Positions 1 to 54,596 of a DNA stretch of 54,596 nucleotides are shown in pieces (position 1 is the first letter of the stretch; each line of letters opens with the position of its first letter). This DNA is from a virus. The translations under genes and the position numbers were made by a program. The notes under the pieces are model-generated. The model had not been told where the DNA came from and searched no databases. It saw only the letters and a program-made list of their open reading frames with translations. The stretch lies in IMG/VR virus record IMGVR_UViG_3300031951_000209, positions 1 through 54,596 of that record; one strand, written 5' to 3'.

Positions 1-510
1 AGATTGTTTAAATGTTATTTCACCACCAGCATAATCATCATTTAAATACAACAAAACAGATAAAACTCTTGTACTTACGCCCTGATCTTGATGTGGTGGT
101 AAATGTCCAGACTTATCATATCTTAATAAACTTGTTGTTTGTTCTTTTGCTTTAACATTTTTTTGTGCAAATGGATATAGTTTTGTTGAATAATGAAACA
201 ATGCCTGATCAATTGATCCATGTATTCTATAAGATATATTTCTTTGCTCATCTCTAAAAGGATCTTCTTCTAATATTTGCCCCATAGTTGGAACAAATTT
301 TTGCCAACAAAAGATTTCTTTTGATTTAGAACTTTCATTTATCCAAGGCGTCCACTCTTGAACAATAGTTTTAGATTTTATTTGATCATCACTATTTAAA
401 AATCTTTCATCTAGGTCTTCTATGTTTCTTATAATTTGGTCTGTATTTTTTACAATATTCTTATAGTATACTAACCCCAAATCTAAAACTTCATGATTGA
501 TTGAACTCAC
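1..510 (-). CDS. 2OG-Fe(II) oxygenase, prolyl-4-hydroxylase-like (3' end off window)
   Basis: The visible 170 codons end at the left window edge, so the C-terminus is missing. The core carries the P4H-type iron motif PPHQDQG (HxD), followed by a strand rich in Leu/Val and the segment YLNDDYAGGEITF, which is typical of P4Hc-domain dioxygenases; the distal His and the 2OG-binding Arg would lie beyond the edge. I choose the GTG at 510 as start: AGAGAGG lies about 7 nt upstream, whereas the ATG at 494 in the overlapping frame reads into a stop after three codons. The gene overlaps the preceding oxygenase by 20 nt, so the two are probably translated together. The family uses Fe(II), O2 and 2-oxoglutarate to hydroxylate a protein or other substrate; the substrate here is unknown. 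Confidence 0.75.
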   Translation of the reverse strand, partial: MSSINHEVLDLGLVYYKNIVKNTDQIIRNIEDLDERFLNSDDQIKSKTIVQEWTPWINESSKSKEIFCWQKFVPTMGQILEEDPFRDEQRNISYRIHGSIDQALFHYSTKLYPFAQKNVKAKEQTTSLLRYDKSGHLPPHQDQGVSTRVLSVLLYLNDDYAGGEITFKQS

Positions 511-1117
511 GTTCTGCAGCCTCTCTTTCTAATGGATATTCTACGGCTTGCCAAGTTGGATTCTTATCTTCCCCCAAAAAGTCAGGGTCTGCATGTTCTG
601 GAAGTGATGTGTGCATATATAATGCAGTATATCTATGTCCTTCAGTTACTTCAGTAATACCGTGAATATATTCTGTACCAGCACTTGGAAAAAATACTGC
701 AGAATATTTTTTAGGTTGATAAACAAAATCTTGATTAGGAAAAAATATCTTACCACCTTGATATTCTGGAGTTTCGTTTAAATAAATTATTGTACTAAAT
801 TCTATAAATGGTTCTGGGCCTTGAGCATCTAGGTGTAAACCACCCCTTGTTCCTTTGATCCAGTGAGATCCAAAACCTTTAAAAACATATATTGGATTAA
901 CAAATCCATTGTAAGACCTATGTATTTCATTAGCCTTGTTGCCATACTTAATCATAATATCCATAACAGTTTTGTTGTATGGTAATGATGTACCGCCGTA
1001 TCTTTTGCTATAGTATTCTGGATATGGATTAACTTCTGATGGGTTGTGTTGCTCCCTTATTAGGGTTTCTGCATCCTCTTTGGTTATAAAGTTGTCTATT
1101 ACTGCAATTCTATGCAT
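491..1117 (-). CDS. 2OG-Fe(II) oxygenase, prolyl-4-hydroxylase-like
   Basis: The 208-residue protein has a complete double-stranded beta-helix signature: iron ligands His95 and Asp97 (HLDAQG), distal His152 (YIHGIT) and a 2OG-carboxylate-binding Arg162 (GHRYT). The stretch IIYLNETPEYQGGKIFF is typical of P4Hc/PF13640-like enzymes. It lies downstream of an extended -10 promoter at 1138-1146 and has AGGA 7 nt before the ATG. It overlaps the next oxygenase by 20 nt and follows a glycosyltransferase gene. Family knowledge supports hydroxylation coupled to 2-oxoglutarate decarboxylation in the cytoplasm; proline in a virion or secreted protein is an inferred substrate only. Confidence 0.88.
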   Translation of the reverse strand: MHRIAVIDNFITKEDAETLIREQHNPSEVNPYPEYYSKRYGGTSLPYNKTVMDIMIKYGNKANEIHRSYNGFVNPIYVFKGFGSHWIKGTRGGLHLDAQGPEPFIEFSTIIYLNETPEYQGGKIFFPNQDFVYQPKKYSAVFFPSAGTEYIHGITEVTEGHRYTALYMHTSLPEHADPDFLGEDKNPTWQAVEYPLEREAAEREFNQS

Positions 1118-1137
1118 GCTATTCCTGTCTTTTTTCT

Positions 1138-1146
1138 ATTATACCA
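1138..1146 (-). promoter_or_regulatory. Extended -10 promoter (TGG-TATAAT)
   Basis: On the minus strand this reads TGGTATAAT, a perfect extended -10 element, in the gap between the glycosyltransferase stop codon and the oxygenase start at 1117. No convincing -35 box is present. The predicted start point lies about 7 nt downstream and leaves a short leader containing the AGGA ribosome site. It would transcribe the two P4H-like genes separately from the glycosyltransferase. Confidence 0.55.
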
Positions 1147-2070
1147 TTAATCAATATAGTTTATCTTGGTCATAAACTTTTTTGAATCTATATCAGTAAA
1201 TAAAGAGACGTCAGGATCATACTCTACATCATTGAGTGGAAAGGGTATGGGATTTAACTCATCAAGATTAACCCTATGCTTTCCTAGAAAAGAAACAACA
1301 TCTCCCATTAAAGGCTCACTAATGTCTTCATATTTATTTTTTTGTTTTTTAAATAAGTCAATCATTTCATTATAGTTATGATACTTAGAAAATGTTGTAT
1401 ATAGATATTCTATTGTGTCTGCTCCATCTTTTTTATAAAAACTATCTGGACAACTATATACCTTTATATGGTGAGCATAATACAAGATGGATAAAGTTTC
1501 TTCTTCACCATAATATTTCATATACCAAGGATATCCAATTTGTTGAAGTGTTGAGGTATGTCCAAAAATTAAATCTCTACTAACAAAGTATGTTCTATCT
1601 ATATCATTAGTTATCTCTTCTTCTTTTTTTAAATAAAACAATCCATCATTACTTAAAGTTATTTTGTTTTTACCGCTAATTATAGACTGTTTGTCTTTAA
1701 TATTTTGTAGCAAATATTCGTCCCAGTCTTGATTTAAGTATATGTTGTCTGATAATATTAATGTATAAGAATACTGTGATTGCTTGAGCATATCATTTTT
1801 GTACTGACATGGACTCTTTATTTTATCCCAAACAACATGACTATAGTTGGCATCTTTTAAATTTTCAAAATATTCCCACTTTTCTAAAGCATTTTCATTA
1901 TAAAAGCCAAACTGACTCCATTTTGTTAAAGGACTTTGATCAAAAATCTTAACAAATATTGTATTTTTTTTAGAAGATTTATCTAACAAATTAGCAACAA
2001 CATTCTTTAAGTTTTTATTTTTATAAGAATAAATTATTACATTTATTGGATTTGGTAAGTTATTCGTCAT
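1147..2070 (-). CDS. Glycosyltransferase, GT60/Skp1 hydroxyproline GlcNAc-transferase-like
   Basis: The 307-residue protein has a GT-A style N-terminus (INVIIYSYKN, residues 9-18) followed by landmarks in the order seen in PF11397 (GlcNAc; Skp1-hydroxyproline N-acetylglucosaminyltransferase) enzymes: a KSPCQYKNDML block (85-95), LILSDNIYLNQDWDEYL at the position of the usual LQIDSHMRF..WD block, and PWYMKYYGEEE (181-191) matching the FFGEE motif. The metal-binding DxD is replaced by S107-D108-N109, so activity is not certain. The gene lies directly upstream of two prolyl-hydroxylase-like genes and overlaps the preceding gene by 11 nt. The family sugar donor is UDP-GlcNAc; the acceptor here is unknown. 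A more general GT2-type transferase is the main alternative. Confidence 0.6.
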   Translation of the reverse strand: MTNNLPNPINVIIYSYKNKNLKNVVANLLDKSSKKNTIFVKIFDQSPLTKWSQFGFYNENALEKWEYFENLKDANYSHVVWDKIKSPCQYKNDMLKQSQYSYTLILSDNIYLNQDWDEYLLQNIKDKQSIISGKNKITLSNDGLFYLKKEEEITNDIDRTYFVSRDLIFGHTSTLQQIGYPWYMKYYGEEETLSILYYAHHIKVYSCPDSFYKKDGADTIEYLYTTFSKYHNYNEMIDLFKKQKNKYEDISEPLMGDVVSFLGKHRVNLDELNPIPFPLNDVEYDPDVSLFTDIDSKKFMTKINYID

Positions 2071-2824
2071 AAAAGTCTTCTTTTAAACCTTTACCCCTAA
2101 ATAGTTTTTTTCTCCAAGCAGTTTTTTTATAATAGCCATATAGTAGCGATCTTCTATTTTCTGCCTTAAATTCATGCTCATCAATTTTTTCTTGATTTGT
2201 ATCTATTTCCATTTCCCAATTATCTCTTTTAAAAGGAACTATTTGAAAAAGTGGAGTACCCTTCTTAATGATTCCTTGAAAACCTCTCTTTAAAAAAAAT
2301 GCTGTAAAAACTGGTAGTCCCCAAATATCCGATTCAACAATACCAGACATTGTAAGAAATGGTAAATCATATCTATTCATTGGATGTGTTATAAGTACAG
2401 AGTAACCTGGTGGAGTTTCATAATACCAATTCATTCTCCATCCATAATGTATGGGATGACAATTATCTGGAACTGGAAGATCTATTGTTGGTCTTTTATC
2501 CATAATCATTATATTTTTATCCCAAGACAATGTTGGCTTTCCATTCTTATCTAATTCTACTAGCAAGTCATCTTCTAATAAATAATAATATCCAGCAGTT
2601 AGTGAATCAAAAAAGGGCATACACATTTTTGTTGCAACTCTAGCACCATCGCCACCTATATTGTTTACTGGAGAAAGATATTTTTCATCATTCCAGATTT
2701 CATGTTTTGCTAAAGACTTATACCATTCTGGTACATGTTTTACAGCAGGTTCTGGTGGAGTAAATATATTTTGATAGTTTGGTCCCCCACCTGGAGTAAA
2801 AGATATTTTTAATGGATCTTTCAT
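2060..2824 (-). CDS. Conserved phage protein of unknown function (DUF6065-like), copy 1
   Basis: I do not recognise an enzymatic function. The 254-residue protein is a clear paralog of the next gene: shared blocks are PEPAVKHVPEWYK, KMCMPFFDSLTAGYYY, TPPGYSVLITHPMNRYDLPF, GIVESD and GFQGIIKKGTPLFQIVPFKR. These blocks resemble what I recall of the DUF6065 family, which is common in aquatic phages; the assignment is from memory. No signal peptide or membrane segment is visible. It overlaps the upstream paralog by one base (ATGA-type junction) and the glycosyltransferase by 11 nt, so all are probably co-transcribed with the accessory glycosylation/hydroxylation genes. Confidence 0.7.
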   Translation of the reverse strand: MKDPLKISFTPGGGPNYQNIFTPPEPAVKHVPEWYKSLAKHEIWNDEKYLSPVNNIGGDGARVATKMCMPFFDSLTAGYYYLLEDDLLVELDKNGKPTLSWDKNIMIMDKRPTIDLPVPDNCHPIHYGWRMNWYYETPPGYSVLITHPMNRYDLPFLTMSGIVESDIWGLPVFTAFFLKRGFQGIIKKGTPLFQIVPFKRDNWEMEIDTNQEKIDEHEFKAENRRSLLYGYYKKTAWRKKLFRGKGLKEDFYDE

Positions 2825-3552
2825 TATTTATATTCTTTTTTTTGTCTAAACTTTTCTTTATAAGAATTTCTAAAACTACTTCTAACTAAAAGTCTTTGTC
2901 TTTCAATTTCACCCTTTCCTTCAGAGTGAGAAACAAACTCTGATTCCCAACTCTCTCTTTTAAAAGGAATTGCTTGAATTAGAGGCGTTCCTTGTTTAAT
3001 TATTCCTTCAAAACCTTTTTCAATATGCATTGAAAGATGTCCGTCTGAAGCAAATTTATCTGTATCAACTATTGCTTCAAACATTTGAAATGGAACTGGA
3101 TCTCTATGAAATGGATGAGTAAACAGTGTGCTATATCCTTTTGGAGTCATCATTGCCCAAAATGGTAGTATTCTAAATATTTGTTTATGATATCTTTCTA
3201 AGTTAACTGGATAGTTAGATACTTGCTCTGATGTATGAGTTGCAATCATATCATTTCCAAGAAACTTTAATTCATTAGGAACACTCCAAGTTATCTTTTC
3301 TGGATTAGTAGCATTAATATATATATCCATTGGAACTTTAAAAATATATCCAGCAGTTATCAAATCAAATATTGGCATACATCTTTTTATTGTGCTACTC
3401 ATACCGCCTTTAGATATATACTCTTTAAACTCATCACCAATAAATCCTGGTTGTTGTTTATACCAATCTGGCATAGATTTAATTGATGGTTCTGGCTTTG
3501 GTACAAAAACCTCTGTTTTATCAGAAAAAGGATAAAAACTAACCTTGTTCAT
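2824..3552 (-). CDS. Conserved phage protein of unknown function (DUF6065-like), copy 2
   Basis: This 242-residue protein is the paralog of the gene at 2060-2824. Conserved blocks occur in the same order: PEPSIKSMPDWYK, KRCMPIFDLITAGY, TPKGYSTLFTHPFHRDPVPF, IVDTD and GFEGIIKQGTPLIQAIPFKRESW. The copies have clearly diverged, so the duplication is not recent. The C-terminal 35 residues are rich in Lys/Arg. It overlaps the upstream gene by 14 nt. Function unknown; the all-beta, Pro/Gly-turn-rich composition would fit a jelly-roll fold, but that is only an impression. Confidence 0.7.
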   Translation of the reverse strand: MNKVSFYPFSDKTEVFVPKPEPSIKSMPDWYKQQPGFIGDEFKEYISKGGMSSTIKRCMPIFDLITAGYIFKVPMDIYINATNPEKITWSVPNELKFLGNDMIATHTSEQVSNYPVNLERYHKQIFRILPFWAMMTPKGYSTLFTHPFHRDPVPFQMFEAIVDTDKFASDGHLSMHIEKGFEGIIKQGTPLIQAIPFKRESWESEFVSHSEGKGEIERQRLLVRSSFRNSYKEKFRQKKEYK

Positions 3553-4255
3553 AAAATCTCCTAATCTCTTTTATCATTATATCATCTGCCCTAAAAACCA
3601 TATTATACATTGGTGAAAGCCTTTTTACCTTACCATACTCGTTATCAATCATATGATCACCTATTTTCTTAAATTGAAAATGAACAAATGGTGGCTCAAT
3701 CTGATCTGTATTATTTAATATTTTTTTAAAGTTTATTGTATCTTCTAATATTAAAAAGGGTGAGTTGTCTGGCTGTTTAATATTAACAGATATATTATCA
3801 TCAATAATCCAGGGTACATAAAATCTAAAAGTTTGATTAAAACATGTTGCAGGATCACCAAAGTCTTTCCTATCTGATAGGTAGTACTGTCTTATCCAGG
3901 GACGATCTAAATTCCACATAATCCTTTCACTATATGGTTCATCTCTTTCCATTGTATTAAGAATCTCAGGACTACGAACTAAGAATATTTCAGCATGATT
4001 AGTTTGTTGAAGAGTAACTATATTATTATTAATACTTATTAATTTGGGTTTAGGATATAACTTATTAACATAGAGATTAATTGGTTTGATAACATGGTTT
4101 GTATATTTTTCTTTAATGCCTTCAGTGTAACTAAGCCATCTTGACGGAACCCTAGACCTATGATTAATCCATAAAAATGATTCAGACCTTGATTTATGCC
4201 ATATAAAAAAGTCTTCTCTTAATTCAGAGATTGACTCATTACTGCTCTGCTTCAT
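3539..4255 (-). CDS. Hypothetical protein
   Basis: The 238-residue protein is not recognised. It has no signal peptide or membrane span. Its C-terminal third (PFVHFQFKKIGDHMIDNEYG, then KVKRLSPMYNMVFRADD) looks compact and conserved, and the N-terminus is charged and Ser-rich. It starts with ATG inside the 3' end of the PD-(D/E)XK-like gene (17 nt overlap) and overlaps the DUF6065-like copy by 14 nt, so it belongs to the same leftward operon of accessory genes. Confidence 0.6.
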   Translation of the reverse strand: MKQSSNESISELREDFFIWHKSRSESFLWINHRSRVPSRWLSYTEGIKEKYTNHVIKPINLYVNKLYPKPKLISINNNIVTLQQTNHAEIFLVRSPEILNTMERDEPYSERIMWNLDRPWIRQYYLSDRKDFGDPATCFNQTFRFYVPWIIDDNISVNIKQPDNSPFLILEDTINFKKILNNTDQIEPPFVHFQFKKIGDHMIDNEYGKVKRLSPMYNMVFRADDIMIKEIRRFYEQG

Positions 4256-4724
4256 CCCAATCCTTACTAAGTAATTCTTTAGGTATAATTTTATACCCCT
4301 GTCTATCTATTCCTATCTCATATCCTTTTTCTGCTTCTATCCAACCTAACAATTTTACTCTTCTATATTCTGAATCTATTAATTCAGCACCCCAAATTAC
4401 CAAACCACGATTAAGATCTTTTTCACGTACTGCTGGACCAGACTGTGTTCTTACTCTTCTTACTTCTATGTTTGTTCCTACGTCTGGCATATCTTTATAT
4501 TTCTTATGCTTTCTACCGTCCCAAACTGAGGCATGCCAATACTGGTTTGTATATTTAGCAACTGCTAATTCACAAATTGCTGATGCAGGTTGAGCATTTC
4601 TATCTTCTTCCATACTAGATCTATTGTAATATGAAGCATCTACTTTATTCCAATTCTCTGTATATCTTCGCATACCTACCATATAGGCGTGTTCATATTC
4701 CCATGGTTCTAATTCAACTATCAA
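4239..4724 (-). CDS. Hypothetical protein with PD-(D/E)XK-like nuclease motif
   Basis: The 161-residue protein starts with TTG (AGGG 6 nt upstream). It contains Pro80-Asp81 followed five residues later by Glu87-Val-Arg89, i.e. a PD-x5-E-x-R arrangement like the PD-(D/E)XK nuclease core with Lys replaced by Arg, and a preceding helix glutamate at residue 52 (AICELAVAKY). This is consistent with a small restriction-like endonuclease fold of the kind found in many actinophages, but the evidence is motif-level only. It lies just downstream of the tRNA cluster and may share its transcript. Confidence 0.5.
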   Translation of the reverse strand: MIVELEPWEYEHAYMVGMRRYTENWNKVDASYYNRSSMEEDRNAQPASAICELAVAKYTNQYWHASVWDGRKHKKYKDMPDVGTNIEVRRVRTQSGPAVREKDLNRGLVIWGAELIDSEYRRVKLLGWIEAEKGYEIGIDRQGYKIIPKELLSKDWDEAEQ

Positions 4725-4751
4725 CTGTATCCCTATTCTGTTAGTGTTGCG

Positions 4752-4823
4752 AGCCTCGACTCAGGATTGAACTGAGGACCTTCCGCTTACAAGGCGGACG
4801 CACTACCACTGTGCTATCGAGGC
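4752..4823 (-). tRNA. tRNA-Thr (anticodon TGT)
   Basis: A complete cloverleaf is visible on the minus strand: 7-bp acceptor stem GCCTCGA/TCGAGGC, D-arm GCAC...GTGC, anticodon loop CTTGTAA (TGT, reads ACA), T-arm CTCAG/CTGAG with TTCAATC loop. The discriminator is T and the 3' CCA is not encoded. The ACA codon it serves is common in these AT-rich genes. Confidence 0.93.
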
Positions 4824-4824
4824 G

Positions 4825-4898
4825 TGGGAATAGTAGGACTTGAACCTACGGTAGCCGAATTATGAGTTCGGTGCCTTAACCTACTTGGCTATATTCCC
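4825..4898 (-). tRNA. tRNA with CAT anticodon (Met, or Ile2 if lysidinylated)
   Basis: Cloverleaf with acceptor stem GGGAATA/TATTCCC, anticodon loop CTCATAA (CAT), T-arm GTAGG/CCTAC with TTCAAGT loop, discriminator A; CCA is not encoded. The acceptor stem does not look like an initiator tRNA. It may be elongator tRNA-Met or a tRNA-Ile2 whose C34 is converted to lysidine to read AUA, a codon used heavily here. The sequence alone does not decide. Confidence 0.9.
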
Positions 4899-4900
4899 TT

Positions 4901-4976
4901 TGGCTGGCGTGGTAGGTCTCGATCCTACGACTTCGAAATTAACAGTTTCGCACTCTGCCAACTGAGTTACACGCCA
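4901..4976 (-). tRNA. tRNA-Asn (anticodon GTT), CCA encoded
   Basis: Cloverleaf with acceptor stem TGGCGTG/CACGCCA, D-arm with AGTTGGCA, anticodon loop CTGTTAA (GTT), T-arm GTAGG/CCTAC, discriminator G and a genomically encoded CCA end. It is the first tRNA of a three-gene cluster read leftward with only 1-2 nt between the genes, starting 6 nt after the subtilase stop codon. Confidence 0.93.
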
Positions 4977-4982
4977 TCTTTT

Positions 4983-5843
4983 TTACTGTAAAACGTTTAC
5001 CATTTTATCAGTAACAGTTAATCCTTTTTGCCACTGTGTTGCAACAGCAATCGTAGCAGAGGAAGTAGTTTGTGGTATTGACCCAAAAAATGCCGATTGA
5101 TAATTCCATTTACCTTCTGGCAATACTCCAAAATAGTCTGTGTTAGTATCGTGATTTCCTACAGGAAAAGTAGATACTGATACAGTATCAGTAATACATG
5201 CTGGATAGTTTACTGGTTTTTTATTAGAATCATTTCCAGTAGATATAAATACTGGAATACCCTTAGACTTTAAACTAGAAACAGTTGTTCTAATTAATGG
5301 ATCAACAACTTTAATATTAACCAAACCAGTTGGAGATAATCTACATTCTCCTGGCTTAGACATGTTCCCACTTAAGTTATAAGAAAAAGAAACTGCAGAA
5401 ACAGTTGATGAATTTGCATCAACCCATTTTAATGCTGCAAGAAAATCATTTCCGTTTAAAATTCCAACTGCACCTTTGTTGTTAACTGTAGCAGATCTCA
5501 ACAAAATTAAAGGTACCTCTGGATTATTTCTGCGAGCAACTTCAGCCATAGCGGTGCCATGATTTACTGCATCAGAAACTCTGGAAGATGGCTTTGCAGT
5601 ATTTACACACTTATCTGTAGCAATACAAACAATAGTTGTGTTCGTAACTCTTGTATCAAAATAACTATCAATGATTACAATTGGCTTACTATTAATTACA
5701 GGTGTTGGACTCGCAACCACAGGTGTTGGATTTGATGTAACAACTGGTGTTGGGACAACTACAGGTGTTGGACTCTCAACTGCATTTGCTGGAATTGCTA
5801 GTACTGAAAATAAAACAGATAAAACAATAAACATTTTTTTCAT
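4983..5843 (-). CDS. Secreted subtilisin-like (S8) serine protease
   Basis: The 286-residue protein begins with a clear Sec signal peptide (KK, hydrophobic core, cleavage near PANA at 18-21) and then a Pro-rich linker with repeated PTPVV/PTPVI units (25-50). The subtilase triad follows: Asp59 in IVIIDSYFD, His95 in NHGTAMAEV, and a Ser at 261 in TTSSATIAVA, with the oxyanion Asn204 in STGNDSN. The linker replaces the usual propeptide and the domain is short for S8. Such a secreted protease in a phage could act on the host envelope during lysis or on a virion/surface protein. It follows a 58-residue gene by a TAATG overlap and is probably driven by the near-consensus promoter at 6026-6054. Confidence 0.85.
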   Translation of the reverse strand: MKKMFIVLSVLFSVLAIPANAVESPTPVVVPTPVVTSNPTPVVASPTPVINSKPIVIIDSYFDTRVTNTTIVCIATDKCVNTAKPSSRVSDAVNHGTAMAEVARRNNPEVPLILLRSATVNNKGAVGILNGNDFLAALKWVDANSSTVSAVSFSYNLSGNMSKPGECRLSPTGLVNIKVVDPLIRTTVSSLKSKGIPVFISTGNDSNKKPVNYPACITDTVSVSTFPVGNHDTNTDYFGVLPEGKWNYQSAFFGSIPQTTSSATIAVATQWQKGLTVTDKMVNVLQ

Positions 5844-6019
5844 TAAGATAACTCCATTAATCTAATTACATAACAACATGGGTCGCCACCTTGGTCCCAC
5901 TCTTCTTGCTCTTCTTCACTCATGTATTGAAAACCACCATCATGAGTATTGCAATAAGGCTCAGTTACCCAACCCTTATCTATACCTTGTAATAACCAAA
6001 TTTCAAATTCTGTATTCAT
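5843..6019 (-). CDS. Small conserved acidic phage protein (58 aa)
   Basis: A short open frame not covered by longer calls: 58 residues, many Glu/Asp, with His/Cys features CNTHDGG and GGDPCCYVIRL that recur in small actinophage proteins I have seen (function unknown). Possible metal ligands are Cys23, His26, Cys48 and Cys49. No ribosome site precedes the ATG; instead a TTGACA-17-TATACT promoter ends 6 nt before it, so the mRNA is probably leaderless. The stop codon overlaps the subtilase start (TAATG), suggesting translational coupling. Confidence 0.72.
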   Translation of the reverse strand: MNTEFEIWLLQGIDKGWVTEPYCNTHDGGFQYMSEEEQEEWDQGGDPCCYVIRLMELS

Positions 6020-6025
6020 GTATCT

Positions 6026-6054
6026 AGTATATACCTAGATGCTTACCGTGTCAA
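6026..6054 (-). promoter_or_regulatory. Near-consensus sigma70-type promoter for the 58-aa gene and subtilase
   Basis: On the minus strand: TTGACA (6049-6054), a 17-nt spacer, then TATACT (6026-6031), then six bases and an ATG at 6019. The -35 is a perfect consensus match and lies within the 3' end of the Ntn-hydrolase gene. The expected start point falls on or next to the ATG, predicting a leaderless transcript that may also carry the subtilase and the tRNAs. Confidence 0.75.
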
Positions 6055-6556
6055 TAGGACCAGTGCAAGATGTAGAAAAATTAATAGCAGCACCGACTGC
6101 TTGAATAACTCTATTTCTTCCGTTTTTTTGTTTTTGAGTAGAATATAATGATCCAAGTGCAAATTCTGTTGCAGAACCCATTGCCAAATAATCTAAATCA
6201 TATTCTGTTAGTGACATATCAACAGCACTATGCTCAAATATTCTTCCCTTAACAGCAATTATCATTCCAAAATCTGAATCTTTAGAAACATCAACCCACC
6301 ACTTATCATAAAAATCTCTAAGTGATATTAAAAACTTTGTATACATAAATTTATCTAAGTTACCTTCTGGAACAGGTGGTTTAAAGTTTAGTCTTATTCT
6401 TTCACCATCCATAGTGCCAGCATATCCTATTAAATATTGACCAGTTTTCCAAACCTTCGGTGCTTTTAAAGTAAGCATACTGTTATCATCTGATGCACCT
6501 CTGTCACCAGCCATATAAATTTTATTATCTTGTCTAACTACTGCTATGCACGTCAA
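6035..6556 (-). CDS. Proteasome beta/HslV-like Ntn hydrolase
   Basis: With the TTG at 6556 as start (AAAGAGG at 6563-6569, 6 nt upstream), the 173-residue protein begins Met-Thr-Cys-Ile. After Met removal Thr1 is N-terminal, Asp17 lies in AGDRG and Lys33 in LKAPKV: exactly the Thr1/Asp17/Lys33 spacing of proteasome beta subunits and HslV. Later blocks (LIGYAGTMDG, YLAMGSATEFALGSLY) are also typical. Its length matches HslV (about 175). An upstream ATG at 6595 would add 13 residues before the Thr and lies within the promoter, so I reject it. No HslU or proteasome ATPase gene is visible. A role in protein turnover or virion maturation is inference. Confidence 0.85.
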   Translation of the reverse strand: MTCIAVVRQDNKIYMAGDRGASDDNSMLTLKAPKVWKTGQYLIGYAGTMDGERIRLNFKPPVPEGNLDKFMYTKFLISLRDFYDKWWVDVSKDSDFGMIIAVKGRIFEHSAVDMSLTEYDLDYLAMGSATEFALGSLYSTQKQKNGRNRVIQAVGAAINFSTSCTGPIDTVSI

Positions 6557-6585
6557 AGTAGGCCTCTTTAATATAGTGTTACTAA

Positions 6586-6614
6586 AGTATACCACCTATC
6601 ATTTTTATAGTCAA
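6586..6614 (-). promoter_or_regulatory. Near-consensus promoter for the Ntn-hydrolase gene
   Basis: Minus strand TTGACT (6609-6614), 17-nt spacer, TATACT (6586-6591), with TGG just before the -10 (extended -10 as well). It leads into a leader of about 20 nt containing the AAAGAGG ribosome site and the TTG start at 6556. Its -35 lies between the -10 and upstream part of the divergent promoter at 6617-6625, so polymerase binding to the two should be mutually exclusive. Confidence 0.75.
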
Positions 6615-6616
6615 CA

Positions 6617-6625
6617 TGGTATACT
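6617..6625 (+). promoter_or_regulatory. Extended -10 promoter for the plus-strand methyltransferase
   Basis: TGGTATACT ends 7 nt before the ATG at 6633. There is no ribosome site between promoter and ATG, and no clear -35. Together these predict a leaderless mRNA. This is the only promoter found facing right, and it overlaps the leftward promoter at 6586-6614. Confidence 0.6.
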
Positions 6626-6632
6626 ACTATAT

Positions 6633-7316
6633 ATGGCTGGATTATTGACCCTGGGATCTGTACATATTGGTAACATTTTAGATGTATCTCCTAGGACAAT
6701 TAGAAGTATTGTTGAGCATGACGTAATTGCCGTAGAAAGCCTTAAAAAATTTAACAAACTATTGTCTGATTTAGAAATTGAGACAAATGCACATATTATA
6801 GAAATACCAAGTTGTGAAGAAATAAATGCAATTAATAATATAGTTCAAATATTATTAAATAATAAAAATGTATTAATACTATCTGATCAGGGAAATGCTG
6901 GTTTTCATGATCCAGGCAGTGGCTATGCCAATGTTGCACTAATGCACAATATAAAAGTAACCACCATCCCTGGACCTAACTCAGTAATAACTTCACTTGT
7001 TGTTTCAGGTATGGCACATGGTGGTTTTATATATGGTTGCTACCCTAAAGATAGTAATGAGAACAAAAAATTTCTTAATAAGTTTATAGATATTGATTAT
7101 CCAATAGTATTCTTATGTGTTCCAAGTAAAGTTGAGCAAGTCTTAAATGATACCCTGGAAGTTTTTGGTGAAGACACACATTGTATTTATGCTCAAGATC
7201 TTACAATGTCAACTGAAACAATTTTTAGATGTACAGTAAAAGAAATGCTTTTAAAATATTATAATAACGAACTCAACAGAGAATCCGTTATTATAATAAA
7301 TAGAACTGCTAATTAG
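6633..7316 (+). CDS. RsmI-like SAM-dependent methyltransferase (tetrapyrrole methylase fold)
   Basis: From the ATG at 6633 the 227-residue protein starts LLTLGSVHIGNILDVSPRTI, aligned with the VGTPIGNLxDxTxRA N-terminus of RsmI (16S rRNA C1402 2'-O-methyltransferase). It also has LILSDQGNAGFHDPGSGYA, matching the SDAGTPxISDPG SAM-site block, and IPGPNSVITSLVVSG, matching the PGPSA block. It lacks the C-terminal HTH-like part of full RsmI (about 285 residues). An in-frame ATG at 6546 would add 29 residues without homology. It is the sole plus-strand gene and ends 8 nt inside the convergent holin-like gene. Ribosome modification is the family role; another substrate is possible. Confidence 0.78.
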   Translation: MAGLLTLGSVHIGNILDVSPRTIRSIVEHDVIAVESLKKFNKLLSDLEIETNAHIIEIPSCEEINAINNIVQILLNNKNVLILSDQGNAGFHDPGSGYANVALMHNIKVTTIPGPNSVITSLVVSGMAHGGFIYGCYPKDSNENKKFLNKFIDIDYPIVFLCVPSKVEQVLNDTLEVFGEDTHCIYAQDLTMSTETIFRCTVKEMLLKYYNNELNRESVIIINRTAN

Positions 7317-7605
7317 ATTTTTTGTCTACTGGGCTAAAAGCACTGTTAATTTCTTCAATGCTTAATCTACCGTCATCAATAAATCCTCTTGCTAGTTTCT
7401 CAACTACTGTTGCTACTCCTAAACTTCCAGCAAGGATAATTGCTTTAACTGTATCAATACCTACCAATGCTCCAGCACCAATGATTCCTAATCCGTTGGC
7501 TGCAAATACAGCGATTATTCTAAAAAGAATATTCTTAATGCTGCTTACTGCACCCATTGCCTTATCATCATCTAACGCTACATCTAACTTATCTTTTTTC
7601 GCCAT
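7309..7605 (-). CDS. Small membrane protein, probable holin
   Basis: The 98-residue protein has a charged N-terminus (Lys/Asp, 1-24), two hydrophobic segments around residues 25-45 and 50-67 separated by a short Gly/Asp turn, and an amphipathic, charged C-terminus ending DKKSN. Size, topology and position beside a second membrane protein fit a class II-type holin. Gly-rich stretches (GLGIIGAGALVG) could mediate helix packing. The ribosome site is GGAGG 6-7 nt before ATG. No endolysin was recognised nearby, so the lysis role rests on topology only. Confidence 0.55.
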   Translation of the reverse strand: MAKKDKLDVALDDDKAMGAVSSIKNILFRIIAVFAANGLGIIGAGALVGIDTVKAIILAGSLGVATVVEKLARGFIDDGRLSIEEINSAFSPVDKKSN

Positions 7606-8028
7606 TTATTCTTCTCCTCCTTCCCTTATTCCCATGGTAATTAACCATAAGAACAAAACCAGTATGATTGAATACCCAACTATAGTTTTAGCACTACCTT
7701 CAAGAACAAGCCATGCTGCGAACATACCTAGTAATGTCCACAATTGATTTAGTGTTTCAATAAATGCTTTTACTAGCCATGCCCAAAACAATGTTATTAA
7801 TATCCATACTTTTTTGCATATAAATACAATTGCATTCTTTATAGAGTTAACTATCCATGCAACCACTTGATATGCTTCTTTTACTATCTTCGAAACAAGA
7901 TTAAGAACATATTTGATTACCGCCCAAACCTTGCTTAATACAAACTTAACTAGGTTTATTGGTAACATGACTACGAACTTAACTGCTTTGAAGATAAACT
8001 TAAAAGGTTTTAATATTGCCTTTATCAT
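7606..8028 (-). CDS. Membrane-associated protein of unknown function, lysis candidate
   Basis: The 140-residue protein is very rich in Val/Ile/Phe/Trp with regularly spaced Lys: its first 80 residues (IKAILKPFKFIFKAVKF and onwards) look like repeated amphipathic helices that would lie on a membrane, followed by two probable transmembrane helices at about 70-90 and 97-130 and an acidic REGGEE end. It ends directly before the holin-like gene and has AAGGAGG upstream of its ATG. It could be a second holin, a pinholin or a membrane anchor; I cannot choose. Confidence 0.55.
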   Translation of the reverse strand: MIKAILKPFKFIFKAVKFVVMLPINLVKFVLSKVWAVIKYVLNLVSKIVKEAYQVVAWIVNSIKNAIVFICKKVWILITLFWAWLVKAFIETLNQLWTLLGMFAAWLVLEGSAKTIVGYSIILVLFLWLITMGIREGGEE

Positions 8029-9602
8029 TTTATCCTCCTTATATTTCTTTTGATTTTAACCTTTGGTCTTCTCTTTATTTTTATTTTTTTCTTAGGCTTG
8101 ACCTTTGGTTTTCTTCTTGCTTCTCCACCAGATGAGGCCTCAAATTCATTTCTTCTTTGAGGATCTGAACCCTTACCGCTTGGTCCTGAGCCACCTGGTC
8201 CTGAACCACTTGGTGCAGATGGTGCACTTGGTGGAATTGATGTTACTGCAGCCATTGTTGCAATTTGACTTGCTACAACTGCTGCAACAACAACATCTTG
8301 TGAATCTTCTCTTTCTTCTTCTGTCATGTCAGCACCCAATTGACCAAGTGCTTCTATAACTTGGCCAGGGTCTGACAGTAACTCTCCTACTAGGGCTGCA
8401 GGATCTGCCAATTGTTCAAATATAACAACAACGCCTGCTTCTAAAACAACACCTTCTTTATATTCAATTTCTTGATTAGGATCTAATTCTTCTAAAAATT
8501 CTATTAATTGTTCAGTATTTAATTCTTCAACTAAATCTGCTACTGGCATTGCTTCATCTACTGCATAATTTTCTTGTAATAAATCTGCAATGTTTGATAA
8601 CTGTTCAGTAGAAATTTCTTCATTGTTAACCAATAAATCATCAATTGCATTATTGACTTGTTCCTCAACTGGTATAATTTCTTCTGAAGGAGTTGGTTCT
8701 TGTGAAGGTTCGATTACAGATTCTGGTTGTGGCTCTTCTGTCACTTCTGGTTCTGGTTCCTGTGTCACTACTGGTTCTGGTTCGACAATTGGCTCAGGGG
8801 TTTGAGTTGGTTGAACTGGATCAGGATCTTGAGTCTGAGTTGGACTAGGTTCAGGTGTTGGAGTTGGGGTGGGTGTAGGAGTTATGGTTTCCGTAGGTGT
8901 AGGCGTTGGGGTTGGAGTAGGTGTTGGGGTTGGAGTAGGTGTTGGGGTTGGAGTAGGTGTTGGGGTTGCTGTAGGACTTGGTGTTGGACTTGGAGCAGGT
9001 GGCTGAGTAATAGTTTGAACACTTAATGGTTGAATAGGGCCATTTTGTGTGTATCTAGCACCATATCTAGCGTTAGCAGGTGCATTAGCACTTACTTCAT
9101 AAGTTGGTGTCCATGTGTAATTTATTGGATTTACTTCTGCTAACATTCTTATATAAATTGGATTTCCAGAACTCTGTCCCCATACCATTACCTTCCAATC
9201 TACACATATAGAAGTTGCCGTAGATCCATATCTAACATATAAATTATTTCCATAACCCCATCCTGGACTCCATCCACCTGCTGCACTATTTGGAAATGCA
9301 TGATAATCAAAAGATCCAATTGATATAGATGGGGTTGCAGGGTAATCCCAAAATGTATAATCTCCTGCACCAAATGTAATAGTTCCTTTTGGACTTACAT
9401 AAATATTGTTTGTGTAAACTGTGTCTCCCCATTTAAGAGGGGTATTCAAGTTCATTAAAAAGGCTTGATCTCCACCGTTTACCTGATAGGTATCACAAGG
9501 TGCTGCCTCTGCATGAGCCTGCTGTGGCGTGCAGGAAAGAAGTAGTATTGTTGCTACTACAAAGACAAAGATTGCTCTGCGAAGAGTCCTAAAAGCGTTA
9601 AT
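8025..9602 (-). CDS. Secreted Pro-Thr-repeat protein with basic tail (AUU start proposed)
   Basis: I extend this gene upstream from the first ATG (9455) to an ATT at 9602, giving 525 residues: the frame is open there, encodes a convincing signal peptide (RTLRR, a 14-residue hydrophobic core, LLLSC lipobox-like site, then AHA), has no ATG/GTG/TTG before 9455, is closed by a stop directly upstream of the ATT, and has GGGGGT 9 nt before it. After the signal come a beta-rich domain (about 50-195), a Pro-Thr dipeptide tract (201-256), a Pro/Glu-rich segment, acidic helical repeats (EELDPNQEIE and similar) and a C-terminus of about 30 residues made almost wholly of Lys/Arg/Ile/Val. The layout suggests a cell-wall or surface protein; function unknown. 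Confidence 0.7.
   Translation of the reverse strand: MNAFRTLRRAIFVFVVATILLLSCTPQQAHAEAAPCDTYQVNGGDQAFLMNLNTPLKWGDTVYTNNIYVSPKGTITFGAGDYTFWDYPATPSISIGSFDYHAFPNSAAGGWSPGWGYGNNLYVRYGSTATSICVDWKVMVWGQSSGNPIYIRMLAEVNPINYTWTPTYEVSANAPANARYGARYTQNGPIQPLSVQTITQPPAPSPTPSPTATPTPTPTPTPTPTPTPTPTPTPTPTETITPTPTPTPTPEPSPTQTQDPDPVQPTQTPEPIVEPEPVVTQEPEPEVTEEPQPESVIEPSQEPTPSEEIIPVEEQVNNAIDDLLVNNEEISTEQLSNIADLLQENYAVDEAMPVADLVEELNTEQLIEFLEELDPNQEIEYKEGVVLEAGVVVIFEQLADPAALVGELLSDPGQVIEALGQLGADMTEEEREDSQDVVVAAVVASQIATMAAVTSIPPSAPSAPSGSGPGGSGPSGKGSDPQRRNEFEASSGGEARRKPKVKPKKKIKIKRRPKVKIKRNIRRIK
8899..8970. repeat. 18-bp tandem repeat, about 4 copies, encoding Pro-Thr
   Basis: The unit GTAGGTGTTGGGGTTGGA occurs twice exactly (8917-8934, 8935-8952) and with 1-2 changes on each side (8899-8916, 8953-8970). 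On the coding strand each unit gives three Pro-Thr pairs. The plus strand is rich in GG/GGGG runs. Copy number is likely to vary by slippage. Confidence 0.85.
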
Positions 9603-9611
9603 TTAATAACT

Positions 9612-9617
9612 ACCCCC
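9612..9617 (-). promoter_or_regulatory. Ribosome binding site supporting the ATT start at 9602
   Basis: Minus-strand GGGGGT can pair with the anti-SD core ACCUCC using a single G-U pair and lies 9 nt before the proposed ATT start. No comparable site precedes the first in-frame ATG at 9455. Confidence 0.45.
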
Positions 9618-9633
9618 AATAAGAGATAGTATA

Positions 9634-9642
9634 ATTATAACA
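9634..9642 (-). promoter_or_regulatory. Extended -10 promoter (TGT-TATAAT)
   Basis: Minus strand TGTTATAAT in the gap after the terminase large subunit gene (stop at 9649). The start point would be near 9627, leaving about 25 nt of leader with the GGGGGT ribosome site. It would drive the secreted protein and the two membrane proteins as a late lysis/host-contact unit. Confidence 0.5.
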
Positions 9643-9648
9643 TTTTTT

Positions 9649-11433
9649 TCAAATTAGTTTAAACTGCTCTAGATATTCTAGTGCTTCTTTAGGTGGCTCT
9701 GGTCTAATTACATTATTATTAACAAACACATCTTTATACTTATCTTGCTTTGGTCTATCTGCAAATGTATGAACCTCTACCTCTAAATTAATATCTTTGG
9801 GTGTATTAGCAATTGCACCAAATATAGCACCACAAACTGCGTCTGCTAAGTCTTTAGATTTTTTACGAGGATGATCTACCTTATCATTTTTCATAATTTT
9901 TAGTTCAGTTAATTCTTCAAACAATAATTCAATTGATGGCATAACAAGTCTTTCTTCATATACAAGCATTGCCATGTCTTCATAATGTTTTTTAGCAACA
10001 GATACGGTATCTGTTTTCATTCCAACTGCTTTTAATTCATTTTGAATATCAAATGATTGCCAACGATCAAACGTTACTAAACCTATATTAAATCCATTTC
10101 TTCTTAAGTTTTGAATCCATTGCTTTACTTCTGATAGGTTTACTGGACCTTCTGTTTTAGGTTCCCACCAAACCACTGCATCTACAACAACAATTGGAGA
10201 TACCTGCTCATAGTCTTTTATAACTTGAACGTTTACCCATTTTTCAACATGAGCAATTGCTACAGCACACTTGTCATGTTTTTGGGCTAAGTCAGCATGA
10301 ACATAATATGTTTTATCTGGATCAGGTTTAAATGCTTCATCAAATCTCTTAAAGTTATCTATAGGATTTCTACCAGTCATACAGGCTCTAACTTTGTCTG
10401 CCTGCTTAAAAAATGCATCTGAAGCATATGTAGGAACACATGCAAAACGCATCATTGCATCACCAAGATCTGTATAAAATGCTAATTTAAAATCATCAAT
10501 TTTTCTAGTTGGGTTTACTTCCCAGGTAGGTCTTTTCAATGCAAATACTCCAGGATATTTATAAGAAACAATCTCGTCCTCTTCCCACGAAATATCAAAC
10601 GTGTTGCCTACTTCATTTTCTGGCAATGCTGGATTTAAAATAAATCTATGAGTTTTTTCAATAACATCTTTTTCTAAAATAACATCATCATATCTTTGTG
10701 ATATAAAGTCTCCAACATATCTTGGAAATGATAATAATACTACCTTTCCTAAATCTGGAAAGCGAGAATCTACTGATCCACGAAATGCTTTATAAATATT
10801 TTCTGCTGTCTTTCCTTGTTCGTTACCAGTTCCAACTTCTGAAGCAAAGCCAGAAATTTCATCAAGCACTGCAAGTAAAAGGTTTAAACCTTCGTGTGAT
10901 TCTCTTTCCGAATGTCCAGAATAAACTGTAATTGATTTATTAAATTCTATACTATCTGCTTTTGCGTAAAACTTTCCTACAAACCACGGAGATTTTTCAA
11001 TCTTAGTTTTAAAACCTTTAAAGAAAACGTTCTTGGCTTGTTGTGCGTTAATAGCAACGTTAATTAAATCAATAGCATCACCTGATGGTTTACCAAAATA
11101 TTTAGCAGGATCCTTTAAACAAAGCAACTTATAAACAATATAACAACAAGCAACAGTAGATGTAAAGTCTTTTCCACTACCTTTTCCTAACTGGAGAATA
11201 ATTTCATTCTTAGTATATTTATTATAATACTCTGTACCTTCTTTTTCACCTAAAAGTTCTATCAGTTCTTCTTTTTTATAAATTTGACTCATAGCCTCAA
11301 CTATGTCATATTGAATTTTTGATAACCCAGGTTGTCCTAAATAATCTTCATGTTCAATAAATGTTTTAGCATCTACTGGAATTTCTTCAAATGGATTATC
11401 TTTTAATACTTCTAAAAAATCATCAAACATCAT
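9649..11433 (-). CDS. terL: Terminase large subunit
   Basis: The 594-residue protein has the two-domain layout of phage packaging motors: an ATPase with Walker A GKGSGKD (83-89) and Walker B LLLAVLDE (Asp191-Glu192), and a C-terminal RNase H-like nuclease with Asp381 (VHADLAQ), Asp456 (VTFDRWQ) and Asp528/Asp531 (SKDLADAV). It packages concatemeric DNA into proheads. I use the ATG at 11433, overlapping the small subunit stop by 11 nt; a TTG at 11466 would add 11 residues but lacks a ribosome site. The gene lies about 38 kb from the portal in this map. Confidence 0.92.
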   Translation of the reverse strand: MMFDDFLEVLKDNPFEEIPVDAKTFIEHEDYLGQPGLSKIQYDIVEAMSQIYKKEELIELLGEKEGTEYYNKYTKNEIILQLGKGSGKDFTSTVACCYIVYKLLCLKDPAKYFGKPSGDAIDLINVAINAQQAKNVFFKGFKTKIEKSPWFVGKFYAKADSIEFNKSITVYSGHSERESHEGLNLLLAVLDEISGFASEVGTGNEQGKTAENIYKAFRGSVDSRFPDLGKVVLLSFPRYVGDFISQRYDDVILEKDVIEKTHRFILNPALPENEVGNTFDISWEEDEIVSYKYPGVFALKRPTWEVNPTRKIDDFKLAFYTDLGDAMMRFACVPTYASDAFFKQADKVRACMTGRNPIDNFKRFDEAFKPDPDKTYYVHADLAQKHDKCAVAIAHVEKWVNVQVIKDYEQVSPIVVVDAVVWWEPKTEGPVNLSEVKQWIQNLRRNGFNIGLVTFDRWQSFDIQNELKAVGMKTDTVSVAKKHYEDMAMLVYEERLVMPSIELLFEELTELKIMKNDKVDHPRKKSKDLADAVCGAIFGAIANTPKDINLEVEVHTFADRPKQDKYKDVFVNNNVIRPEPPKEALEYLEQFKLI

Positions 11434-11956
11434 GGACAACTGTAACCACTTCGCTTTCTTTGGCAATACTTGAAAGTCGTCTCATGATTTCATCACGAAC
11501 TTGTGGATACTCAGAAGCAACATCTTTTAATATGTTCATAAGAACTTCTTGTTTTCTTTCTATCTGAACCATTTCTTCTGCCAATTCCTTGTTTTCTAAA
11601 AGACCTGCTTTTTGTAACATATCTATTCTTCTAGATTCAATATCTAATACAAGTTTAATACCCTGACTTTTAGCATTAAGGTTGGCTGTAGTAGTTGCAT
11701 CTTCAATAACTTCATATGCTTTTGTTATTAATTTACTATAATGTGTATCAGCAGCAACTAAGGCTTCCTTTGCTCTAGCACGAATAGCATCATTAGCGGA
11801 AGCCATAACCTTCCACTCATTAATTAAACTAACTACTTGTTGTCTTGGTATTGCAAGTTGCTTAGATATCCTTGTAGGATCGCTTCCTTTTAAATATTCT
11901 TCAACAACTTTATTTACCTGATCTAAATGCTGAACTAGGTCTTGCTCAGTTGACAT
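11423..11956 (-). CDS. terS: Terminase small subunit (putative)
   Basis: The 177-residue protein has an N-terminal helix-turn-helix (GSDPTRISKQLAIPRQQVV, about 23-41) and then long helices with Glu/Lys/Leu periodicity suited to oligomerisation, the usual small terminase layout. It lies directly upstream of terL. I choose the ATG at 11956: AAAGGA is about 7 nt upstream, and the longer frame to 12040 only covers the end of the SGNH-like gene. It should recognise the packaging site and regulate TerL. Confidence 0.75.
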   Translation of the reverse strand: MSTEQDLVQHLDQVNKVVEEYLKGSDPTRISKQLAIPRQQVVSLINEWKVMASANDAIRARAKEALVAADTHYSKLITKAYEVIEDATTTANLNAKSQGIKLVLDIESRRIDMLQKAGLLENKELAEEMVQIERKQEVLMNILKDVASEYPQVRDEIMRRLSSIAKESEVVTVVHDV

Positions 11957-13004
11957 CAGTTTTTCCTTTATATATGTTATACAACATTTTAGCCCAAACA
12001 TAGTGAAACGCTGTGCCGTAATGTCTGCCATCTCTGGCAATCATAGTATACTTATCGTCTTTGTGACTTTCTGTATAGTTAAATACTCCCTCTTCAATTT
12101 CTTGCATTTGTTCTATATCTGTAGTAACAATATAATTATCTAAATTACATAGTCTAAAGAATGCATCTGTTCCTCTAACATAGGAAAACAAATACAATTT
12201 TATATTGTTTGATTTGCAATATACTTCTAAAAACATTAGATATTGATACATATAGATATACAAAGTATGAACAAATACTGACAACGTAGTATCCTGCTTT
12301 ACAATAGAGTGTCTATAGTTGTCATTTAGTGCATAGAATGTATCTCCTGGTCCCATAGGTTTATCAAATTCTGCCGTACTGTCTGAATTTAATGCATAGA
12401 ACCTATTTAAATCTGGCAAATCTAAAAATATTTCATCTGGATTGCCATACTTATCTATATACTTAAAGGTACTTGCAACAATATCAAATATACTTTTTCC
12501 TGGAGTGCCAATGTTGTAATAACCAGAGACCTTTTCATTTTCCGATATCATCTTATATAATAAATAAGACCAAGTCTCATTTGTATATAGTCCTTGTCCA
12601 TAAGTTACTGAACAACCATTAAAAAGAATATGCTTTCCTTCATGATCTTTTTTAAATTCATCTGCTCTAAAACCCTGTCTGTTAGGAACAAAATCATCTT
12701 CTGGAAAATCAACCCATAGTTGACTATCATCTAATTTTTTAGAATCTCTGTACAATCCTTCAATTAAATTATTCCATCCAGTCAACTGTCTTGAAAATGG
12801 AAGTTCTACCTTTTCGTTTTGTAGCAAAGTTTTATAACTTTGTTTAGCAGTTTTTGTAAACTCACTATTGAGGGTTTCATATAAATTAACCCCATCTTGT
12901 TTTGGTAAAGGTTGATAATTTCTATTTTTTTCATTATAATTAAATAGATTATCGTACATTTCTTCTTCTGTTCTTATTTCATTAGGGTCAAACTGATCTT
13001 TCAT
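11946..13004 (-). CDS. SGNH/GDSL-like hydrolase
   Basis: The 352-residue protein carries the SGNH blocks in order: block I as GCSVTYGQG (130-138, Ser132 nucleophile), an NIGTPGKS block (164-171) and a C-terminal DGRHYG (325-330) with the Asp/His pair. The first 120 residues are an extra, charged domain. No signal peptide is visible. SGNH family members remove acyl groups from sugars or lipids or act as transferases; the position before the terminase genes is unusual. It could modify a virion sugar or be a structural esterase. The 3' end overlaps the small terminase start by 11 nt. Confidence 0.65.
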   Translation of the reverse strand: MKDQFDPNEIRTEEEMYDNLFNYNEKNRNYQPLPKQDGVNLYETLNSEFTKTAKQSYKTLLQNEKVELPFSRQLTGWNNLIEGLYRDSKKLDDSQLWVDFPEDDFVPNRQGFRADEFKKDHEGKHILFNGCSVTYGQGLYTNETWSYLLYKMISENEKVSGYYNIGTPGKSIFDIVASTFKYIDKYGNPDEIFLDLPDLNRFYALNSDSTAEFDKPMGPGDTFYALNDNYRHSIVKQDTTLSVFVHTLYIYMYQYLMFLEVYCKSNNIKLYLFSYVRGTDAFFRLCNLDNYIVTTDIEQMQEIEEGVFNYTESHKDDKYTMIARDGRHYGTAFHYVWAKMLYNIYKGKTDVN

Positions 13005-13005
13005 T

Positions 13006-13281
13006 TTATAACTCCTCCTTGTTGTAAACCTTTGAAACCTTTAATAAAATTAAATATCCAATCAAGTCATCCAAATCATTGTCTCCATAAAATTCAGACC
13101 CTCTGGATATTCTTGACAACTTGTCATCAATTCTTATTTTTATTTGTTCATCTGAACTTCCTTTAGAAAATATTCTAATAGGATCAAGTGCGGAATCGCC
13201 ATATGATTTATTTTTTTCAATAAGCATAGTCTTTATATTATCGCAAATATTAGCAATGGTGTGCTGAGTTGTTGTAGTCAT
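13006..13281 (-). CDS. Nmad1/DUF1599-like small protein
   Basis: The 91-residue protein has the sequence layout of the nucleotide-modification-associated domain 1 / DUF1599 group: KNKSYGDSALDPIRIFS, RIDDKLSRI and DDLIGYLILL. Members sit in phage gene neighbourhoods tied to modified nucleotides and are thought to have an all-alpha NTP-PPase-like fold. The acidic residues in DDK and DLDDLIG could bind metal. It begins in an ATGA overlap with the small HTH gene upstream. Confidence 0.65.
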   Translation of the reverse strand: MTTTTQHTIANICDNIKTMLIEKNKSYGDSALDPIRIFSKGSSDEQIKIRIDDKLSRISRGSEFYGDNDLDDLIGYLILLKVSKVYNKEEL

Positions 13282-13436
13282 CTTTTTGATTTCCTCAATC
13301 CAAATTTAGCCAAATACACGTATACTGTCTCGACACTACAGCCACATTCTTTAGCAATTTCTTCTGGTGACTTTCTATCCATAAGATATCTCTTACGCAT
13401 AAAAACTTCACTAGTATACATTTTACCAGAAGCCAT
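13278..13436 (-). CDS. Small helix-turn-helix protein (52 aa)
   Basis: A short frame that fills the gap between the RuvC-like and Nmad1-like genes. The 52-residue, strongly basic protein is almost entirely one HTH: RKSPEEIAKECGCSVETVYV (21-40) followed by YLAKFGLRKSKR. It ends in an ATGA overlap with the next start, so it is surely translated with its neighbours. It may be a DNA-binding regulator or a resolvase partner. Confidence 0.8.
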   Translation of the reverse strand: MASGKMYTSEVFMRKRYLMDRKSPEEIAKECGCSVETVYVYLAKFGLRKSKR

Positions 13437-13437
13437 G

Positions 13438-14025
13438 TTAAACCTCGACTCTCATGGCTTTTTGCCAGTTATTTATAGCCCAATGGCCTATAGCACAAGC
13501 ATCAGCAACATCGTTATCATTTATATTTTTATCATATATTGTATTAACAAACCTTATAGTTCTTTCTTTTCTTAAGTTTCTTTCATATGTTTTATACCAA
13601 GACTCTGATTTGCCAGGGTTTTTATTTACAATTAATACTCTTTCTTCTTTTGATATCTTCTTATTACCTATAAAGTTTTGCCATGTAATTGGTGAGACTG
13701 ATCCAACTGTTGATACCCCGCAAATCTTCAAGGCACCAATGATAGCACCCTGTACAAGGGCCAGGTCAGCAGCAGTTTTTGGACTATTCATAAATACTGT
13801 ATGCTCTATAACTACAGCATCTATATCATATAAATCAAACAAGGCCTGAGTTTTTATACAAGCGTCTCCAACCTTTTCATAATTTGTGTTTCCAGTAAAA
13901 TTAATTTTTCCAAAAAATCCAAGTTGTTTATTATTATAAACAGAAAAAGCCAAACTATTTGTACTTGCATCTATTGCACAAATATTATTAGGCATCATTT
14001 CAATGCCCCACTTATTCTTTGTCAT
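13438..14025 (-). CDS. RuvC-like Holliday junction resolvase
   Basis: The 195-residue protein has an RNase H-like RuvC core: Asp19 in CAIDASTNSLAFS, Glu74 in VVIEHTVF, a TAADLALVQGAIIGAL helix, and Asp172/Asp175 in NDVADACAIGHWA. These four acids match the RuvC catalytic set. It should cut branched DNA before packaging, which fits its place between recombination and terminase genes. GAGGA lies 9 nt before the ATG at 14025; a second ATG pair at 13998/13995 is possible. Confidence 0.82.
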   Translation of the reverse strand: MTKNKWGIEMMPNNICAIDASTNSLAFSVYNNKQLGFFGKINFTGNTNYEKVGDACIKTQALFDLYDIDAVVIEHTVFMNSPKTAADLALVQGAIIGALKICGVSTVGSVSPITWQNFIGNKKISKEERVLIVNKNPGKSESWYKTYERNLRKERTIRFVNTIYDKNINDNDVADACAIGHWAINNWQKAMRVEV

Positions 14026-14296
14026 TAATAATAATCCTCATTTTTTTTAAAGCCTTAACAACTTCTACTGGATTAATTAAACAAAACGTACAAATTGGTT
14101 CATCATTATATATTGATAAATCATTGCCACAGTTTTTGCACTTTCTAGTTTTACCAATTCTTTTTTGTCTGCGTGATATGACATATCTTTCAGCAATCTT
14201 TTCTTTAGTTGCAGCATCCCTGCATTCTTCAGAACAATAAATCTGATATGTTACTTTTGCTTTAAACTTATCTTCACACCACTTACAGTTCTTCAC
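14012..14296 (-). CDS. Double zinc-finger small protein
   Basis: The 94-residue protein starts with GTG (GGAG 7 nt upstream) and has two four-Cys sites: Cys4/Cys7 with Cys21/Cys25 (CKWC...CSEEC, an FCS/TRASH-like knuckle) and Cys53/Cys56 with Cys69/Cys72 (CKNC...CTFC). Between them is a basic stretch (SRRQKRIGKTRK). It probably binds DNA or RNA, and lies between the exonuclease and resolvase with short overlaps, so it may assist recombination. Confidence 0.7.
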   Translation of the reverse strand: MKNCKWCEDKFKAKVTYQIYCSEECRDAATKEKIAERYVISRRQKRIGKTRKCKNCGNDLSIYNDEPICTFCLINPVEVVKALKKMRIIINDKE

Positions 14297-15122
14297 CGAG
14301 GTTCTCCAAGGAATCTATTTTAATAGTTCCCGCCTCTGCTTCAGAACATGCTTTTTGAATTGGACATCTTGCACAAATTTTTGAGTTAGATCTATAATTC
14401 CTTTTAGGAATAGTTTTATCTACCCATGCTTTGCGAACTGTTCTCATCCAATCAAATGCCTGGTTAACCCACCTGCGGTAATGATCGTTTAGTTCAATAG
14501 GAAGTGTAAGTAACTCATGATTATTTTTATTTTCATAAATTAATACACCCTTATCTTTTTTAAATACTTTCATATAAATAAGAACTTGTTTTAAATGATC
14601 CATTTTTGGTTTTCTATGAATTTTTCTATATTCAAAACCTTCACTTGGTACAGTTTTAATTTCACCAACAATGTCAGTTCCGTTATAATGCAACATAGCA
14701 TCAGCAAATCCATTAATTGGAGGATCTTCAGATTTTACAGCCAACTCCATTGCTGGATGTATTTGTTGATTATACTTTCTTGGTTCTGGATCAAACTCTA
14801 AATCTTCAGCAAGGACTCCAGATTTCAATAAAGCATCTTGAATTCTACCGTGACTTAAATTACCACCTGTTCTATTTGCAACACCATAAGCATCTGCATT
14901 GTCTTCCCAAACAGTTCCCTCAAAAGCCAAGTACCAAAATCTTGGACACTCGCCATGATTCCATACAAGTGTTGATGGAGAAAAACTATATTTTTTTGCG
15001 TACTTAGGTTTTAATCCTACTGTATATCCCTTTTCAATTGATTCAATTAAACCTTTAGTAAAGTCTACATCACCATTGTGTATTTCTTTTTTAATCATAA
15101 CTTGCTGTAGTAAATTTTTCAT
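14283..15122 (-). CDS. Cas4/RecB-like PD-(D/E)XK exonuclease with Fe-S cluster
   Basis: The 279-residue protein has all Cas4-type landmarks: Cys59 in GECPRFWYL and Cys250/Cys253/Cys259 (CARCPIQKAC) for a 4Fe-4S cluster, His91, Asp141 (GFADAM), Glu154-Ile-Lys156 (GEIKT) and the QxxxY motif at 179-183. Enzymes of this type resect DNA ends and serve recombination together with the RecA-like protein encoded upstream. AAAAGGA precedes the ATG and an extended -10 lies at 15140-15148. Confidence 0.85.
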   Translation of the reverse strand: MKNLLQQVMIKKEIHNGDVDFTKGLIESIEKGYTVGLKPKYAKKYSFSPSTLVWNHGECPRFWYLAFEGTVWEDNADAYGVANRTGGNLSHGRIQDALLKSGVLAEDLEFDPEPRKYNQQIHPAMELAVKSEDPPINGFADAMLHYNGTDIVGEIKTVPSEGFEYRKIHRKPKMDHLKQVLIYMKVFKKDKGVLIYENKNNHELLTLPIELNDHYRRWVNQAFDWMRTVRKAWVDKTIPKRNYRSNSKICARCPIQKACSEAEAGTIKIDSLENLGEEL

Positions 15123-15139
15123 GTTTATCCTTTTAATAT

Positions 15140-15148
15140 AGTATAGCA
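15140..15148 (-). promoter_or_regulatory. Extended -10 promoter (TGC-TATACT)
   Basis: Minus strand TGCTATACT in the 28-nt gap before the Cas4-like exonuclease gene. It leaves a short leader with AAAAGGA. It would start the recombination/packaging operon running from 15122 down to the terminase genes. Confidence 0.55.
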
Positions 15149-15150
15149 GA

Positions 15151-15477
15151 CTATCGTGTGATGTACTTAAGTGCAGAAACTAAATCATTAATTGATTCTG
15201 CAGCAGTATAGTATATGTTCTTTCTTGCTCTATCATTTTTATCAACATTTGTCATCCAAGTTGCTTTAAAGGCCATCTTTGCCGCTATTGCCTGTAATCT
15301 AACAATTTCTATTGTGGCAACATTCATTGGAATATCTGGCTTAACTATTACCTTTGCAATAAAGGTTAATGCAGTTGTAAGTTCTTCATCATTCATATAC
15401 TCTGCAATTTCTGCAAGACCGTTTATTTGTTCTAAAGTTGTTTTACTGTTTTCAGCCTGTAACACCGAATCCTCCAT
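15151..15477 (-). CDS. Hypothetical helical protein (108 aa)
   Basis: Not recognised. The 108-residue protein is predominantly helical (LAEIAEYMNDEELTTALTF, IEIVRLQAIAAKMAFKA) and ends with another helix (AAESINDLVSALKYITR). No membrane segment or metal site. It overlaps the preceding 2OG oxygenase gene by 26 nt. A protein of this type is often found next to Cas4-like exonucleases in actinophages, but I can attach no role. Confidence 0.65.
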   Translation of the reverse strand: MEDSVLQAENSKTTLEQINGLAEIAEYMNDEELTTALTFIAKVIVKPDIPMNVATIEIVRLQAIAAKMAFKATWMTNVDKNDRARKNIYYTAAESINDLVSALKYITR

Positions 15478-16228
15478 TATCTTGTGGTATTATTCCTAAC
15501 TCTAAACCTTCTTCATGATATTGATCCCAACTAATTTGAAATCTAGGGTGTTGATTTAAATCATCAATATATTTTTTTCTTACTTCGGGATGATGCTCAT
15601 TATCTAATGGATTTTCATCTCCTGTAAATCTATAGTTGTCTGGAGGACAATAATCAAAACTAACTATCTCAACATATTCTCCAGGCTTCCAATGTCTTTT
15701 TGGTCTCCAGTGAACTTGATTAACGGCACTAAACAACATAGCATCACCATTTCTAAGATCATAATGTTCACCATCAATTACTAATTGCCAATCGTCAACA
15801 TTGCCACCAATTTGATAATTAAATGTAACCAAATTTTCATCAGCGTCTATATGAGGTGGTAGTGATGGTGCATACTTTCCATCTCCATATTGCATATCAT
15901 ATTTAATATAATTATAATGACATAACTTTATTTCTTCTTTATAAACTGGCTTTGCGTATGAGTCCATGATGTCTTCTATTTCTTTTGGACATTCAAATTC
16001 TATTAATTCCCTAGACATCACTGTAATTTTTTTAGGATAAAATCTATTCATGGCAGATATTATTTCATAGTCTGATTCAATTATGTCATCAACTACTATG
16101 TTTCTATTTGCTTCAATAACATTTCTTAATGCCTTTGCTTGATCCTCAGTAAAAGGTTTTTCAATATAAATTGGAAGTTTGGTATTATATTTATCAAAAC
16201 TTGTTAAGAAATTATGCATTTTAGTCAT
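15452..16228 (-). CDS. 2OG-Fe(II) oxygenase, tandem array member 5
   Basis: The 258-residue protein has iron ligands His126 and Asp128 (PHIDAD), distal His173 and Arg175 in VHWRPKRHW, and the array-specific core DWQLVIDGEHYDLRNGDAML. I start at the ATG 16228 (TGATG junction with the upstream paralog, GGAAGG about 9 nt upstream) rather than 51 nt earlier. Its middle region is longer than in the other copies. It is the last of five oxygenases in a row, all read leftward with overlapping or near-overlapping ends. Substrate unknown; protein side chains, small molecules and nucleobases are all possible for this superfamily. Confidence 0.85.
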   Translation of the reverse strand: MTKMHNFLTSFDKYNTKLPIYIEKPFTEDQAKALRNVIEANRNIVVDDIIESDYEIISAMNRFYPKKITVMSRELIEFECPKEIEDIMDSYAKPVYKEEIKLCHYNYIKYDMQYGDGKYAPSLPPHIDADENLVTFNYQIGGNVDDWQLVIDGEHYDLRNGDAMLFSAVNQVHWRPKRHWKPGEYVEIVSFDYCPPDNYRFTGDENPLDNEHHPEVRKKYIDDLNQHPRFQISWDQYHEEGLELGIIPQDNGGFGVTG

Positions 16229-16863
16229 CAATAAGAACCTTCCGTTGGATTTGAAGTTACCCCAGGTGTTTGTTCCCAAATGGCATACTGATAATCTCTT
16301 CTACTCAAAATTTCTTCTTTTTCTTGTTCAGATTTAAAGTTGTGAAACTTAGGAACAAAATGTAAAAATAAAGCCTCTAAAAATTCTTCATCTTTAAATT
16401 CTTTTTTAGGTCTCCAGTGAACTTGGTGTGTTCCAGAAAATGTTAGTGCTTGATTATCTTTAAGTGTAAATGTTTCTTCAGACTTCCAGTTATCTACAAC
16501 TATTTCCCAATCAACATTAGATTTTACTTGTACATCAATTGTAAATCTTTTACCTTCAAAAGCATTATCGATATGTGGAAACAACAACGGATTAAACCAC
16601 AATTTTCTGCAATCAGATATTGTTTTTTGATATCTAGAAAAATTATATTCTGCAAGAACTAGGCCTTCTCCAATAATGTCCTCAGCAACTTTAGTAACAC
16701 TGTCTATAATATCTTGTGGTAACTTAATGTGCCAACTTACATAACTTAGATGTTGTTGAAAAGATGTATGCTCAGTATTTTGTACTAAATCATATATTCT
16801 TCTTGTTTGATCTTCTGTAAAAAAATTATCTAATACTACATTGGGAGCATCTTTATATATCAT
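16228..16863 (-). CDS. 2OG-Fe(II) oxygenase, tandem array member 4
   Basis: The 211-residue protein carries His97/Asp99 (LFPHIDNAF), distal His149 and Arg151 in HQVHWRPKK, and the shared block NVDWEIVVDNWK. Distances between the iron ligands (about 50 residues) match the other array members. It begins 4 nt inside the end of the upstream paralog and its stop overlaps the next start by one base, so translation is probably coupled. An N-terminal NFFTEDQTRRIYDLV segment matches the usual opening helix of this family. Confidence 0.86.
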   Translation of the reverse strand: MIYKDAPNVVLDNFFTEDQTRRIYDLVQNTEHTSFQQHLSYVSWHIKLPQDIIDSVTKVAEDIIGEGLVLAEYNFSRYQKTISDCRKLWFNPLLFPHIDNAFEGKRFTIDVQVKSNVDWEIVVDNWKSEETFTLKDNQALTFSGTHQVHWRPKKEFKDEEFLEALFLHFVPKFHNFKSEQEKEEILSRRDYQYAIWEQTPGVTSNPTEGSY

Positions 16864-17516
16864 TTTGTTTCCTTTGTTTTTATTGGAACTGGCTGTCTTT
16901 CTATACCAGTCTTCTCTCTAATTCTATGTGACCAATATTCTAAAATTAACTTTTGATCTTTGCTCCATGGCCTATGCTCAGCGTATCTAAAATGAGCAAA
17001 TAGCATATCAACTCTATCATTATCTAATAATTTTTTATTTTCTCTCCAATGTATTTGTTGAGTGCCAGCAAAAACTAAACCATCGTTATTTTCTAAATTA
17101 AAAGATTCTCCCTCTACAACTACTGCCCATGGTGTAGTAGAGTTTAACTGTATGTCAAGTGTTATTCTTTGTCCATCTTTTTCATGAGTATCAAAATGTG
17201 GAAAAAGTTTTGGCTCATAACCATATTCGTTAGAGTATCTTGCAAATGATAATTCTGTTAAAAACATCTGTTCATTTAAAAGATTGCTCATCCACATATT
17301 TAAATATTTTTCTAATTCTGTGTTCTGAAATGTCCAGGCTCTGTGTCCTACAAAGTCTTGAGTAATGTAATTATCTTTTACTTTTTCTACTTCGTTATAT
17401 ATAAGTTTATTTTGTTCTTCAGTTATAATATTTTTATAAATGAATACTTCAAAATCTCTATTTGGAACAATTCCTTTTTCTAACTCTTCATTATAAATTG
17501 CTGGATCAAATCCCAT
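16860..17516 (-). CDS. 2OG-Fe(II) oxygenase, tandem array member 3
   Basis: The 218-residue protein has His107/Asp109 (KLFPHFDTH), distal His156 and Arg158 in QQIHWRENK, and TTPWAVVVEGESFNLENND in between. It is closest to the next gene upstream: both begin FDPxxYxEELExGxV and share GYEPKL(F/Y)PH, DGQR(I/V)T and GTQQIHWR, so this pair is probably the most recent duplication in the array. The overlap with the following gene is 4 nt (ATGA type). Confidence 0.87.
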   Translation of the reverse strand: MGFDPAIYNEELEKGIVPNRDFEVFIYKNIITEEQNKLIYNEVEKVKDNYITQDFVGHRAWTFQNTELEKYLNMWMSNLLNEQMFLTELSFARYSNEYGYEPKLFPHFDTHEKDGQRITLDIQLNSTTPWAVVVEGESFNLENNDGLVFAGTQQIHWRENKKLLDNDRVDMLFAHFRYAEHRPWSKDQKLILEYWSHRIREKTGIERQPVPIKTKETK

Positions 17517-17518
17517 TA

Positions 17519-18232
17519 TTATTGTCCTTCCTTGAACACTTTATCCACAACTGCTGTCCACCCCTCTTTACCGCCCCAATTATTTAATGATTGTTCTGAT
17601 AAAGGTATAGGATCTAAAGCAATTCCTGAATCTTTTTGATATTTTGACTCCCAATAACGCATAATATTTTCTTGATTTGGACTTAACAATCTATTATTTT
17701 CATATCTAAAATGTGCAAATATCGCAGCACAGTAATCTAATTTTTTAAAGTTATATTTATCTCTCCAGTGAATTTGTTGAGTACCAGAAAAAACTATGCC
17801 TTCATTTTGATTGGTTTTGTACTTTTTATTTTCAACAACTAGATCCCAATCTATATTTGAATCAATCTGAACTGACATAGTCACTCTCTGTCCATCTTGA
17901 ACATGGTTATCATAATGTGGATAAAGTTTAGGTTCATATCCAAATTCTGGTGCGTATATACATAACTCTATATCAACTAGTATTACTTTTTCTCCAAGAT
18001 TTTTACTAAGAACATCCTCTAGTCTTTGAGTTATTTCTGGATAACGAACTACCCATTTTCTTTGACCAGCATATCCTACGGTTATGTAATAATGCTCAAA
18101 TCTTTTATAGTGATGTTTTAATGTATTGATATGATCTTCTAATAAAACATCTTTAATAGAAAAGACCTTAAAGTCTTTATTGTCTACAAAACCATTTTCT
18201 AGTTCTTCACTATAAACTGATGGATCAAACAT
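17519..18232 (-). CDS. 2OG-Fe(II) oxygenase, tandem array member 2
   Basis: The 237-residue protein has His106/Asp108 (KLYPHYDNH), distal His155 and Arg157 in QQIHWRDKY, and NIDWDLVVENKKY between. I choose ATG 18232 (AAGG about 9 nt upstream; begins MFDPSVYSEELENG like its sister) over a TTG at 18241. Only 2 nt separate its stop from the next start. A C-terminal extension (SEQSLNNWGGKEGWTAVVDK) is absent from the others. Confidence 0.87.
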   Translation of the reverse strand: MFDPSVYSEELENGFVDNKDFKVFSIKDVLLEDHINTLKHHYKRFEHYYITVGYAGQRKWVVRYPEITQRLEDVLSKNLGEKVILVDIELCIYAPEFGYEPKLYPHYDNHVQDGQRVTMSVQIDSNIDWDLVVENKKYKTNQNEGIVFSGTQQIHWRDKYNFKKLDYCAAIFAHFRYENNRLLSPNQENIMRYWESKYQKDSGIALDPIPLSEQSLNNWGGKEGWTAVVDKVFKEGQ

Positions 18233-18243
18233 TATTGACAACC

Positions 18244-18783
18244 TTATTCTCTGTTCGTTGGTGCTTTAAAGAAAAAGAATAACATATTTACATAATCATC
18301 TTTTTCAAAGTTTTTTTGCGGTCTACCGTGATATTGTTTAAATGGTCTAAGAAGCACTGCCTGATTATCTATTAATTCATAGTTTGTTCCATCTATTGTA
18401 ATCGGCCATGTTATATTAGATGCCAATTGATAATCAATTAGAGTTGTATCAAGTTTTGAATCAAAGTGAGCGTTAAGTTTAGGATTACCTGTATTAGAAG
18501 AATACTCTGCATATACAGTACTAATATATTCACAATCACCATATTGTTCTCTAATTATTGTTTTTAACTTTTCAATAATATATTCTGGTGTTGGAAGTAT
18601 CTCAGCCATGAGTCTTCCATTATCTCTGTCTATCATGACTACATCATCTTGATTTATCAAGGAACCATTTTCATCTACTAAAATTGAAACATGTGGTCTT
18701 GTTTCCATTTCATGTTGAACCATGGCAGCAAGATCTTCACGTTCTTTTCTTGTAAACAAATCATTAAATACTATATTTTCCAT
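18244..18783 (-). CDS. 2OG-Fe(II) oxygenase, tandem array member 1
   Basis: The 179-residue protein is the shortest and most diverged copy: His106/Asp108 (LNAHFDSK), distal His152 and Arg154 in QYHGRPQK (HGR in place of HWR), and NITWPITIDGTNYELIDNQ. An ATG at 18801 would add six residues but overlaps the previous gene; I prefer 18783, which follows TATAAT by exactly six bases and has no close ribosome site, so it may be translated from a leaderless mRNA that starts the array. Confidence 0.84.
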   Translation of the reverse strand: MENIVFNDLFTRKEREDLAAMVQHEMETRPHVSILVDENGSLINQDDVVMIDRDNGRLMAEILPTPEYIIEKLKTIIREQYGDCEYISTVYAEYSSNTGNPKLNAHFDSKLDTTLIDYQLASNITWPITIDGTNYELIDNQAVLLRPFKQYHGRPQKNFEKDDYVNMLFFFFKAPTNRE

Positions 18784-18789
18784 ACTACT

Positions 18790-18817
18790 ATTATACCCCA
18801 TCCGTTAATTGTTCTAA
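18790..18817 (-). promoter_or_regulatory. Possible promoter for the 2OG oxygenase array
   Basis: Minus strand TTAGAA (18812-18817), 16-nt spacer, TATAAT (18790-18795), six bases, ATG. The -10 is a perfect hexamer; the -35 is weak (4 of 6). The spacing predicts a transcript starting at or beside the ATG. Confidence 0.45.
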
Positions 18818-19075
18818 TATATCCATCTCAATAATTGCTAACCTTGTTTTATTATTACCTTCTCCCAAAACTACAACTATTGCTGGATCCATGTTTTTCT
18901 TAATGGCATCAGTTACAGCCTTAGCCCAAACCTCTTTATTTAAAGTAAAAGACTTTGAAACTTCTTTAAAATCAATTACAAAATTATTCCAAGAAGCATC
19001 ACCTTTTGTAGTGTTTCTTCCAGAGTTCTTGTGCTGTTTAGCACCTATTCTTTTACTTTCGCTCTTCTCGCTCAT
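18791..19075 (-). CDS. Small PD-(D/E)XK nuclease-like protein
   Basis: The 94-residue protein contains a basic N-terminus ending SGRNTTKGDAS and then Asp26 followed after eight residues by Asp35-Phe-Lys37 (VIDFKEVSKSFTL), a PD-(D/E)XK core, with a following helix (KEVWAKAV) and strand PAIVVVLGEG. Small proteins with KGD...D/E-x-K-x-SFSL of this kind in phages act as resolvase- or RecU-like nucleases. It lies beside the RecA-like gene. The assignment is motif-based. Confidence 0.62.
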   Translation of the reverse strand: MSEKSESKRIGAKQHKNSGRNTTKGDASWNNFVIDFKEVSKSFTLNKEVWAKAVTDAIKKNMDPAIVVVLGEGNNKTRLAIIEMDILEQLTDGV

Positions 19076-19235
19076 AGTCCTTCTTTGTTTTATGTATTAG
19101 CGTTACCTTGCTTAAATGTTTTTCTTTACACATCCAGGTTAACTCTTTAGTCTCTGGATAAGACCTTAAGGTTAACACTATAGCCTTACATTTATGGCAA
19201 ACAAACTTGCCATTGTAAACAGTATAGTTAGACAC
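19053..19235 (-). CDS. Small zinc-binding protein (60 aa)
   Basis: The 60-residue protein has CHKC (13-16) and a second half-site at Cys36 with His40 (MCKEKH), so a CCCH zinc knuckle is likely. The C-terminus is highly basic/charged (HKTKKDYEREERK). It starts with GTG inside the RecA-like gene's end (8-nt overlap) and overlaps the nuclease-like gene by 23 nt. Function unknown. Confidence 0.6.
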   Translation of the reverse strand: MSNYTVYNGKFVCHKCKAIVLTLRSYPETKELTWMCKEKHLSKVTLIHKTKKDYEREERK

Positions 19236-20235
19236 TAAGTTTATTCTTAATCATATCTTGAAGATCAAGATCCTCTCTTACTCTGTCTATAAATGCTTCC
19301 CTACCCTGAATTTTTGTACCATCATCTAGTTGATACCAAGCCCCTGTTCTATTTATGATTCCTGCATTTTCTGCAGTATCAACAAGGTCACCTATAGCAT
19401 CTACACCAAGACTATCCCCTCTAAAATAAAAGTCATACTCTCCAGATTGAAAGCCTGGTGATGTTTTTGAAAATTGTAGTTCCCACCTAATTTTTCTACC
19501 AATTTTTTCTTCTATTAACTTGTCACCAATTTTAATTTTACCTTTAAGTGCTTGGTTGTCTGATTCAGAAGAGAAAAGTTTAATAACACAGGAAGAATAA
19601 AACTTTGTAGCCTGTCCACCTGATGGTTGTTGACTAGTATACATTGCATTAATATTATTTCTTGATTGAGAAATTAGTACTAACAATGTTGGCTTTACCT
19701 TGTTGTTTGCATAATTTAACATTTTCCAAGCATTACTAAAGTCACGAGACTCAGCACCAATTTGTTTTGTATTTTCTAACGCCTTCATTTCATCAGTATC
19801 TTTTTCAAAATAAATAGCAGGAAGCATAGATGTTATTGAGTCAACAACAATTAAATCAACTCCAGCATTCATTAATCCAACACCAACGTCAACCATATCG
19901 CTGATAGTTCTTGCTTGTGAGTAAATAAGTTTTTCTGGATCTACGCCAAGTGACTTAGCCCAATCTTCAGAGTATGACATTTCGGAATCAATCCAAGCAC
20001 AAACCTTACCTTCTTTTTGTGCAAGAGCAATCATTTGTAAACACATAGATGATTTTGCAGAAGATTTACTTCCCCAAATTAAAACTTGTCTGCCATATGG
20101 AAGACCACCACCCAATGCACGATTCAAACCAAAACTTGGTGTAGGCTGATATTCAAAATTAATTCCAACTCCATTACCAAGTCTTTTGCGTAACTTAGGA
20201 TCTAACTGTGACAATACTTCTTCTACGCTAACCAT
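19228..20235 (-). CDS. RecA-like recombinase
   Basis: The 335-residue protein has a RecA core: Walker A GSKSSAKSS (55-63, in place of bacterial GPESSGKTT), IDSEMSYSEDWAKSLGV matching the RecA IDAEHALDPxYAxxLGV region, Walker B LIVVDSITS (Asp131), and a loop-2 region beginning SQSRNNINAMY. The C-terminal domain of bacterial RecA is reduced. It should promote strand exchange in phage recombination-dependent replication, with the SSB-like and exonuclease proteins encoded nearby. It overlaps the polymerase gene by 8 nt. UvsX-like is the alternative label. Confidence 0.88.
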   Translation of the reverse strand: MVSVEEVLSQLDPKLRKRLGNGVGINFEYQPTPSFGLNRALGGGLPYGRQVLIWGSKSSAKSSMCLQMIALAQKEGKVCAWIDSEMSYSEDWAKSLGVDPEKLIYSQARTISDMVDVGVGLMNAGVDLIVVDSITSMLPAIYFEKDTDEMKALENTKQIGAESRDFSNAWKMLNYANNKVKPTLLVLISQSRNNINAMYTSQQPSGGQATKFYSSCVIKLFSSESDNQALKGKIKIGDKLIEEKIGRKIRWELQFSKTSPGFQSGEYDFYFRGDSLGVDAIGDLVDTAENAGIINRTGAWYQLDDGTKIQGREAFIDRVREDLDLQDMIKNKLSV

Positions 20236-23200
20236 TGATATCCTCCAAAATTACGGTTCCGTCTTTTGTCTTACCTAAAGTAAATTTATATGCATGCCCT
20301 TCTTCTAACTTCATATATGCTTGTGCAAATGATGTTGGAAATACCATGACTGAATGTAAATCTCTTGATGTATCTGCTAATGTTAGTGATGCCATTTTTT
20401 TACCTGCTTTTGTTATTCTAGGTTTAAATGATACCACATACATCTCTTCTTCTGTAAAAGGTAGTTGTTTATAATTTAAAAACTTAACCAAAGCATTTGT
20501 AGAACCTTTAATTTGATCTACTGGGACTGCAGATAAAATCCTATTATCATTAACAAGTATTAAATATGTTTGTCCAGTTTCTATGGTAGTCTGCTCTTCA
20601 TCAAATATTCCAACGCTACCAGTTTTATCTAAAACTTCAACTCTGGACCAACCTTTACTTCTTTTAATATTCTTTACCATTCCCATAATTACAAATGATC
20701 CCTTTTCATCATAGTCTTCTATGTCTTTAATAAAAGCATGATAATGTGCTGGAACTGTAATATTAAACTCTGGTAAATTTAAAATTTCATATAAGTTGTG
20801 ACGAATATCTTCATCGTTTCTTGGATTATCTGGAAAAGTTGCGGCACCAATTAACTTTAATGCATTGAGTGCTCTACTGTTTACACCATTACCTTTAGTA
20901 AAAGTAAACTCTTCTAATTCTTTATATGAATTAAATGGTCTAGCATCAATATATTTTTTAGCAATATTGTCTGATATATATTTAATAGCAGATAGTCCAA
21001 ATCTAATCCCCTTGCCCTCAATTTTAAAATCTATGTCTGAATCATTAATATGTGGAAGTTTAACAGGAATACCCATTCTTTTTGCTTCAATCAAATATTC
21101 AGTACGAGTATCTTTGTTGCTTTCATTTTTAAGTAAAGCAAACATAAACTCAAGTGGATAATAGTATTTTAACCACGCTGTCCAATACGAGAGCGTAGAA
21201 TAAGCAACCGCATGAGACTTGTTGAACGAATATCCCGCATGTGCTTCAAAGTCATGCCATAGATCACGAGCAACGTTAGGAGCAACATACTTAGAAGCAC
21301 CTTCAACAAACTTTTCTTTAAAAACATCAAACTCCCTTGCATCTTTCTTTTTACCAATAATTTTTCTAACTTTGTCTGCATCAGCCATTGTCATGCCGCC
21401 AAGATGTACGCAAGCCTGCATAACTTGTTCTTGATACAGAATACATCCATAAGTATCGGATGTAAATTCTTTCATTACTTGATGAACATATGAAACATTT
21501 TGTTTACCATGTTTGCGAGCCAAATAATCTTTACCAATAGTATTCATAGCACCTGGTCTAACTAATGCGTTAGATGCTGCAAGTTCGTTTAAATTCTTAA
21601 CGCCCATCTTAACTAATAGATTGGTGTATGGTGTTGCTTCACATTGAAAAACACCTTTTGTATAGCCATCAGAAAGCATTTCATATACCTTAGAATCTTC
21701 CATATTAATTTTTAATGGATCTATATCTACATAATGATTTTGTTTAATCATACCTATAGCATCTTTAATAACGCTTAATGTTTTTAAACCAAGTGCATCT
21801 ATTTTAATTAAACCAATTCTCTCTGCTTCTTCCATGTCAATGCCAACAACTGGAATTCTTTCATCACTTCCTGGTGAAGATCTTGTTTCTAATGGTGCAT
21901 ATCTAAATATTGGATTTTTACTTGTTACAACACCTGCAGCATGAATACCAGTACCACGAATACGTCCACGTAACTGTTCTCCGTAAATCTCAACCTCTGG
22001 ATATTTTTCTCTAAACCATTCTGTTGTTTTTGAAGTACAATATTCATCCCACGTATCTACTAACTTTAAAACCTTGTTTACATCTGATAGAGGAATGTTT
22101 AATACTCTTGCAACATCTCTAACAACACCCTTATCTTTAAACTGTAAAAATGTAGCAATAGATGCAACATGTCTATACTGTCTAACTAGATAATCTTTTA
22201 CTTCGTCACGACGTGAATCTTGAATATCTGTATCAATATCTGGAAAGTCATTACGTTCTGGATTAATAAACCTAAAGAAGAGTAATCCATGTTTAATTGG
22301 ATCAATGTCTGTAATATTTAAAGCATAACATAAGAGTGAGCCAGCAGAAGATCCTCTACCTGGGCCTACCATGATACCTTCTTTTTTAGCCCAGTTAATC
22401 ATACTTTGCACAACCAAAAAGTATGGACCAAACTTCTTATCTTTAATTACCTTCAACTCTTCATTAAGTCGTTCCACATATACAGCATCGTCTGACAAAC
22501 CCTTATCTCTCAAACCCTGCATTGCAATTTCTTTTAATTCTTTATCTGGGTTTCTATATTGAACTGGTAATAGGTCTAAACCATCTTGTAGGTCATAGTC
22601 TTCTACCTTATTGGCAATCTCTATAGTGTTGGAATATATATCTTCTCTAAATATACCCTGCTTTTCCATAGCAGACTTAATCTCTTCATAACTTAATAAA
22701 TGTATGTCAAACTTATTAAATGTTATTTGTCTATCCTTGCCATATAGATAATCTAAACGCTCCATCATATCTTTATGTTTTTTAGATTTTTCGTATGTAT
22801 GATCTTTCTCTATCTTGGCATGAGTATTTAGCAATAATTTAAATTCTTGTACTTCCCTTTGTTCTTTACAACTATGATGACAGTCTGGAGTAACTACTAC
22901 CTTTACACCAAACTCATCAGCAAGTTCAATGAGTTGTTTATTTATTTCAGCAGGATTATGTGGCATTACCTCAATATAATAATCATCTTTAAATGTATCT
23001 TTAAACCACTCTATATATTTTTTTGCTACAGCAAAGGCATTTTCTTCTAAGGCTTTAACAAGCACACTGCTTGGACAAGCAGATGTTACTATAATACCTT
23101 CTGAATATTGCTTTAATGTTTCAAAATCAAATCTTGGCTTTTTAAAATATCCCTCAGTCCAAGCGATTTCATTAATCTTATTTAAATTTTCTAAACCAAC

Positions 23201-23500
23201 TTTATTTTTAGCGAGAAGGACTATATGGTTATAGACTAAATCAAGTTGACCGTCTCTCTCAGACTTGTCTCTTGTATCAAATCTATCTTGACACATATAG
23301 CCTTCTACGCCAAGAATAGGCTTAACGTTCTTTGCTTTTGCACCTCGATACAGTTCTCTATGCCCAGATAAGGTTCCGTGATCTGTAATTGCAATTGCTT
23401 GCATACCCAAATCAACTGCACGGTCTATATATTCTTCTGGAGTAGCAACACCATCAAATAATGAATAGTGTGTGTGAACGTGTAAGCCTACATAACTCAT
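20228..23500 (-). CDS. dnaE: DNA polymerase III alpha subunit (DnaE type) with PHP domain
   Basis: The 1,090-residue protein opens with a PHP domain (LHVHTHYSLFDG, AITDHGTLSGH, and TPDCHHS near 205-210). The C-family polymerase palm follows: GPGRGSSAGSLLCYAL (379-394) and the catalytic PDIDTDIQ (Asp421/Asp423), with the third Asp in the IKIDALGLKTL block. A helix-hairpin region and an OB-fold-like segment (FVIMGMVKNIKRSKGW onwards) close the chain. It is the phage replicase. It is a little shorter than bacterial DnaE (about 1,160). It overlaps recA by 8 nt and follows the SSB gene by 3 nt. Confidence 0.95.
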   Translation of the reverse strand: MSYVGLHVHTHYSLFDGVATPEEYIDRAVDLGMQAIAITDHGTLSGHRELYRGAKAKNVKPILGVEGYMCQDRFDTRDKSERDGQLDLVYNHIVLLAKNKVGLENLNKINEIAWTEGYFKKPRFDFETLKQYSEGIIVTSACPSSVLVKALEENAFAVAKKYIEWFKDTFKDDYYIEVMPHNPAEINKQLIELADEFGVKVVVTPDCHHSCKEQREVQEFKLLLNTHAKIEKDHTYEKSKKHKDMMERLDYLYGKDRQITFNKFDIHLLSYEEIKSAMEKQGIFREDIYSNTIEIANKVEDYDLQDGLDLLPVQYRNPDKELKEIAMQGLRDKGLSDDAVYVERLNEELKVIKDKKFGPYFLVVQSMINWAKKEGIMVGPGRGSSAGSLLCYALNITDIDPIKHGLLFFRFINPERNDFPDIDTDIQDSRRDEVKDYLVRQYRHVASIATFLQFKDKGVVRDVARVLNIPLSDVNKVLKLVDTWDEYCTSKTTEWFREKYPEVEIYGEQLRGRIRGTGIHAAGVVTSKNPIFRYAPLETRSSPGSDERIPVVGIDMEEAERIGLIKIDALGLKTLSVIKDAIGMIKQNHYVDIDPLKINMEDSKVYEMLSDGYTKGVFQCEATPYTNLLVKMGVKNLNELAASNALVRPGAMNTIGKDYLARKHGKQNVSYVHQVMKEFTSDTYGCILYQEQVMQACVHLGGMTMADADKVRKIIGKKKDAREFDVFKEKFVEGASKYVAPNVARDLWHDFEAHAGYSFNKSHAVAYSTLSYWTAWLKYYYPLEFMFALLKNESNKDTRTEYLIEAKRMGIPVKLPHINDSDIDFKIEGKGIRFGLSAIKYISDNIAKKYIDARPFNSYKELEEFTFTKGNGVNSRALNALKLIGAATFPDNPRNDEDIRHNLYEILNLPEFNITVPAHYHAFIKDIEDYDEKGSFVIMGMVKNIKRSKGWSRVEVLDKTGSVGIFDEEQTTIETGQTYLILVNDNRILSAVPVDQIKGSTNALVKFLNYKQLPFTEEEMYVVSFKPRITKAGKKMASLTLADTSRDLHSVMVFPTSFAQAYMKLEEGHAYKFTLGKTKDGTVILEDING

Positions 23501-23503
23501 CTA

Positions 23504-24160
23504 TTACCAGTCAGTGTTTGTTGACGAAGTAGTAGATGGAGAATCAAACCCCAAATAGAAAGCCTCTTGTTCTGCATAAGGAACTTTCTTAAGAGCCATT
23601 TCTAGTGGGTATGGTTCAATACCTTCCCAATTAAATGGTTCTTTGTCTGGAGCAGATGGAATTAATGTGTAACTAGTTTCAGTTCCCTGACCGTTACGTT
23701 TTAATTTCCATGTAAGATTTGAAATGCTTCCTGTTTCTAAAGCATATTCACGAATTGTGTTAAAGGATGATTGCTTGCTTAATCCCATTGACCAAATTGC
23801 AACATATGGTGCTTCAATGCCATCGTCTACAACAACGTTGCAGTAAAAACGAAGACGGCCTCTCCAGCCAGCCTTTGGATCCTTACGATGCATTTCTTCA
23901 GCCCAATCACGACCTTCTGTTTCCATTGTATCTACAGCACGACGCTTGTAGTCTTTTGGATTTACGTGTTCTTTAACAACTAGTGCTAGTCCACGTTTTT
24001 CATTATAGTTAGCAGAATCTTCATCAAGTTCTTCAATGAATCTGATTTTTGCTGATTGACCATCTGCAAGTTTTAACCACTTAACTTTTGGTCCTGTACT
24101 TTCATATTTTGGTTTGTCGAGCAGGGCGTTGATATTTTTTAATCCCTTTACTACGCTCAT
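23504..24160 (-). CDS. Single-stranded DNA-binding protein, gp32-like
   Basis: The 218-residue protein has an N-terminal leader (INALLDKPKYESTGPKVKWL) followed by the strand pattern LADGQSAKIRFIEEL and later YVAIWSMGLSKQSSFNTI, as in T4 gp32-like actinophage SSBs. It lies between primase and polymerase. No zinc Cys set is present, and the C-terminal tail (DSPSTTSSTNTDW) is Ser/Thr-rich rather than strongly acidic. AAGGAGA is 5 nt before the ATG. It should coat ssDNA at forks; the assignment rests on context as much as sequence. Confidence 0.68.
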   Translation of the reverse strand: MSVVKGLKNINALLDKPKYESTGPKVKWLKLADGQSAKIRFIEELDEDSANYNEKRGLALVVKEHVNPKDYKRRAVDTMETEGRDWAEEMHRKDPKAGWRGRLRFYCNVVVDDGIEAPYVAIWSMGLSKQSSFNTIREYALETGSISNLTWKLKRNGQGTETSYTLIPSAPDKEPFNWEGIEPYPLEMALKKVPYAEQEAFYLGFDSPSTTSSTNTDW

Positions 24161-24184
24161 TCGTTCTCCTTTGTTTGTTCTATT

Positions 24185-25129
24185 CTATTTTAGCATAGCG
24201 ATTATAGAGTTGTCAAATCTAAATTCAAGTTTCTTTATAGATTCGTCATCCATGTCGCCAATATCCTTGTACTGCTTTTCTAACTTTATTACACCAACAC
24301 GAGAGCCAAGTTTTTCCATGAGCCTGTCTTTCATATTGCTTCCTGCTTCATCATTGTCTGCAATAACAATAATATCATTAAAATATTTTTTAAGCAACTC
24401 TACCTGTTGACTAGATATTGTTGCTCCAAGTGTTGCAACTGCTGCAAAACCAACTTGATCTAATCGTATAGCATCAAATGAAGATTCTACAATATAAACT
24501 TTACTTGCAGTCTTTACTCGATTAAGATTAAATAATGTTTTAGATTTTGGCATACCTGGCGTATTTTTAAACTCTTTACCTTCAACAGATCTACCAACAA
24601 ATCCTATCAGCATACCGTCTGGTGAGTGTACAGGTATAGTTACCATGTCTTGTTTTTCAGAATAGCCAAGATTAAACTTTAGCATAGACTCTTTAGTTAT
24701 TTTTCTTTTAGAATAATAATCAATTGCTCTTTGTGACTCCATAGCCTGATTATTTAATCTTTTAATTGTCAATTCATCAAATTGAACAAAGTCTGGTTTA
24801 ACAAATAATTTCTTATTAATTTGTTTTTCAATATCCACATTTTGTTCTTTATCCTTAATAAATCTCACAGATTCAAAATATGTTCTACCTGTAGAATGCA
24901 TAACAAATTCAATTAAGTCAGATATTTTGTTACAAGAAAAACAAAAGAACATGCCAGTATTCATATTTACTTCACCTGCTGGAGTTCTGTGATTATTATG
25001 AAATGGACAAAATACAATAAATTCAGAGCCTACTTCTGACTCAATATTTAAACCTGATCCCTCAATGACTCTTTCGATTTGCTCTTTTGTGTATATATTG
25101 GTGTTGCCTGACTTATTCCGTCTATCCAT
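24185..25129 (-). CDS. DNA primase, DnaG type
   Basis: The 314-residue protein has a CHC2-type zinc finger (Cys41-Pro-Phe-His44 and Cys63-Phe-Ser-Cys66), a central region with GFVGRSVEGKEFKNTPG, and a Toprim domain with Glu215 (VESSFDAIRLD) and Asp258-Asn-Asp260 (IADNDEAG). It lacks the DnaB-interacting C-terminal domain of bacterial DnaG, which is usual for phages. It should lay down RNA primers with the DnaB-type helicase encoded just upstream. It overlaps the preceding gene by 82 nt, which is long for this genome. Confidence 0.92.
   Translation of the reverse strand: MDRRNKSGNTNIYTKEQIERVIEGSGLNIESEVGSEFIVFCPFHNNHRTPAGEVNMNTGMFFCFSCNKISDLIEFVMHSTGRTYFESVRFIKDKEQNVDIEKQINKKLFVKPDFVQFDELTIKRLNNQAMESQRAIDYYSKRKITKESMLKFNLGYSEKQDMVTIPVHSPDGMLIGFVGRSVEGKEFKNTPGMPKSKTLFNLNRVKTASKVYIVESSFDAIRLDQVGFAAVATLGATISSQQVELLKKYFNDIIVIADNDEAGSNMKDRLMEKLGSRVGVIKLEKQYKDIGDMDDESIKKLEFRFDNSIIAMLK
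24187..24195 (-). promoter_or_regulatory. Possible extended -10 (TGC-TAAAAT)
   Basis: TGCTAAAAT on the minus strand spans the last codons of the primase gene, 27 nt before the SSB start and upstream of AAGGAGA. No -35 box stands out. It might give the SSB and polymerase genes an extra promoter. Confidence 0.3.
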
Positions 25130-25374
25130 TCACTCTTTCTCTTTCCTACATATATTCCGTATATTGTTAGTTCAAATTCAAAACTTTTGGCTTTTAGATT
25201 ATAGTCTATCGTAAAGTCAGGTTCTATGTCAAATTTTGGCACGTAACCAGATAGCCTCATCTCTGATACTAGTAGTTTTACATATTCAGACTTAAGCCTT
25301 TCAATGGCTGCATCATCGTGTATGGTTCCACTAAGGTTGAAATGCTTAATAGGCTTATGATGATAATTGTCCAC
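25048..25374 (-). CDS. Hypothetical protein (108 aa) upstream of primase
   Basis: Not recognised. The 108-residue protein has a His-rich start (MDNYHHKPIKHF) and an alpha/beta core with FDIEPDFTIDYN and KSFEFELTIYGIYVGKRK, a form I recall as a conserved but unassigned gene beside actinophage primases. The start is GTG 25374 without a ribosome site; TATAAT lies five bases upstream, so it could also be leaderless. Its 3' end overlaps the primase by 82 nt in another frame. Confidence 0.6.
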   Translation of the reverse strand: MDNYHHKPIKHFNLSGTIHDDAAIERLKSEYVKLLVSEMRLSGYVPKFDIEPDFTIDYNLKAKSFEFELTIYGIYVGKRKSEWIDGISQATPIYTQKSKSKESLRDQV

Positions 25375-25380
25375 ATAATA

Positions 25381-26607
25381 TTATAACTGCTTATCTTCAT
25401 AATCTTTATATCTATAGTATCCCTTATCAAAGTCTACCTGAACTAAGAACTCACCCATAAATCCATTTCTGTTCTTTCTAAAAGCACACTCAATAATGTC
25501 GCTATTAGATGCACGACCTAGAGCCATAACCCAATCAGCATCATACGCAATTTGTCTAGACCATGCAGTTTGACCCAATGTAGGAACACTGCTTAAATCA
25601 TTTACATCATCTGGAGTTGCAGAAGATATTGCAATAATAGGGATCTCCTCACCAATAGCCATGAGTTTCAATTCTCTTGAAAGGTTTTTCATTCGTACCG
25701 TTTCGTTATCAGACCTTTGGTTTGGACTCATTAATTGTAAATAATCTACAATAACAAAGTCTGGTTTATATTGATCTATTTTGCCACGTAATACTGATGG
25801 ATTGATTTCTCCACCACTATCGTTTGAAATAATATGAAACTCTGGTTTTCCTGAAATCTTATTTGCATGCCATTTATTAAACATATCAAGTTCAATCTCG
25901 CCCTTACTTAATTTTCTATGTGACCAAAGTCCTTCGCCCATTATTGTGTAAACACGATTTCTAACTTCTGCCTCACCCATTTCCAGAGATATGATCAATG
26001 GAGATTTGCCTTGTTTCCAGGCCTGTACGGCAAAATACAGGGCTAACCAAGACTTACCTATACCTGGGTATGCAAGAAAAACCCCTAGTTGTCCTGGCAT
26101 AATTCCTGACGGTAAATAGTTATCAAAACCTGGAAGTCCAGTGGTAATTCCTACTAAACCAAGTTCTTGTTGTTTTTTAAGATTTTCAAAATATGCAATT
26201 GCTGATTGTAAGTCTGTAACATCAATATCACGTATTGCAGATGTATTCTTTTTTAATTCTGAGGTTTTTGTAATAAGATTATTTAATGCTTCAGCACCCT
26301 TATTATCTGAAACATCAGAAGCAGCAGATCTTAATATATCTTTAAGACTATCGTTTAAATATTCTATTTGTAATTCTTCTAAATGATGTTTGGTTGATCC
26401 TACATTTTCTGCTGGTTTAAAATCTCTAAATTTTTCTACAACAAGTGATACTGGAGGAACTGTAGAATTTTGTTCAAAATATATTCTAATAAAATTCCAA
26501 ATGTCATTATGAGTTTTTAACAGATTATCAATATTGTTTTGAAGCAATACATGTAATTGTTTATCTTGTAGTACTGCAGAAATTACTTTTGCTTCAACAT
26601 TATTCAC
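25381..26607 (-). CDS. Replicative DNA helicase, DnaB type
   Basis: The 408-residue protein has an N-terminal helical domain (1-120), a linker, and a RecA-fold motor with Walker A YPGIGKSW (180-187), LIISLEMGEAEVRNRV typical of DnaB motif 1a, Walker B FVIVDYLQLMSP and later SRELKLMA and a Q-A/arginine-finger type QTAWSRQIAYDADW. It unwinds DNA ahead of the polymerase. Start GTG 26607 has GGAG 7 nt upstream and overlaps the preceding gene by 8 nt. Confidence 0.92.
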   Translation of the reverse strand: MNNVEAKVISAVLQDKQLHVLLQNNIDNLLKTHNDIWNFIRIYFEQNSTVPPVSLVVEKFRDFKPAENVGSTKHHLEELQIEYLNDSLKDILRSAASDVSDNKGAEALNNLITKTSELKKNTSAIRDIDVTDLQSAIAYFENLKKQQELGLVGITTGLPGFDNYLPSGIMPGQLGVFLAYPGIGKSWLALYFAVQAWKQGKSPLIISLEMGEAEVRNRVYTIMGEGLWSHRKLSKGEIELDMFNKWHANKISGKPEFHIISNDSGGEINPSVLRGKIDQYKPDFVIVDYLQLMSPNQRSDNETVRMKNLSRELKLMAIGEEIPIIAISSATPDDVNDLSSVPTLGQTAWSRQIAYDADWVMALGRASNSDIIECAFRKNRNGFMGEFLVQVDFDKGYYRYKDYEDKQL

Positions 26608-26908
26608 TTAACCACTCCTTTGCTTTACGTCGTCTTTCTAGTCTTTCAAAATCATCTTTTTCTTTTTCTATTTTAGCATTCCAAATTTTTTCAGCATTAT
26701 ATGCAAAATAGTTCCAACTAGGATTTTGTGCTACTTTAAAATAATACTCAAGTAGATCATAGCAAGTTCCCAAACCATATGATTCTATAAGGGCATCAGC
26801 AGACCATTGCTCTGCCCATTTATTAATTGATGGCTGTTGCCCATATCTAATCTTGTGGTGTTTAGCGTATGTTCCTAGCAAAGCCATGCGGTCTTTGCGT
26901 TCAGCCAC
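26600..26908 (-). CDS. Hypothetical protein next to helicase (possible loader)
   Basis: The 102-residue protein is helical and charged, with aromatic-rich middle part (CYDLLEYYFKVAQNPSWNYFAY) and a coiled, basic end (DFERLERRRKAKEWL). It is directly upstream of and overlapping the helicase gene. A helicase-loader role would fit the position and size, but no AAA or other known loader motif is seen. GTG start without a strong ribosome site; likely coupled to the upstream gene. Confidence 0.6.
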   Translation of the reverse strand: MAERKDRMALLGTYAKHHKIRYGQQPSINKWAEQWSADALIESYGLGTCYDLLEYYFKVAQNPSWNYFAYNAEKIWNAKIEKEKDDFERLERRRKAKEWLSE

Positions 26909-27117
26909 TACTCGATTATTTCTGATTTTGCTTCATTAATTTTTTCAGTAAGTTTACTTTCAACAAAACCATAAACTCTTTCAAATGCTTCGCTTGTAGT
27001 TTCTCCGTCTTTCTTAGAATCTACGACACCAAGATCTAATCTTAGTGATTGAAAGTTGCCTAGATTTAATGTATAACCAAGAGTAATAGAAACCTTGGTG
27101 CTATCGTTTTCTTGCAT
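26908..27117 (-). CDS. Small conserved phage protein (69 aa)
   Basis: The 69-residue protein has a beta-hairpin pattern TKVSITLGYTLNLGNFQSLR, then LDLGVVD and a helix with AFERVYGFVESKLTEKI. This family is widespread in phages as a small unassigned protein near replication genes. I choose ATG 27117 (AAGGAG 5 nt upstream) over a GTG at 27123, which would sit right on the ribosome site. Confidence 0.65.
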   Translation of the reverse strand: MQENDSTKVSITLGYTLNLGNFQSLRLDLGVVDSKKDGETTSEAFERVYGFVESKLTEKINEAKSEIIE

Positions 27118-27132
27118 ACCCACTCCTTATTG

Positions 27133-27678
27133 CTAGTTAATCGATTCGTTCCAAATTGGAATAAATCTACCATCTTCTGTCTTCGTATACTTAAGTATAC
27201 CATCACCCATTCTTCTAGTCAATTCCTGTGTACTAGGAGTAATGTCGTTTGTAATAAGATTATCTTTCCTTGGTCTACCTATATGGTACGAAGCAAGTAT
27301 ATCACGTATATCTTTTACTTGTGATTCAGAATAATATGATCTTACCTGCCATCCTCTTGCCCCGCCTTTTTGTGATCCAGTAGGGAATGGTATAATACCT
27401 CTTCTCATTAAAGATGGCATATATTTTTTATGTCTATTTACAAGTTCTGCTGTTTGTCTAACAGTATATGCACGCTCTCTTTTATTTTTAAAATCAGAAA
27501 TTAAACAACTTTCAATTCTATCTTTATTAATATTATATACAGACATTATTCCATTAGATTTATTAAAATGATGTATTCTTACTAAATCACCATTAAGGAA
27601 CCAAACTTTTTTATTACCAGGTATTACAGGGGCGAGATTGTATGCTTCGCTCTCAAGATTTCCTTTTCTAACAGCCAT
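27133..27678 (-). CDS. MerR-like winged-helix protein, probable regulator
   Basis: The 181-residue protein has a central HTH of MerR/excisionase type: RAYTVRQTAELVNRHKKYMP, then LMRRGIIPFPTG and a winged part with RSYYSESQVKDIRDIL, which is the usual MerR-family layout. A basic region (GRPRKDNL, an AT-hook-like GRP core) follows. I choose ATG 27678 (GGAGG 4 nt upstream); the frame extends to 27738 but without support. It lies at the border between tail and replication genes, so control of that switch is plausible. Confidence 0.68.
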   Translation of the reverse strand: MAVRKGNLESEAYNLAPVIPGNKKVWFLNGDLVRIHHFNKSNGIMSVYNINKDRIESCLISDFKNKRERAYTVRQTAELVNRHKKYMPSLMRRGIIPFPTGSQKGGARGWQVRSYYSESQVKDIRDILASYHIGRPRKDNLITNDITPSTQELTRRMGDGILKYTKTEDGRFIPIWNESIN

Positions 27679-27815
27679 GATCCTCCTATAACGCTCTGTG
27701 GTGGGTTCATAAATTCTCTTACCCCACACGACATACAATATAACTCTAAGTGAAGACGTGAACTATAAAGTCTGTCAACAAACATTCTTCCTTTACATTT
27801 TTTGCATTTTAACAT
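27624..27815 (-). CDS. Small zinc-ribbon protein (63 aa)
   Basis: The 63-residue protein has CKKC (4-7) and CMSC (27-30), a classic zinc ribbon, with basic residues between (DRLYSSRLHLELY). Its ATG overlaps the stop of the preceding structural gene by one base and its 3' end overlaps the MerR-like gene by 55 nt. Likely a small nucleic-acid-binding regulator transcribed with the MerR-like gene. Confidence 0.65.
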   Translation of the reverse strand: MLKCKKCKGRMFVDRLYSSRLHLELYCMSCGVREFMNPPQSVIGGSWLLEKEILRAKHTISPL

Positions 27816-28255
27816 TAATTAGGTATTCCAAGTGCAATGATATTTATACCAATAGAAACATTGCCACTTGTTTTAAACTTTACAACTCCATCCACTTTTG
27901 ACACTGTGACATTTTTTAAAACTACAGATACGTCATATCCAGCGGATGTTCCATCAATATTGATTGGTGTAGCAGTAACAATTGGGGCATATTTAAATCC
28001 AGAATAACTTAAAGAAAATGGAAGTTCGTTTCCAGCATTTACCGTACTGTTATTTGCAACCTCTACATACCCGCCAACCATTCTCATTTCAGATGATTTG
28101 ACATCTTGTTTTCCAGAAGAGATAGTATCTATTGTTAAATATTTATTAAGTGAAGGTGAAACCTGATTAGAAAGTGTATTAAGGGTATCTGCTATTTGAT
28201 ATATATACGCAACATCAAGTGGTTGACCACGATTTGGGAGAGGTATTCTAGCCAT
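27815..28255 (-). CDS. Putative virion/tail-fibre protein (146 aa)
   Basis: The 146-residue protein has an N-terminal helical stretch (VAYIYQIADTLNTLSNQV) and a beta-rich C-terminus (FKYAPIVTATPINIDGTSAG, VVLKNVTVSKVDG, SGNVSIGINIIALG) like phage fibre or collar proteins in aquatic phages. Receptor binding or virion decoration is inferred. The ATG lies 9 nt after a TGGTATAAT extended -10 with no ribosome site, so it may have a near-leaderless mRNA. Confidence 0.6.
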   Translation of the reverse strand: MARIPLPNRGQPLDVAYIYQIADTLNTLSNQVSPSLNKYLTIDTISSGKQDVKSSEMRMVGGYVEVANNSTVNAGNELPFSLSYSGFKYAPIVTATPINIDGTSAGYDVSVVLKNVTVSKVDGVVKFKTSGNVSIGINIIALGIPN

Positions 28256-28264
28256 AGTTATTCT

Positions 28265-28273
28265 ATTATACCA
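28265..28273 (-). promoter_or_regulatory. Extended -10 promoter (TGG-TATAAT)
   Basis: Minus strand TGGTATAAT, immediately after the stop codon of the fibronectin-like gene and 9 nt before the next ATG. The local sequence (TTAATGGTATAATAGAA) is the same as around the promoter at 1138-1146, suggesting a common phage-specific promoter form. Confidence 0.6.
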
Positions 28274-28819
28274 TTAAAGGTCTTGTTCATCACTAATCAG
28301 ATATGTAGCAGCATCAAAAGCCTGCTTTACCTGCGTAACCTTTTGTATTCTAAATTTCATATGTGTTGGTCCTGTGGTTGGATATGTCATAGAATATTGA
28401 GCACCTTGTGAAGTTCCAACCCATGTCCAACTTCCCCAAGTTAATCCTGTTTTCCATTGAACATAAACATCAAAATTTTTTATTGAAGCCTGTTGCTCTT
28501 GTAATATTTTTTCTGTAGGAGTTGGATCTGTAATTAATAGTGCTGGCATCGTCCAAGTAATAGATGCCATATGGTTTGGTTTATCTATAGAAATATTGTG
28601 TGAAATATTTGTTGTTGATATATTATTAATATCAAAACCAACTTCATCAAAAGTACTGGTTGAACCTAATTTATATATTGGTGACCAGTGTGATGATCTA
28701 TTTTTATCTTCAGAAACAACCCTATATCTTACTTGATAAGACAAACTATCATTATCTCCTATGTAGTTAGGAAGATCTTTTTTAAGAATTGTTATTTTTT
28801 TAATATTGCTATCAACCAT
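28274..28819 (-). CDS. Fibronectin-III-like tail/baseplate protein
   Basis: The 181-residue protein contains SYQVRYRVVSEDKNRSSHWSP, typical of Fn3-like strands in phage structural proteins, and a second beta sandwich-like half (FDVYVQWKTG, WTWVGTSQG, HMKFRIQKVTQ). Trp-rich turns are notable. It lies among the distal tail genes and begins one base inside the preceding gene's stop. Carbohydrate contact at the host surface is likely but not shown. Confidence 0.6.
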   Translation of the reverse strand: MVDSNIKKITILKKDLPNYIGDNDSLSYQVRYRVVSEDKNRSSHWSPIYKLGSTSTFDEVGFDINNISTTNISHNISIDKPNHMASITWTMPALLITDPTPTEKILQEQQASIKNFDVYVQWKTGLTWGSWTWVGTSQGAQYSMTYPTTGPTHMKFRIQKVTQVKQAFDAATYLISDEQDL

Positions 28820-29982
28820 TACTCAACATCCACACTAAATCTAAACTCTATGTAGTTGCTGGTATTAGGACTTTTAATGATAGGTAGGGAATCAACATTT
28901 CTTATTACTGAATATCCAGTTAAACCATATGCTGGATTTAAATTATTTTTGCTTTCTATTCTTAAAGCATCTATTGCTACATAATATGAATCATCTATAG
29001 TATCTGCTACTGATACACCAGTAAGAACTTGAGCATAAACCTTAACAGTGTCAACAGACTTCCAAGGAAAACCTTGTGTTATGTTTATATCTTTTAGTTC
29101 TTTGTTAACAACAAAATACCTGTTTACGTCAAAATCATAAGAAGAATTATCATTAACATGATCAACTCTTGCTTCCATTCTTGCATATGCACTAGGCACA
29201 CTTGATGCTAAAAACTCTACTAAAATTCTGACTGCAATTTTGGAAGTATCAATATCTGGATCAGTTCCATCTTTATTTAATACACTAAAGGCTAATCTAA
29301 GTTCGTCAGATGTAGAGTATTTGGACAAATCCATAGATGTGCCAGATAGTTGAATAAAGTTTCCTGAACCAACAAGGGAGCCTGTTGATCCAGTGAGGGT
29401 TGAAGAATTTCCTCTCATAACAATCATATTATTTAAAAATCTTGATCTTTCATTTTTAAGGTATCTAGAATCATTTAAAAAAATAGGATTATCAGCATTG
29501 GTTTGAAAAATATCTAACTCTACTGATTGAGCATTTACGGTAAAAAAATCTTTGATTATGTTTGGAATTAAAGGATCATCTAATGGTTCCGAAACAAAGT
29601 TTAATGTTGTAGATCCATCAATCTTCCAGTTTTCAAATTGAGTAAACGATAGTAAAGATTTGCTATTTGAGGATCCTACTATAGGGTTAAAGCCTGCAGA
29701 GTAAATGCCAACCTCTGTTATTTCATATCTTTCTTCTGTTGGTAATTCAGCAGTAAGAACAATTTTTGATATACCGTCTTCATTTACTATACCCTTTGAA
29801 GAAACTGGAACTCTTAGCATTTCAAAATCTAACTCAGTTTTAGATGAATAGTCTGGTAATCCTCCACTTACGTATGGCTCTAGAGGTCGTGCTCCACAAC
29901 CAACTGCTATATAAGAACCATATGAGGGAATTTGTCCAAGCAAATATTTGGATATTATGCTTTTACCTTTATCAGTAATCAT
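28819..29982 (-). CDS. Minor tail/baseplate protein (387 aa)
   Basis: The 387-residue protein starts ITDKGKSIISKYLLGQIPSY and has the N-terminal arrangement of phage fibre-anchor proteins (IAVGCGARPL, then ELPTEERYEITEVGIYSAG as in many tail fibre N-termini). The C-terminal half is beta-rich. Function in detail is unknown. TTAGGAG is 7 nt before the ATG. Confidence 0.62.
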   Translation of the reverse strand: MITDKGKSIISKYLLGQIPSYGSYIAVGCGARPLEPYVSGGLPDYSSKTELDFEMLRVPVSSKGIVNEDGISKIVLTAELPTEERYEITEVGIYSAGFNPIVGSSNSKSLLSFTQFENWKIDGSTTLNFVSEPLDDPLIPNIIKDFFTVNAQSVELDIFQTNADNPIFLNDSRYLKNERSRFLNNMIVMRGNSSTLTGSTGSLVGSGNFIQLSGTSMDLSKYSTSDELRLAFSVLNKDGTDPDIDTSKIAVRILVEFLASSVPSAYARMEARVDHVNDNSSYDFDVNRYFVVNKELKDINITQGFPWKSVDTVKVYAQVLTGVSVADTIDDSYYVAIDALRIESKNNLNPAYGLTGYSVIRNVDSLPIIKSPNTSNYIEFRFSVDVE

Positions 29983-29996
29983 TAAAATCTCCTAAG

Positions 29997-30479
29997 TTAT
30001 ATTGTATCATAGTAACCAGTTCCTGAAATTAAAATATTTACCTCTACCTGCTCATCACTTTCTATATTTATTAATTCTATAACTAAGTTTTCAGTAGAAG
30101 GGTCTATATATATGTTTTCACCATTTGAGCCATTACCAACATCTGGCACCTTTTTGCTTAAATCAATTGTAAAGTTTTTAAAATATTCATAAGATGTTCC
30201 AGACACAGGGGCCATTGTGTATGAGTTATAGTTTTGTAAAATTTTATTATTATTTTGTATGTTTTCATGTAAAAGCGTAGATCCAAAAACAGTATCATTT
30301 CTATCAATATTAATGATTTCTTGACTACCAATTTCTTCAAATATAATGCTAGACATTATATCTATAGATACTTCTTGATCTCCAACAATGATGTATTGAG
30401 GATCTGCAACTTTAACCAATGAATTATTATTTTTAGGATCATAAACTATCTGTGGTGTATTTGGGGTTGCGTCACTCAT
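29997..30479 (-). CDS. Hypothetical tail-associated protein (160 aa)
   Basis: The 160-residue protein is acidic, rich in Asn/Ile/Ser and mostly beta (QYIIVGDQEVSIDIMSSIIF, VIELINIESDEQVEVNI). No motif recognised. I choose ATG 30479 (GAGG 6 nt upstream), which overlaps the large tail gene's stop by 8 nt, instead of the ATG four codons earlier. Position between large tail proteins suggests a baseplate component. Confidence 0.58.
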   Translation of the reverse strand: MSDATPNTPQIVYDPKNNNSLVKVADPQYIIVGDQEVSIDIMSSIIFEEIGSQEIINIDRNDTVFGSTLLHENIQNNNKILQNYNSYTMAPVSGTSYEYFKNFTIDLSKKVPDVGNGSNGENIYIDPSTENLVIELINIESDEQVEVNILISGTGYYDTI

Positions 30480-33400
30480 CTGATACCTCATAACAGTATA
30501 TCTTCATTGTTGGACCATTTGAAGATCTTGAATATGTAATATTATATACAACAAATCTTTTATCTTCTGCTGCTATAACATTTTCTCCATTTATATCTTT
30601 ATAATATACACTTATTAAATCTCCCAATTGAATTATTGGTGTAGCAAATATATCTAAACTAATTGCATTTTTAGGATCTATTGTTTTATCAATAATCCAA
30701 CCAAGCAACGACTCTGCCTCATCATGTGATTGTACATAAGGAACATCAATGGTAAACTCTTTTGTTCCATATTTTGATTTACTATTTTTTAATTTGTTAT
30801 ATTTATTTTTTAATTTAACGTTTGATTGTATTGTTGCATCATCTAAATATTGTGTTTTAATATTGTTTGAATTTTCTTTATAGTAATCTTCTACTGTTAA
30901 TGTATTATTAGTTGACTGAGTAAAGGCAACACCTTGAATTCTTAAATAGTTTCCAGATGTTTCATCTAAAGATAAGGCTGTGTCTGTAGCATTAAAAATT
31001 AAAAATTCTGCCCCATATGCGTCTGGCACAAACCCTGAAACGGTGTATCCTTTAATTTGATTAAATGTTGGAGAAATCCTTGAATATAGTGCTGGATATG
31101 CTTTATCAAACTTAATATTAAAATAAGCACACTCTCTCATAATTGATCCAAATTCGTCAAAGTAAAAATTATAAGATGGTGGCTCTGCTGGACTAATTCC
31201 AGATAAATGTGTAGATTGAACAACTGAACTAAGAGCGTGTTTTCTAAATGCTTCGTTAGAAGTTATTTCTTGGTTATCAAATATTTTATTAAATGGAACA
31301 TCTAGACTTTCTGTCATATTTTTTGAATAGTTGCTGCCAAGTGCAAATATATTTTCAAACATAACTTTGGATGTTCCTCTAGTAAAAACACACATATTGT
31401 TATAAATTGGAAGAGGATTTGTATCATCTACTATAGCAACGATATTATTATTTATATATAGGTAAAACTTTCTTGTTTGGTTTATATCTAAATACTCAAC
31501 TGCTATATCATATACTGTTGAATTTTCTTCTCCTGTCATTCTATATTGACCAGTAAAGTTACCGTCGTCTACCAAAATATTTGTTGACCCAGACCAAAGT
31601 TTAACTGGTACGCCAAGGGTACCCTCGCTATCCTTTCCTATTTTATAAAATAACAAATTGGCAATACTTGATCCATTGCTATACTTATCTATATTATTTT
31701 CTGTTAATGCAATTATTTCAAAATAATATCCAACGTTGGTTGATGGATTAACCATAACTCCTAACCCTCCAGAACCACCACCAATACTAATATTTTGAGA
31801 TGGTTCACTTCCTGGAGATACATAATATGTCATACTTCCTACAGGTGACTGACCTCTAATTTCATTATTTTCAATGTTGCCAATTATTCTTAATCTGGTT
31901 CCAAAATGCTTAAACTTATTATTTAATGGTTTATAAACATAGTTAATATAATCAATTGGTTTTTGTTCAAAAGCAAATGCAGGGCCTGTCATTACTAAAG
32001 CAGAAGACTGAACGCTTCCAGATTTATTATTAATTGAATTTTTATCATCATATTCTGACACGTAAGAACCTGATAAAAAGTTTTTAATTTTGCTTGTTCT
32101 AGTAGTTTGCTTTGCTATATTATTATTTATTCCAGCAGGACCAACAACAACAGTTTTATCCAAATCTTTATCTGAAAACAAATACTCAGAATACATATTG
32201 CATCCCCTTACGTTATTATTGTTAGTCCAGTATGGGTCTAGTCCTGAGTAATGATTGGTAATTTCTGTACCAAACTGTGCTCTTCCATTCTTAATAACAG
32301 CACCGCTTTTTAAAACCTTAACTCCATTTTTTTCTATATATTCTAGTTCTGTATAAATTCTTACTAATCCAGTTGGATACATCTTTCCATTAAAAGGAAG
32401 TTGTGAAAAATAATTTTCATAATCTTGAACACTTGTTATCCAAGTATTTCCAAATCCTGAAACATTATATTCAACTGCATCATATCTTATAACTTCTCCA
32501 TTTGAATAAAAATAACCATTATAGTTTCCTAACCAATATACGTTTTCTCCAAGATCTATTGTATTGTTGATTAAAATATTATTTTCAACCAATGGAGCAA
32601 CATCAATAAGGGGAGAGGCAAGAGGTATTGCTGATAAAATATAAGAAGACATTGTGCTTGCTGATTCATTAACAGTTTTAGTATTATTTTTACCAGATAC
32701 TTCCCATAAAAGCGTTGGCTTATATACCCAAGTTTTTTCTTTATCTAAAAGGGTTGCTTGTTTTATAGAACCTAAAGTTTTTTGAATATACCTTGTTGTA
32801 TAATTAATTTTTCCAGAATTTAAAACTTTTGTATCTACCAAAGATGCACTAATTATGTTTTCTTTTTTATTAACTAAGTTATTATTTGAACCATAAACAA
32901 TCATGTCTACTGACCTATCGTTTATTTTTGGAACAGTGTAGTTTTTGCTCATTACAACTAAGTCATTTTCTTCATTAAAATACATTGCTGATTGAGAAGA
33001 TACGGCTAAATCATTTAATACCTGTGCAATATTTTTTTCTTCATTACAAAAAAAGAAAGGTATTATTAGTTCTTTTTCATTATCAACTTTTTTAAATTTA
33101 TAGTTAGAAAATCCAGCATAATCTAACAAAATAGATATTGCAAAATTAACAGAAACATTGGTCAAAAATAAACTAGGAGCATTAATTTGTTCTAAATAAA
33201 AATATAAGTCTCTAAGTTCTATAGAAGTCTTTCCATTTTTTATATCTGTTTGAGGTATATTGTCTGAATAAAACTTTTTTAAAGGTATATAGTTATAATC
33301 ATTTGTTCCAGTAAACACCTCTTCATAAAAACTAAATTTAACATTGTTGTTTAAATATTGAGAAATTATGCTTAAACTGTTATTTTTATTAAATGCCAAA

Positions 33401-34731
33401 CTAGGATCAATAATATCTAAATTACCACCAGATGCCAATAGTTGGCCAACAGGTAAACCGTTTAAGTTTAAGTCAGATATTGACTTATTAAGTGTATAAC
33501 TTGTAACATTGTCACTAATGTCTGCAACTAGTCTAGGAGACAATTCAATTAATTCAAAAACACTATCAAATTTATTCATGGTAGTTACAACAACTCTTAA
33601 TCCATCTATGTATTCAAATTGATTATATTTAATATTTTTTTCATTATTGTCAAAATAAGAAAATGGTGAAGATAATTCTGTAACTACTGATGCCTTATCT
33701 ATTTCTTTTTCTAATAGTCTCCATCCATATTCTGCAGCAAAATTATCATATCCTAAACCATTAAATACATACAGAGTTCCTATTGTTCCACTATAGGCAT
33801 CTCTTACTAAAAATGCATCTCCATAACTTCCTGTTTGTGGTAGTTGAGAACTAGACAATAAAATTGTTATAAAGTTAAAGGTATCCTTATATTTTAATGG
33901 AGCAATAATTCCATATTTTAATTCAATGTGACCGTCAGACTTGATTATTTTACTTCCATCACTTCTTGTAGAGTTTTCATCAAAGTTAATTAAATCTGTC
34001 CAAATATTATTTCTTAACTTTTGTACCTTCCATATTGATGGAGTTGTTTGATTTTCATATCCATAAAATGGATCGTCTATGGTTCCTGACACTGTAGAAA
34101 AAGATCCTAAATCAGTATTTCCTACGTTAGTTTGCATCTTAATAACTATTCTATTAGTTGGTATACTATTTTTATATACTACAAATGGTGCAACGTCATC
34201 TATATAGTTTTTACCATTTTGTATGTTTTTTGCTATACCTCTCTCAATTCCATCTTCAGTTCTATAAGAACTCCAGTATTTAAAATAATCTCTTTTATCT
34301 GACATATAGTATCTTGGTCTATCTGATAAGTATGAATTTGGATTGTGAAAATATTTATTGTTAAAATATCTTATTTTATTAATTCCAGATCTTGGTCTAA
34401 ATTTACCAAAACAGTCTTCTAAAGAAAATAATTGAGATTCCTTTTCTTTATTTGAAATAAATAGTTGAGGCTCATTAGAATCGTCAACACCACCATCTAC
34501 AACAATATCTGCATTGGTTGCATTTGTATAAAAATTTCCAGTATCCTTATAATCATATGAATCAAATATTTGTTTATATTTAGATAAATTTTCTAATGGC
34601 CTATATCTATAATTTCCTATCTTTAATAAATTATCTGAACTATTAAGATTCCATTCTGCCAAAACCAAACCTTTAATACCTACTGTGTTTGAGTTTTCAA
34701 AAACTTCTTTTACATCTTCTTTTATAAACAT
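30472..34731 (-). CDS. Large tail protein (tail-associated lysin/central fibre region)
   Basis: The 1,419-residue protein follows the tape measure and Dit-like genes, the position of Tal/central fibre proteins in siphoviruses. It shows several beta-rich parts, including a stretch around two thirds of its length (FGTRLRIIGNIENNEIRG, YYFEIIALTENN) like a LamG/concanavalin lectin fold, and a C-terminal FTIDVPYVQSHDEAESLLGW and GDLISVYYKD that match phage tail proteins near the baseplate. No peptidase motif was found. The ATG at 34731 (TAATG junction, GGAAG upstream) is better than one 33 nt earlier. Confidence 0.7.
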   Translation of the reverse strand: MFIKEDVKEVFENSNTVGIKGLVLAEWNLNSSDNLLKIGNYRYRPLENLSKYKQIFDSYDYKDTGNFYTNATNADIVVDGGVDDSNEPQLFISNKEKESQLFSLEDCFGKFRPRSGINKIRYFNNKYFHNPNSYLSDRPRYYMSDKRDYFKYWSSYRTEDGIERGIAKNIQNGKNYIDDVAPFVVYKNSIPTNRIVIKMQTNVGNTDLGSFSTVSGTIDDPFYGYENQTTPSIWKVQKLRNNIWTDLINFDENSTRSDGSKIIKSDGHIELKYGIIAPLKYKDTFNFITILLSSSQLPQTGSYGDAFLVRDAYSGTIGTLYVFNGLGYDNFAAEYGWRLLEKEIDKASVVTELSSPFSYFDNNEKNIKYNQFEYIDGLRVVVTTMNKFDSVFELIELSPRLVADISDNVTSYTLNKSISDLNLNGLPVGQLLASGGNLDIIDPSLAFNKNNSLSIISQYLNNNVKFSFYEEVFTGTNDYNYIPLKKFYSDNIPQTDIKNGKTSIELRDLYFYLEQINAPSLFLTNVSVNFAISILLDYAGFSNYKFKKVDNEKELIIPFFFCNEEKNIAQVLNDLAVSSQSAMYFNEENDLVVMSKNYTVPKINDRSVDMIVYGSNNNLVNKKENIISASLVDTKVLNSGKINYTTRYIQKTLGSIKQATLLDKEKTWVYKPTLLWEVSGKNNTKTVNESASTMSSYILSAIPLASPLIDVAPLVENNILINNTIDLGENVYWLGNYNGYFYSNGEVIRYDAVEYNVSGFGNTWITSVQDYENYFSQLPFNGKMYPTGLVRIYTELEYIEKNGVKVLKSGAVIKNGRAQFGTEITNHYSGLDPYWTNNNNVRGCNMYSEYLFSDKDLDKTVVVGPAGINNNIAKQTTRTSKIKNFLSGSYVSEYDDKNSINNKSGSVQSSALVMTGPAFAFEQKPIDYINYVYKPLNNKFKHFGTRLRIIGNIENNEIRGQSPVGSMTYYVSPGSEPSQNISIGGGSGGLGVMVNPSTNVGYYFEIIALTENNIDKYSNGSSIANLLFYKIGKDSEGTLGVPVKLWSGSTNILVDDGNFTGQYRMTGEENSTVYDIAVEYLDINQTRKFYLYINNNIVAIVDDTNPLPIYNNMCVFTRGTSKVMFENIFALGSNYSKNMTESLDVPFNKIFDNQEITSNEAFRKHALSSVVQSTHLSGISPAEPPSYNFYFDEFGSIMRECAYFNIKFDKAYPALYSRISPTFNQIKGYTVSGFVPDAYGAEFLIFNATDTALSLDETSGNYLRIQGVAFTQSTNNTLTVEDYYKENSNNIKTQYLDDATIQSNVKLKNKYNKLKNSKSKYGTKEFTIDVPYVQSHDEAESLLGWIIDKTIDPKNAISLDIFATPIIQLGDLISVYYKDINGENVIAAEDKRFVVYNITYSRSSNGPTMKIYCYEVSDE

Positions 34732-35363
34732 TATACTTCTTCCAAAGACAAATTTATATCCCACAAGTCATGCTTGCTATATCCTCTTTTATTTACACTA
34801 TATGAAAAATCTGAAAATAATACCTCTACAACTTCTTGATATTCAGCAAGTCTGTTTACTGTATTATCCTCCTCATCAAAACTAATATATTTATCATATG
34901 AGATAAATAGATAAAAAGAACCTTTATGATTTAAATACCAGTGTAATAACTCATTTCCTCCTGCTCCACCGTCTACTGTATATTTATCTAATCCATTTTC
35001 TTCTTTGCCAGTTTCTTTATCAAAATTTGCAATACTAGAAAAAGATCTAGATGGTAAGTTTTGCCAACTTACAGAAAAAGTACTTTTATCTGCAATATAA
35101 AATGATCTCATTTTCCCATTAATAGTTCTTTCTTTTTGTTCAATTCTATTGTTTTTAATATCTATTGGACCACGGTTATGATCTGATAATATTATAAATC
35201 TACTATTTTCAATAGGATCTGGCACGGCATTTACTTCATGTCCATCTGGAACATGAACCATTCCACCTGTGCCTTGCACAAGAGTTCCAGGGGTATCTGA
35301 AAATAGTAGTGCCTGTGGTCTACCGTATTTTTTTCTACCAGCAAGATAATTTAAATTTGACAT
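34731..35363 (-). CDS. Distal tail protein candidate
   Basis: The 210-residue protein comes directly after the tape measure gene, the usual place of the distal tail (Dit) protein. It has a beta-rich sequence with SFYIADKSTFSVSWQNLPSR and YQEVVEVLFSDFSYSVNKRG, consistent with a tail-tube-like fold that caps the tube. GGGAATAG lies before the ATG. Assignment is by position and general fold impression. Confidence 0.6.
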   Translation of the reverse strand: MSNLNYLAGRKKYGRPQALLFSDTPGTLVQGTGGMVHVPDGHEVNAVPDPIENSRFIILSDHNRGPIDIKNNRIEQKERTINGKMRSFYIADKSTFSVSWQNLPSRSFSSIANFDKETGKEENGLDKYTVDGGAGGNELLHWYLNHKGSFYLFISYDKYISFDEEDNTVNRLAEYQEVVEVLFSDFSYSVNKRGYSKHDLWDINLSLEEV

Positions 35364-38300
35364 TATATTCTATTCCCTTTGATTCTTTGAGAATCTATTT
35401 GTTTAATCTGCATCATTACTGTTCTAGCAATTTCGTTAGGATTTGCATCAGACTTAACATTAACACTCAAGTTATAATTATACACTGAAGATGATCCAGG
35501 GTTTTCACCTTTATTAATTGCTCTTAAGTTATCTACCCCGAATTTATCTACACCATATTTACTTACAATAAATTCACCAGGAGTTAGCATTGCTGGCACG
35601 GTATCTGTACCAACTGCAAAACCACCAGAAGCAAATTTTTGAATCATTCCACCCATAGATTTTTTGTTTAAATATTTAACTGGAATATAACTTGAGGTTC
35701 CACTGCCATAAATATTTGACAAAGTTGCGGTAGTTGTTTTATATTGAGTAGACCCCATTACTCCTGGTACAGCCATAGATAATGGTTTATATTTATTTGA
35801 TGATAAGAATGATGTGCTTGGTTTATTACCACTAGATGATGAAGATGGTTTTTTACCATCAGGTTTTTTGCCATCAGATTTTGTATCATCTGCAGTAGTT
35901 GTAGTTGGTGGTGGCTCAGTACTAAAACCACTAAATGTCATTGTTGATAATGTTTTCATGGTTTCAAGAATTTGATCATAAGTAGTCTTTATTTGTCCTA
36001 CTACACCAAGTGCTCCATTCAATGCATCCTTATATTTGCCTGCTGCTGCTTCAGCACCTTCAATTCTAAGTTTTTGTTCTTCCCACTCAGTTTTAGTCAT
36101 ATTGGCAACTTTAAATACTTCTGTGACCGCTTTAATTTCTTCATTAATAAGATCAACTTTAACTTGTGCCAATCTTGCTTGTTCTTGTAATGGTGCAATA
36201 GTATCTTGTTCAATTCTATAATTTTGCTCTTTTAATAGTTTTACCTTTTCTTCTAGTTGATCTCTAGTTAACCCATTAGCAGTTAGTGCATTTATTTGTG
36301 CATCTCTTGCTGCTTCCATTCCATTTCTTTGTTGATCAATTGCATCTTGAGCATTTTGAGCACGAAGTTCTTGTGCTGCTCTGGCTGCAGCGTATATATC
36401 TCCTTGAGATAATGCCTCAGCAAGTGATATTCTACTTTTTTCTTGTCTAGATATTACTTCATTAATTTTAGAAATCTTATCAAGGGCTGCAAATTGTTTA
36501 TCATATTTTTCTGTAATTGCCTCTGCTTGGTCAGTAATACTCTTTAGTCCATCCTCATATCTAGCAATTTGATAACTATTAGCATCTTGAATATTTCTTG
36601 CTAACTTAATTTGTTTATTGCTATTATCAATAATTAGTTGTTGTGCATCAAGTTCGCCTTTTCTTTTTTGTCTAATAATTTTTTCTTGTATATCAAATAA
36701 CTTCATTGCTGCGTCATATCCAGGATCAAACTGACTTGAATATTGTTTTGATGCTATTGCTAAATCAAAAGTTTCTTTAACACTTAGTTGTCTTTCTTTA
36801 ACTAACTTTAGAACATCTGCTCCTTTTGCTTGTGCTACTGCTGCAGCAAATGCACTATCTTTTATTGCATCGTAAGCATTAGAAAGAGACATTCCAGACT
36901 TAGTTAATACATTAAATGCAATTGCTTGATTTCTACTATCTGCAACACTCTTTCTTTGACTTTCTATATAATCACCAATAGCAATGTTATTAAGAGATGT
37001 TTGTAAAACCTTTACATCTTTAAACATTGATTTATATTTATCATAATCATCTGGTGATAGACCTGTGACAAAATCTATAACATTTTGATTTGCACCCTGT
37101 CCTCTAAGTCTTTGTGCCAAACCACCAAACCCTAATGTCTCTTTAGCAAGTTTCCTTAAGGCACTTCCAGATGCTTCCCAACCAACTGTAAGTTCTTGTG
37201 TAGCCTTTCTTACATCTCTTAGTTTCTTTACTATTTCGTCTAATGGTGATCCTGTTGGTCCCCCGCCAGCATTGGCGTCATCTTCTGCATCTGGAGCAGC
37301 AGATGTGTCTGGCATCTTTGCCTCTGTTACTTTATATGCACCATAGCCAATAAAATCATTAATTGTTTTTCCTGCATTACCCGCCTGTAATGCCCAATTC
37401 TTATAAGCCTTAATAAAACCAGGGTCTCCCTTAAGATTTAACAATGCTGTTGAAGCGGCTAAGAAGTTTCTTCTTTGATCTTCTGGCATCATTTGCCAAT
37501 CTTGACCTCTTGCTACAAGTTCGTCAAGTGCTTCTTGTCCAACTGTTTTTACTGCAAATTCTAACGTTAAATCTTTAGCACTAGTATTATTTATTTCTTC
37601 TAACATCTTAGAAATTTTTGCAGATGCACCAGAACTTTGTGCGTAGTCTAACAATATTGGAACATCTATTCCTTCACCAATTTGAGAAAGTTGACTAATA
37701 GCATTAAAAGCCTCTAGTTCTTTTCTTGATTCTTCTGGAGTTTTTGATTCAAAACTATATATAAATTCTAATGCTTTATCTGAACTTGCAAACTGATCTG
37801 CTAACGCATAAATTAAGTTTGCATCTTTACCGCCAACTTTTGGCATTATATTTAAAATTTTATCTATATCTTCTTGACTTGTAAATTTATTTAAAATATT
37901 GGCTACTGTTGATGGGTCTAAATCTTGAGATGCCATACTTAATACTAAGTTTATTTTTGTTGCATCTGATAACTTAGATTTGCTTATTTTGGTTTCTGCT
38001 TCTGTTGCTAATGCTGATAAAATAGGACTATCTTTATAGGCTTGTTTTAATGATTCTTTTGCTGCATCTGATATTTCTTTTAATGCGTTAGCATCTGCAC
38101 CACTTAGAGTTTTTTGCAAAACATCATAATTTTGTTTGCTTTGATCTAACAATGCTGCTTTCTTTTTTTCTCTTTCTAATATTAACTCATTAACTCTATT
38201 AAGATCTCCAGCAATTTTGGCGGCTTCTATTTTTTTACTATATTCAACTTCTGTTACGTCTAACATTTGTTGTTGAGTTTCTAACAAAACTTTCATTCTT

Positions 38301-41300
38301 GCAAAAACAGTTGCACCACTTTCATTAAAGTTTCCTCCACCTGCTATTGCACGCTGTACTTCAGTGGCTTTTTGAGCATATGTTAATGAAGTAAAATCAG
38401 TAATTCTAGGCTTAGTTGCACCAAGAAGTCTATTTCTTTGATCTTCAATAAGTTTAGTTTGAATTGTTATTCCGTCTTTTAATACATTCTCTCCATCTGG
38501 ACCCAACATGCTAATAAGTTTTGTATTAACAGCAATAGAGAAATCATAATCTTGTATTGCATCTCCAATATTTGCTGCAATGCTACGTGCTTGTTTATAG
38601 TTTAATGCTCCAGATACAACTGATCCAATAAGTTGGTTTGATAAATCTTCTATTGCACTTTCTTTGCCAAACTTAGAAATTGATTTTTGAATAGATTCAA
38701 CTCTTGCTTTTCCTTCATCAGAAGCAACAAAACTTTCACCAAATGTGGTTTTACCTGTTTTTATTTGGAAAGGAGATGAGAAGTTTGCACGTCTTCTATT
38801 CATAATTTCAGTTGCTGTTACAGTACCAGCAAATTTAGAAAATTCTTGCATAGGTTTTGTACCTGTACCCATGGCATCAATTAGGTTTAGGGTAGCCTTC
38901 ATTTCATCTTTCTTTGCTTTATTTAATTTAAATATACCAAAAGCAAGTAATCCTATTAACGATACAACTGCTGCCAGTGGAGCAGACATCATTCCAAACA
39001 ACATTGATACCATCATAATTGGCATCATTAATTGTTGTGCAGTATCTCCAACTTTTCCACCCATCATAGATGCAGCCATAACTCCAGTAGTTGCTGCCAT
39101 ACCAATCATTCCAGCACCTGGTCCTCTTGCACCACCTGCAACTCTACCCTTGCCTCCACCTGTACCACTAACCATCATTTGATTTTGTTTTGCTAATTTT
39201 TCTTGTTGTCTTCTAATTGATTTATCTGTTGCTGTAACACCAGTTGACTTTCCATATAGTACATTTGATGATTGCGATGCAAGGCCTGCTGCACCTGCTG
39301 CACCAAGTTGTTTACCAGCAACATTAAAGTCATCAACATACTCTTTCATTCCTATAAGTCCACCTTGAGCAAATTGTTGACCAACTATCATTGGTTCTTT
39401 TGCTGGAGAAGCAATACCTGCTCCCTTTTTAACTCCATCTACAACATTTTTTGTAACTGCTTTTGTAATTTTTACTCCCATATCACCCAAATATGGTTTA
39501 GTCATTTCTACTAATCTTGTAACCGTTGCTGTTATGGACTTTGTAATATGGGACATTGTAGCAACTTCCCATTGTTTTGTTGTTGGATTTAATGTTTGAA
39601 AAGATTTTTTAGTCTTTCCGCTAGAACTCATTCTTTCACTTTGAGTAAACATACTTGGTCTTTGAGTTAATGCAAATTGTTGTGCTTGTTGTCTAACTCC
39701 TCTATAAGAACCTGAAAGGTTTGTTCTTCCTTGTCCACCCATTCTTCCAGATTGAGTTCCAACTGCACCCACAGTTCTAATTTCTGCAACTGCTGCATCA
39801 AAAGCAGCACCAACTGCTTTACCTTCTATACTAATTGCTTGAGCAGTTCTTCTCATTGCTGGAACAACTATTCTTTCTAAGTCCTCATCTTTAACAAACT
39901 GCATACCAGATTTTTCTAATGCAGTTGTTGCATTTATAATTAATTGTCCACCAAGAGCAGCCCACTGACTTTTAACTGCAGGATCATTTAATTTCATTCC
40001 CATTGATTTGGCCATTACTGCCATTAATGGTGCTGCTGCTGCACTTCCTGCATTTTTAAAATATGAAACAATATCTGCTGTAGGAGCACCAACTTTTCCT
40101 CCAGCAAGAGTGTTTAAACTTTCTGGTAAAAATACAGTAGCATTTTTGTATCCTTTACCAAGTGGATCCAAACCTGCCTGATAACCTTTTATTGTTCCAT
40201 TTACTAATGCACTTACTAATGCTGGATTTGCTTTTGCATTTGCTGCTGGAACAACTGCTTCTCCTGGAGAAAGCATTGCTGGAACTTTATCTCCAGTACC
40301 AGTACCTGGAACACTTACTATGCCTTTTGCATAACCCTTTGGCTGTTGAGCGGTTCCACCTCTACCTCTAACAGCACCTAAACCAAACATGCTTTGTGTT
40401 GCTATTGCCTGTTGATATGCTGTTGATAAATTTCTAACTGCTGTTGCTTCTGATGTAAATCTTTGTGTTAGTTTCATATGTGCTTGATCTAATGAAGATG
40501 CAACCGCTGAAGCCTGCAACTGTTGTTGTGTTAAATAGTTAGTTTGTTCACCCAAATACTGAGTAGAACTTCCAGTTTTATTAAACAATGATTTTACTGC
40601 TGTAAAGCCCTTAATTATGTTTGCAATACCGTTAGCCAATAAACCAAATGACATTAACGCAAGTGGTCCTACTCCTGCTAGTACTGCCGTTAATAAAACA
40701 ATTACCTTTTTTGTGCCGTCCCCAAAATCATTAAATTTTTCAAAAACATTACCAAAAAACTTAACAATTGGAGTCAAGGCCTTTAAAAATTCTGCACCTA
40801 CAGGAGCAATTGCTGTTTTAAGATCTTGAATTTCTTTTTTAAATTTATACATAGGAGATTCTTCAACCTTTTTTAATTCTCGTTCAGACAATATAGCAAG
40901 TTCTTCTGTAGTTGCCTGTGTCAATTTAGCAACTGTTTGAGCCTGGCTTCCTTCTTTAATAACATTTTGAAACAATGTAGAAATACGAGCAAACTGAAAC
41001 TTACCAAACAGTTGTTCAATTGCTCTAGCACGATTTAGTGGATCTAGTTGATCAAATGCCTTAGCCATACCAATAACAAGATTTCTTACATCGCCTTGAT
41101 TTGCTTCAACAATTCCTTTAATATTTATACCCATTGTGCCAAGTACTTTGGCTGCTTTTTCAGTTGGGTTAATCATAGATGCAAGACCAGATTTAAGAGC
41201 GTTAGCACCTTCTCCAGCCTGAATACCACCTTCACGCATTGCTGTCATAAAGAATGCTAAGTCTTGAACATCTCCACCAAGTTGTTTAATTACTGGTGCT

Positions 41301-42331
41301 GCTTTAGGAATTGCAGTTGTTAAATCATCAATATTTAAAATTGTTTGGTTTTCTACGGCGTTTAAAAAGTTAATATCTTCTGATAATTGTATAGTTTCTC
41401 GTCCAAATGCAGATGTTAAAGAAATAATAGTATCAAGAGACTTTTGTTGATCGATTCCACCAAGTACGGCTAACTTATTTGCTTGGCTTACTTGCTCTAA
41501 CAAATCTGTTCCCATTTTACCTGTTGCTGCAACATCTGCAGCCATCTTCATAGTATCTGCTACTGCTACTCCATATTTGGTAAACTCATTGGCAAGTGCT
41601 TGAACATCTTTCAATGCTTTTGCTGTTTCTGTATTTGTTGTAAAGAGATCACCATAAACACGTTTAAATCTAATCGCTTGCTCTTCTAATTCCATAAATG
41701 TTTTTGATGCAATTGTTCCAAAAGATATTAATGGAATTGTAAAACCAACCATAAGTTGACGGCCAGCCCATTGTGTATTTTTACCAAAGTTTAATAAGTT
41801 TGTAGAACCCTGTCTAAGCAGTTGATTTAATATTGCTTGTTTTTGAGCAGCCATTGCTACTTTAGTGCCATAATCATTCATGTCCAAAGTTAATGGACGA
41901 ATTGACATTGCTTTAAGAGCACCACTTGCATCTCTGCCCATTTTAATATATTGAGTTTGTAATGTTTTTACATTTTCTCTTGCAACTTTATTAATAGTGT
42001 CAAACTCAGATTTAAATAACTTTCCAAAAGTTCTTGTAGATGCACCAGTATATCTAAAGTACTCTCTCATTGAGAGTTGATTTTTTTCTAATGCTGTATT
42101 AAATGCATCAGTTGTTGTTTTTATTTTTTTCATTTCGGCATAGAATTTGCCGCCAGCATTTATTTGATTTACTAGATTTTGAGAAAGATTGTTAGATACT
42201 GCAACACCTGCAGCACCTGTTTTTGCCATTGAGGTGTGAAAGGCTGATATCTGGCGTTGTAACGCTTTTAACTGCGTTAACGCTTCACCAGTGTCAATAC
42301 CAATTTTTATCTTGGATTCTACATCAGCCAT
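35363..42331 (-). CDS. Tape measure protein
   Basis: At 2,322 residues this is the longest gene. It has an N-terminal coiled-coil TP901-type region (ALTQLKALQRQISAFHTSM), a MAADVAATGKMGTDLLEQ segment typical of the family, hydrophobic spans near 540-575 and around 1080-1160 (Met/Gly/Ala-rich), long helices, and two copies of a GTGDKVPAMLSPGEAVV / GTDTVPAMLTPGEFIV motif found in many tape measures. By the rule of thumb of about 0.15 nm per residue it predicts a tail near 350 nm. It sets tail length and may be ejected into the cell. Confidence 0.95.
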   Translation of the reverse strand: MADVESKIKIGIDTGEALTQLKALQRQISAFHTSMAKTGAAGVAVSNNLSQNLVNQINAGGKFYAEMKKIKTTTDAFNTALEKNQLSMREYFRYTGASTRTFGKLFKSEFDTINKVARENVKTLQTQYIKMGRDASGALKAMSIRPLTLDMNDYGTKVAMAAQKQAILNQLLRQGSTNLLNFGKNTQWAGRQLMVGFTIPLISFGTIASKTFMELEEQAIRFKRVYGDLFTTNTETAKALKDVQALANEFTKYGVAVADTMKMAADVAATGKMGTDLLEQVSQANKLAVLGGIDQQKSLDTIISLTSAFGRETIQLSEDINFLNAVENQTILNIDDLTTAIPKAAPVIKQLGGDVQDLAFFMTAMREGGIQAGEGANALKSGLASMINPTEKAAKVLGTMGINIKGIVEANQGDVRNLVIGMAKAFDQLDPLNRARAIEQLFGKFQFARISTLFQNVIKEGSQAQTVAKLTQATTEELAILSERELKKVEESPMYKFKKEIQDLKTAIAPVGAEFLKALTPIVKFFGNVFEKFNDFGDGTKKVIVLLTAVLAGVGPLALMSFGLLANGIANIIKGFTAVKSLFNKTGSSTQYLGEQTNYLTQQQLQASAVASSLDQAHMKLTQRFTSEATAVRNLSTAYQQAIATQSMFGLGAVRGRGGTAQQPKGYAKGIVSVPGTGTGDKVPAMLSPGEAVVPAANAKANPALVSALVNGTIKGYQAGLDPLGKGYKNATVFLPESLNTLAGGKVGAPTADIVSYFKNAGSAAAAPLMAVMAKSMGMKLNDPAVKSQWAALGGQLIINATTALEKSGMQFVKDEDLERIVVPAMRRTAQAISIEGKAVGAAFDAAVAEIRTVGAVGTQSGRMGGQGRTNLSGSYRGVRQQAQQFALTQRPSMFTQSERMSSSGKTKKSFQTLNPTTKQWEVATMSHITKSITATVTRLVEMTKPYLGDMGVKITKAVTKNVVDGVKKGAGIASPAKEPMIVGQQFAQGGLIGMKEYVDDFNVAGKQLGAAGAAGLASQSSNVLYGKSTGVTATDKSIRRQQEKLAKQNQMMVSGTGGGKGRVAGGARGPGAGMIGMAATTGVMAASMMGGKVGDTAQQLMMPIMMVSMLFGMMSAPLAAVVSLIGLLAFGIFKLNKAKKDEMKATLNLIDAMGTGTKPMQEFSKFAGTVTATEIMNRRRANFSSPFQIKTGKTTFGESFVASDEGKARVESIQKSISKFGKESAIEDLSNQLIGSVVSGALNYKQARSIAANIGDAIQDYDFSIAVNTKLISMLGPDGENVLKDGITIQTKLIEDQRNRLLGATKPRITDFTSLTYAQKATEVQRAIAGGGNFNESGATVFARMKVLLETQQQMLDVTEVEYSKKIEAAKIAGDLNRVNELILEREKKKAALLDQSKQNYDVLQKTLSGADANALKEISDAAKESLKQAYKDSPILSALATEAETKISKSKLSDATKINLVLSMASQDLDPSTVANILNKFTSQEDIDKILNIMPKVGGKDANLIYALADQFASSDKALEFIYSFESKTPEESRKELEAFNAISQLSQIGEGIDVPILLDYAQSSGASAKISKMLEEINNTSAKDLTLEFAVKTVGQEALDELVARGQDWQMMPEDQRRNFLAASTALLNLKGDPGFIKAYKNWALQAGNAGKTINDFIGYGAYKVTEAKMPDTSAAPDAEDDANAGGGPTGSPLDEIVKKLRDVRKATQELTVGWEASGSALRKLAKETLGFGGLAQRLRGQGANQNVIDFVTGLSPDDYDKYKSMFKDVKVLQTSLNNIAIGDYIESQRKSVADSRNQAIAFNVLTKSGMSLSNAYDAIKDSAFAAAVAQAKGADVLKLVKERQLSVKETFDLAIASKQYSSQFDPGYDAAMKLFDIQEKIIRQKRKGELDAQQLIIDNSNKQIKLARNIQDANSYQIARYEDGLKSITDQAEAITEKYDKQFAALDKISKINEVISRQEKSRISLAEALSQGDIYAAARAAQELRAQNAQDAIDQQRNGMEAARDAQINALTANGLTRDQLEEKVKLLKEQNYRIEQDTIAPLQEQARLAQVKVDLINEEIKAVTEVFKVANMTKTEWEEQKLRIEGAEAAAGKYKDALNGALGVVGQIKTTYDQILETMKTLSTMTFSGFSTEPPPTTTTADDTKSDGKKPDGKKPSSSSSGNKPSTSFLSSNKYKPLSMAVPGVMGSTQYKTTTATLSNIYGSGTSSYIPVKYLNKKSMGGMIQKFASGGFAVGTDTVPAMLTPGEFIVSKYGVDKFGVDNLRAINKGENPGSSSVYNYNLSVNVKSDANPNEIARTVMMQIKQIDSQRIKGNRI

Positions 42332-42355
42332 TCATTAGTACCTCTTATTTAGTTT

Positions 42356-42676
42356 TTATGGTAAATTATTAAGAAGTGCTGCATCTGCTAATTTAACTCC
42401 AGATGCTTCTTCAATAATCTTATATACCGTTGGAAGATCCATATTTTCTTCTAACGCTGCCAAATCTTCTGAAAGTTCTGGCTTATATTGTCTCATTGCA
42501 ATTTGAATACATTCCATTAAAATATTCATTGATTTTTCATTATCTTCTGCGACCGCTGCTACACCTTCAAATTTCTTCATGAAAGGACGTAGGAGAGAAA
42601 TTTTCAGTGGTCTTACTTTGATTTTTGTGCCGTCAATAAGCGTAACTGTTTTTTCTTCGTTAACAGTAGTTGCCAT
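42356..42676 (-). CDS. Tail assembly chaperone, short form
   Basis: The 106-residue protein aligns with the N-terminal part of the next gene upstream: VTLIDGTKIKVRPLKISLLR vs IELIDGTKITVGPSKIKYLR, then IAMRQYKPELSEDL vs IAMQEFYPSISDSI and MDLPTVYKIIEEASGVK vs LDIKTVYKVLEYCAGIK. It corresponds to the short G-type chaperone that precedes tape measure genes. Only 24 nt separate it from the tape measure, so there is no room for a frameshifted extension. AAGGAGG lies 5 nt before the ATG, and it has its own promoter at 42703-42711. Confidence 0.82.
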   Translation of the reverse strand: MATTVNEEKTVTLIDGTKIKVRPLKISLLRPFMKKFEGVAAVAEDNEKSMNILMECIQIAMRQYKPELSEDLAALEENMDLPTVYKIIEEASGVKLADAALLNNLP

Positions 42677-42702
42677 TTTTCCTCCTTATAAGGTTAAATC
42701 TA

Positions 42703-42711
42703 ATTATATCA
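42703..42711 (-). promoter_or_regulatory. Extended -10 promoter (TGA-TATAAT)
   Basis: Minus strand TGATATAAT in the gap between the two chaperone genes, with a short leader containing AAGGAGG. It gives the short chaperone and tape measure genes expression independent of the long chaperone. Confidence 0.55.
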
Positions 42712-42727
42712 CAGGAGGACCTATATT

Positions 42728-43411
42728 TTAACCAACAACCTCTTCATAACCTAAGCCATGACCAATACCAAACCCTGCTTTCTTTGCTTTTGCTCCACGA
42801 AGGTTTGTAATATCACTTGCATCTTTTCCTTTATATAATACTCTTTTTTTCATTTCTTCCCAAGCATTATCATTTTTATCTTTATCGATATCTACCCCCT
42901 GCATTGCCGCTGCAAATTTTTTATCACCATAATCTAATTCTCTCTTTACTTCTAATATAGATATTAACTCTGGCATAGAAATAGATCTTTCTAACTCTTC
43001 ATAGTTTTTCCAAGCACCTATTAAAAAAGCCTCAGATTCTAATTTTACAAGATCTAGGTCTTGCCAACTTGATCCATCACTTTGAGACTTTGCTTGATTT
43101 TCAACAGTTTCTTCTTGATCACTATTTATTTTTATTCCAGCACAGTACTCTAAAACCTTATACACTGTTTTTATATCTAAATTATCTTCTATTGATTCTA
43201 TTGAATCAGAAATAGATGGATAAAATTCTTGCATTGCAATTCTGACAGACTCAACCATTATTTCTATAGCCTCATCCTCTGTGCTATCTTTATTTATTTT
43301 ATTAAAACTATCTAATATGCCACGTAAATATTTTATTTTAGATGGACCAACTGTTATTTTTGTACCGTCTATTAATTCAATAATATTTTCTTCATAAACT
43401 TTATTAGCCAT
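42728..43411 (-). CDS. Tail assembly chaperone, long form
   Basis: The 227-residue protein has the same N-terminal domain as the short form (about 1-105) and an in-frame C-terminal domain (SSWQDLDLVKLESEAFLIGAW, then SISMPELISILEVKRELDYG and KKFAAAMQGVDIDKD) like the T extension of GT-type chaperones. In most siphoviruses the long product arises by a -1 frameshift; here it is a complete separate gene. ATG 43411 follows TGATATAAT by six bases with no ribosome site, so its mRNA is probably leaderless. It should help tape measure loading onto the tail tube. Confidence 0.8.
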   Translation of the reverse strand: MANKVYEENIIELIDGTKITVGPSKIKYLRGILDSFNKINKDSTEDEAIEIMVESVRIAMQEFYPSISDSIESIEDNLDIKTVYKVLEYCAGIKINSDQEETVENQAKSQSDGSSWQDLDLVKLESEAFLIGAWKNYEELERSISMPELISILEVKRELDYGDKKFAAAMQGVDIDKDKNDNAWEEMKKRVLYKGKDASDITNLRGAKAKKAGFGIGHGLGYEEVVG

Positions 43412-43417
43412 TAAATC

Positions 43418-43426
43418 ATTATATCA
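43418..43426 (-). promoter_or_regulatory. Extended -10 promoter of the long chaperone (leaderless)
   Basis: Minus strand TGATATAAT, then GATTTA, then the ATG at 43411. It lies directly downstream of the terminator at 43431-43458, so transcription is reset between the major tail protein and the chaperones. Confidence 0.62.
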
Positions 43427-43430
43427 AATA

Positions 43431-43458
43431 GAAAAGCCCACCGTTTTGGGGTGGGCTA
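43431..43458 (-). terminator. Intrinsic terminator after major tail protein
   Basis: Minus strand GCCCACC / loop CCAAAAC / GGTGGGC followed by TTTTC: a 7-bp GC-rich stem (43436-43456) and a short U tract. It ends the leftward major tail protein transcript (stop at 43477). Confidence 0.8.
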
Positions 43459-43476
43459 ATCTTGTAAAATTACTTA

Positions 43477-44127
43477 CTAAGCAATTGTACGGTCAACGAT
43501 CTTACCATACATACCGTCATCTAACGGCAACATACGGAAAGTTACGTCAAACATAGATGCTGCATCACGTTTTGCTGATGCTACTACGTTTTCGATTGAC
43601 AAAGCACGGTATCCGATATAGATACGTTCCTTATCGATTGATGGGTCACCAGTTCCTGGACCAACGGCTACTAAACCACGTTCTAGAGGAACGTCGCCCA
43701 ATTCACCTGAGTTGATGTCGAAACTTTGGCTTCCTGTACCAATACCTGTTGCGGTTGATAGTTCATCTAAGTCATTTACGTTTGCTGCTACTGCCACTAG
43801 AAGATTTTCTAATGTTGCTTCTGCAAATGATGTTGCCAAAGATACTTGCATGCCGTCTTTGAAAAGACGAGCAACGTCAAGAACTTGATCAACTTGAACT
43901 TCACCGAAAGATGGTTGGAATGTAAGTTCAATACCATTGCTGGTATAACCTACGTTTGTAAAGTCAGTATCATCAGCCAAAGTATCTTTGTATGATGTTG
44001 CTGCTTCAAATGCTGGTAGTGGTCCACCAACAGTACCGATTGCTTGTGCTAAAGCACCATCATTGTATGTAAACAATGCGGCAGCACCAACGATAATGTT
44101 ATTGGACGATCCACGAGAATATGCCAT
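43477..44127 (-). CDS. Major tail protein
   Basis: The 216-residue protein lies between the neck genes and the tail chaperones, has its own promoter (44190-44198), a strong ribosome site (AAGGAGAGG) and a terminator right after it, as expected for a highly expressed tube subunit. Sequence is small-residue-rich and beta-prone (NVGYTSNGIELTFQPSFGEV, IYIGYRALSIENVVASAKRD, FDVTFRMLPLDDG), typical of actinophage tube proteins. Function from position and expression signals more than motif. Confidence 0.82.
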   Translation of the reverse strand: MAYSRGSSNNIIVGAAALFTYNDGALAQAIGTVGGPLPAFEAATSYKDTLADDTDFTNVGYTSNGIELTFQPSFGEVQVDQVLDVARLFKDGMQVSLATSFAEATLENLLVAVAANVNDLDELSTATGIGTGSQSFDINSGELGDVPLERGLVAVGPGTGDPSIDKERIYIGYRALSIENVVASAKRDAASMFDVTFRMLPLDDGMYGKIVDRTIA

Positions 44128-44189
44128 TTATTTCACCTCTCCTTGTAAAGGGTTTTATTAAATTGTAAAGCGTTGTTTCCTCAAAATCA

Positions 44190-44198
44190 AGTATAACA
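44190..44198 (-). promoter_or_regulatory. Extended -10 promoter (TGT-TATACT) for major tail protein
   Basis: Minus strand TGTTATACT in the 79-nt gap before the major tail protein, leaving a leader of about 55 nt that ends in AAGGAGAGG. The rest of the gap shows no other signal. Confidence 0.6.
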
Positions 44199-44206
44199 CC
44201 ATTTTC

Positions 44207-44740
44207 TTATCCCTTATGCCAGTCATAATCAAGGATAATCTTGTTTCCAGCATAAGTTCTGGCTGTTCCAAAGTCTATGATATCTCTAGTTTCTTGAAGT
44301 TGATAGGTTTTAAAGGTATGAAAGTATAGGGGAAGAGACATATCTTTAAGTGCTATGTTTGGACCAGGTACAACGGTATCTTGATTATCTCTTATCCACT
44401 TATTTATGTCAACAGCAGACTCGTCTAGCCCATTTAAAAGATCTTGAATTTTTTGACTTACTATAATAGTTCTTTCAACTGCATCTTCACCAAAATTATA
44501 AAAATAGTACATTATTTGTTCACAATATATGTGTGGAAAATTTTTTCTATTCATTCTAAACATTCTGTCATATACTGCAAATGTTCCTGTTGAATTTGGA
44601 AATGTTTCAGTTAGAGCAGCAATATCTGTTGGACTAGTAGGAAAAAACGGTATCGTTAAATCTTGATCAAAAAACTCACTAACCTTATTTTGTAAGTAAG
44701 CATTAATTAATGATGGTGGATGATGTATTGTGGCAGCCAT
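44207..44740 (-). CDS. Tail terminator/completion protein candidate
   Basis: The 177-residue protein is the last gene before the major tail protein, where siphoviruses encode the tail terminator. It has helical segments near the start (SLINAYLQNKVSEFF) and a beta part with YCEQIMYYFYNFGEDAVE and LYFHTFKTYQLQETRDII. No known motif; call is by synteny. Confidence 0.55.
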   Translation of the reverse strand: MAATIHHPPSLINAYLQNKVSEFFDQDLTIPFFPTSPTDIAALTETFPNSTGTFAVYDRMFRMNRKNFPHIYCEQIMYYFYNFGEDAVERTIIVSQKIQDLLNGLDESAVDINKWIRDNQDTVVPGPNIALKDMSLPLYFHTFKTYQLQETRDIIDFGTARTYAGNKIILDYDWHKG

Positions 44741-45408
44741 TATGCAATCACCGCATTAGCAATCCATTTGTATCCAGTTGAATATCCAACACCTTTACCG
44801 TTACGTTTTCCTGCTGCCATGTTTGTTTTAAATACTTGTGGTCTTTTTATGTAATCATATAATCCAGATGCCTTTAAAAATGATTGTTTAAAATATTGAA
44901 GAAAGAATATATCTATGGTTGATTCAAAACTACCCTGTGCATCTTCTCCACCAGGATTATTTACTTTAACTGCATTTCTAGTAAATACTGTTTCTCCATC
45001 TTGTTCAAAAACCAATACAGGAGATTTTTTAGGTCTTATTGTAACTGGCACACCATTTTCCATTATTCTTGCTTTATTATAAAATGGCTCTGTAGATCCA
45101 CTTTTAACTTGAGATGATTGTGTAAATGTTGACATTACTGATAGTCCTAATCCACTAACAGTATACTGTATATCAAATAATCTAGACTCTGGACTTCCAG
45201 ATTTATACCACTCGTATACGTGTTGCAATGCTGCTGGATCTATTCTAGCGTTTGTATCAATAAATTCTTTTAAGGCTTCTATTGTTTGTTTTCCAAGATT
45301 ATTTAAAAATACTTGTTTGCCACCCTCTACTCCTTCTAAAAATCCCATAGAGTATTTTACAATATTGTCCATATCTTTTTTAAATTGTTTTGTATCAAAC
45401 CTTATCAT
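44740..45408 (-). CDS. Neck/minor capsid protein, HK97 gp10-like candidate
   Basis: The 222-residue protein starts with a helix (TKQFKKDMDNIVKYSMGFLE) followed by LGKQTIEALKEFIDTNARID, resembling the HK97 gp10 type with a long N-terminal helix, and ends GKRNGKGVGYSTGYKWIANA. Position, fourth gene after the capsid protein, agrees. It overlaps the next gene by one base and the previous by 4. Confidence 0.55.
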   Translation of the reverse strand: MIRFDTKQFKKDMDNIVKYSMGFLEGVEGGKQVFLNNLGKQTIEALKEFIDTNARIDPAALQHVYEWYKSGSPESRLFDIQYTVSGLGLSVMSTFTQSSQVKSGSTEPFYNKARIMENGVPVTIRPKKSPVLVFEQDGETVFTRNAVKVNNPGGEDAQGSFESTIDIFFLQYFKQSFLKASGLYDYIKRPQVFKTNMAAGKRNGKGVGYSTGYKWIANAVIA

Positions 45409-45854
45409 AAATCTACCGCCTGATTGTCAGATCTTTTAATAATAATCTTATAGTATTCTGTTTTACCAAATAATCCAGAGTATGGACTAAGTGTTGCAAT
45501 TTCAAAAAGAGTTGACTTGCCAGCACGAACTCCTCCTGTTTCAACATATATAGGGTTACCTTCTCCGTCTGATATGTTTGTTATAAGAAGATTAGTTAAT
45601 GCAATTCCACTGTTTATATCGTTAAACCTAATATCATTTGGTACCCTGCCAGTTAGAACTGTATCAAATACAATTGCTACATTCTGTACCTGCTGTTCTT
45701 CTTTATTTCTAATATTGCCAGATGCAAAGTAGCATTTTATATCTTTAAATTTTGACCATTGCTTTTTAATATTACCGTATTGACCTTGTTCAACTGCTGA
45801 ATAGTATACTTCTGCTGTCATTGGGTATAAAAAGTTGTCGTCTAAACATGTCAT
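45405..45854 (-). CDS. Head-closure (stopper) protein candidate
   Basis: The 149-residue, beta-rich protein has MTAEVYYSAVEQGQYGNIKK, then CYFASGNIRNKEEQ and IVFDTVLTGRVPNDIRF, in keeping with small barrel-type head-closure proteins. It lies between the adaptor and neck genes with 4-nt overlaps on both sides. Call by synteny. Confidence 0.55.
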   Translation of the reverse strand: MTCLDDNFLYPMTAEVYYSAVEQGQYGNIKKQWSKFKDIKCYFASGNIRNKEEQQVQNVAIVFDTVLTGRVPNDIRFNDINSGIALTNLLITNISDGEGNPIYVETGGVRAGKSTLFEIATLSPYSGLFGKTEYYKIIIKRSDNQAVDL

Positions 45855-46765
45855 AGTATTCCTAATCTTGTAATATTCTTAGTATATTTTGATAATATTT
45901 GATCAACTATTATATTACCTGTACCGCTAAATAATTTATCAGCATTAAATTTAACCTTGTATTGGTCAGTTTGATATTCTTCAACATATCTTTTATATTG
46001 ATCAAGTCTTCCACATTTAATATCATTAATTAACATCTCTGTTGCTGCTTGAATGTCTGCTGGAACTGTTTTATAACCAGCATCTAGAACTAGTGTGTAA
46101 TCGTATCCTGTTGGAAAAGTAACTGTATCCCAACCATAATATCCTAAATCTCCATATGATACTGGAACATTTGGAAGTGTTTTTTCTAATCTATTCCAAG
46201 AGTCTGTAGAGTCTGGAGTAAATGCTTGAATTGCAGAGTTGTCAAGTGTTAATTTAAAATATTTTTCATTTACTTCTTCTTCTGCATCAAAAACTAAAAC
46301 ATCATTTTCATAAACCTTTAAAACCTTATATGCATTTATCCATAAAGGAATATAGTCTAAGCCTTCTCCAACTGTTTGATAAATAATTTTTTTGTTGTAA
46401 AAACCATCAGTAATAAAAGAGTCTATTATTGATCTTGCAATAAGTTCATTATATGTTGCTTCTGTTATTTCTGAAGCAGTAGTTCCAAGTTTGTTTGGAT
46501 TAGTATATGGTCTAATAATATCTAAATTATCTTCAAAAATTATTTCTTCATCTGAGTTTAAAATTTTAACATCATAGTTTCTATCAAACTCTATTTTTGA
46601 TAATGGCAACGTATATGTTAATTGTGAATTTTCATCTGATGTTATATTGTATATATCAACAAAGTGTTCCACCAAATCCTCTAATCTAAGAGTATAAATG
46701 TCTCCACTTGTTGGGACATCAAACTTAATTGTTAGTGGGTATGGTGGAACCCTTAATGCTTCCAT
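45851..46765 (-). CDS. Head-tail adaptor protein candidate
   Basis: The 304-residue protein has an N-terminal beta domain (LTIKFDVPTSGDIYTLRLED) and a C-terminal helical part (PADIQAATEMLINDIKCGRL, then DQYKRYVEEYQTDQYKVKF) like the helical gp6-type adaptors that bind the portal. The N-terminal extension makes it about three times the usual adaptor length (about 100 residues). Position after the capsid genes supports the call. Confidence 0.58.
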   Translation of the reverse strand: MEALRVPPYPLTIKFDVPTSGDIYTLRLEDLVEHFVDIYNITSDENSQLTYTLPLSKIEFDRNYDVKILNSDEEIIFEDNLDIIRPYTNPNKLGTTASEITEATYNELIARSIIDSFITDGFYNKKIIYQTVGEGLDYIPLWINAYKVLKVYENDVLVFDAEEEVNEKYFKLTLDNSAIQAFTPDSTDSWNRLEKTLPNVPVSYGDLGYYGWDTVTFPTGYDYTLVLDAGYKTVPADIQAATEMLINDIKCGRLDQYKRYVEEYQTDQYKVKFNADKLFSGTGNIIVDQILSKYTKNITRLGIL

Positions 46766-46768
46766 TGT

Positions 46769-47206
46769 TTATAAGCCGTATTCCTTTGCAACTTGTTCTG
46801 GACTTAAAACTGTAATATGATCACGCTTTGACCATTCTTTTGCTTCGTCTGGTGTAACATAATTAATACCAATTTTAACCTGTCCAACACCCATCCAAGA
46901 TACATTTCTTGTTGATCTAATTGCAACCTTTTCTTTATCTTTTTTAGGTTTAGCAACTTCTTTTTCTTTTTTAGGTTTAGGTTGTTTTGCAACTCCAATT
47001 GCACCAGTTGATAATGGTGATAAGCCTTGAACAAGTTCTTCAACTGCTTCTTTTTTATCTTCTGGAATTACTGCTTCTTCTGGAGCCAATATTGCTGGTT
47101 GTGGTTTAACTTCTTCTACAGTATCTTCAACAACTGCTTCTTGAATAGTATTTTCTTCAATTGTTTCTGATGTTTGTGAATCTAAGTTATTGTCTAATTC
47201 TGACAT
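46769..47206 (-). CDS. Acidic/Lys-rich virion-associated protein (145 aa)
   Basis: The 145-residue protein has an acidic, Glu/Val-rich first half, a Lys-Pro-rich middle (KQPKPKKEKEVAKPKKDKEK), and a compact C-terminal domain (WMGVGQVKIGINYVTPDEAKEW) like a small Ig- or LysM-sized module with ITVLSPEQVAKEYG. It lies right after the capsid gene with its own promoter; a head decoration or connector role is possible. Confidence 0.55.
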   Translation of the reverse strand: MSELDNNLDSQTSETIEENTIQEAVVEDTVEEVKPQPAILAPEEAVIPEDKKEAVEELVQGLSPLSTGAIGVAKQPKPKKEKEVAKPKKDKEKVAIRSTRNVSWMGVGQVKIGINYVTPDEAKEWSKRDHITVLSPEQVAKEYGL

Positions 47207-47223
47207 ATATTCCTCCTTTTAGT

Positions 47224-47232
47224 ATTATATCA
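47224..47232 (-). promoter_or_regulatory. Extended -10 promoter (TGA-TATAAT)
   Basis: Minus strand TGATATAAT between the capsid terminator hairpin and the gene starting at 47206; AAAGGAGG follows in the leader. It would drive the connector genes separately from the capsid gene. Confidence 0.58.
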
Positions 47233-47244
47233 TTTAATTAAATA

Positions 47245-47282
47245 TTAAAGGGAGTAAGAAAATTAATCCCTACTCCCTTTAA
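47245..47282 (-). terminator. Hairpin terminator after major capsid protein
   Basis: Arms TTAAAGGGAGTA and TACTCCCTTTAA pair over 12 bp around a 14-nt loop, 15 nt after the capsid gene stop. On the minus strand the 3' arm ends CCCTTTAATATTTAATT, an AT-rich run rather than a perfect U tract. It may also act as an mRNA-stabilising stem. Confidence 0.68.
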
Positions 47283-47296
47283 ATTTGGGTTACAGA

Positions 47297-48442
47297 TTAA
47301 GCATCTGCTGCTGCGTCTGCGTAAGCAACTGCATCTAGTTCTTCCCATTGAATACCAAAACGAACGAAAACTGTATATTCTACAGTATCTTTCTTAGGTT
47401 TGTATTCACGGTTAACTGTGATGTCTCGTTGGAAGCCCCATACACGGTTCTGTGGGAATGTCAAATCGACATATCCTGCAGGGTAGTAAGGAACTTCTTG
47501 AACGTCAATTCCGAGTACACGAGTTGTACGTGCTGCTCCAAATGTTTGTCCAACTCCATCTAGGTAGCCTTGACGATTTGATTCGGTGCTTCCTGGACGG
47601 AAAGCAAATGCTTCTGCTACTGCGTCTGCAAGTGTTCCGTTGTGCTTAACAATTCCTTGGAATACGTCTGTACCTGCGTAGAACTTAAGATTGTTCTTAA
47701 GTGCACGGTATTTACGTGGCATTGCAAGAATTATGTTTTGCATAACTTCTGGTGTCCAGCGGTTGCTGGCTACGGTGACAACTGATTCGTGTGCACCTGA
47801 ACCAACGGCTTTTGCACGGTTAATGAAACCGTTCATGATGGACAAGAATGATCCTGTTGATCCATCACCATTGATTGCAAGGTCTTCGATATCGTTACCG
47901 AATGCATTAGTCATCAATCTTACGATATGATCTTCTAATGCTGCACCTTCAATATTGTCTTCTAATGCTTCTGATGATACTTCCCAATCTAAGCGAATTT
48001 TCTTTGTAGTTAATTCAACTTTTGAGAATGTTGCACCAGCGTTTGTGTAATCGCCTAGACCTTGTGCGGCTGCACGAATTACACGTTCTCCAACGTTAAC
48101 TTTTTCAAGTTCCATTGTGTTTGCTCTCATGGTCACTCTGCGACCGTCTTGAGCCAATACAGTTGCATCCCACACGTAGTCAATAAAACGACGTGCTTGT
48201 TCAGGACGTAGGATACCGCTTCCAGTATCACCTGAAGGATTTACTGCATTTGGACCAGTTGTAACTCCTGATAATGCATCAGGGATGTTGTTTAAGACAC
48301 CACCAGTTGCGTAGTTACCTGGAACGTTTTCTGCTGTATCAGAGCCAGATGCGAATGCACCTTGTGCTTGGTATAAGCCTGGTGCTTCGTTACCGATGTT
48401 TCCATCAGTACCTGGTTGATTTTTGATTATTTCTTCCGACAT
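47297..48442 (-). CDS. Major capsid protein, HK97 type
   Basis: The 381-residue protein follows the protease/scaffold gene, has GGAGGTGA before the ATG, and shows HK97-fold sequence: long N-terminal arm (1-100, Gly/Asn-rich, likely partly cleaved), KVELTTKKIRLDWEVSSEALED, EDLAINGDGSTGSFLSIMNG, and a C-terminal VWGFQRDITVNREYKPKKDT and FVRFGIQWEELDAVAY. Upstream in-frame codons to 48508 have no support. It forms the icosahedral shell. Codons here are richer in G/C than neighbours, as expected for the most highly expressed gene. Confidence 0.92.
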   Translation of the reverse strand: MSEEIIKNQPGTDGNIGNEAPGLYQAQGAFASGSDTAENVPGNYATGGVLNNIPDALSGVTTGPNAVNPSGDTGSGILRPEQARRFIDYVWDATVLAQDGRRVTMRANTMELEKVNVGERVIRAAAQGLGDYTNAGATFSKVELTTKKIRLDWEVSSEALEDNIEGAALEDHIVRLMTNAFGNDIEDLAINGDGSTGSFLSIMNGFINRAKAVGSGAHESVVTVASNRWTPEVMQNIILAMPRKYRALKNNLKFYAGTDVFQGIVKHNGTLADAVAEAFAFRPGSTESNRQGYLDGVGQTFGAARTTRVLGIDVQEVPYYPAGYVDLTFPQNRVWGFQRDITVNREYKPKKDTVEYTVFVRFGIQWEELDAVAYADAAADA

Positions 48443-48465
48443 ATATTTCACCTCCGAGTGATTTT

Positions 48466-49794
48466 CTATCTGAATAGATCGGCTGTTTTGAGGAAACGTC
48501 CGCCCCATAGGGATTTTTCAACCATTGCTGGTTGTAACTGTACGACCTCGCCGAGATCGCCAGACTTTCGGAAAGCGGTGTCAGATTCTACTGATTCCAT
48601 TCTCTTTCCAAACTCATTAACTGCACCATTTGTTTCAATTAGTGCATCTTGTGTTTTTGCAACTTGTGATTTTGTATCAACAAGTGCTTTATTTAAATCT
48701 GCAACTTCTGCCTGTAAAGACTTTACTGTTGCAAGTAGATCGCTAAAGGCTGATGTAAGAGTATTCTTAACTTCTGTTACTGCCTCAACAATAACATCGT
48801 CTGCTTTAGATACTTCTGTAGTCACTTCTTCAGTAACTTCTGCTACTGCTTCTACTGTATCTGCTTTTTCAGCATCTACAACTGCTTCTGCGGCTGGTGC
48901 ATCTTCTGCAACAACTTCTGCAGCAGGAGCATCAACTACTGCATCTGCCTCTGGAGCAACCTCAACATTTTCAACTGCAATATCAGATTTTTCAACAATC
49001 TCTGCTACTACTTCTGTTGTTTCTGTCATAGGACTTACCTCCTTGGTAATCTTAGAAGTATTAATGCCTTTAGCACTATCAACTAAGAACTTTATCATAT
49101 CGATTTTTTCGCTATCCGTTTTTTCAACGAATCCTATATTTTTCATTTCATTACCAGTCGTTGGACTGATTTCTTTTTCATTTTCTGAAACCATAACAAT
49201 TCCTGTTTCTGAATCCCAGAACACATTTTCTAAAGTTGTATTGTCACCTTTAACTACTGCAACACCATCTACTTTTTCTACAGACATAATGTTTGCAAAT
49301 TGATTTGCTGGAGAATCTACAAGACTCAATTCAACAAGATCATAGTCTTTAATAATTCTAATTTGAGAATCTAACTTCTCATCAAAAGCATCGTCCCACT
49401 TATTCATTTTTCCACCAATAGAAAAACCTGTTAGTGTTCCATCCAAAACCTTTTCCCATGTGCTTTGAGCACCTTTGGATACGTAAGCAGAAACAAAAAC
49501 ACCATTATAAAATTTCTTAGATTCTGTATCAAAATATTTTTCTTGTTTGAATGAAACCATTTTGCCTACTGCTAATGGTTGGTGCATTTCTCTTATGTTA
49601 CCTCGAAAATTTTCAAATGCCTTCATGCTGGCTTCTGTAGTAACAATGTCCATTTGACGATCTACGTTATCCAATGAGGCAAAGCCTGAAACAATACGTC
49701 GTTCTTTATCAACCTTACTAAAAGGCATAGAAAGGCGGACATTCTCGCCTTCTGTATTCCATTGGGCTTTTAATATAGACATCGTACTATACAT
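48466..49794 (-). CDS. Prohead protease (XkdF-like) fused to scaffold-like domain
   Basis: The 442-residue protein has an N-terminal XkdF/peptidase S78_2-like protease region: IVSGFASLDNVDRQMDIV, an REMHQPLAVGKMV block, GTLTGFSIGGKMN and DLVELSLVDSPANQ. The last two are the typical serine protease motifs. After about residue 250 comes a long Ala/Val/Glu-rich stretch and a coiled coil (TVKSLQAEVADLNKALVDTK), which looks like a scaffold domain. It should assemble the prohead and cut capsid/scaffold. AAAAGGG is 7 nt before the ATG. Confidence 0.85.
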   Translation of the reverse strand: MYSTMSILKAQWNTEGENVRLSMPFSKVDKERRIVSGFASLDNVDRQMDIVTTEASMKAFENFRGNIREMHQPLAVGKMVSFKQEKYFDTESKKFYNGVFVSAYVSKGAQSTWEKVLDGTLTGFSIGGKMNKWDDAFDEKLDSQIRIIKDYDLVELSLVDSPANQFANIMSVEKVDGVAVVKGDNTTLENVFWDSETGIVMVSENEKEISPTTGNEMKNIGFVEKTDSEKIDMIKFLVDSAKGINTSKITKEVSPMTETTEVVAEIVEKSDIAVENVEVAPEADAVVDAPAAEVVAEDAPAAEAVVDAEKADTVEAVAEVTEEVTTEVSKADDVIVEAVTEVKNTLTSAFSDLLATVKSLQAEVADLNKALVDTKSQVAKTQDALIETNGAVNEFGKRMESVESDTAFRKSGDLGEVVQLQPAMVEKSLWGGRFLKTADLFR

Positions 49795-49813
49795 TATAGA
49801 ACCCTTTTATACA

Positions 49814-49834
49814 CACGTTATAAACATGTTATAA
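49814..49834. repeat. Direct repeat GTTATAAACA (2 copies)
   Basis: Two exact 10-bp copies, GTTATAAACA, separated by one T, in the 49-nt gap between the portal stop and the protease start. The 11-bp period puts both on nearly the same helix face. An operator or protein binding site is possible. Confidence 0.5.
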
Positions 49835-49843
49835 ACAGGCTAA

Positions 49844-51439
49844 CTAGTTTGAAGATCTACCCTCGCCCTTTGGATTTCTACCACTTATAGTTGCAGTTCC
49901 ATCAGACTGGTTATTCAATCTTTCACCATCTCTTGCACGGTTGGCATCATTATTCATAGTTTCTGGTTTAGCCACAAAGGGATCATCCCCACCATCTCTT
50001 TGTGGAAGACCCAATGCTACTCGTGCTTCGTTAGGCATCATAATTTGTGTTTTTACATATCTTTCAAGTATTTGTGATTGGGCTATCTCATCCGTTAAGG
50101 TAAGTTCATTAAATTTAAACTCTAAGATGTCTTGTTTCTCACGTATAATCTTATTAATTTGTTTCTCAAGTTGTGCCTGTGCTGGTCTTGCTACTTGTTC
50201 CTTAAAAGTACGATCTTGGGCTATTGCTGCAGCAATGGCTGCTGAATCAGACCCACCAAGTTTAGAAAGTGGTACCTGATGAGCAACCAAAATATCATCA
50301 CGATTCTGTTTTCTGTATTCTTTAAATGAGCCTTCTTGCACTCCAGACTCAATAGGCTCCATCTTAAACTCTACTTTGTTATTTTCTGAATCTCCAGGAA
50401 GAGGTATATACAAAGTTCTATGATTTTGACCCTTTAATCCAGTCTGTAAAAATCTAAACATCTTGTCTTCTGCATCAGCAGAAAGTTTGGCACCCTTCAT
50501 TGTTACCACATATCTTGGAACTGCTTTGTTGCCAAAGTAATCTATGTTATATTGTGAGGCTAACTGATCACCATGTAGTGATGAAATTGCTGAGATAATA
50601 TCTGGTACTCCATAAAATGTATTTAATGGTGAGTATTGTTTAAAGTGAATAATTTCATTTGGTCTTGGATCAGCAGTTACTGGGTTTGGATTAGTTGCAC
50701 CAAAGTTTCTAAAGTAAACTACCTTATTTGCAATAACCTGAACATATCCATCTCTTAATCTGCGACAACGCATTGTTGTTGCTGGAATGTGTCCAATATA
50801 TCCAATTTCTCCACGAGTAGTTCTACCAATTTCCATATATCCATTACCTATGGCTTGAACATCTGTATATATCTTTTCCATAGTTGTTGTAAATGAATCA
50901 TCTTGGTTTAAACTTTCTAACCAGTCACGTAATTCAATTTTTGCTCTTTCAATTCTTTTTCTAGCACGACTTACTGCTAATTCATCTGAAGAGCCATCTA
51001 ATTTAAGCATTGTTCTTTTTGATACTTCAAAATCATATCCCAAACCTACAATATTTTCAACCTTAGCATCGATGGCTGCATGATTAGCAAAAGAGGTATC
51101 GTAATAGTTAGCAAGTTCATAAACGTTCCATGGTGGCGTAATAACATCAAATAGTCCATAACCATTTCTAAACACATTACCTGGATTTATTTGATTAGAA
51201 TGAGCACCGTTAACGCCTTGAGGAACTGCTATAGCATTATCAATATAAGATTGTTGAGTTGTGTCTACTAATGCTTTAGACATTCTTGCTGCACGACGTT
51301 TAAAATTATTATCCAAACCAGAATAGTTTTTTAACTCTTCCCAATTTTTATTAAATGGATCTGAGTTTGCAAAAGCGTTTTGAGATTGTTCGCTATCGTC
51401 TAATCTTGCACCAATAACATAATCAAAGTCATCACTCAT
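49844..51439 (-). CDS. Portal protein
   Basis: The 531-residue protein matches siphovirus portals: VDTTQQSYIDNAIAVPQG near the start, IVGLGYDFEVSKR, long helical DWLESLNQDDSFTTTMEKI, IYTDVQAIGNGYMEIGRT, YVQVIANKVVYFRNFG, EIIHFKQYSPLNTFYGVPD, and GSFKEYRKQNRDDILVAHQVP with LGGSDSAAIAAAIAQDRTFK. The C-terminus is disordered and polar. It forms the dodecameric DNA gate and precedes the protease and capsid genes. Confidence 0.92.
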   Translation of the reverse strand: MSDDFDYVIGARLDDSEQSQNAFANSDPFNKNWEELKNYSGLDNNFKRRAARMSKALVDTTQQSYIDNAIAVPQGVNGAHSNQINPGNVFRNGYGLFDVITPPWNVYELANYYDTSFANHAAIDAKVENIVGLGYDFEVSKRTMLKLDGSSDELAVSRARKRIERAKIELRDWLESLNQDDSFTTTMEKIYTDVQAIGNGYMEIGRTTRGEIGYIGHIPATTMRCRRLRDGYVQVIANKVVYFRNFGATNPNPVTADPRPNEIIHFKQYSPLNTFYGVPDIISAISSLHGDQLASQYNIDYFGNKAVPRYVVTMKGAKLSADAEDKMFRFLQTGLKGQNHRTLYIPLPGDSENNKVEFKMEPIESGVQEGSFKEYRKQNRDDILVAHQVPLSKLGGSDSAAIAAAIAQDRTFKEQVARPAQAQLEKQINKIIREKQDILEFKFNELTLTDEIAQSQILERYVKTQIMMPNEARVALGLPQRDGGDDPFVAKPETMNNDANRARDGERLNNQSDGTATISGRNPKGEGRSSN

Positions 51440-51834
51440 TATTCTTCGTCTCCGTACTTAGCAATGGTTGCTTTTGCTGCGGCAACTGCACCAAGATCGT
51501 TAAGGTTAGGAATTAATCCTGCCTTCATTCTGTCTACTTGTTCAGAATACTCTTCGTCAGTAACCCTTCCCATACCTGGAAAAAATACAGCCTCGCCATC
51601 TGGTTCTCCATAATATGCTGCTGCTCTTTTTATTTCTGCCAATGCTGCAATGTCATTTTTCATGGCTGGTATATTTAAAATATTGCCACTTCCATCAGTA
51701 AACCATCTACCATTTGCTCTTTTCCAAACATAAATACCCCAGTCATAGTTTTTATCAATAAATGTTATCTTTGAATCGCCAATTTGGCCTTTCATACGAG
51801 GTTTGCTTTTTTTGTTTGGATTTTGATTATTCAT
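51439..51834 (-). CDS. Small basic protein upstream of portal (131 aa)
   Basis: The 131-residue protein has a basic start (NPNKKSKPRMKGQIGDSKI), a WGIYVWKRANGRWFTDGSG strand-turn-strand, and a helical end. It is a frequent unassigned neighbour of portals in related phages. I choose the ATG at 51834, exactly 7 nt after TATACT and with no ribosome site, over an ATG two codons earlier that would be only 1 nt from the -10 element. Its stop overlaps the portal start by one base. Confidence 0.62.
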   Translation of the reverse strand: MNNQNPNKKSKPRMKGQIGDSKITFIDKNYDWGIYVWKRANGRWFTDGSGNILNIPAMKNDIAALAEIKRAAAYYGEPDGEAVFFPGMGRVTDEEYSEQVDRMKAGLIPNLNDLGAVAAAKATIAKYGDEE

Positions 51835-51841
51835 AACCATT

Positions 51842-51850
51842 AGTATACCA
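51842..51850 (-). promoter_or_regulatory. Extended -10 promoter (TGG-TATACT) of the head operon
   Basis: Minus strand TGGTATACT directly after the stop codon of the LamG-like gene, 7 nt before the ATG at 51834. It would start the portal/capsid transcript as a leaderless mRNA. Confidence 0.62.
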
Positions 51851-51852
51851 TA

Positions 51853-54596
51853 TTATGTTGGATTAAGGACATATTGTTGCCATGATGAACCAATATAGAT
51901 AGGATTTTCAGAACTTTTTGTCAACAACTGCTTTTCTCCATCATTTCCTATTATAATTTTATTTGTTCCCATATAGGTTTTATAAATATTAGAAGGAATA
52001 TCGCCAAAATCTGAAGAAGATGTCTTAATTAATACTCCAAACCACAAATATCCTTCATTCCAAAACTCCCAATCAAAACTAAACGGAGTCTCTGCACCTA
52101 TAATATACTGCTGTTTTACCTCATCCCAGATTCTAGTTATAGAACTTTGCCTTTGTTGTAATCCAGTTAATTTATAATAAGATATATGGTTATAGGTTAA
52201 AGGACCATTAAGATTTATTGATCCAGTAAAGGAATTAAACTTAAGCGGAGTTGCAAAAGATACACTTAAAAAGTACCAGTTTGTACTATCTATTACTGGA
52301 TTTGCAACCAAGACTCCGTTTAAGTAATATGATATTCCATTTTGTAATTGACCAGTTTTTGAATCAATAGCGTATATTCTTCCTCTTTGTCCAGAATCTC
52401 CATTTGAAACAATGTAAAAATTAATTGTTGATTCAACTGTATTTATTTGAAATATTTGAACTGGTGTATAGGTAAATTTATTATTATCACTTTTAATTGC
52501 TATTTGTATAGTGGATACAGAAAAAGTTGAGTCCTTATTTTCATTGATTGGCATACTAATGCCTCTGTTTTGATAATAATTAAAATCACCTTTTAGTTTT
52601 ATTCCAGAATATCTGGTTAGGTGCAGGTATGGGTTGGAATGCTTATAAATGCTTATTGGATTTTTTCCTTTATAGTCATTATATATTCCATTCTTAATAT
52701 ATGGATATAACTTGGTTCCAGACTTTGTACTAATAGGAGTAGAAGCATTTTGTTCTAATGATCTAGACGATAACTCTAGTGATTTAATTTTTATTTTTCT
52801 ATTAAATGTTGATCTTACTCTAAATCTTAAATGTGTTGACATAGATAAACTTTCAAAACTAACAGATGAAGGTGGATATATAATAGTATCGTTTTCAACT
52901 AAAAATATAGTGTTTTGCCAATCTGGGTAGTTGTCTAGGTTTAATATTCCGCTTTTTAGGGCTGGAGCAATTGTTGTAAAAGACTCAAAAGATTTATTTA
53001 TACCTGTTTTTGTAAATTGAAAAGACACATAAGACTGAACTAATGAGTTAACTGAGTCATATTCATAACTTAAATCTGATCTATTATATTGTAAGTCTTC
53101 ATAATTATTATACCCACTAAATAAAGAATTGTCTAGTACTTCATAAGATTGTTGTATTGGTGTTGCAAATTTTTCATTTAATTGACCATATGTCCAACCA
53201 CCCTCGTCTTCAACAATCTTAAAAATAGAAGGTGATGGAAAGTTAATATTATATTGAATATAGTCCAATGAGTATTCTTTTTTATTAGAAGAATTCGTGA
53301 TATATTTAGCGAAATACTTTAATGGAACATAGTCTTCCCAATAACCAGAGATGCCTATGTCAAGATAATATTTGTTATATTTTACTGTTGGGTGAAGTGT
53401 ATAACTTGCCAAATCATGTTCAATATGAACATTTATATTACTATCATCTTTAATTATTCCACTCTCTTGAAATTGTGAGTCAAAAAGTTTATGATTATTT
53501 TTTGTTGATAACCCAAATCTATACATTTTTTGATTAAAACAAGAACTACCATCTTCATTATTTAATAATATAAGTTTTAATGAATCCTTGTTTCCAAAAA
53601 AAGTTGCAACATCTTTTCCAAATGTAGATATTAATTTTTCTAAATATATTCCAATTTCAATATATGCATCTATTTCGTATGTTGCTTCATGAAGTATTGT
53701 TTCTGTTCCTAATACATTAATTTTATATATTAAGTCCCCATCATCTGTTGTAGATATTGAAAAGAAATCTGAATTATTTTTATTTTTAATCAATAATATT
53801 GTTGAATCTAATAATGTGGTTGTTTTAAAAATACCATGTAAAGAACTAATTTCTTCATTTAAAATATTAAAATTATTAAAAGTATAGGATCCAGAATTGT
53901 TTAAAAAACTAACCCATAAATTATTTTCATCTTGTTCGCCTAACAACTCATTATACCAACTATCAATATCAACATTATTACTTATTGACATATTAGGAAG
54001 TTCATAATCTGGATTACTTAAATAACTATTATTATAATTTAAATTATCTATTTTTCCTTGTTGCCATTTTCCAATATTGGGATAATGATAGTTCGTACCA
54101 TAATCTGAAAAAGAATAGTCTATATGTGCTGACTTACCACTATAAGAGGAATCTACCGCTTCAAGACCTTGTACCGCTTGACCATACACCCATCTTTTTT
54201 TTGAAACTATTTCTGGTATTACATAAGGATATATAGCAAAACAATCTAACTCAAATGGATAAATATTTTCATAAGAATAAAAACCAAGCCAATCCTGATC
54301 TTTATTATTTTCATCCAGTTTTGATAAAAGATTGAGTATAGAGTTGTCAACGTTTAAATCTGCAACCTTTTCTCCATTTAAAAATAACAAAACTTTATTT
54401 TCTAAATATACTATTTGGATTAACATTGGTCTAAACCATTCTCCAACATAAACAGACTTAAAGTTATTATCTATAACTAAAGTTATAAAACAATCGTCTA
54501 CATATAAGCCGTCATTAGAATTTATTGGACCAAATATTCTTTTACTTTCTAGAGTATCAACTCCAACCCTTATCCACATCTCTACAGTATAATTAT
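51853..54596 (-). CDS. LamG/concanavalin-like structural protein (5' end off window)
   Basis: The visible 913 residues continue past the first Met: the frame stays open to the right edge and reads NYTVEMWIRVGVDTLE, a typical opening strand pair of LamG-like jelly rolls, so the start lies outside. Another LamG-like pattern occurs near the end (STIQIAIKSDNNKFTYTPV, TNWYFLSVSF). The composition is Asn/Ser/Tyr-rich and beta. The position upstream of the portal is unusual for a fibre or surface-binding protein; a large virion adhesin is the likely role. Confidence 0.65.
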   Translation of the reverse strand, partial: NYTVEMWIRVGVDTLESKRIFGPINSNDGLYVDDCFITLVIDNNFKSVYVGEWFRPMLIQIVYLENKVLLFLNGEKVADLNVDNSILNLLSKLDENNKDQDWLGFYSYENIYPFELDCFAIYPYVIPEIVSKKRWVYGQAVQGLEAVDSSYSGKSAHIDYSFSDYGTNYHYPNIGKWQQGKIDNLNYNNSYLSNPDYELPNMSISNNVDIDSWYNELLGEQDENNLWVSFLNNSGSYTFNNFNILNEEISSLHGIFKTTTLLDSTILLIKNKNNSDFFSISTTDDGDLIYKINVLGTETILHEATYEIDAYIEIGIYLEKLISTFGKDVATFFGNKDSLKLILLNNEDGSSCFNQKMYRFGLSTKNNHKLFDSQFQESGIIKDDSNINVHIEHDLASYTLHPTVKYNKYYLDIGISGYWEDYVPLKYFAKYITNSSNKKEYSLDYIQYNINFPSPSIFKIVEDEGGWTYGQLNEKFATPIQQSYEVLDNSLFSGYNNYEDLQYNRSDLSYEYDSVNSLVQSYVSFQFTKTGINKSFESFTTIAPALKSGILNLDNYPDWQNTIFLVENDTIIYPPSSVSFESLSMSTHLRFRVRSTFNRKIKIKSLELSSRSLEQNASTPISTKSGTKLYPYIKNGIYNDYKGKNPISIYKHSNPYLHLTRYSGIKLKGDFNYYQNRGISMPINENKDSTFSVSTIQIAIKSDNNKFTYTPVQIFQINTVESTINFYIVSNGDSGQRGRIYAIDSKTGQLQNGISYYLNGVLVANPVIDSTNWYFLSVSFATPLKFNSFTGSINLNGPLTYNHISYYKLTGLQQRQSSITRIWDEVKQQYIIGAETPFSFDWEFWNEGYLWFGVLIKTSSSDFGDIPSNIYKTYMGTNKIIIGNDGEKQLLTKSSENPIYIGSSWQQYVLNPT

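Follow-up and report, generated by a model that had tools for sequence, protein, structure and literature searches.

Does a phage hydroxylate a protein and then attach a sugar to the new hydroxyl? The question is raised by the left end of a 54.6 kb virus fragment (the whole stretch of 54,596 nucleotides analyzed here, referred to as the window), where genes for two 2OG-Fe(II) oxygenases lie beside a glycosyltransferase gene on the minus strand. 2OG oxygenases with unknown substrates are common in phages. In Dictyostelium and Toxoplasma, the Skp1 PhyA-Gnt1 system consists of a prolyl 4-hydroxylase and a GT60 transferase (PMC6939170). In mimivirus, L230 (a lysyl hydroxylase-glucosyltransferase) and R699 account for the hydroxylation of collagen-like proteins and for transfer to the new hydroxyl (PMC9614988, PMC9546862). 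A survey of viral P4H genes terms their use cryptic (PMC9301287). The original prediction for this locus was a hydroxyproline-glycosylation system of which no described phage version was known, and our literature text searches, which covered open-access papers, likewise found none.

Our analysis indicates that the genes belong to a new conserved cassette carried by uncultured phages related to Streptomyces phages, the purpose of which is probably hydroxylation plus glycosylation. The usual gene order in cassette contigs is F3-DUF6065-DUF6065-GT-P4Ha-P4Hb, where GT is the transferase and P4Ha and P4Hb are the oxygenases (Table 1). For DUF6065, we found no solved relative and, in the open-access literature, no paper. 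F3 aligns to DUF6065 with an hhalign E of 2e-4 and a probability of 47. Separately, conserved GIVDTD and GTPxxQ stretches in the DUF6065/phrog_7084 family are reminiscent of dUTPase motifs, and in haloarchaeal HF1-like viruses (L082, L083) relatives of this family are located near adhesin and tail-fibre genes.

Table 1. Cassette genes and originally proposed acceptor proteins; positions are those of the window unless a contig is named.
Feature	Position	Strand	Length	Remark
P4Hb, 2OG-Fe(II) oxygenase (PF13640)	1..510	-		Cut by window edge
P4Hb, complete copy (PF13640)	L001 7561-8235		224 aa	
P4Ha, 2OG-Fe(II) oxygenase (PF13640)	491..1117	-	208 aa	Complete in window
GT, predicted GT-A fold transferase of GT60/GT27 type	1147..2070	-	307 aa	S107-D108-N109 at DxH position
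DUF6065-like protein (phrog_7084), second copy	2060..2824	-		
DUF6065-like protein (phrog_7084), first copy	2824..3552	-		
F3, conserved cassette protein	3539..4255	-		Possible distant DUF6065 paralogue
Secreted-looking protein, PTPV tract	4983..5843	-		Acceptor candidate of the original prediction
Secreted-looking protein, (TP)n tract	8025..9602	-		Acceptor candidate of the original prediction

A scan for relatives of the transferase recovered 62 viral contigs at 27-100% identity; none was found in annotated phages, with distant members included as queries, or in bacterial and archaeal genomes. Transferase and oxygenase occur together with hardly an exception, rather than one without the other at chance frequency. 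Among transferase-seeded contigs with at least 1.8 kb of downstream sequence, an oxygenase is present there in 54 of 54 (the P4Ha subfamily in 53), and DUF6065 is present in all 57 of the contigs with enough upstream sequence. When the search is made from the P4Ha side, the transferase lies directly upstream in 73 of 77 contigs, and in the other four a methyltransferase gene replaces the transferase and DUF6065 genes. This replacement, with the methyltransferase ahead of the oxygenase pair, is seen in L162, L178, L195 (where the methyltransferase is PF13578), L197, and L212, the last of which came from the P4Hb search; in L195, L197, and L212 a carbamoyltransferase follows. All 173 transferase loci listed (duplicates included; ~140 distinct contigs by name) have a downstream oxygenase. 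The linkage counts are of contigs rather than independent events, as related contigs share ancestry; at 80% identity, the transferase-seeded contigs form 21 clusters and the whole set 69. The cassette order is kept down to ~27% transferase identity, while other flanking genes differ. The adjacency of transferase and oxygenases is not due to chance. It is also asymmetric: the transferase is always accompanied by an oxygenase, whereas the oxygenase pair sometimes occurs without the transferase, as would be expected if the transferase needs the hydroxylated product.

The description of the oxygenases as prolyl-4-hydroxylase-like holds up. Both exceed the PF13640 cut-off of 27 bits (P4Ha, 33.4 bits; complete P4Hb from contig L001, 66.6 bits), and prolyl hydroxylases are their nearest solved relatives: PDB profile searches match P4Ha to prolyl 3-hydroxylase 1 (1.1e-6) and the Bacillus P4H 3itq (7.5e-5), and P4Hb to the same two proteins and to EGLN1. 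Because PKHD-type hydroxylases also match in these searches, we leave the substrate unfixed. The HxD...H...R pattern is invariant across every aligned sequence in both subfamilies (H95-D97-H152-R162 in P4Ha and H140-D142-H192-R202 in P4Hb); judged by these residues, the active sites, comprising the iron ligands and the basic 2OG-binding residue, are intact. A defence role was considered and rejected, PADLOC having returned only a generic 2OG model match. As minor observations, copies of a protein with the pattern HDH...FHGYY...H...R, 2OG-like by eye, flank the transferase in one clade (L036, L041, L051-L053, L059-L062), and the one copy tested has no Pfam match over cut-off; in L045 (7749-9812) and L050 (6545-8608), a 687-aa protein that by eye resembles catalase-peroxidase (KatG) comes right after P4Ha.

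The assignment of the transferase to the GT60 family (PF11397) had been based on three blocks, KSPCQYKND, LSDN..WDEYL, and YYGEEE, which do occur in the named order within the protein. The HMM comparison gave a divided answer: the window transferase alone has no meaningful match in Pfam (PF11397 included), PHROGs, NCBIfam, or, by sequence, the PDB, but its relatives do match PF11397. PF11397 is found in 6 of 12 members and, at loose thresholds, in 21 of 34 (best 5e-6; GT2 in 2 of 34) and in 19 of 40 of a more diverse set (best 3.2e-8; GT2 in 8 of 40), and it is the commonest Pfam family matched across members. One relative, L036, exceeds the cut-off (27.8 vs 21 bits). GT2 (PF00535) matches are fewer and weaker, with none for the window transferase.

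Structural comparison points the same way. A first structure prediction, based on 12 close homologues, reached a pLDDT of 51 and was replaced by an AlphaFold2 model from 34 diverse sequences (pLDDT 82, pTM 0.85). The best PDB matches to this model, in a comparison that contained no solved GT60, are the GT27 polypeptide GalNAc-transferases (E 2e-12), from which the window protein differs in its low identity (12-16%), its shorter length, and the replacement of DxH by S-D-N. In a viral fold library, an uncharacterised phage protein with 84% identity ranks first, and ranks 2-3 are uncultured-phage proteins named ‘Glycosyltransferase, GlcNAc’ (PF11397; BFVD/UniProt; phrog_24687), which have a similar fold and whose names are database names only; we found no pairing of phage PF11397 proteins with an oxygenase described in open-access papers. 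GT60 enzymes are related to GT27 (PMC3188802, PMC8724618). With PF11397 commoner than GT2 and the predicted fold nearest GT27, the results support placing the transferase, within the GT-A fold, close to the polypeptide HexNAc-transferases of GT60/GT27, and the concern that it might group with ordinary GT2 enzymes is not borne out. We keep it outside GT60 because it falls short of the PF11397 score cut-off and lacks an intact DxH motif. As GT60 also includes mucin-type (Ser/Thr) glycosylation enzymes (PMC8724618), family alone is no proof of hydroxyproline.

A stronger PF11397 candidate appears when the sequence is followed past the left edge of the window. Contig L001 is 99.96% identical to the first 8,070 window bases and extends beyond them. 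There it encodes P4Hb in full, a pair of proteins that look SGNH-like by eye, a carbamoyltransferase (PF16861, 1e-51), a GFO/IDH/MocA oxidoreductase, and a PF11397 protein that scores 55.6 bits against a cut-off of 21, also matches phrog_24687, and has D-A-H intact. On profile score and motif, the most convincing PF11397 enzyme of the window virus is this second transferase, just outside the window; further contigs, among them L173 (64.7 bits), also have an enzyme of this type close to the cassette. The window transferase aligns to this neighbor with an hhalign probability of 95.7 (E 1e-8), compared with 0.2 for an unrelated control, and S107-D108-N109 falls on D-A-H in the profile alignment. 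The canonical DxH metal motif is thus lost in the window transferase, and family members differ at this site (S-D-N, S-D-D, G-D-D, D-G-D, T-P-G, K-Q-H), with T-P-G in one branch leaving no acidic residue. Asp at position 108 is retained by many members. Catalysis by the window transferase is plausible but not assured.

The reading we favor, with somewhat less than even confidence, is that a phage protein is hydroxylated and then glycosylated, in sequence. P4Ha and P4Hb would hydroxylate a side chain, most probably that of proline, in a protein that the phage itself encodes, for example a virion fibre; the transferase would add a sugar to the hydroxyl newly made by the oxygenases; and neighboring enzymes may extend or carbamoylate that sugar. 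The observed part of this scheme is the gene content, the conserved order, the families, the predicted fold, and the intact oxygenase active sites; we infer the protein target, the proline residue, the action of the transferase on the oxygenase-made hydroxyl, and the identity of the sugar. Protein decoration is favored by the GT27 fold match, the prevalence of PF11397, the prolyl-hydroxylase matches in the PDB, and the asymmetry between transferase and oxygenases, as well as by one clade in which genes for a collagen-like fibre that exceeds the PF01391 and PF13884 cut-offs and for a laminin-G protein come right behind the oxygenase pair or are separated from it by one SDR-like gene. It is weakened by the missing DxH ligands of the window transferase, by Pro-Thr acceptor candidates that do not track the cassette, and by the three of six cassette proteins that have no known function. 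A more specific version, in which tandem hydroxylases and a GT60/GT27-type transferase carry out hydroxyproline glycosylation of a virion protein and the second PF11397 enzyme and the carbamoyltransferase elaborate the glycan, we consider clearly unlikely. Hydroxyproline-GlcNAc in particular is weakened by the loss of DxH, by GT60/GT27 relatives that also act on Ser/Thr, by the five methyltransferase contigs, and by the poor conservation of the Pro-Thr proteins.

These Pro-Thr and PTPV proteins had been proposed as the acceptors. Their tracts are real, but conservation of the cassette does not extend to these proteins, which are no more than putative acceptors. Proteins with (TP)n tracts occur in three of five sequences (the window, G005, and G031); of the four long cassette contigs, G013 and G039 lack them in the available sequence. 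The PTPV protein is seen only in close relatives (9 loci). Collagen-like stretches are present in 4/4 long cassette contigs; we dropped them as specific acceptor evidence, as a short one also exists in the cassette-free Streptomyces phage Wakanda.

The main rival, which we place on the unlikely side, is that the target of the cassette is a small molecule or a glycan of the surface or virion. Here, the 2OG enzymes would hydroxylate a sugar or lipid part, glycosyltransferases would extend the glycan, and the carbamoyltransferase, methyltransferase, and SGNH-like enzymes would decorate it. The genes around the cassette suit such a product: a NodU-type carbamoyltransferase is found in 25 of 37 cassette loci, with an SGNH-like family, oxidoreductases of the GFO/IDH/MocA and SDR types, and additional glycosyltransferases close by. 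A methyltransferase and a carbamoyltransferase in one cluster would fit a glycan or small molecule as well, and the former takes the place of the transferase in the five contigs above. In the unrelated jumbo Xanthomonas phage XacN1 (L108 5989-9706), a PF11397-like transferase also adjoins a carbamoyltransferase, echoing L001. However, the closest fold is that of a polypeptide transferase, the closest solved oxygenases are prolyl hydroxylases, and the cassette is not accompanied by a complete, conserved glycan pathway.

It is quite improbable, in our view, that the transferase places HexNAc on Ser/Thr, for example in Thr-Pro tracts, with the hydroxylases serving other proteins separately. GT27 enzymes initiate mucin-type glycosylation and GT60 has mucin-type members (PMC8724618), and the (TP)n proteins would offer acceptors where they occur; their patchy distribution argues against this, and the strict linkage of transferase and oxygenases would be left without explanation. 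DNA hypermodification, in which the oxygenases would hydroxylate a base and the transferase or carbamoyltransferase would cap it, has a precedent in a phage-associated carbamoyltransferase that acts on 5-hydroxymethylcytosine (PMC8670742), and the DUF6065 family shows a weak dUTPase (PF00692) signal (1 of 22 members, E 0.075). We consider it very improbable: the TET/JBP (PF12851) match, at 20.6 bits, is far under the cut-off of 34.9, the TET-like enzyme 5cg8 is matched only at E 0.076 in the PDB profile search, and PF00303 (thymidylate synthase / dCMP hydroxymethylase type) is found in 0 of 35 cassette records, which is weak evidence as these are mostly fragments. Equally remote is a non-catalytic transferase that only binds and recruits substrate for the oxygenases, which would account for a drifting DxH site beside invariant oxygenase sites but not for the retention of Asp 108 by many members or for the GEEE block (YYGEEE), H231, W81-D82, and W116-D117, all invariant in the 34-sequence set.

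Protein hydroxylation followed by glycosylation, our preferred reading, resembles known systems in outline, and we claim membership in neither of the two. As in Skp1 PhyA-Gnt1, a prolyl-hydroxylase-type 2OG enzyme would work with a putative GT60-like transferase; unlike in that system, the phage genes form one cassette with DUF6065 and the DxH of the window transferase is not intact. In the case of L230/R699, mimivirus likewise encodes a 2OG hydroxylase together with a transferase, but that system involves lysine instead of proline, relatives of GLT25D1/PLOD, a single protein, and a eukaryotic virus. Through ~140 viral contigs, the oxygenase pair is tied to a peptide-transferase-like enzyme, which narrows its role to a few reactions that can be tested. 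If the favored reading is true, coupled hydroxylation and glycosylation, known in eukaryotes and giant viruses, would extend to phages, with possible effects on fibre stability and receptor binding.

The DNA polymerase of the window virus shares 55% identity with those of Streptomyces phages, BillNye and Wakanda (Stanwilliamsviridae) among them, and its capsid protease is also nearest to Streptomyces phages. As its close relative G005 encodes a WhiB factor that exceeds the Pfam cut-off, the host is likely actinobacterial. Wakanda, searched for the cassette families, has none of them. Other genes of the window, identified by eye, include a proteasome/HslV-type N-terminal-Thr hydrolase-like protein (6035-6595), whose family occurs at 21 of the cassette loci, an RsmI/tetrapyrrole-type methylase-like protein on the plus strand (6546-7316), and a member of an SGNH-like family (11946-13004), several copies of which also lie downstream of the cassette in relatives.
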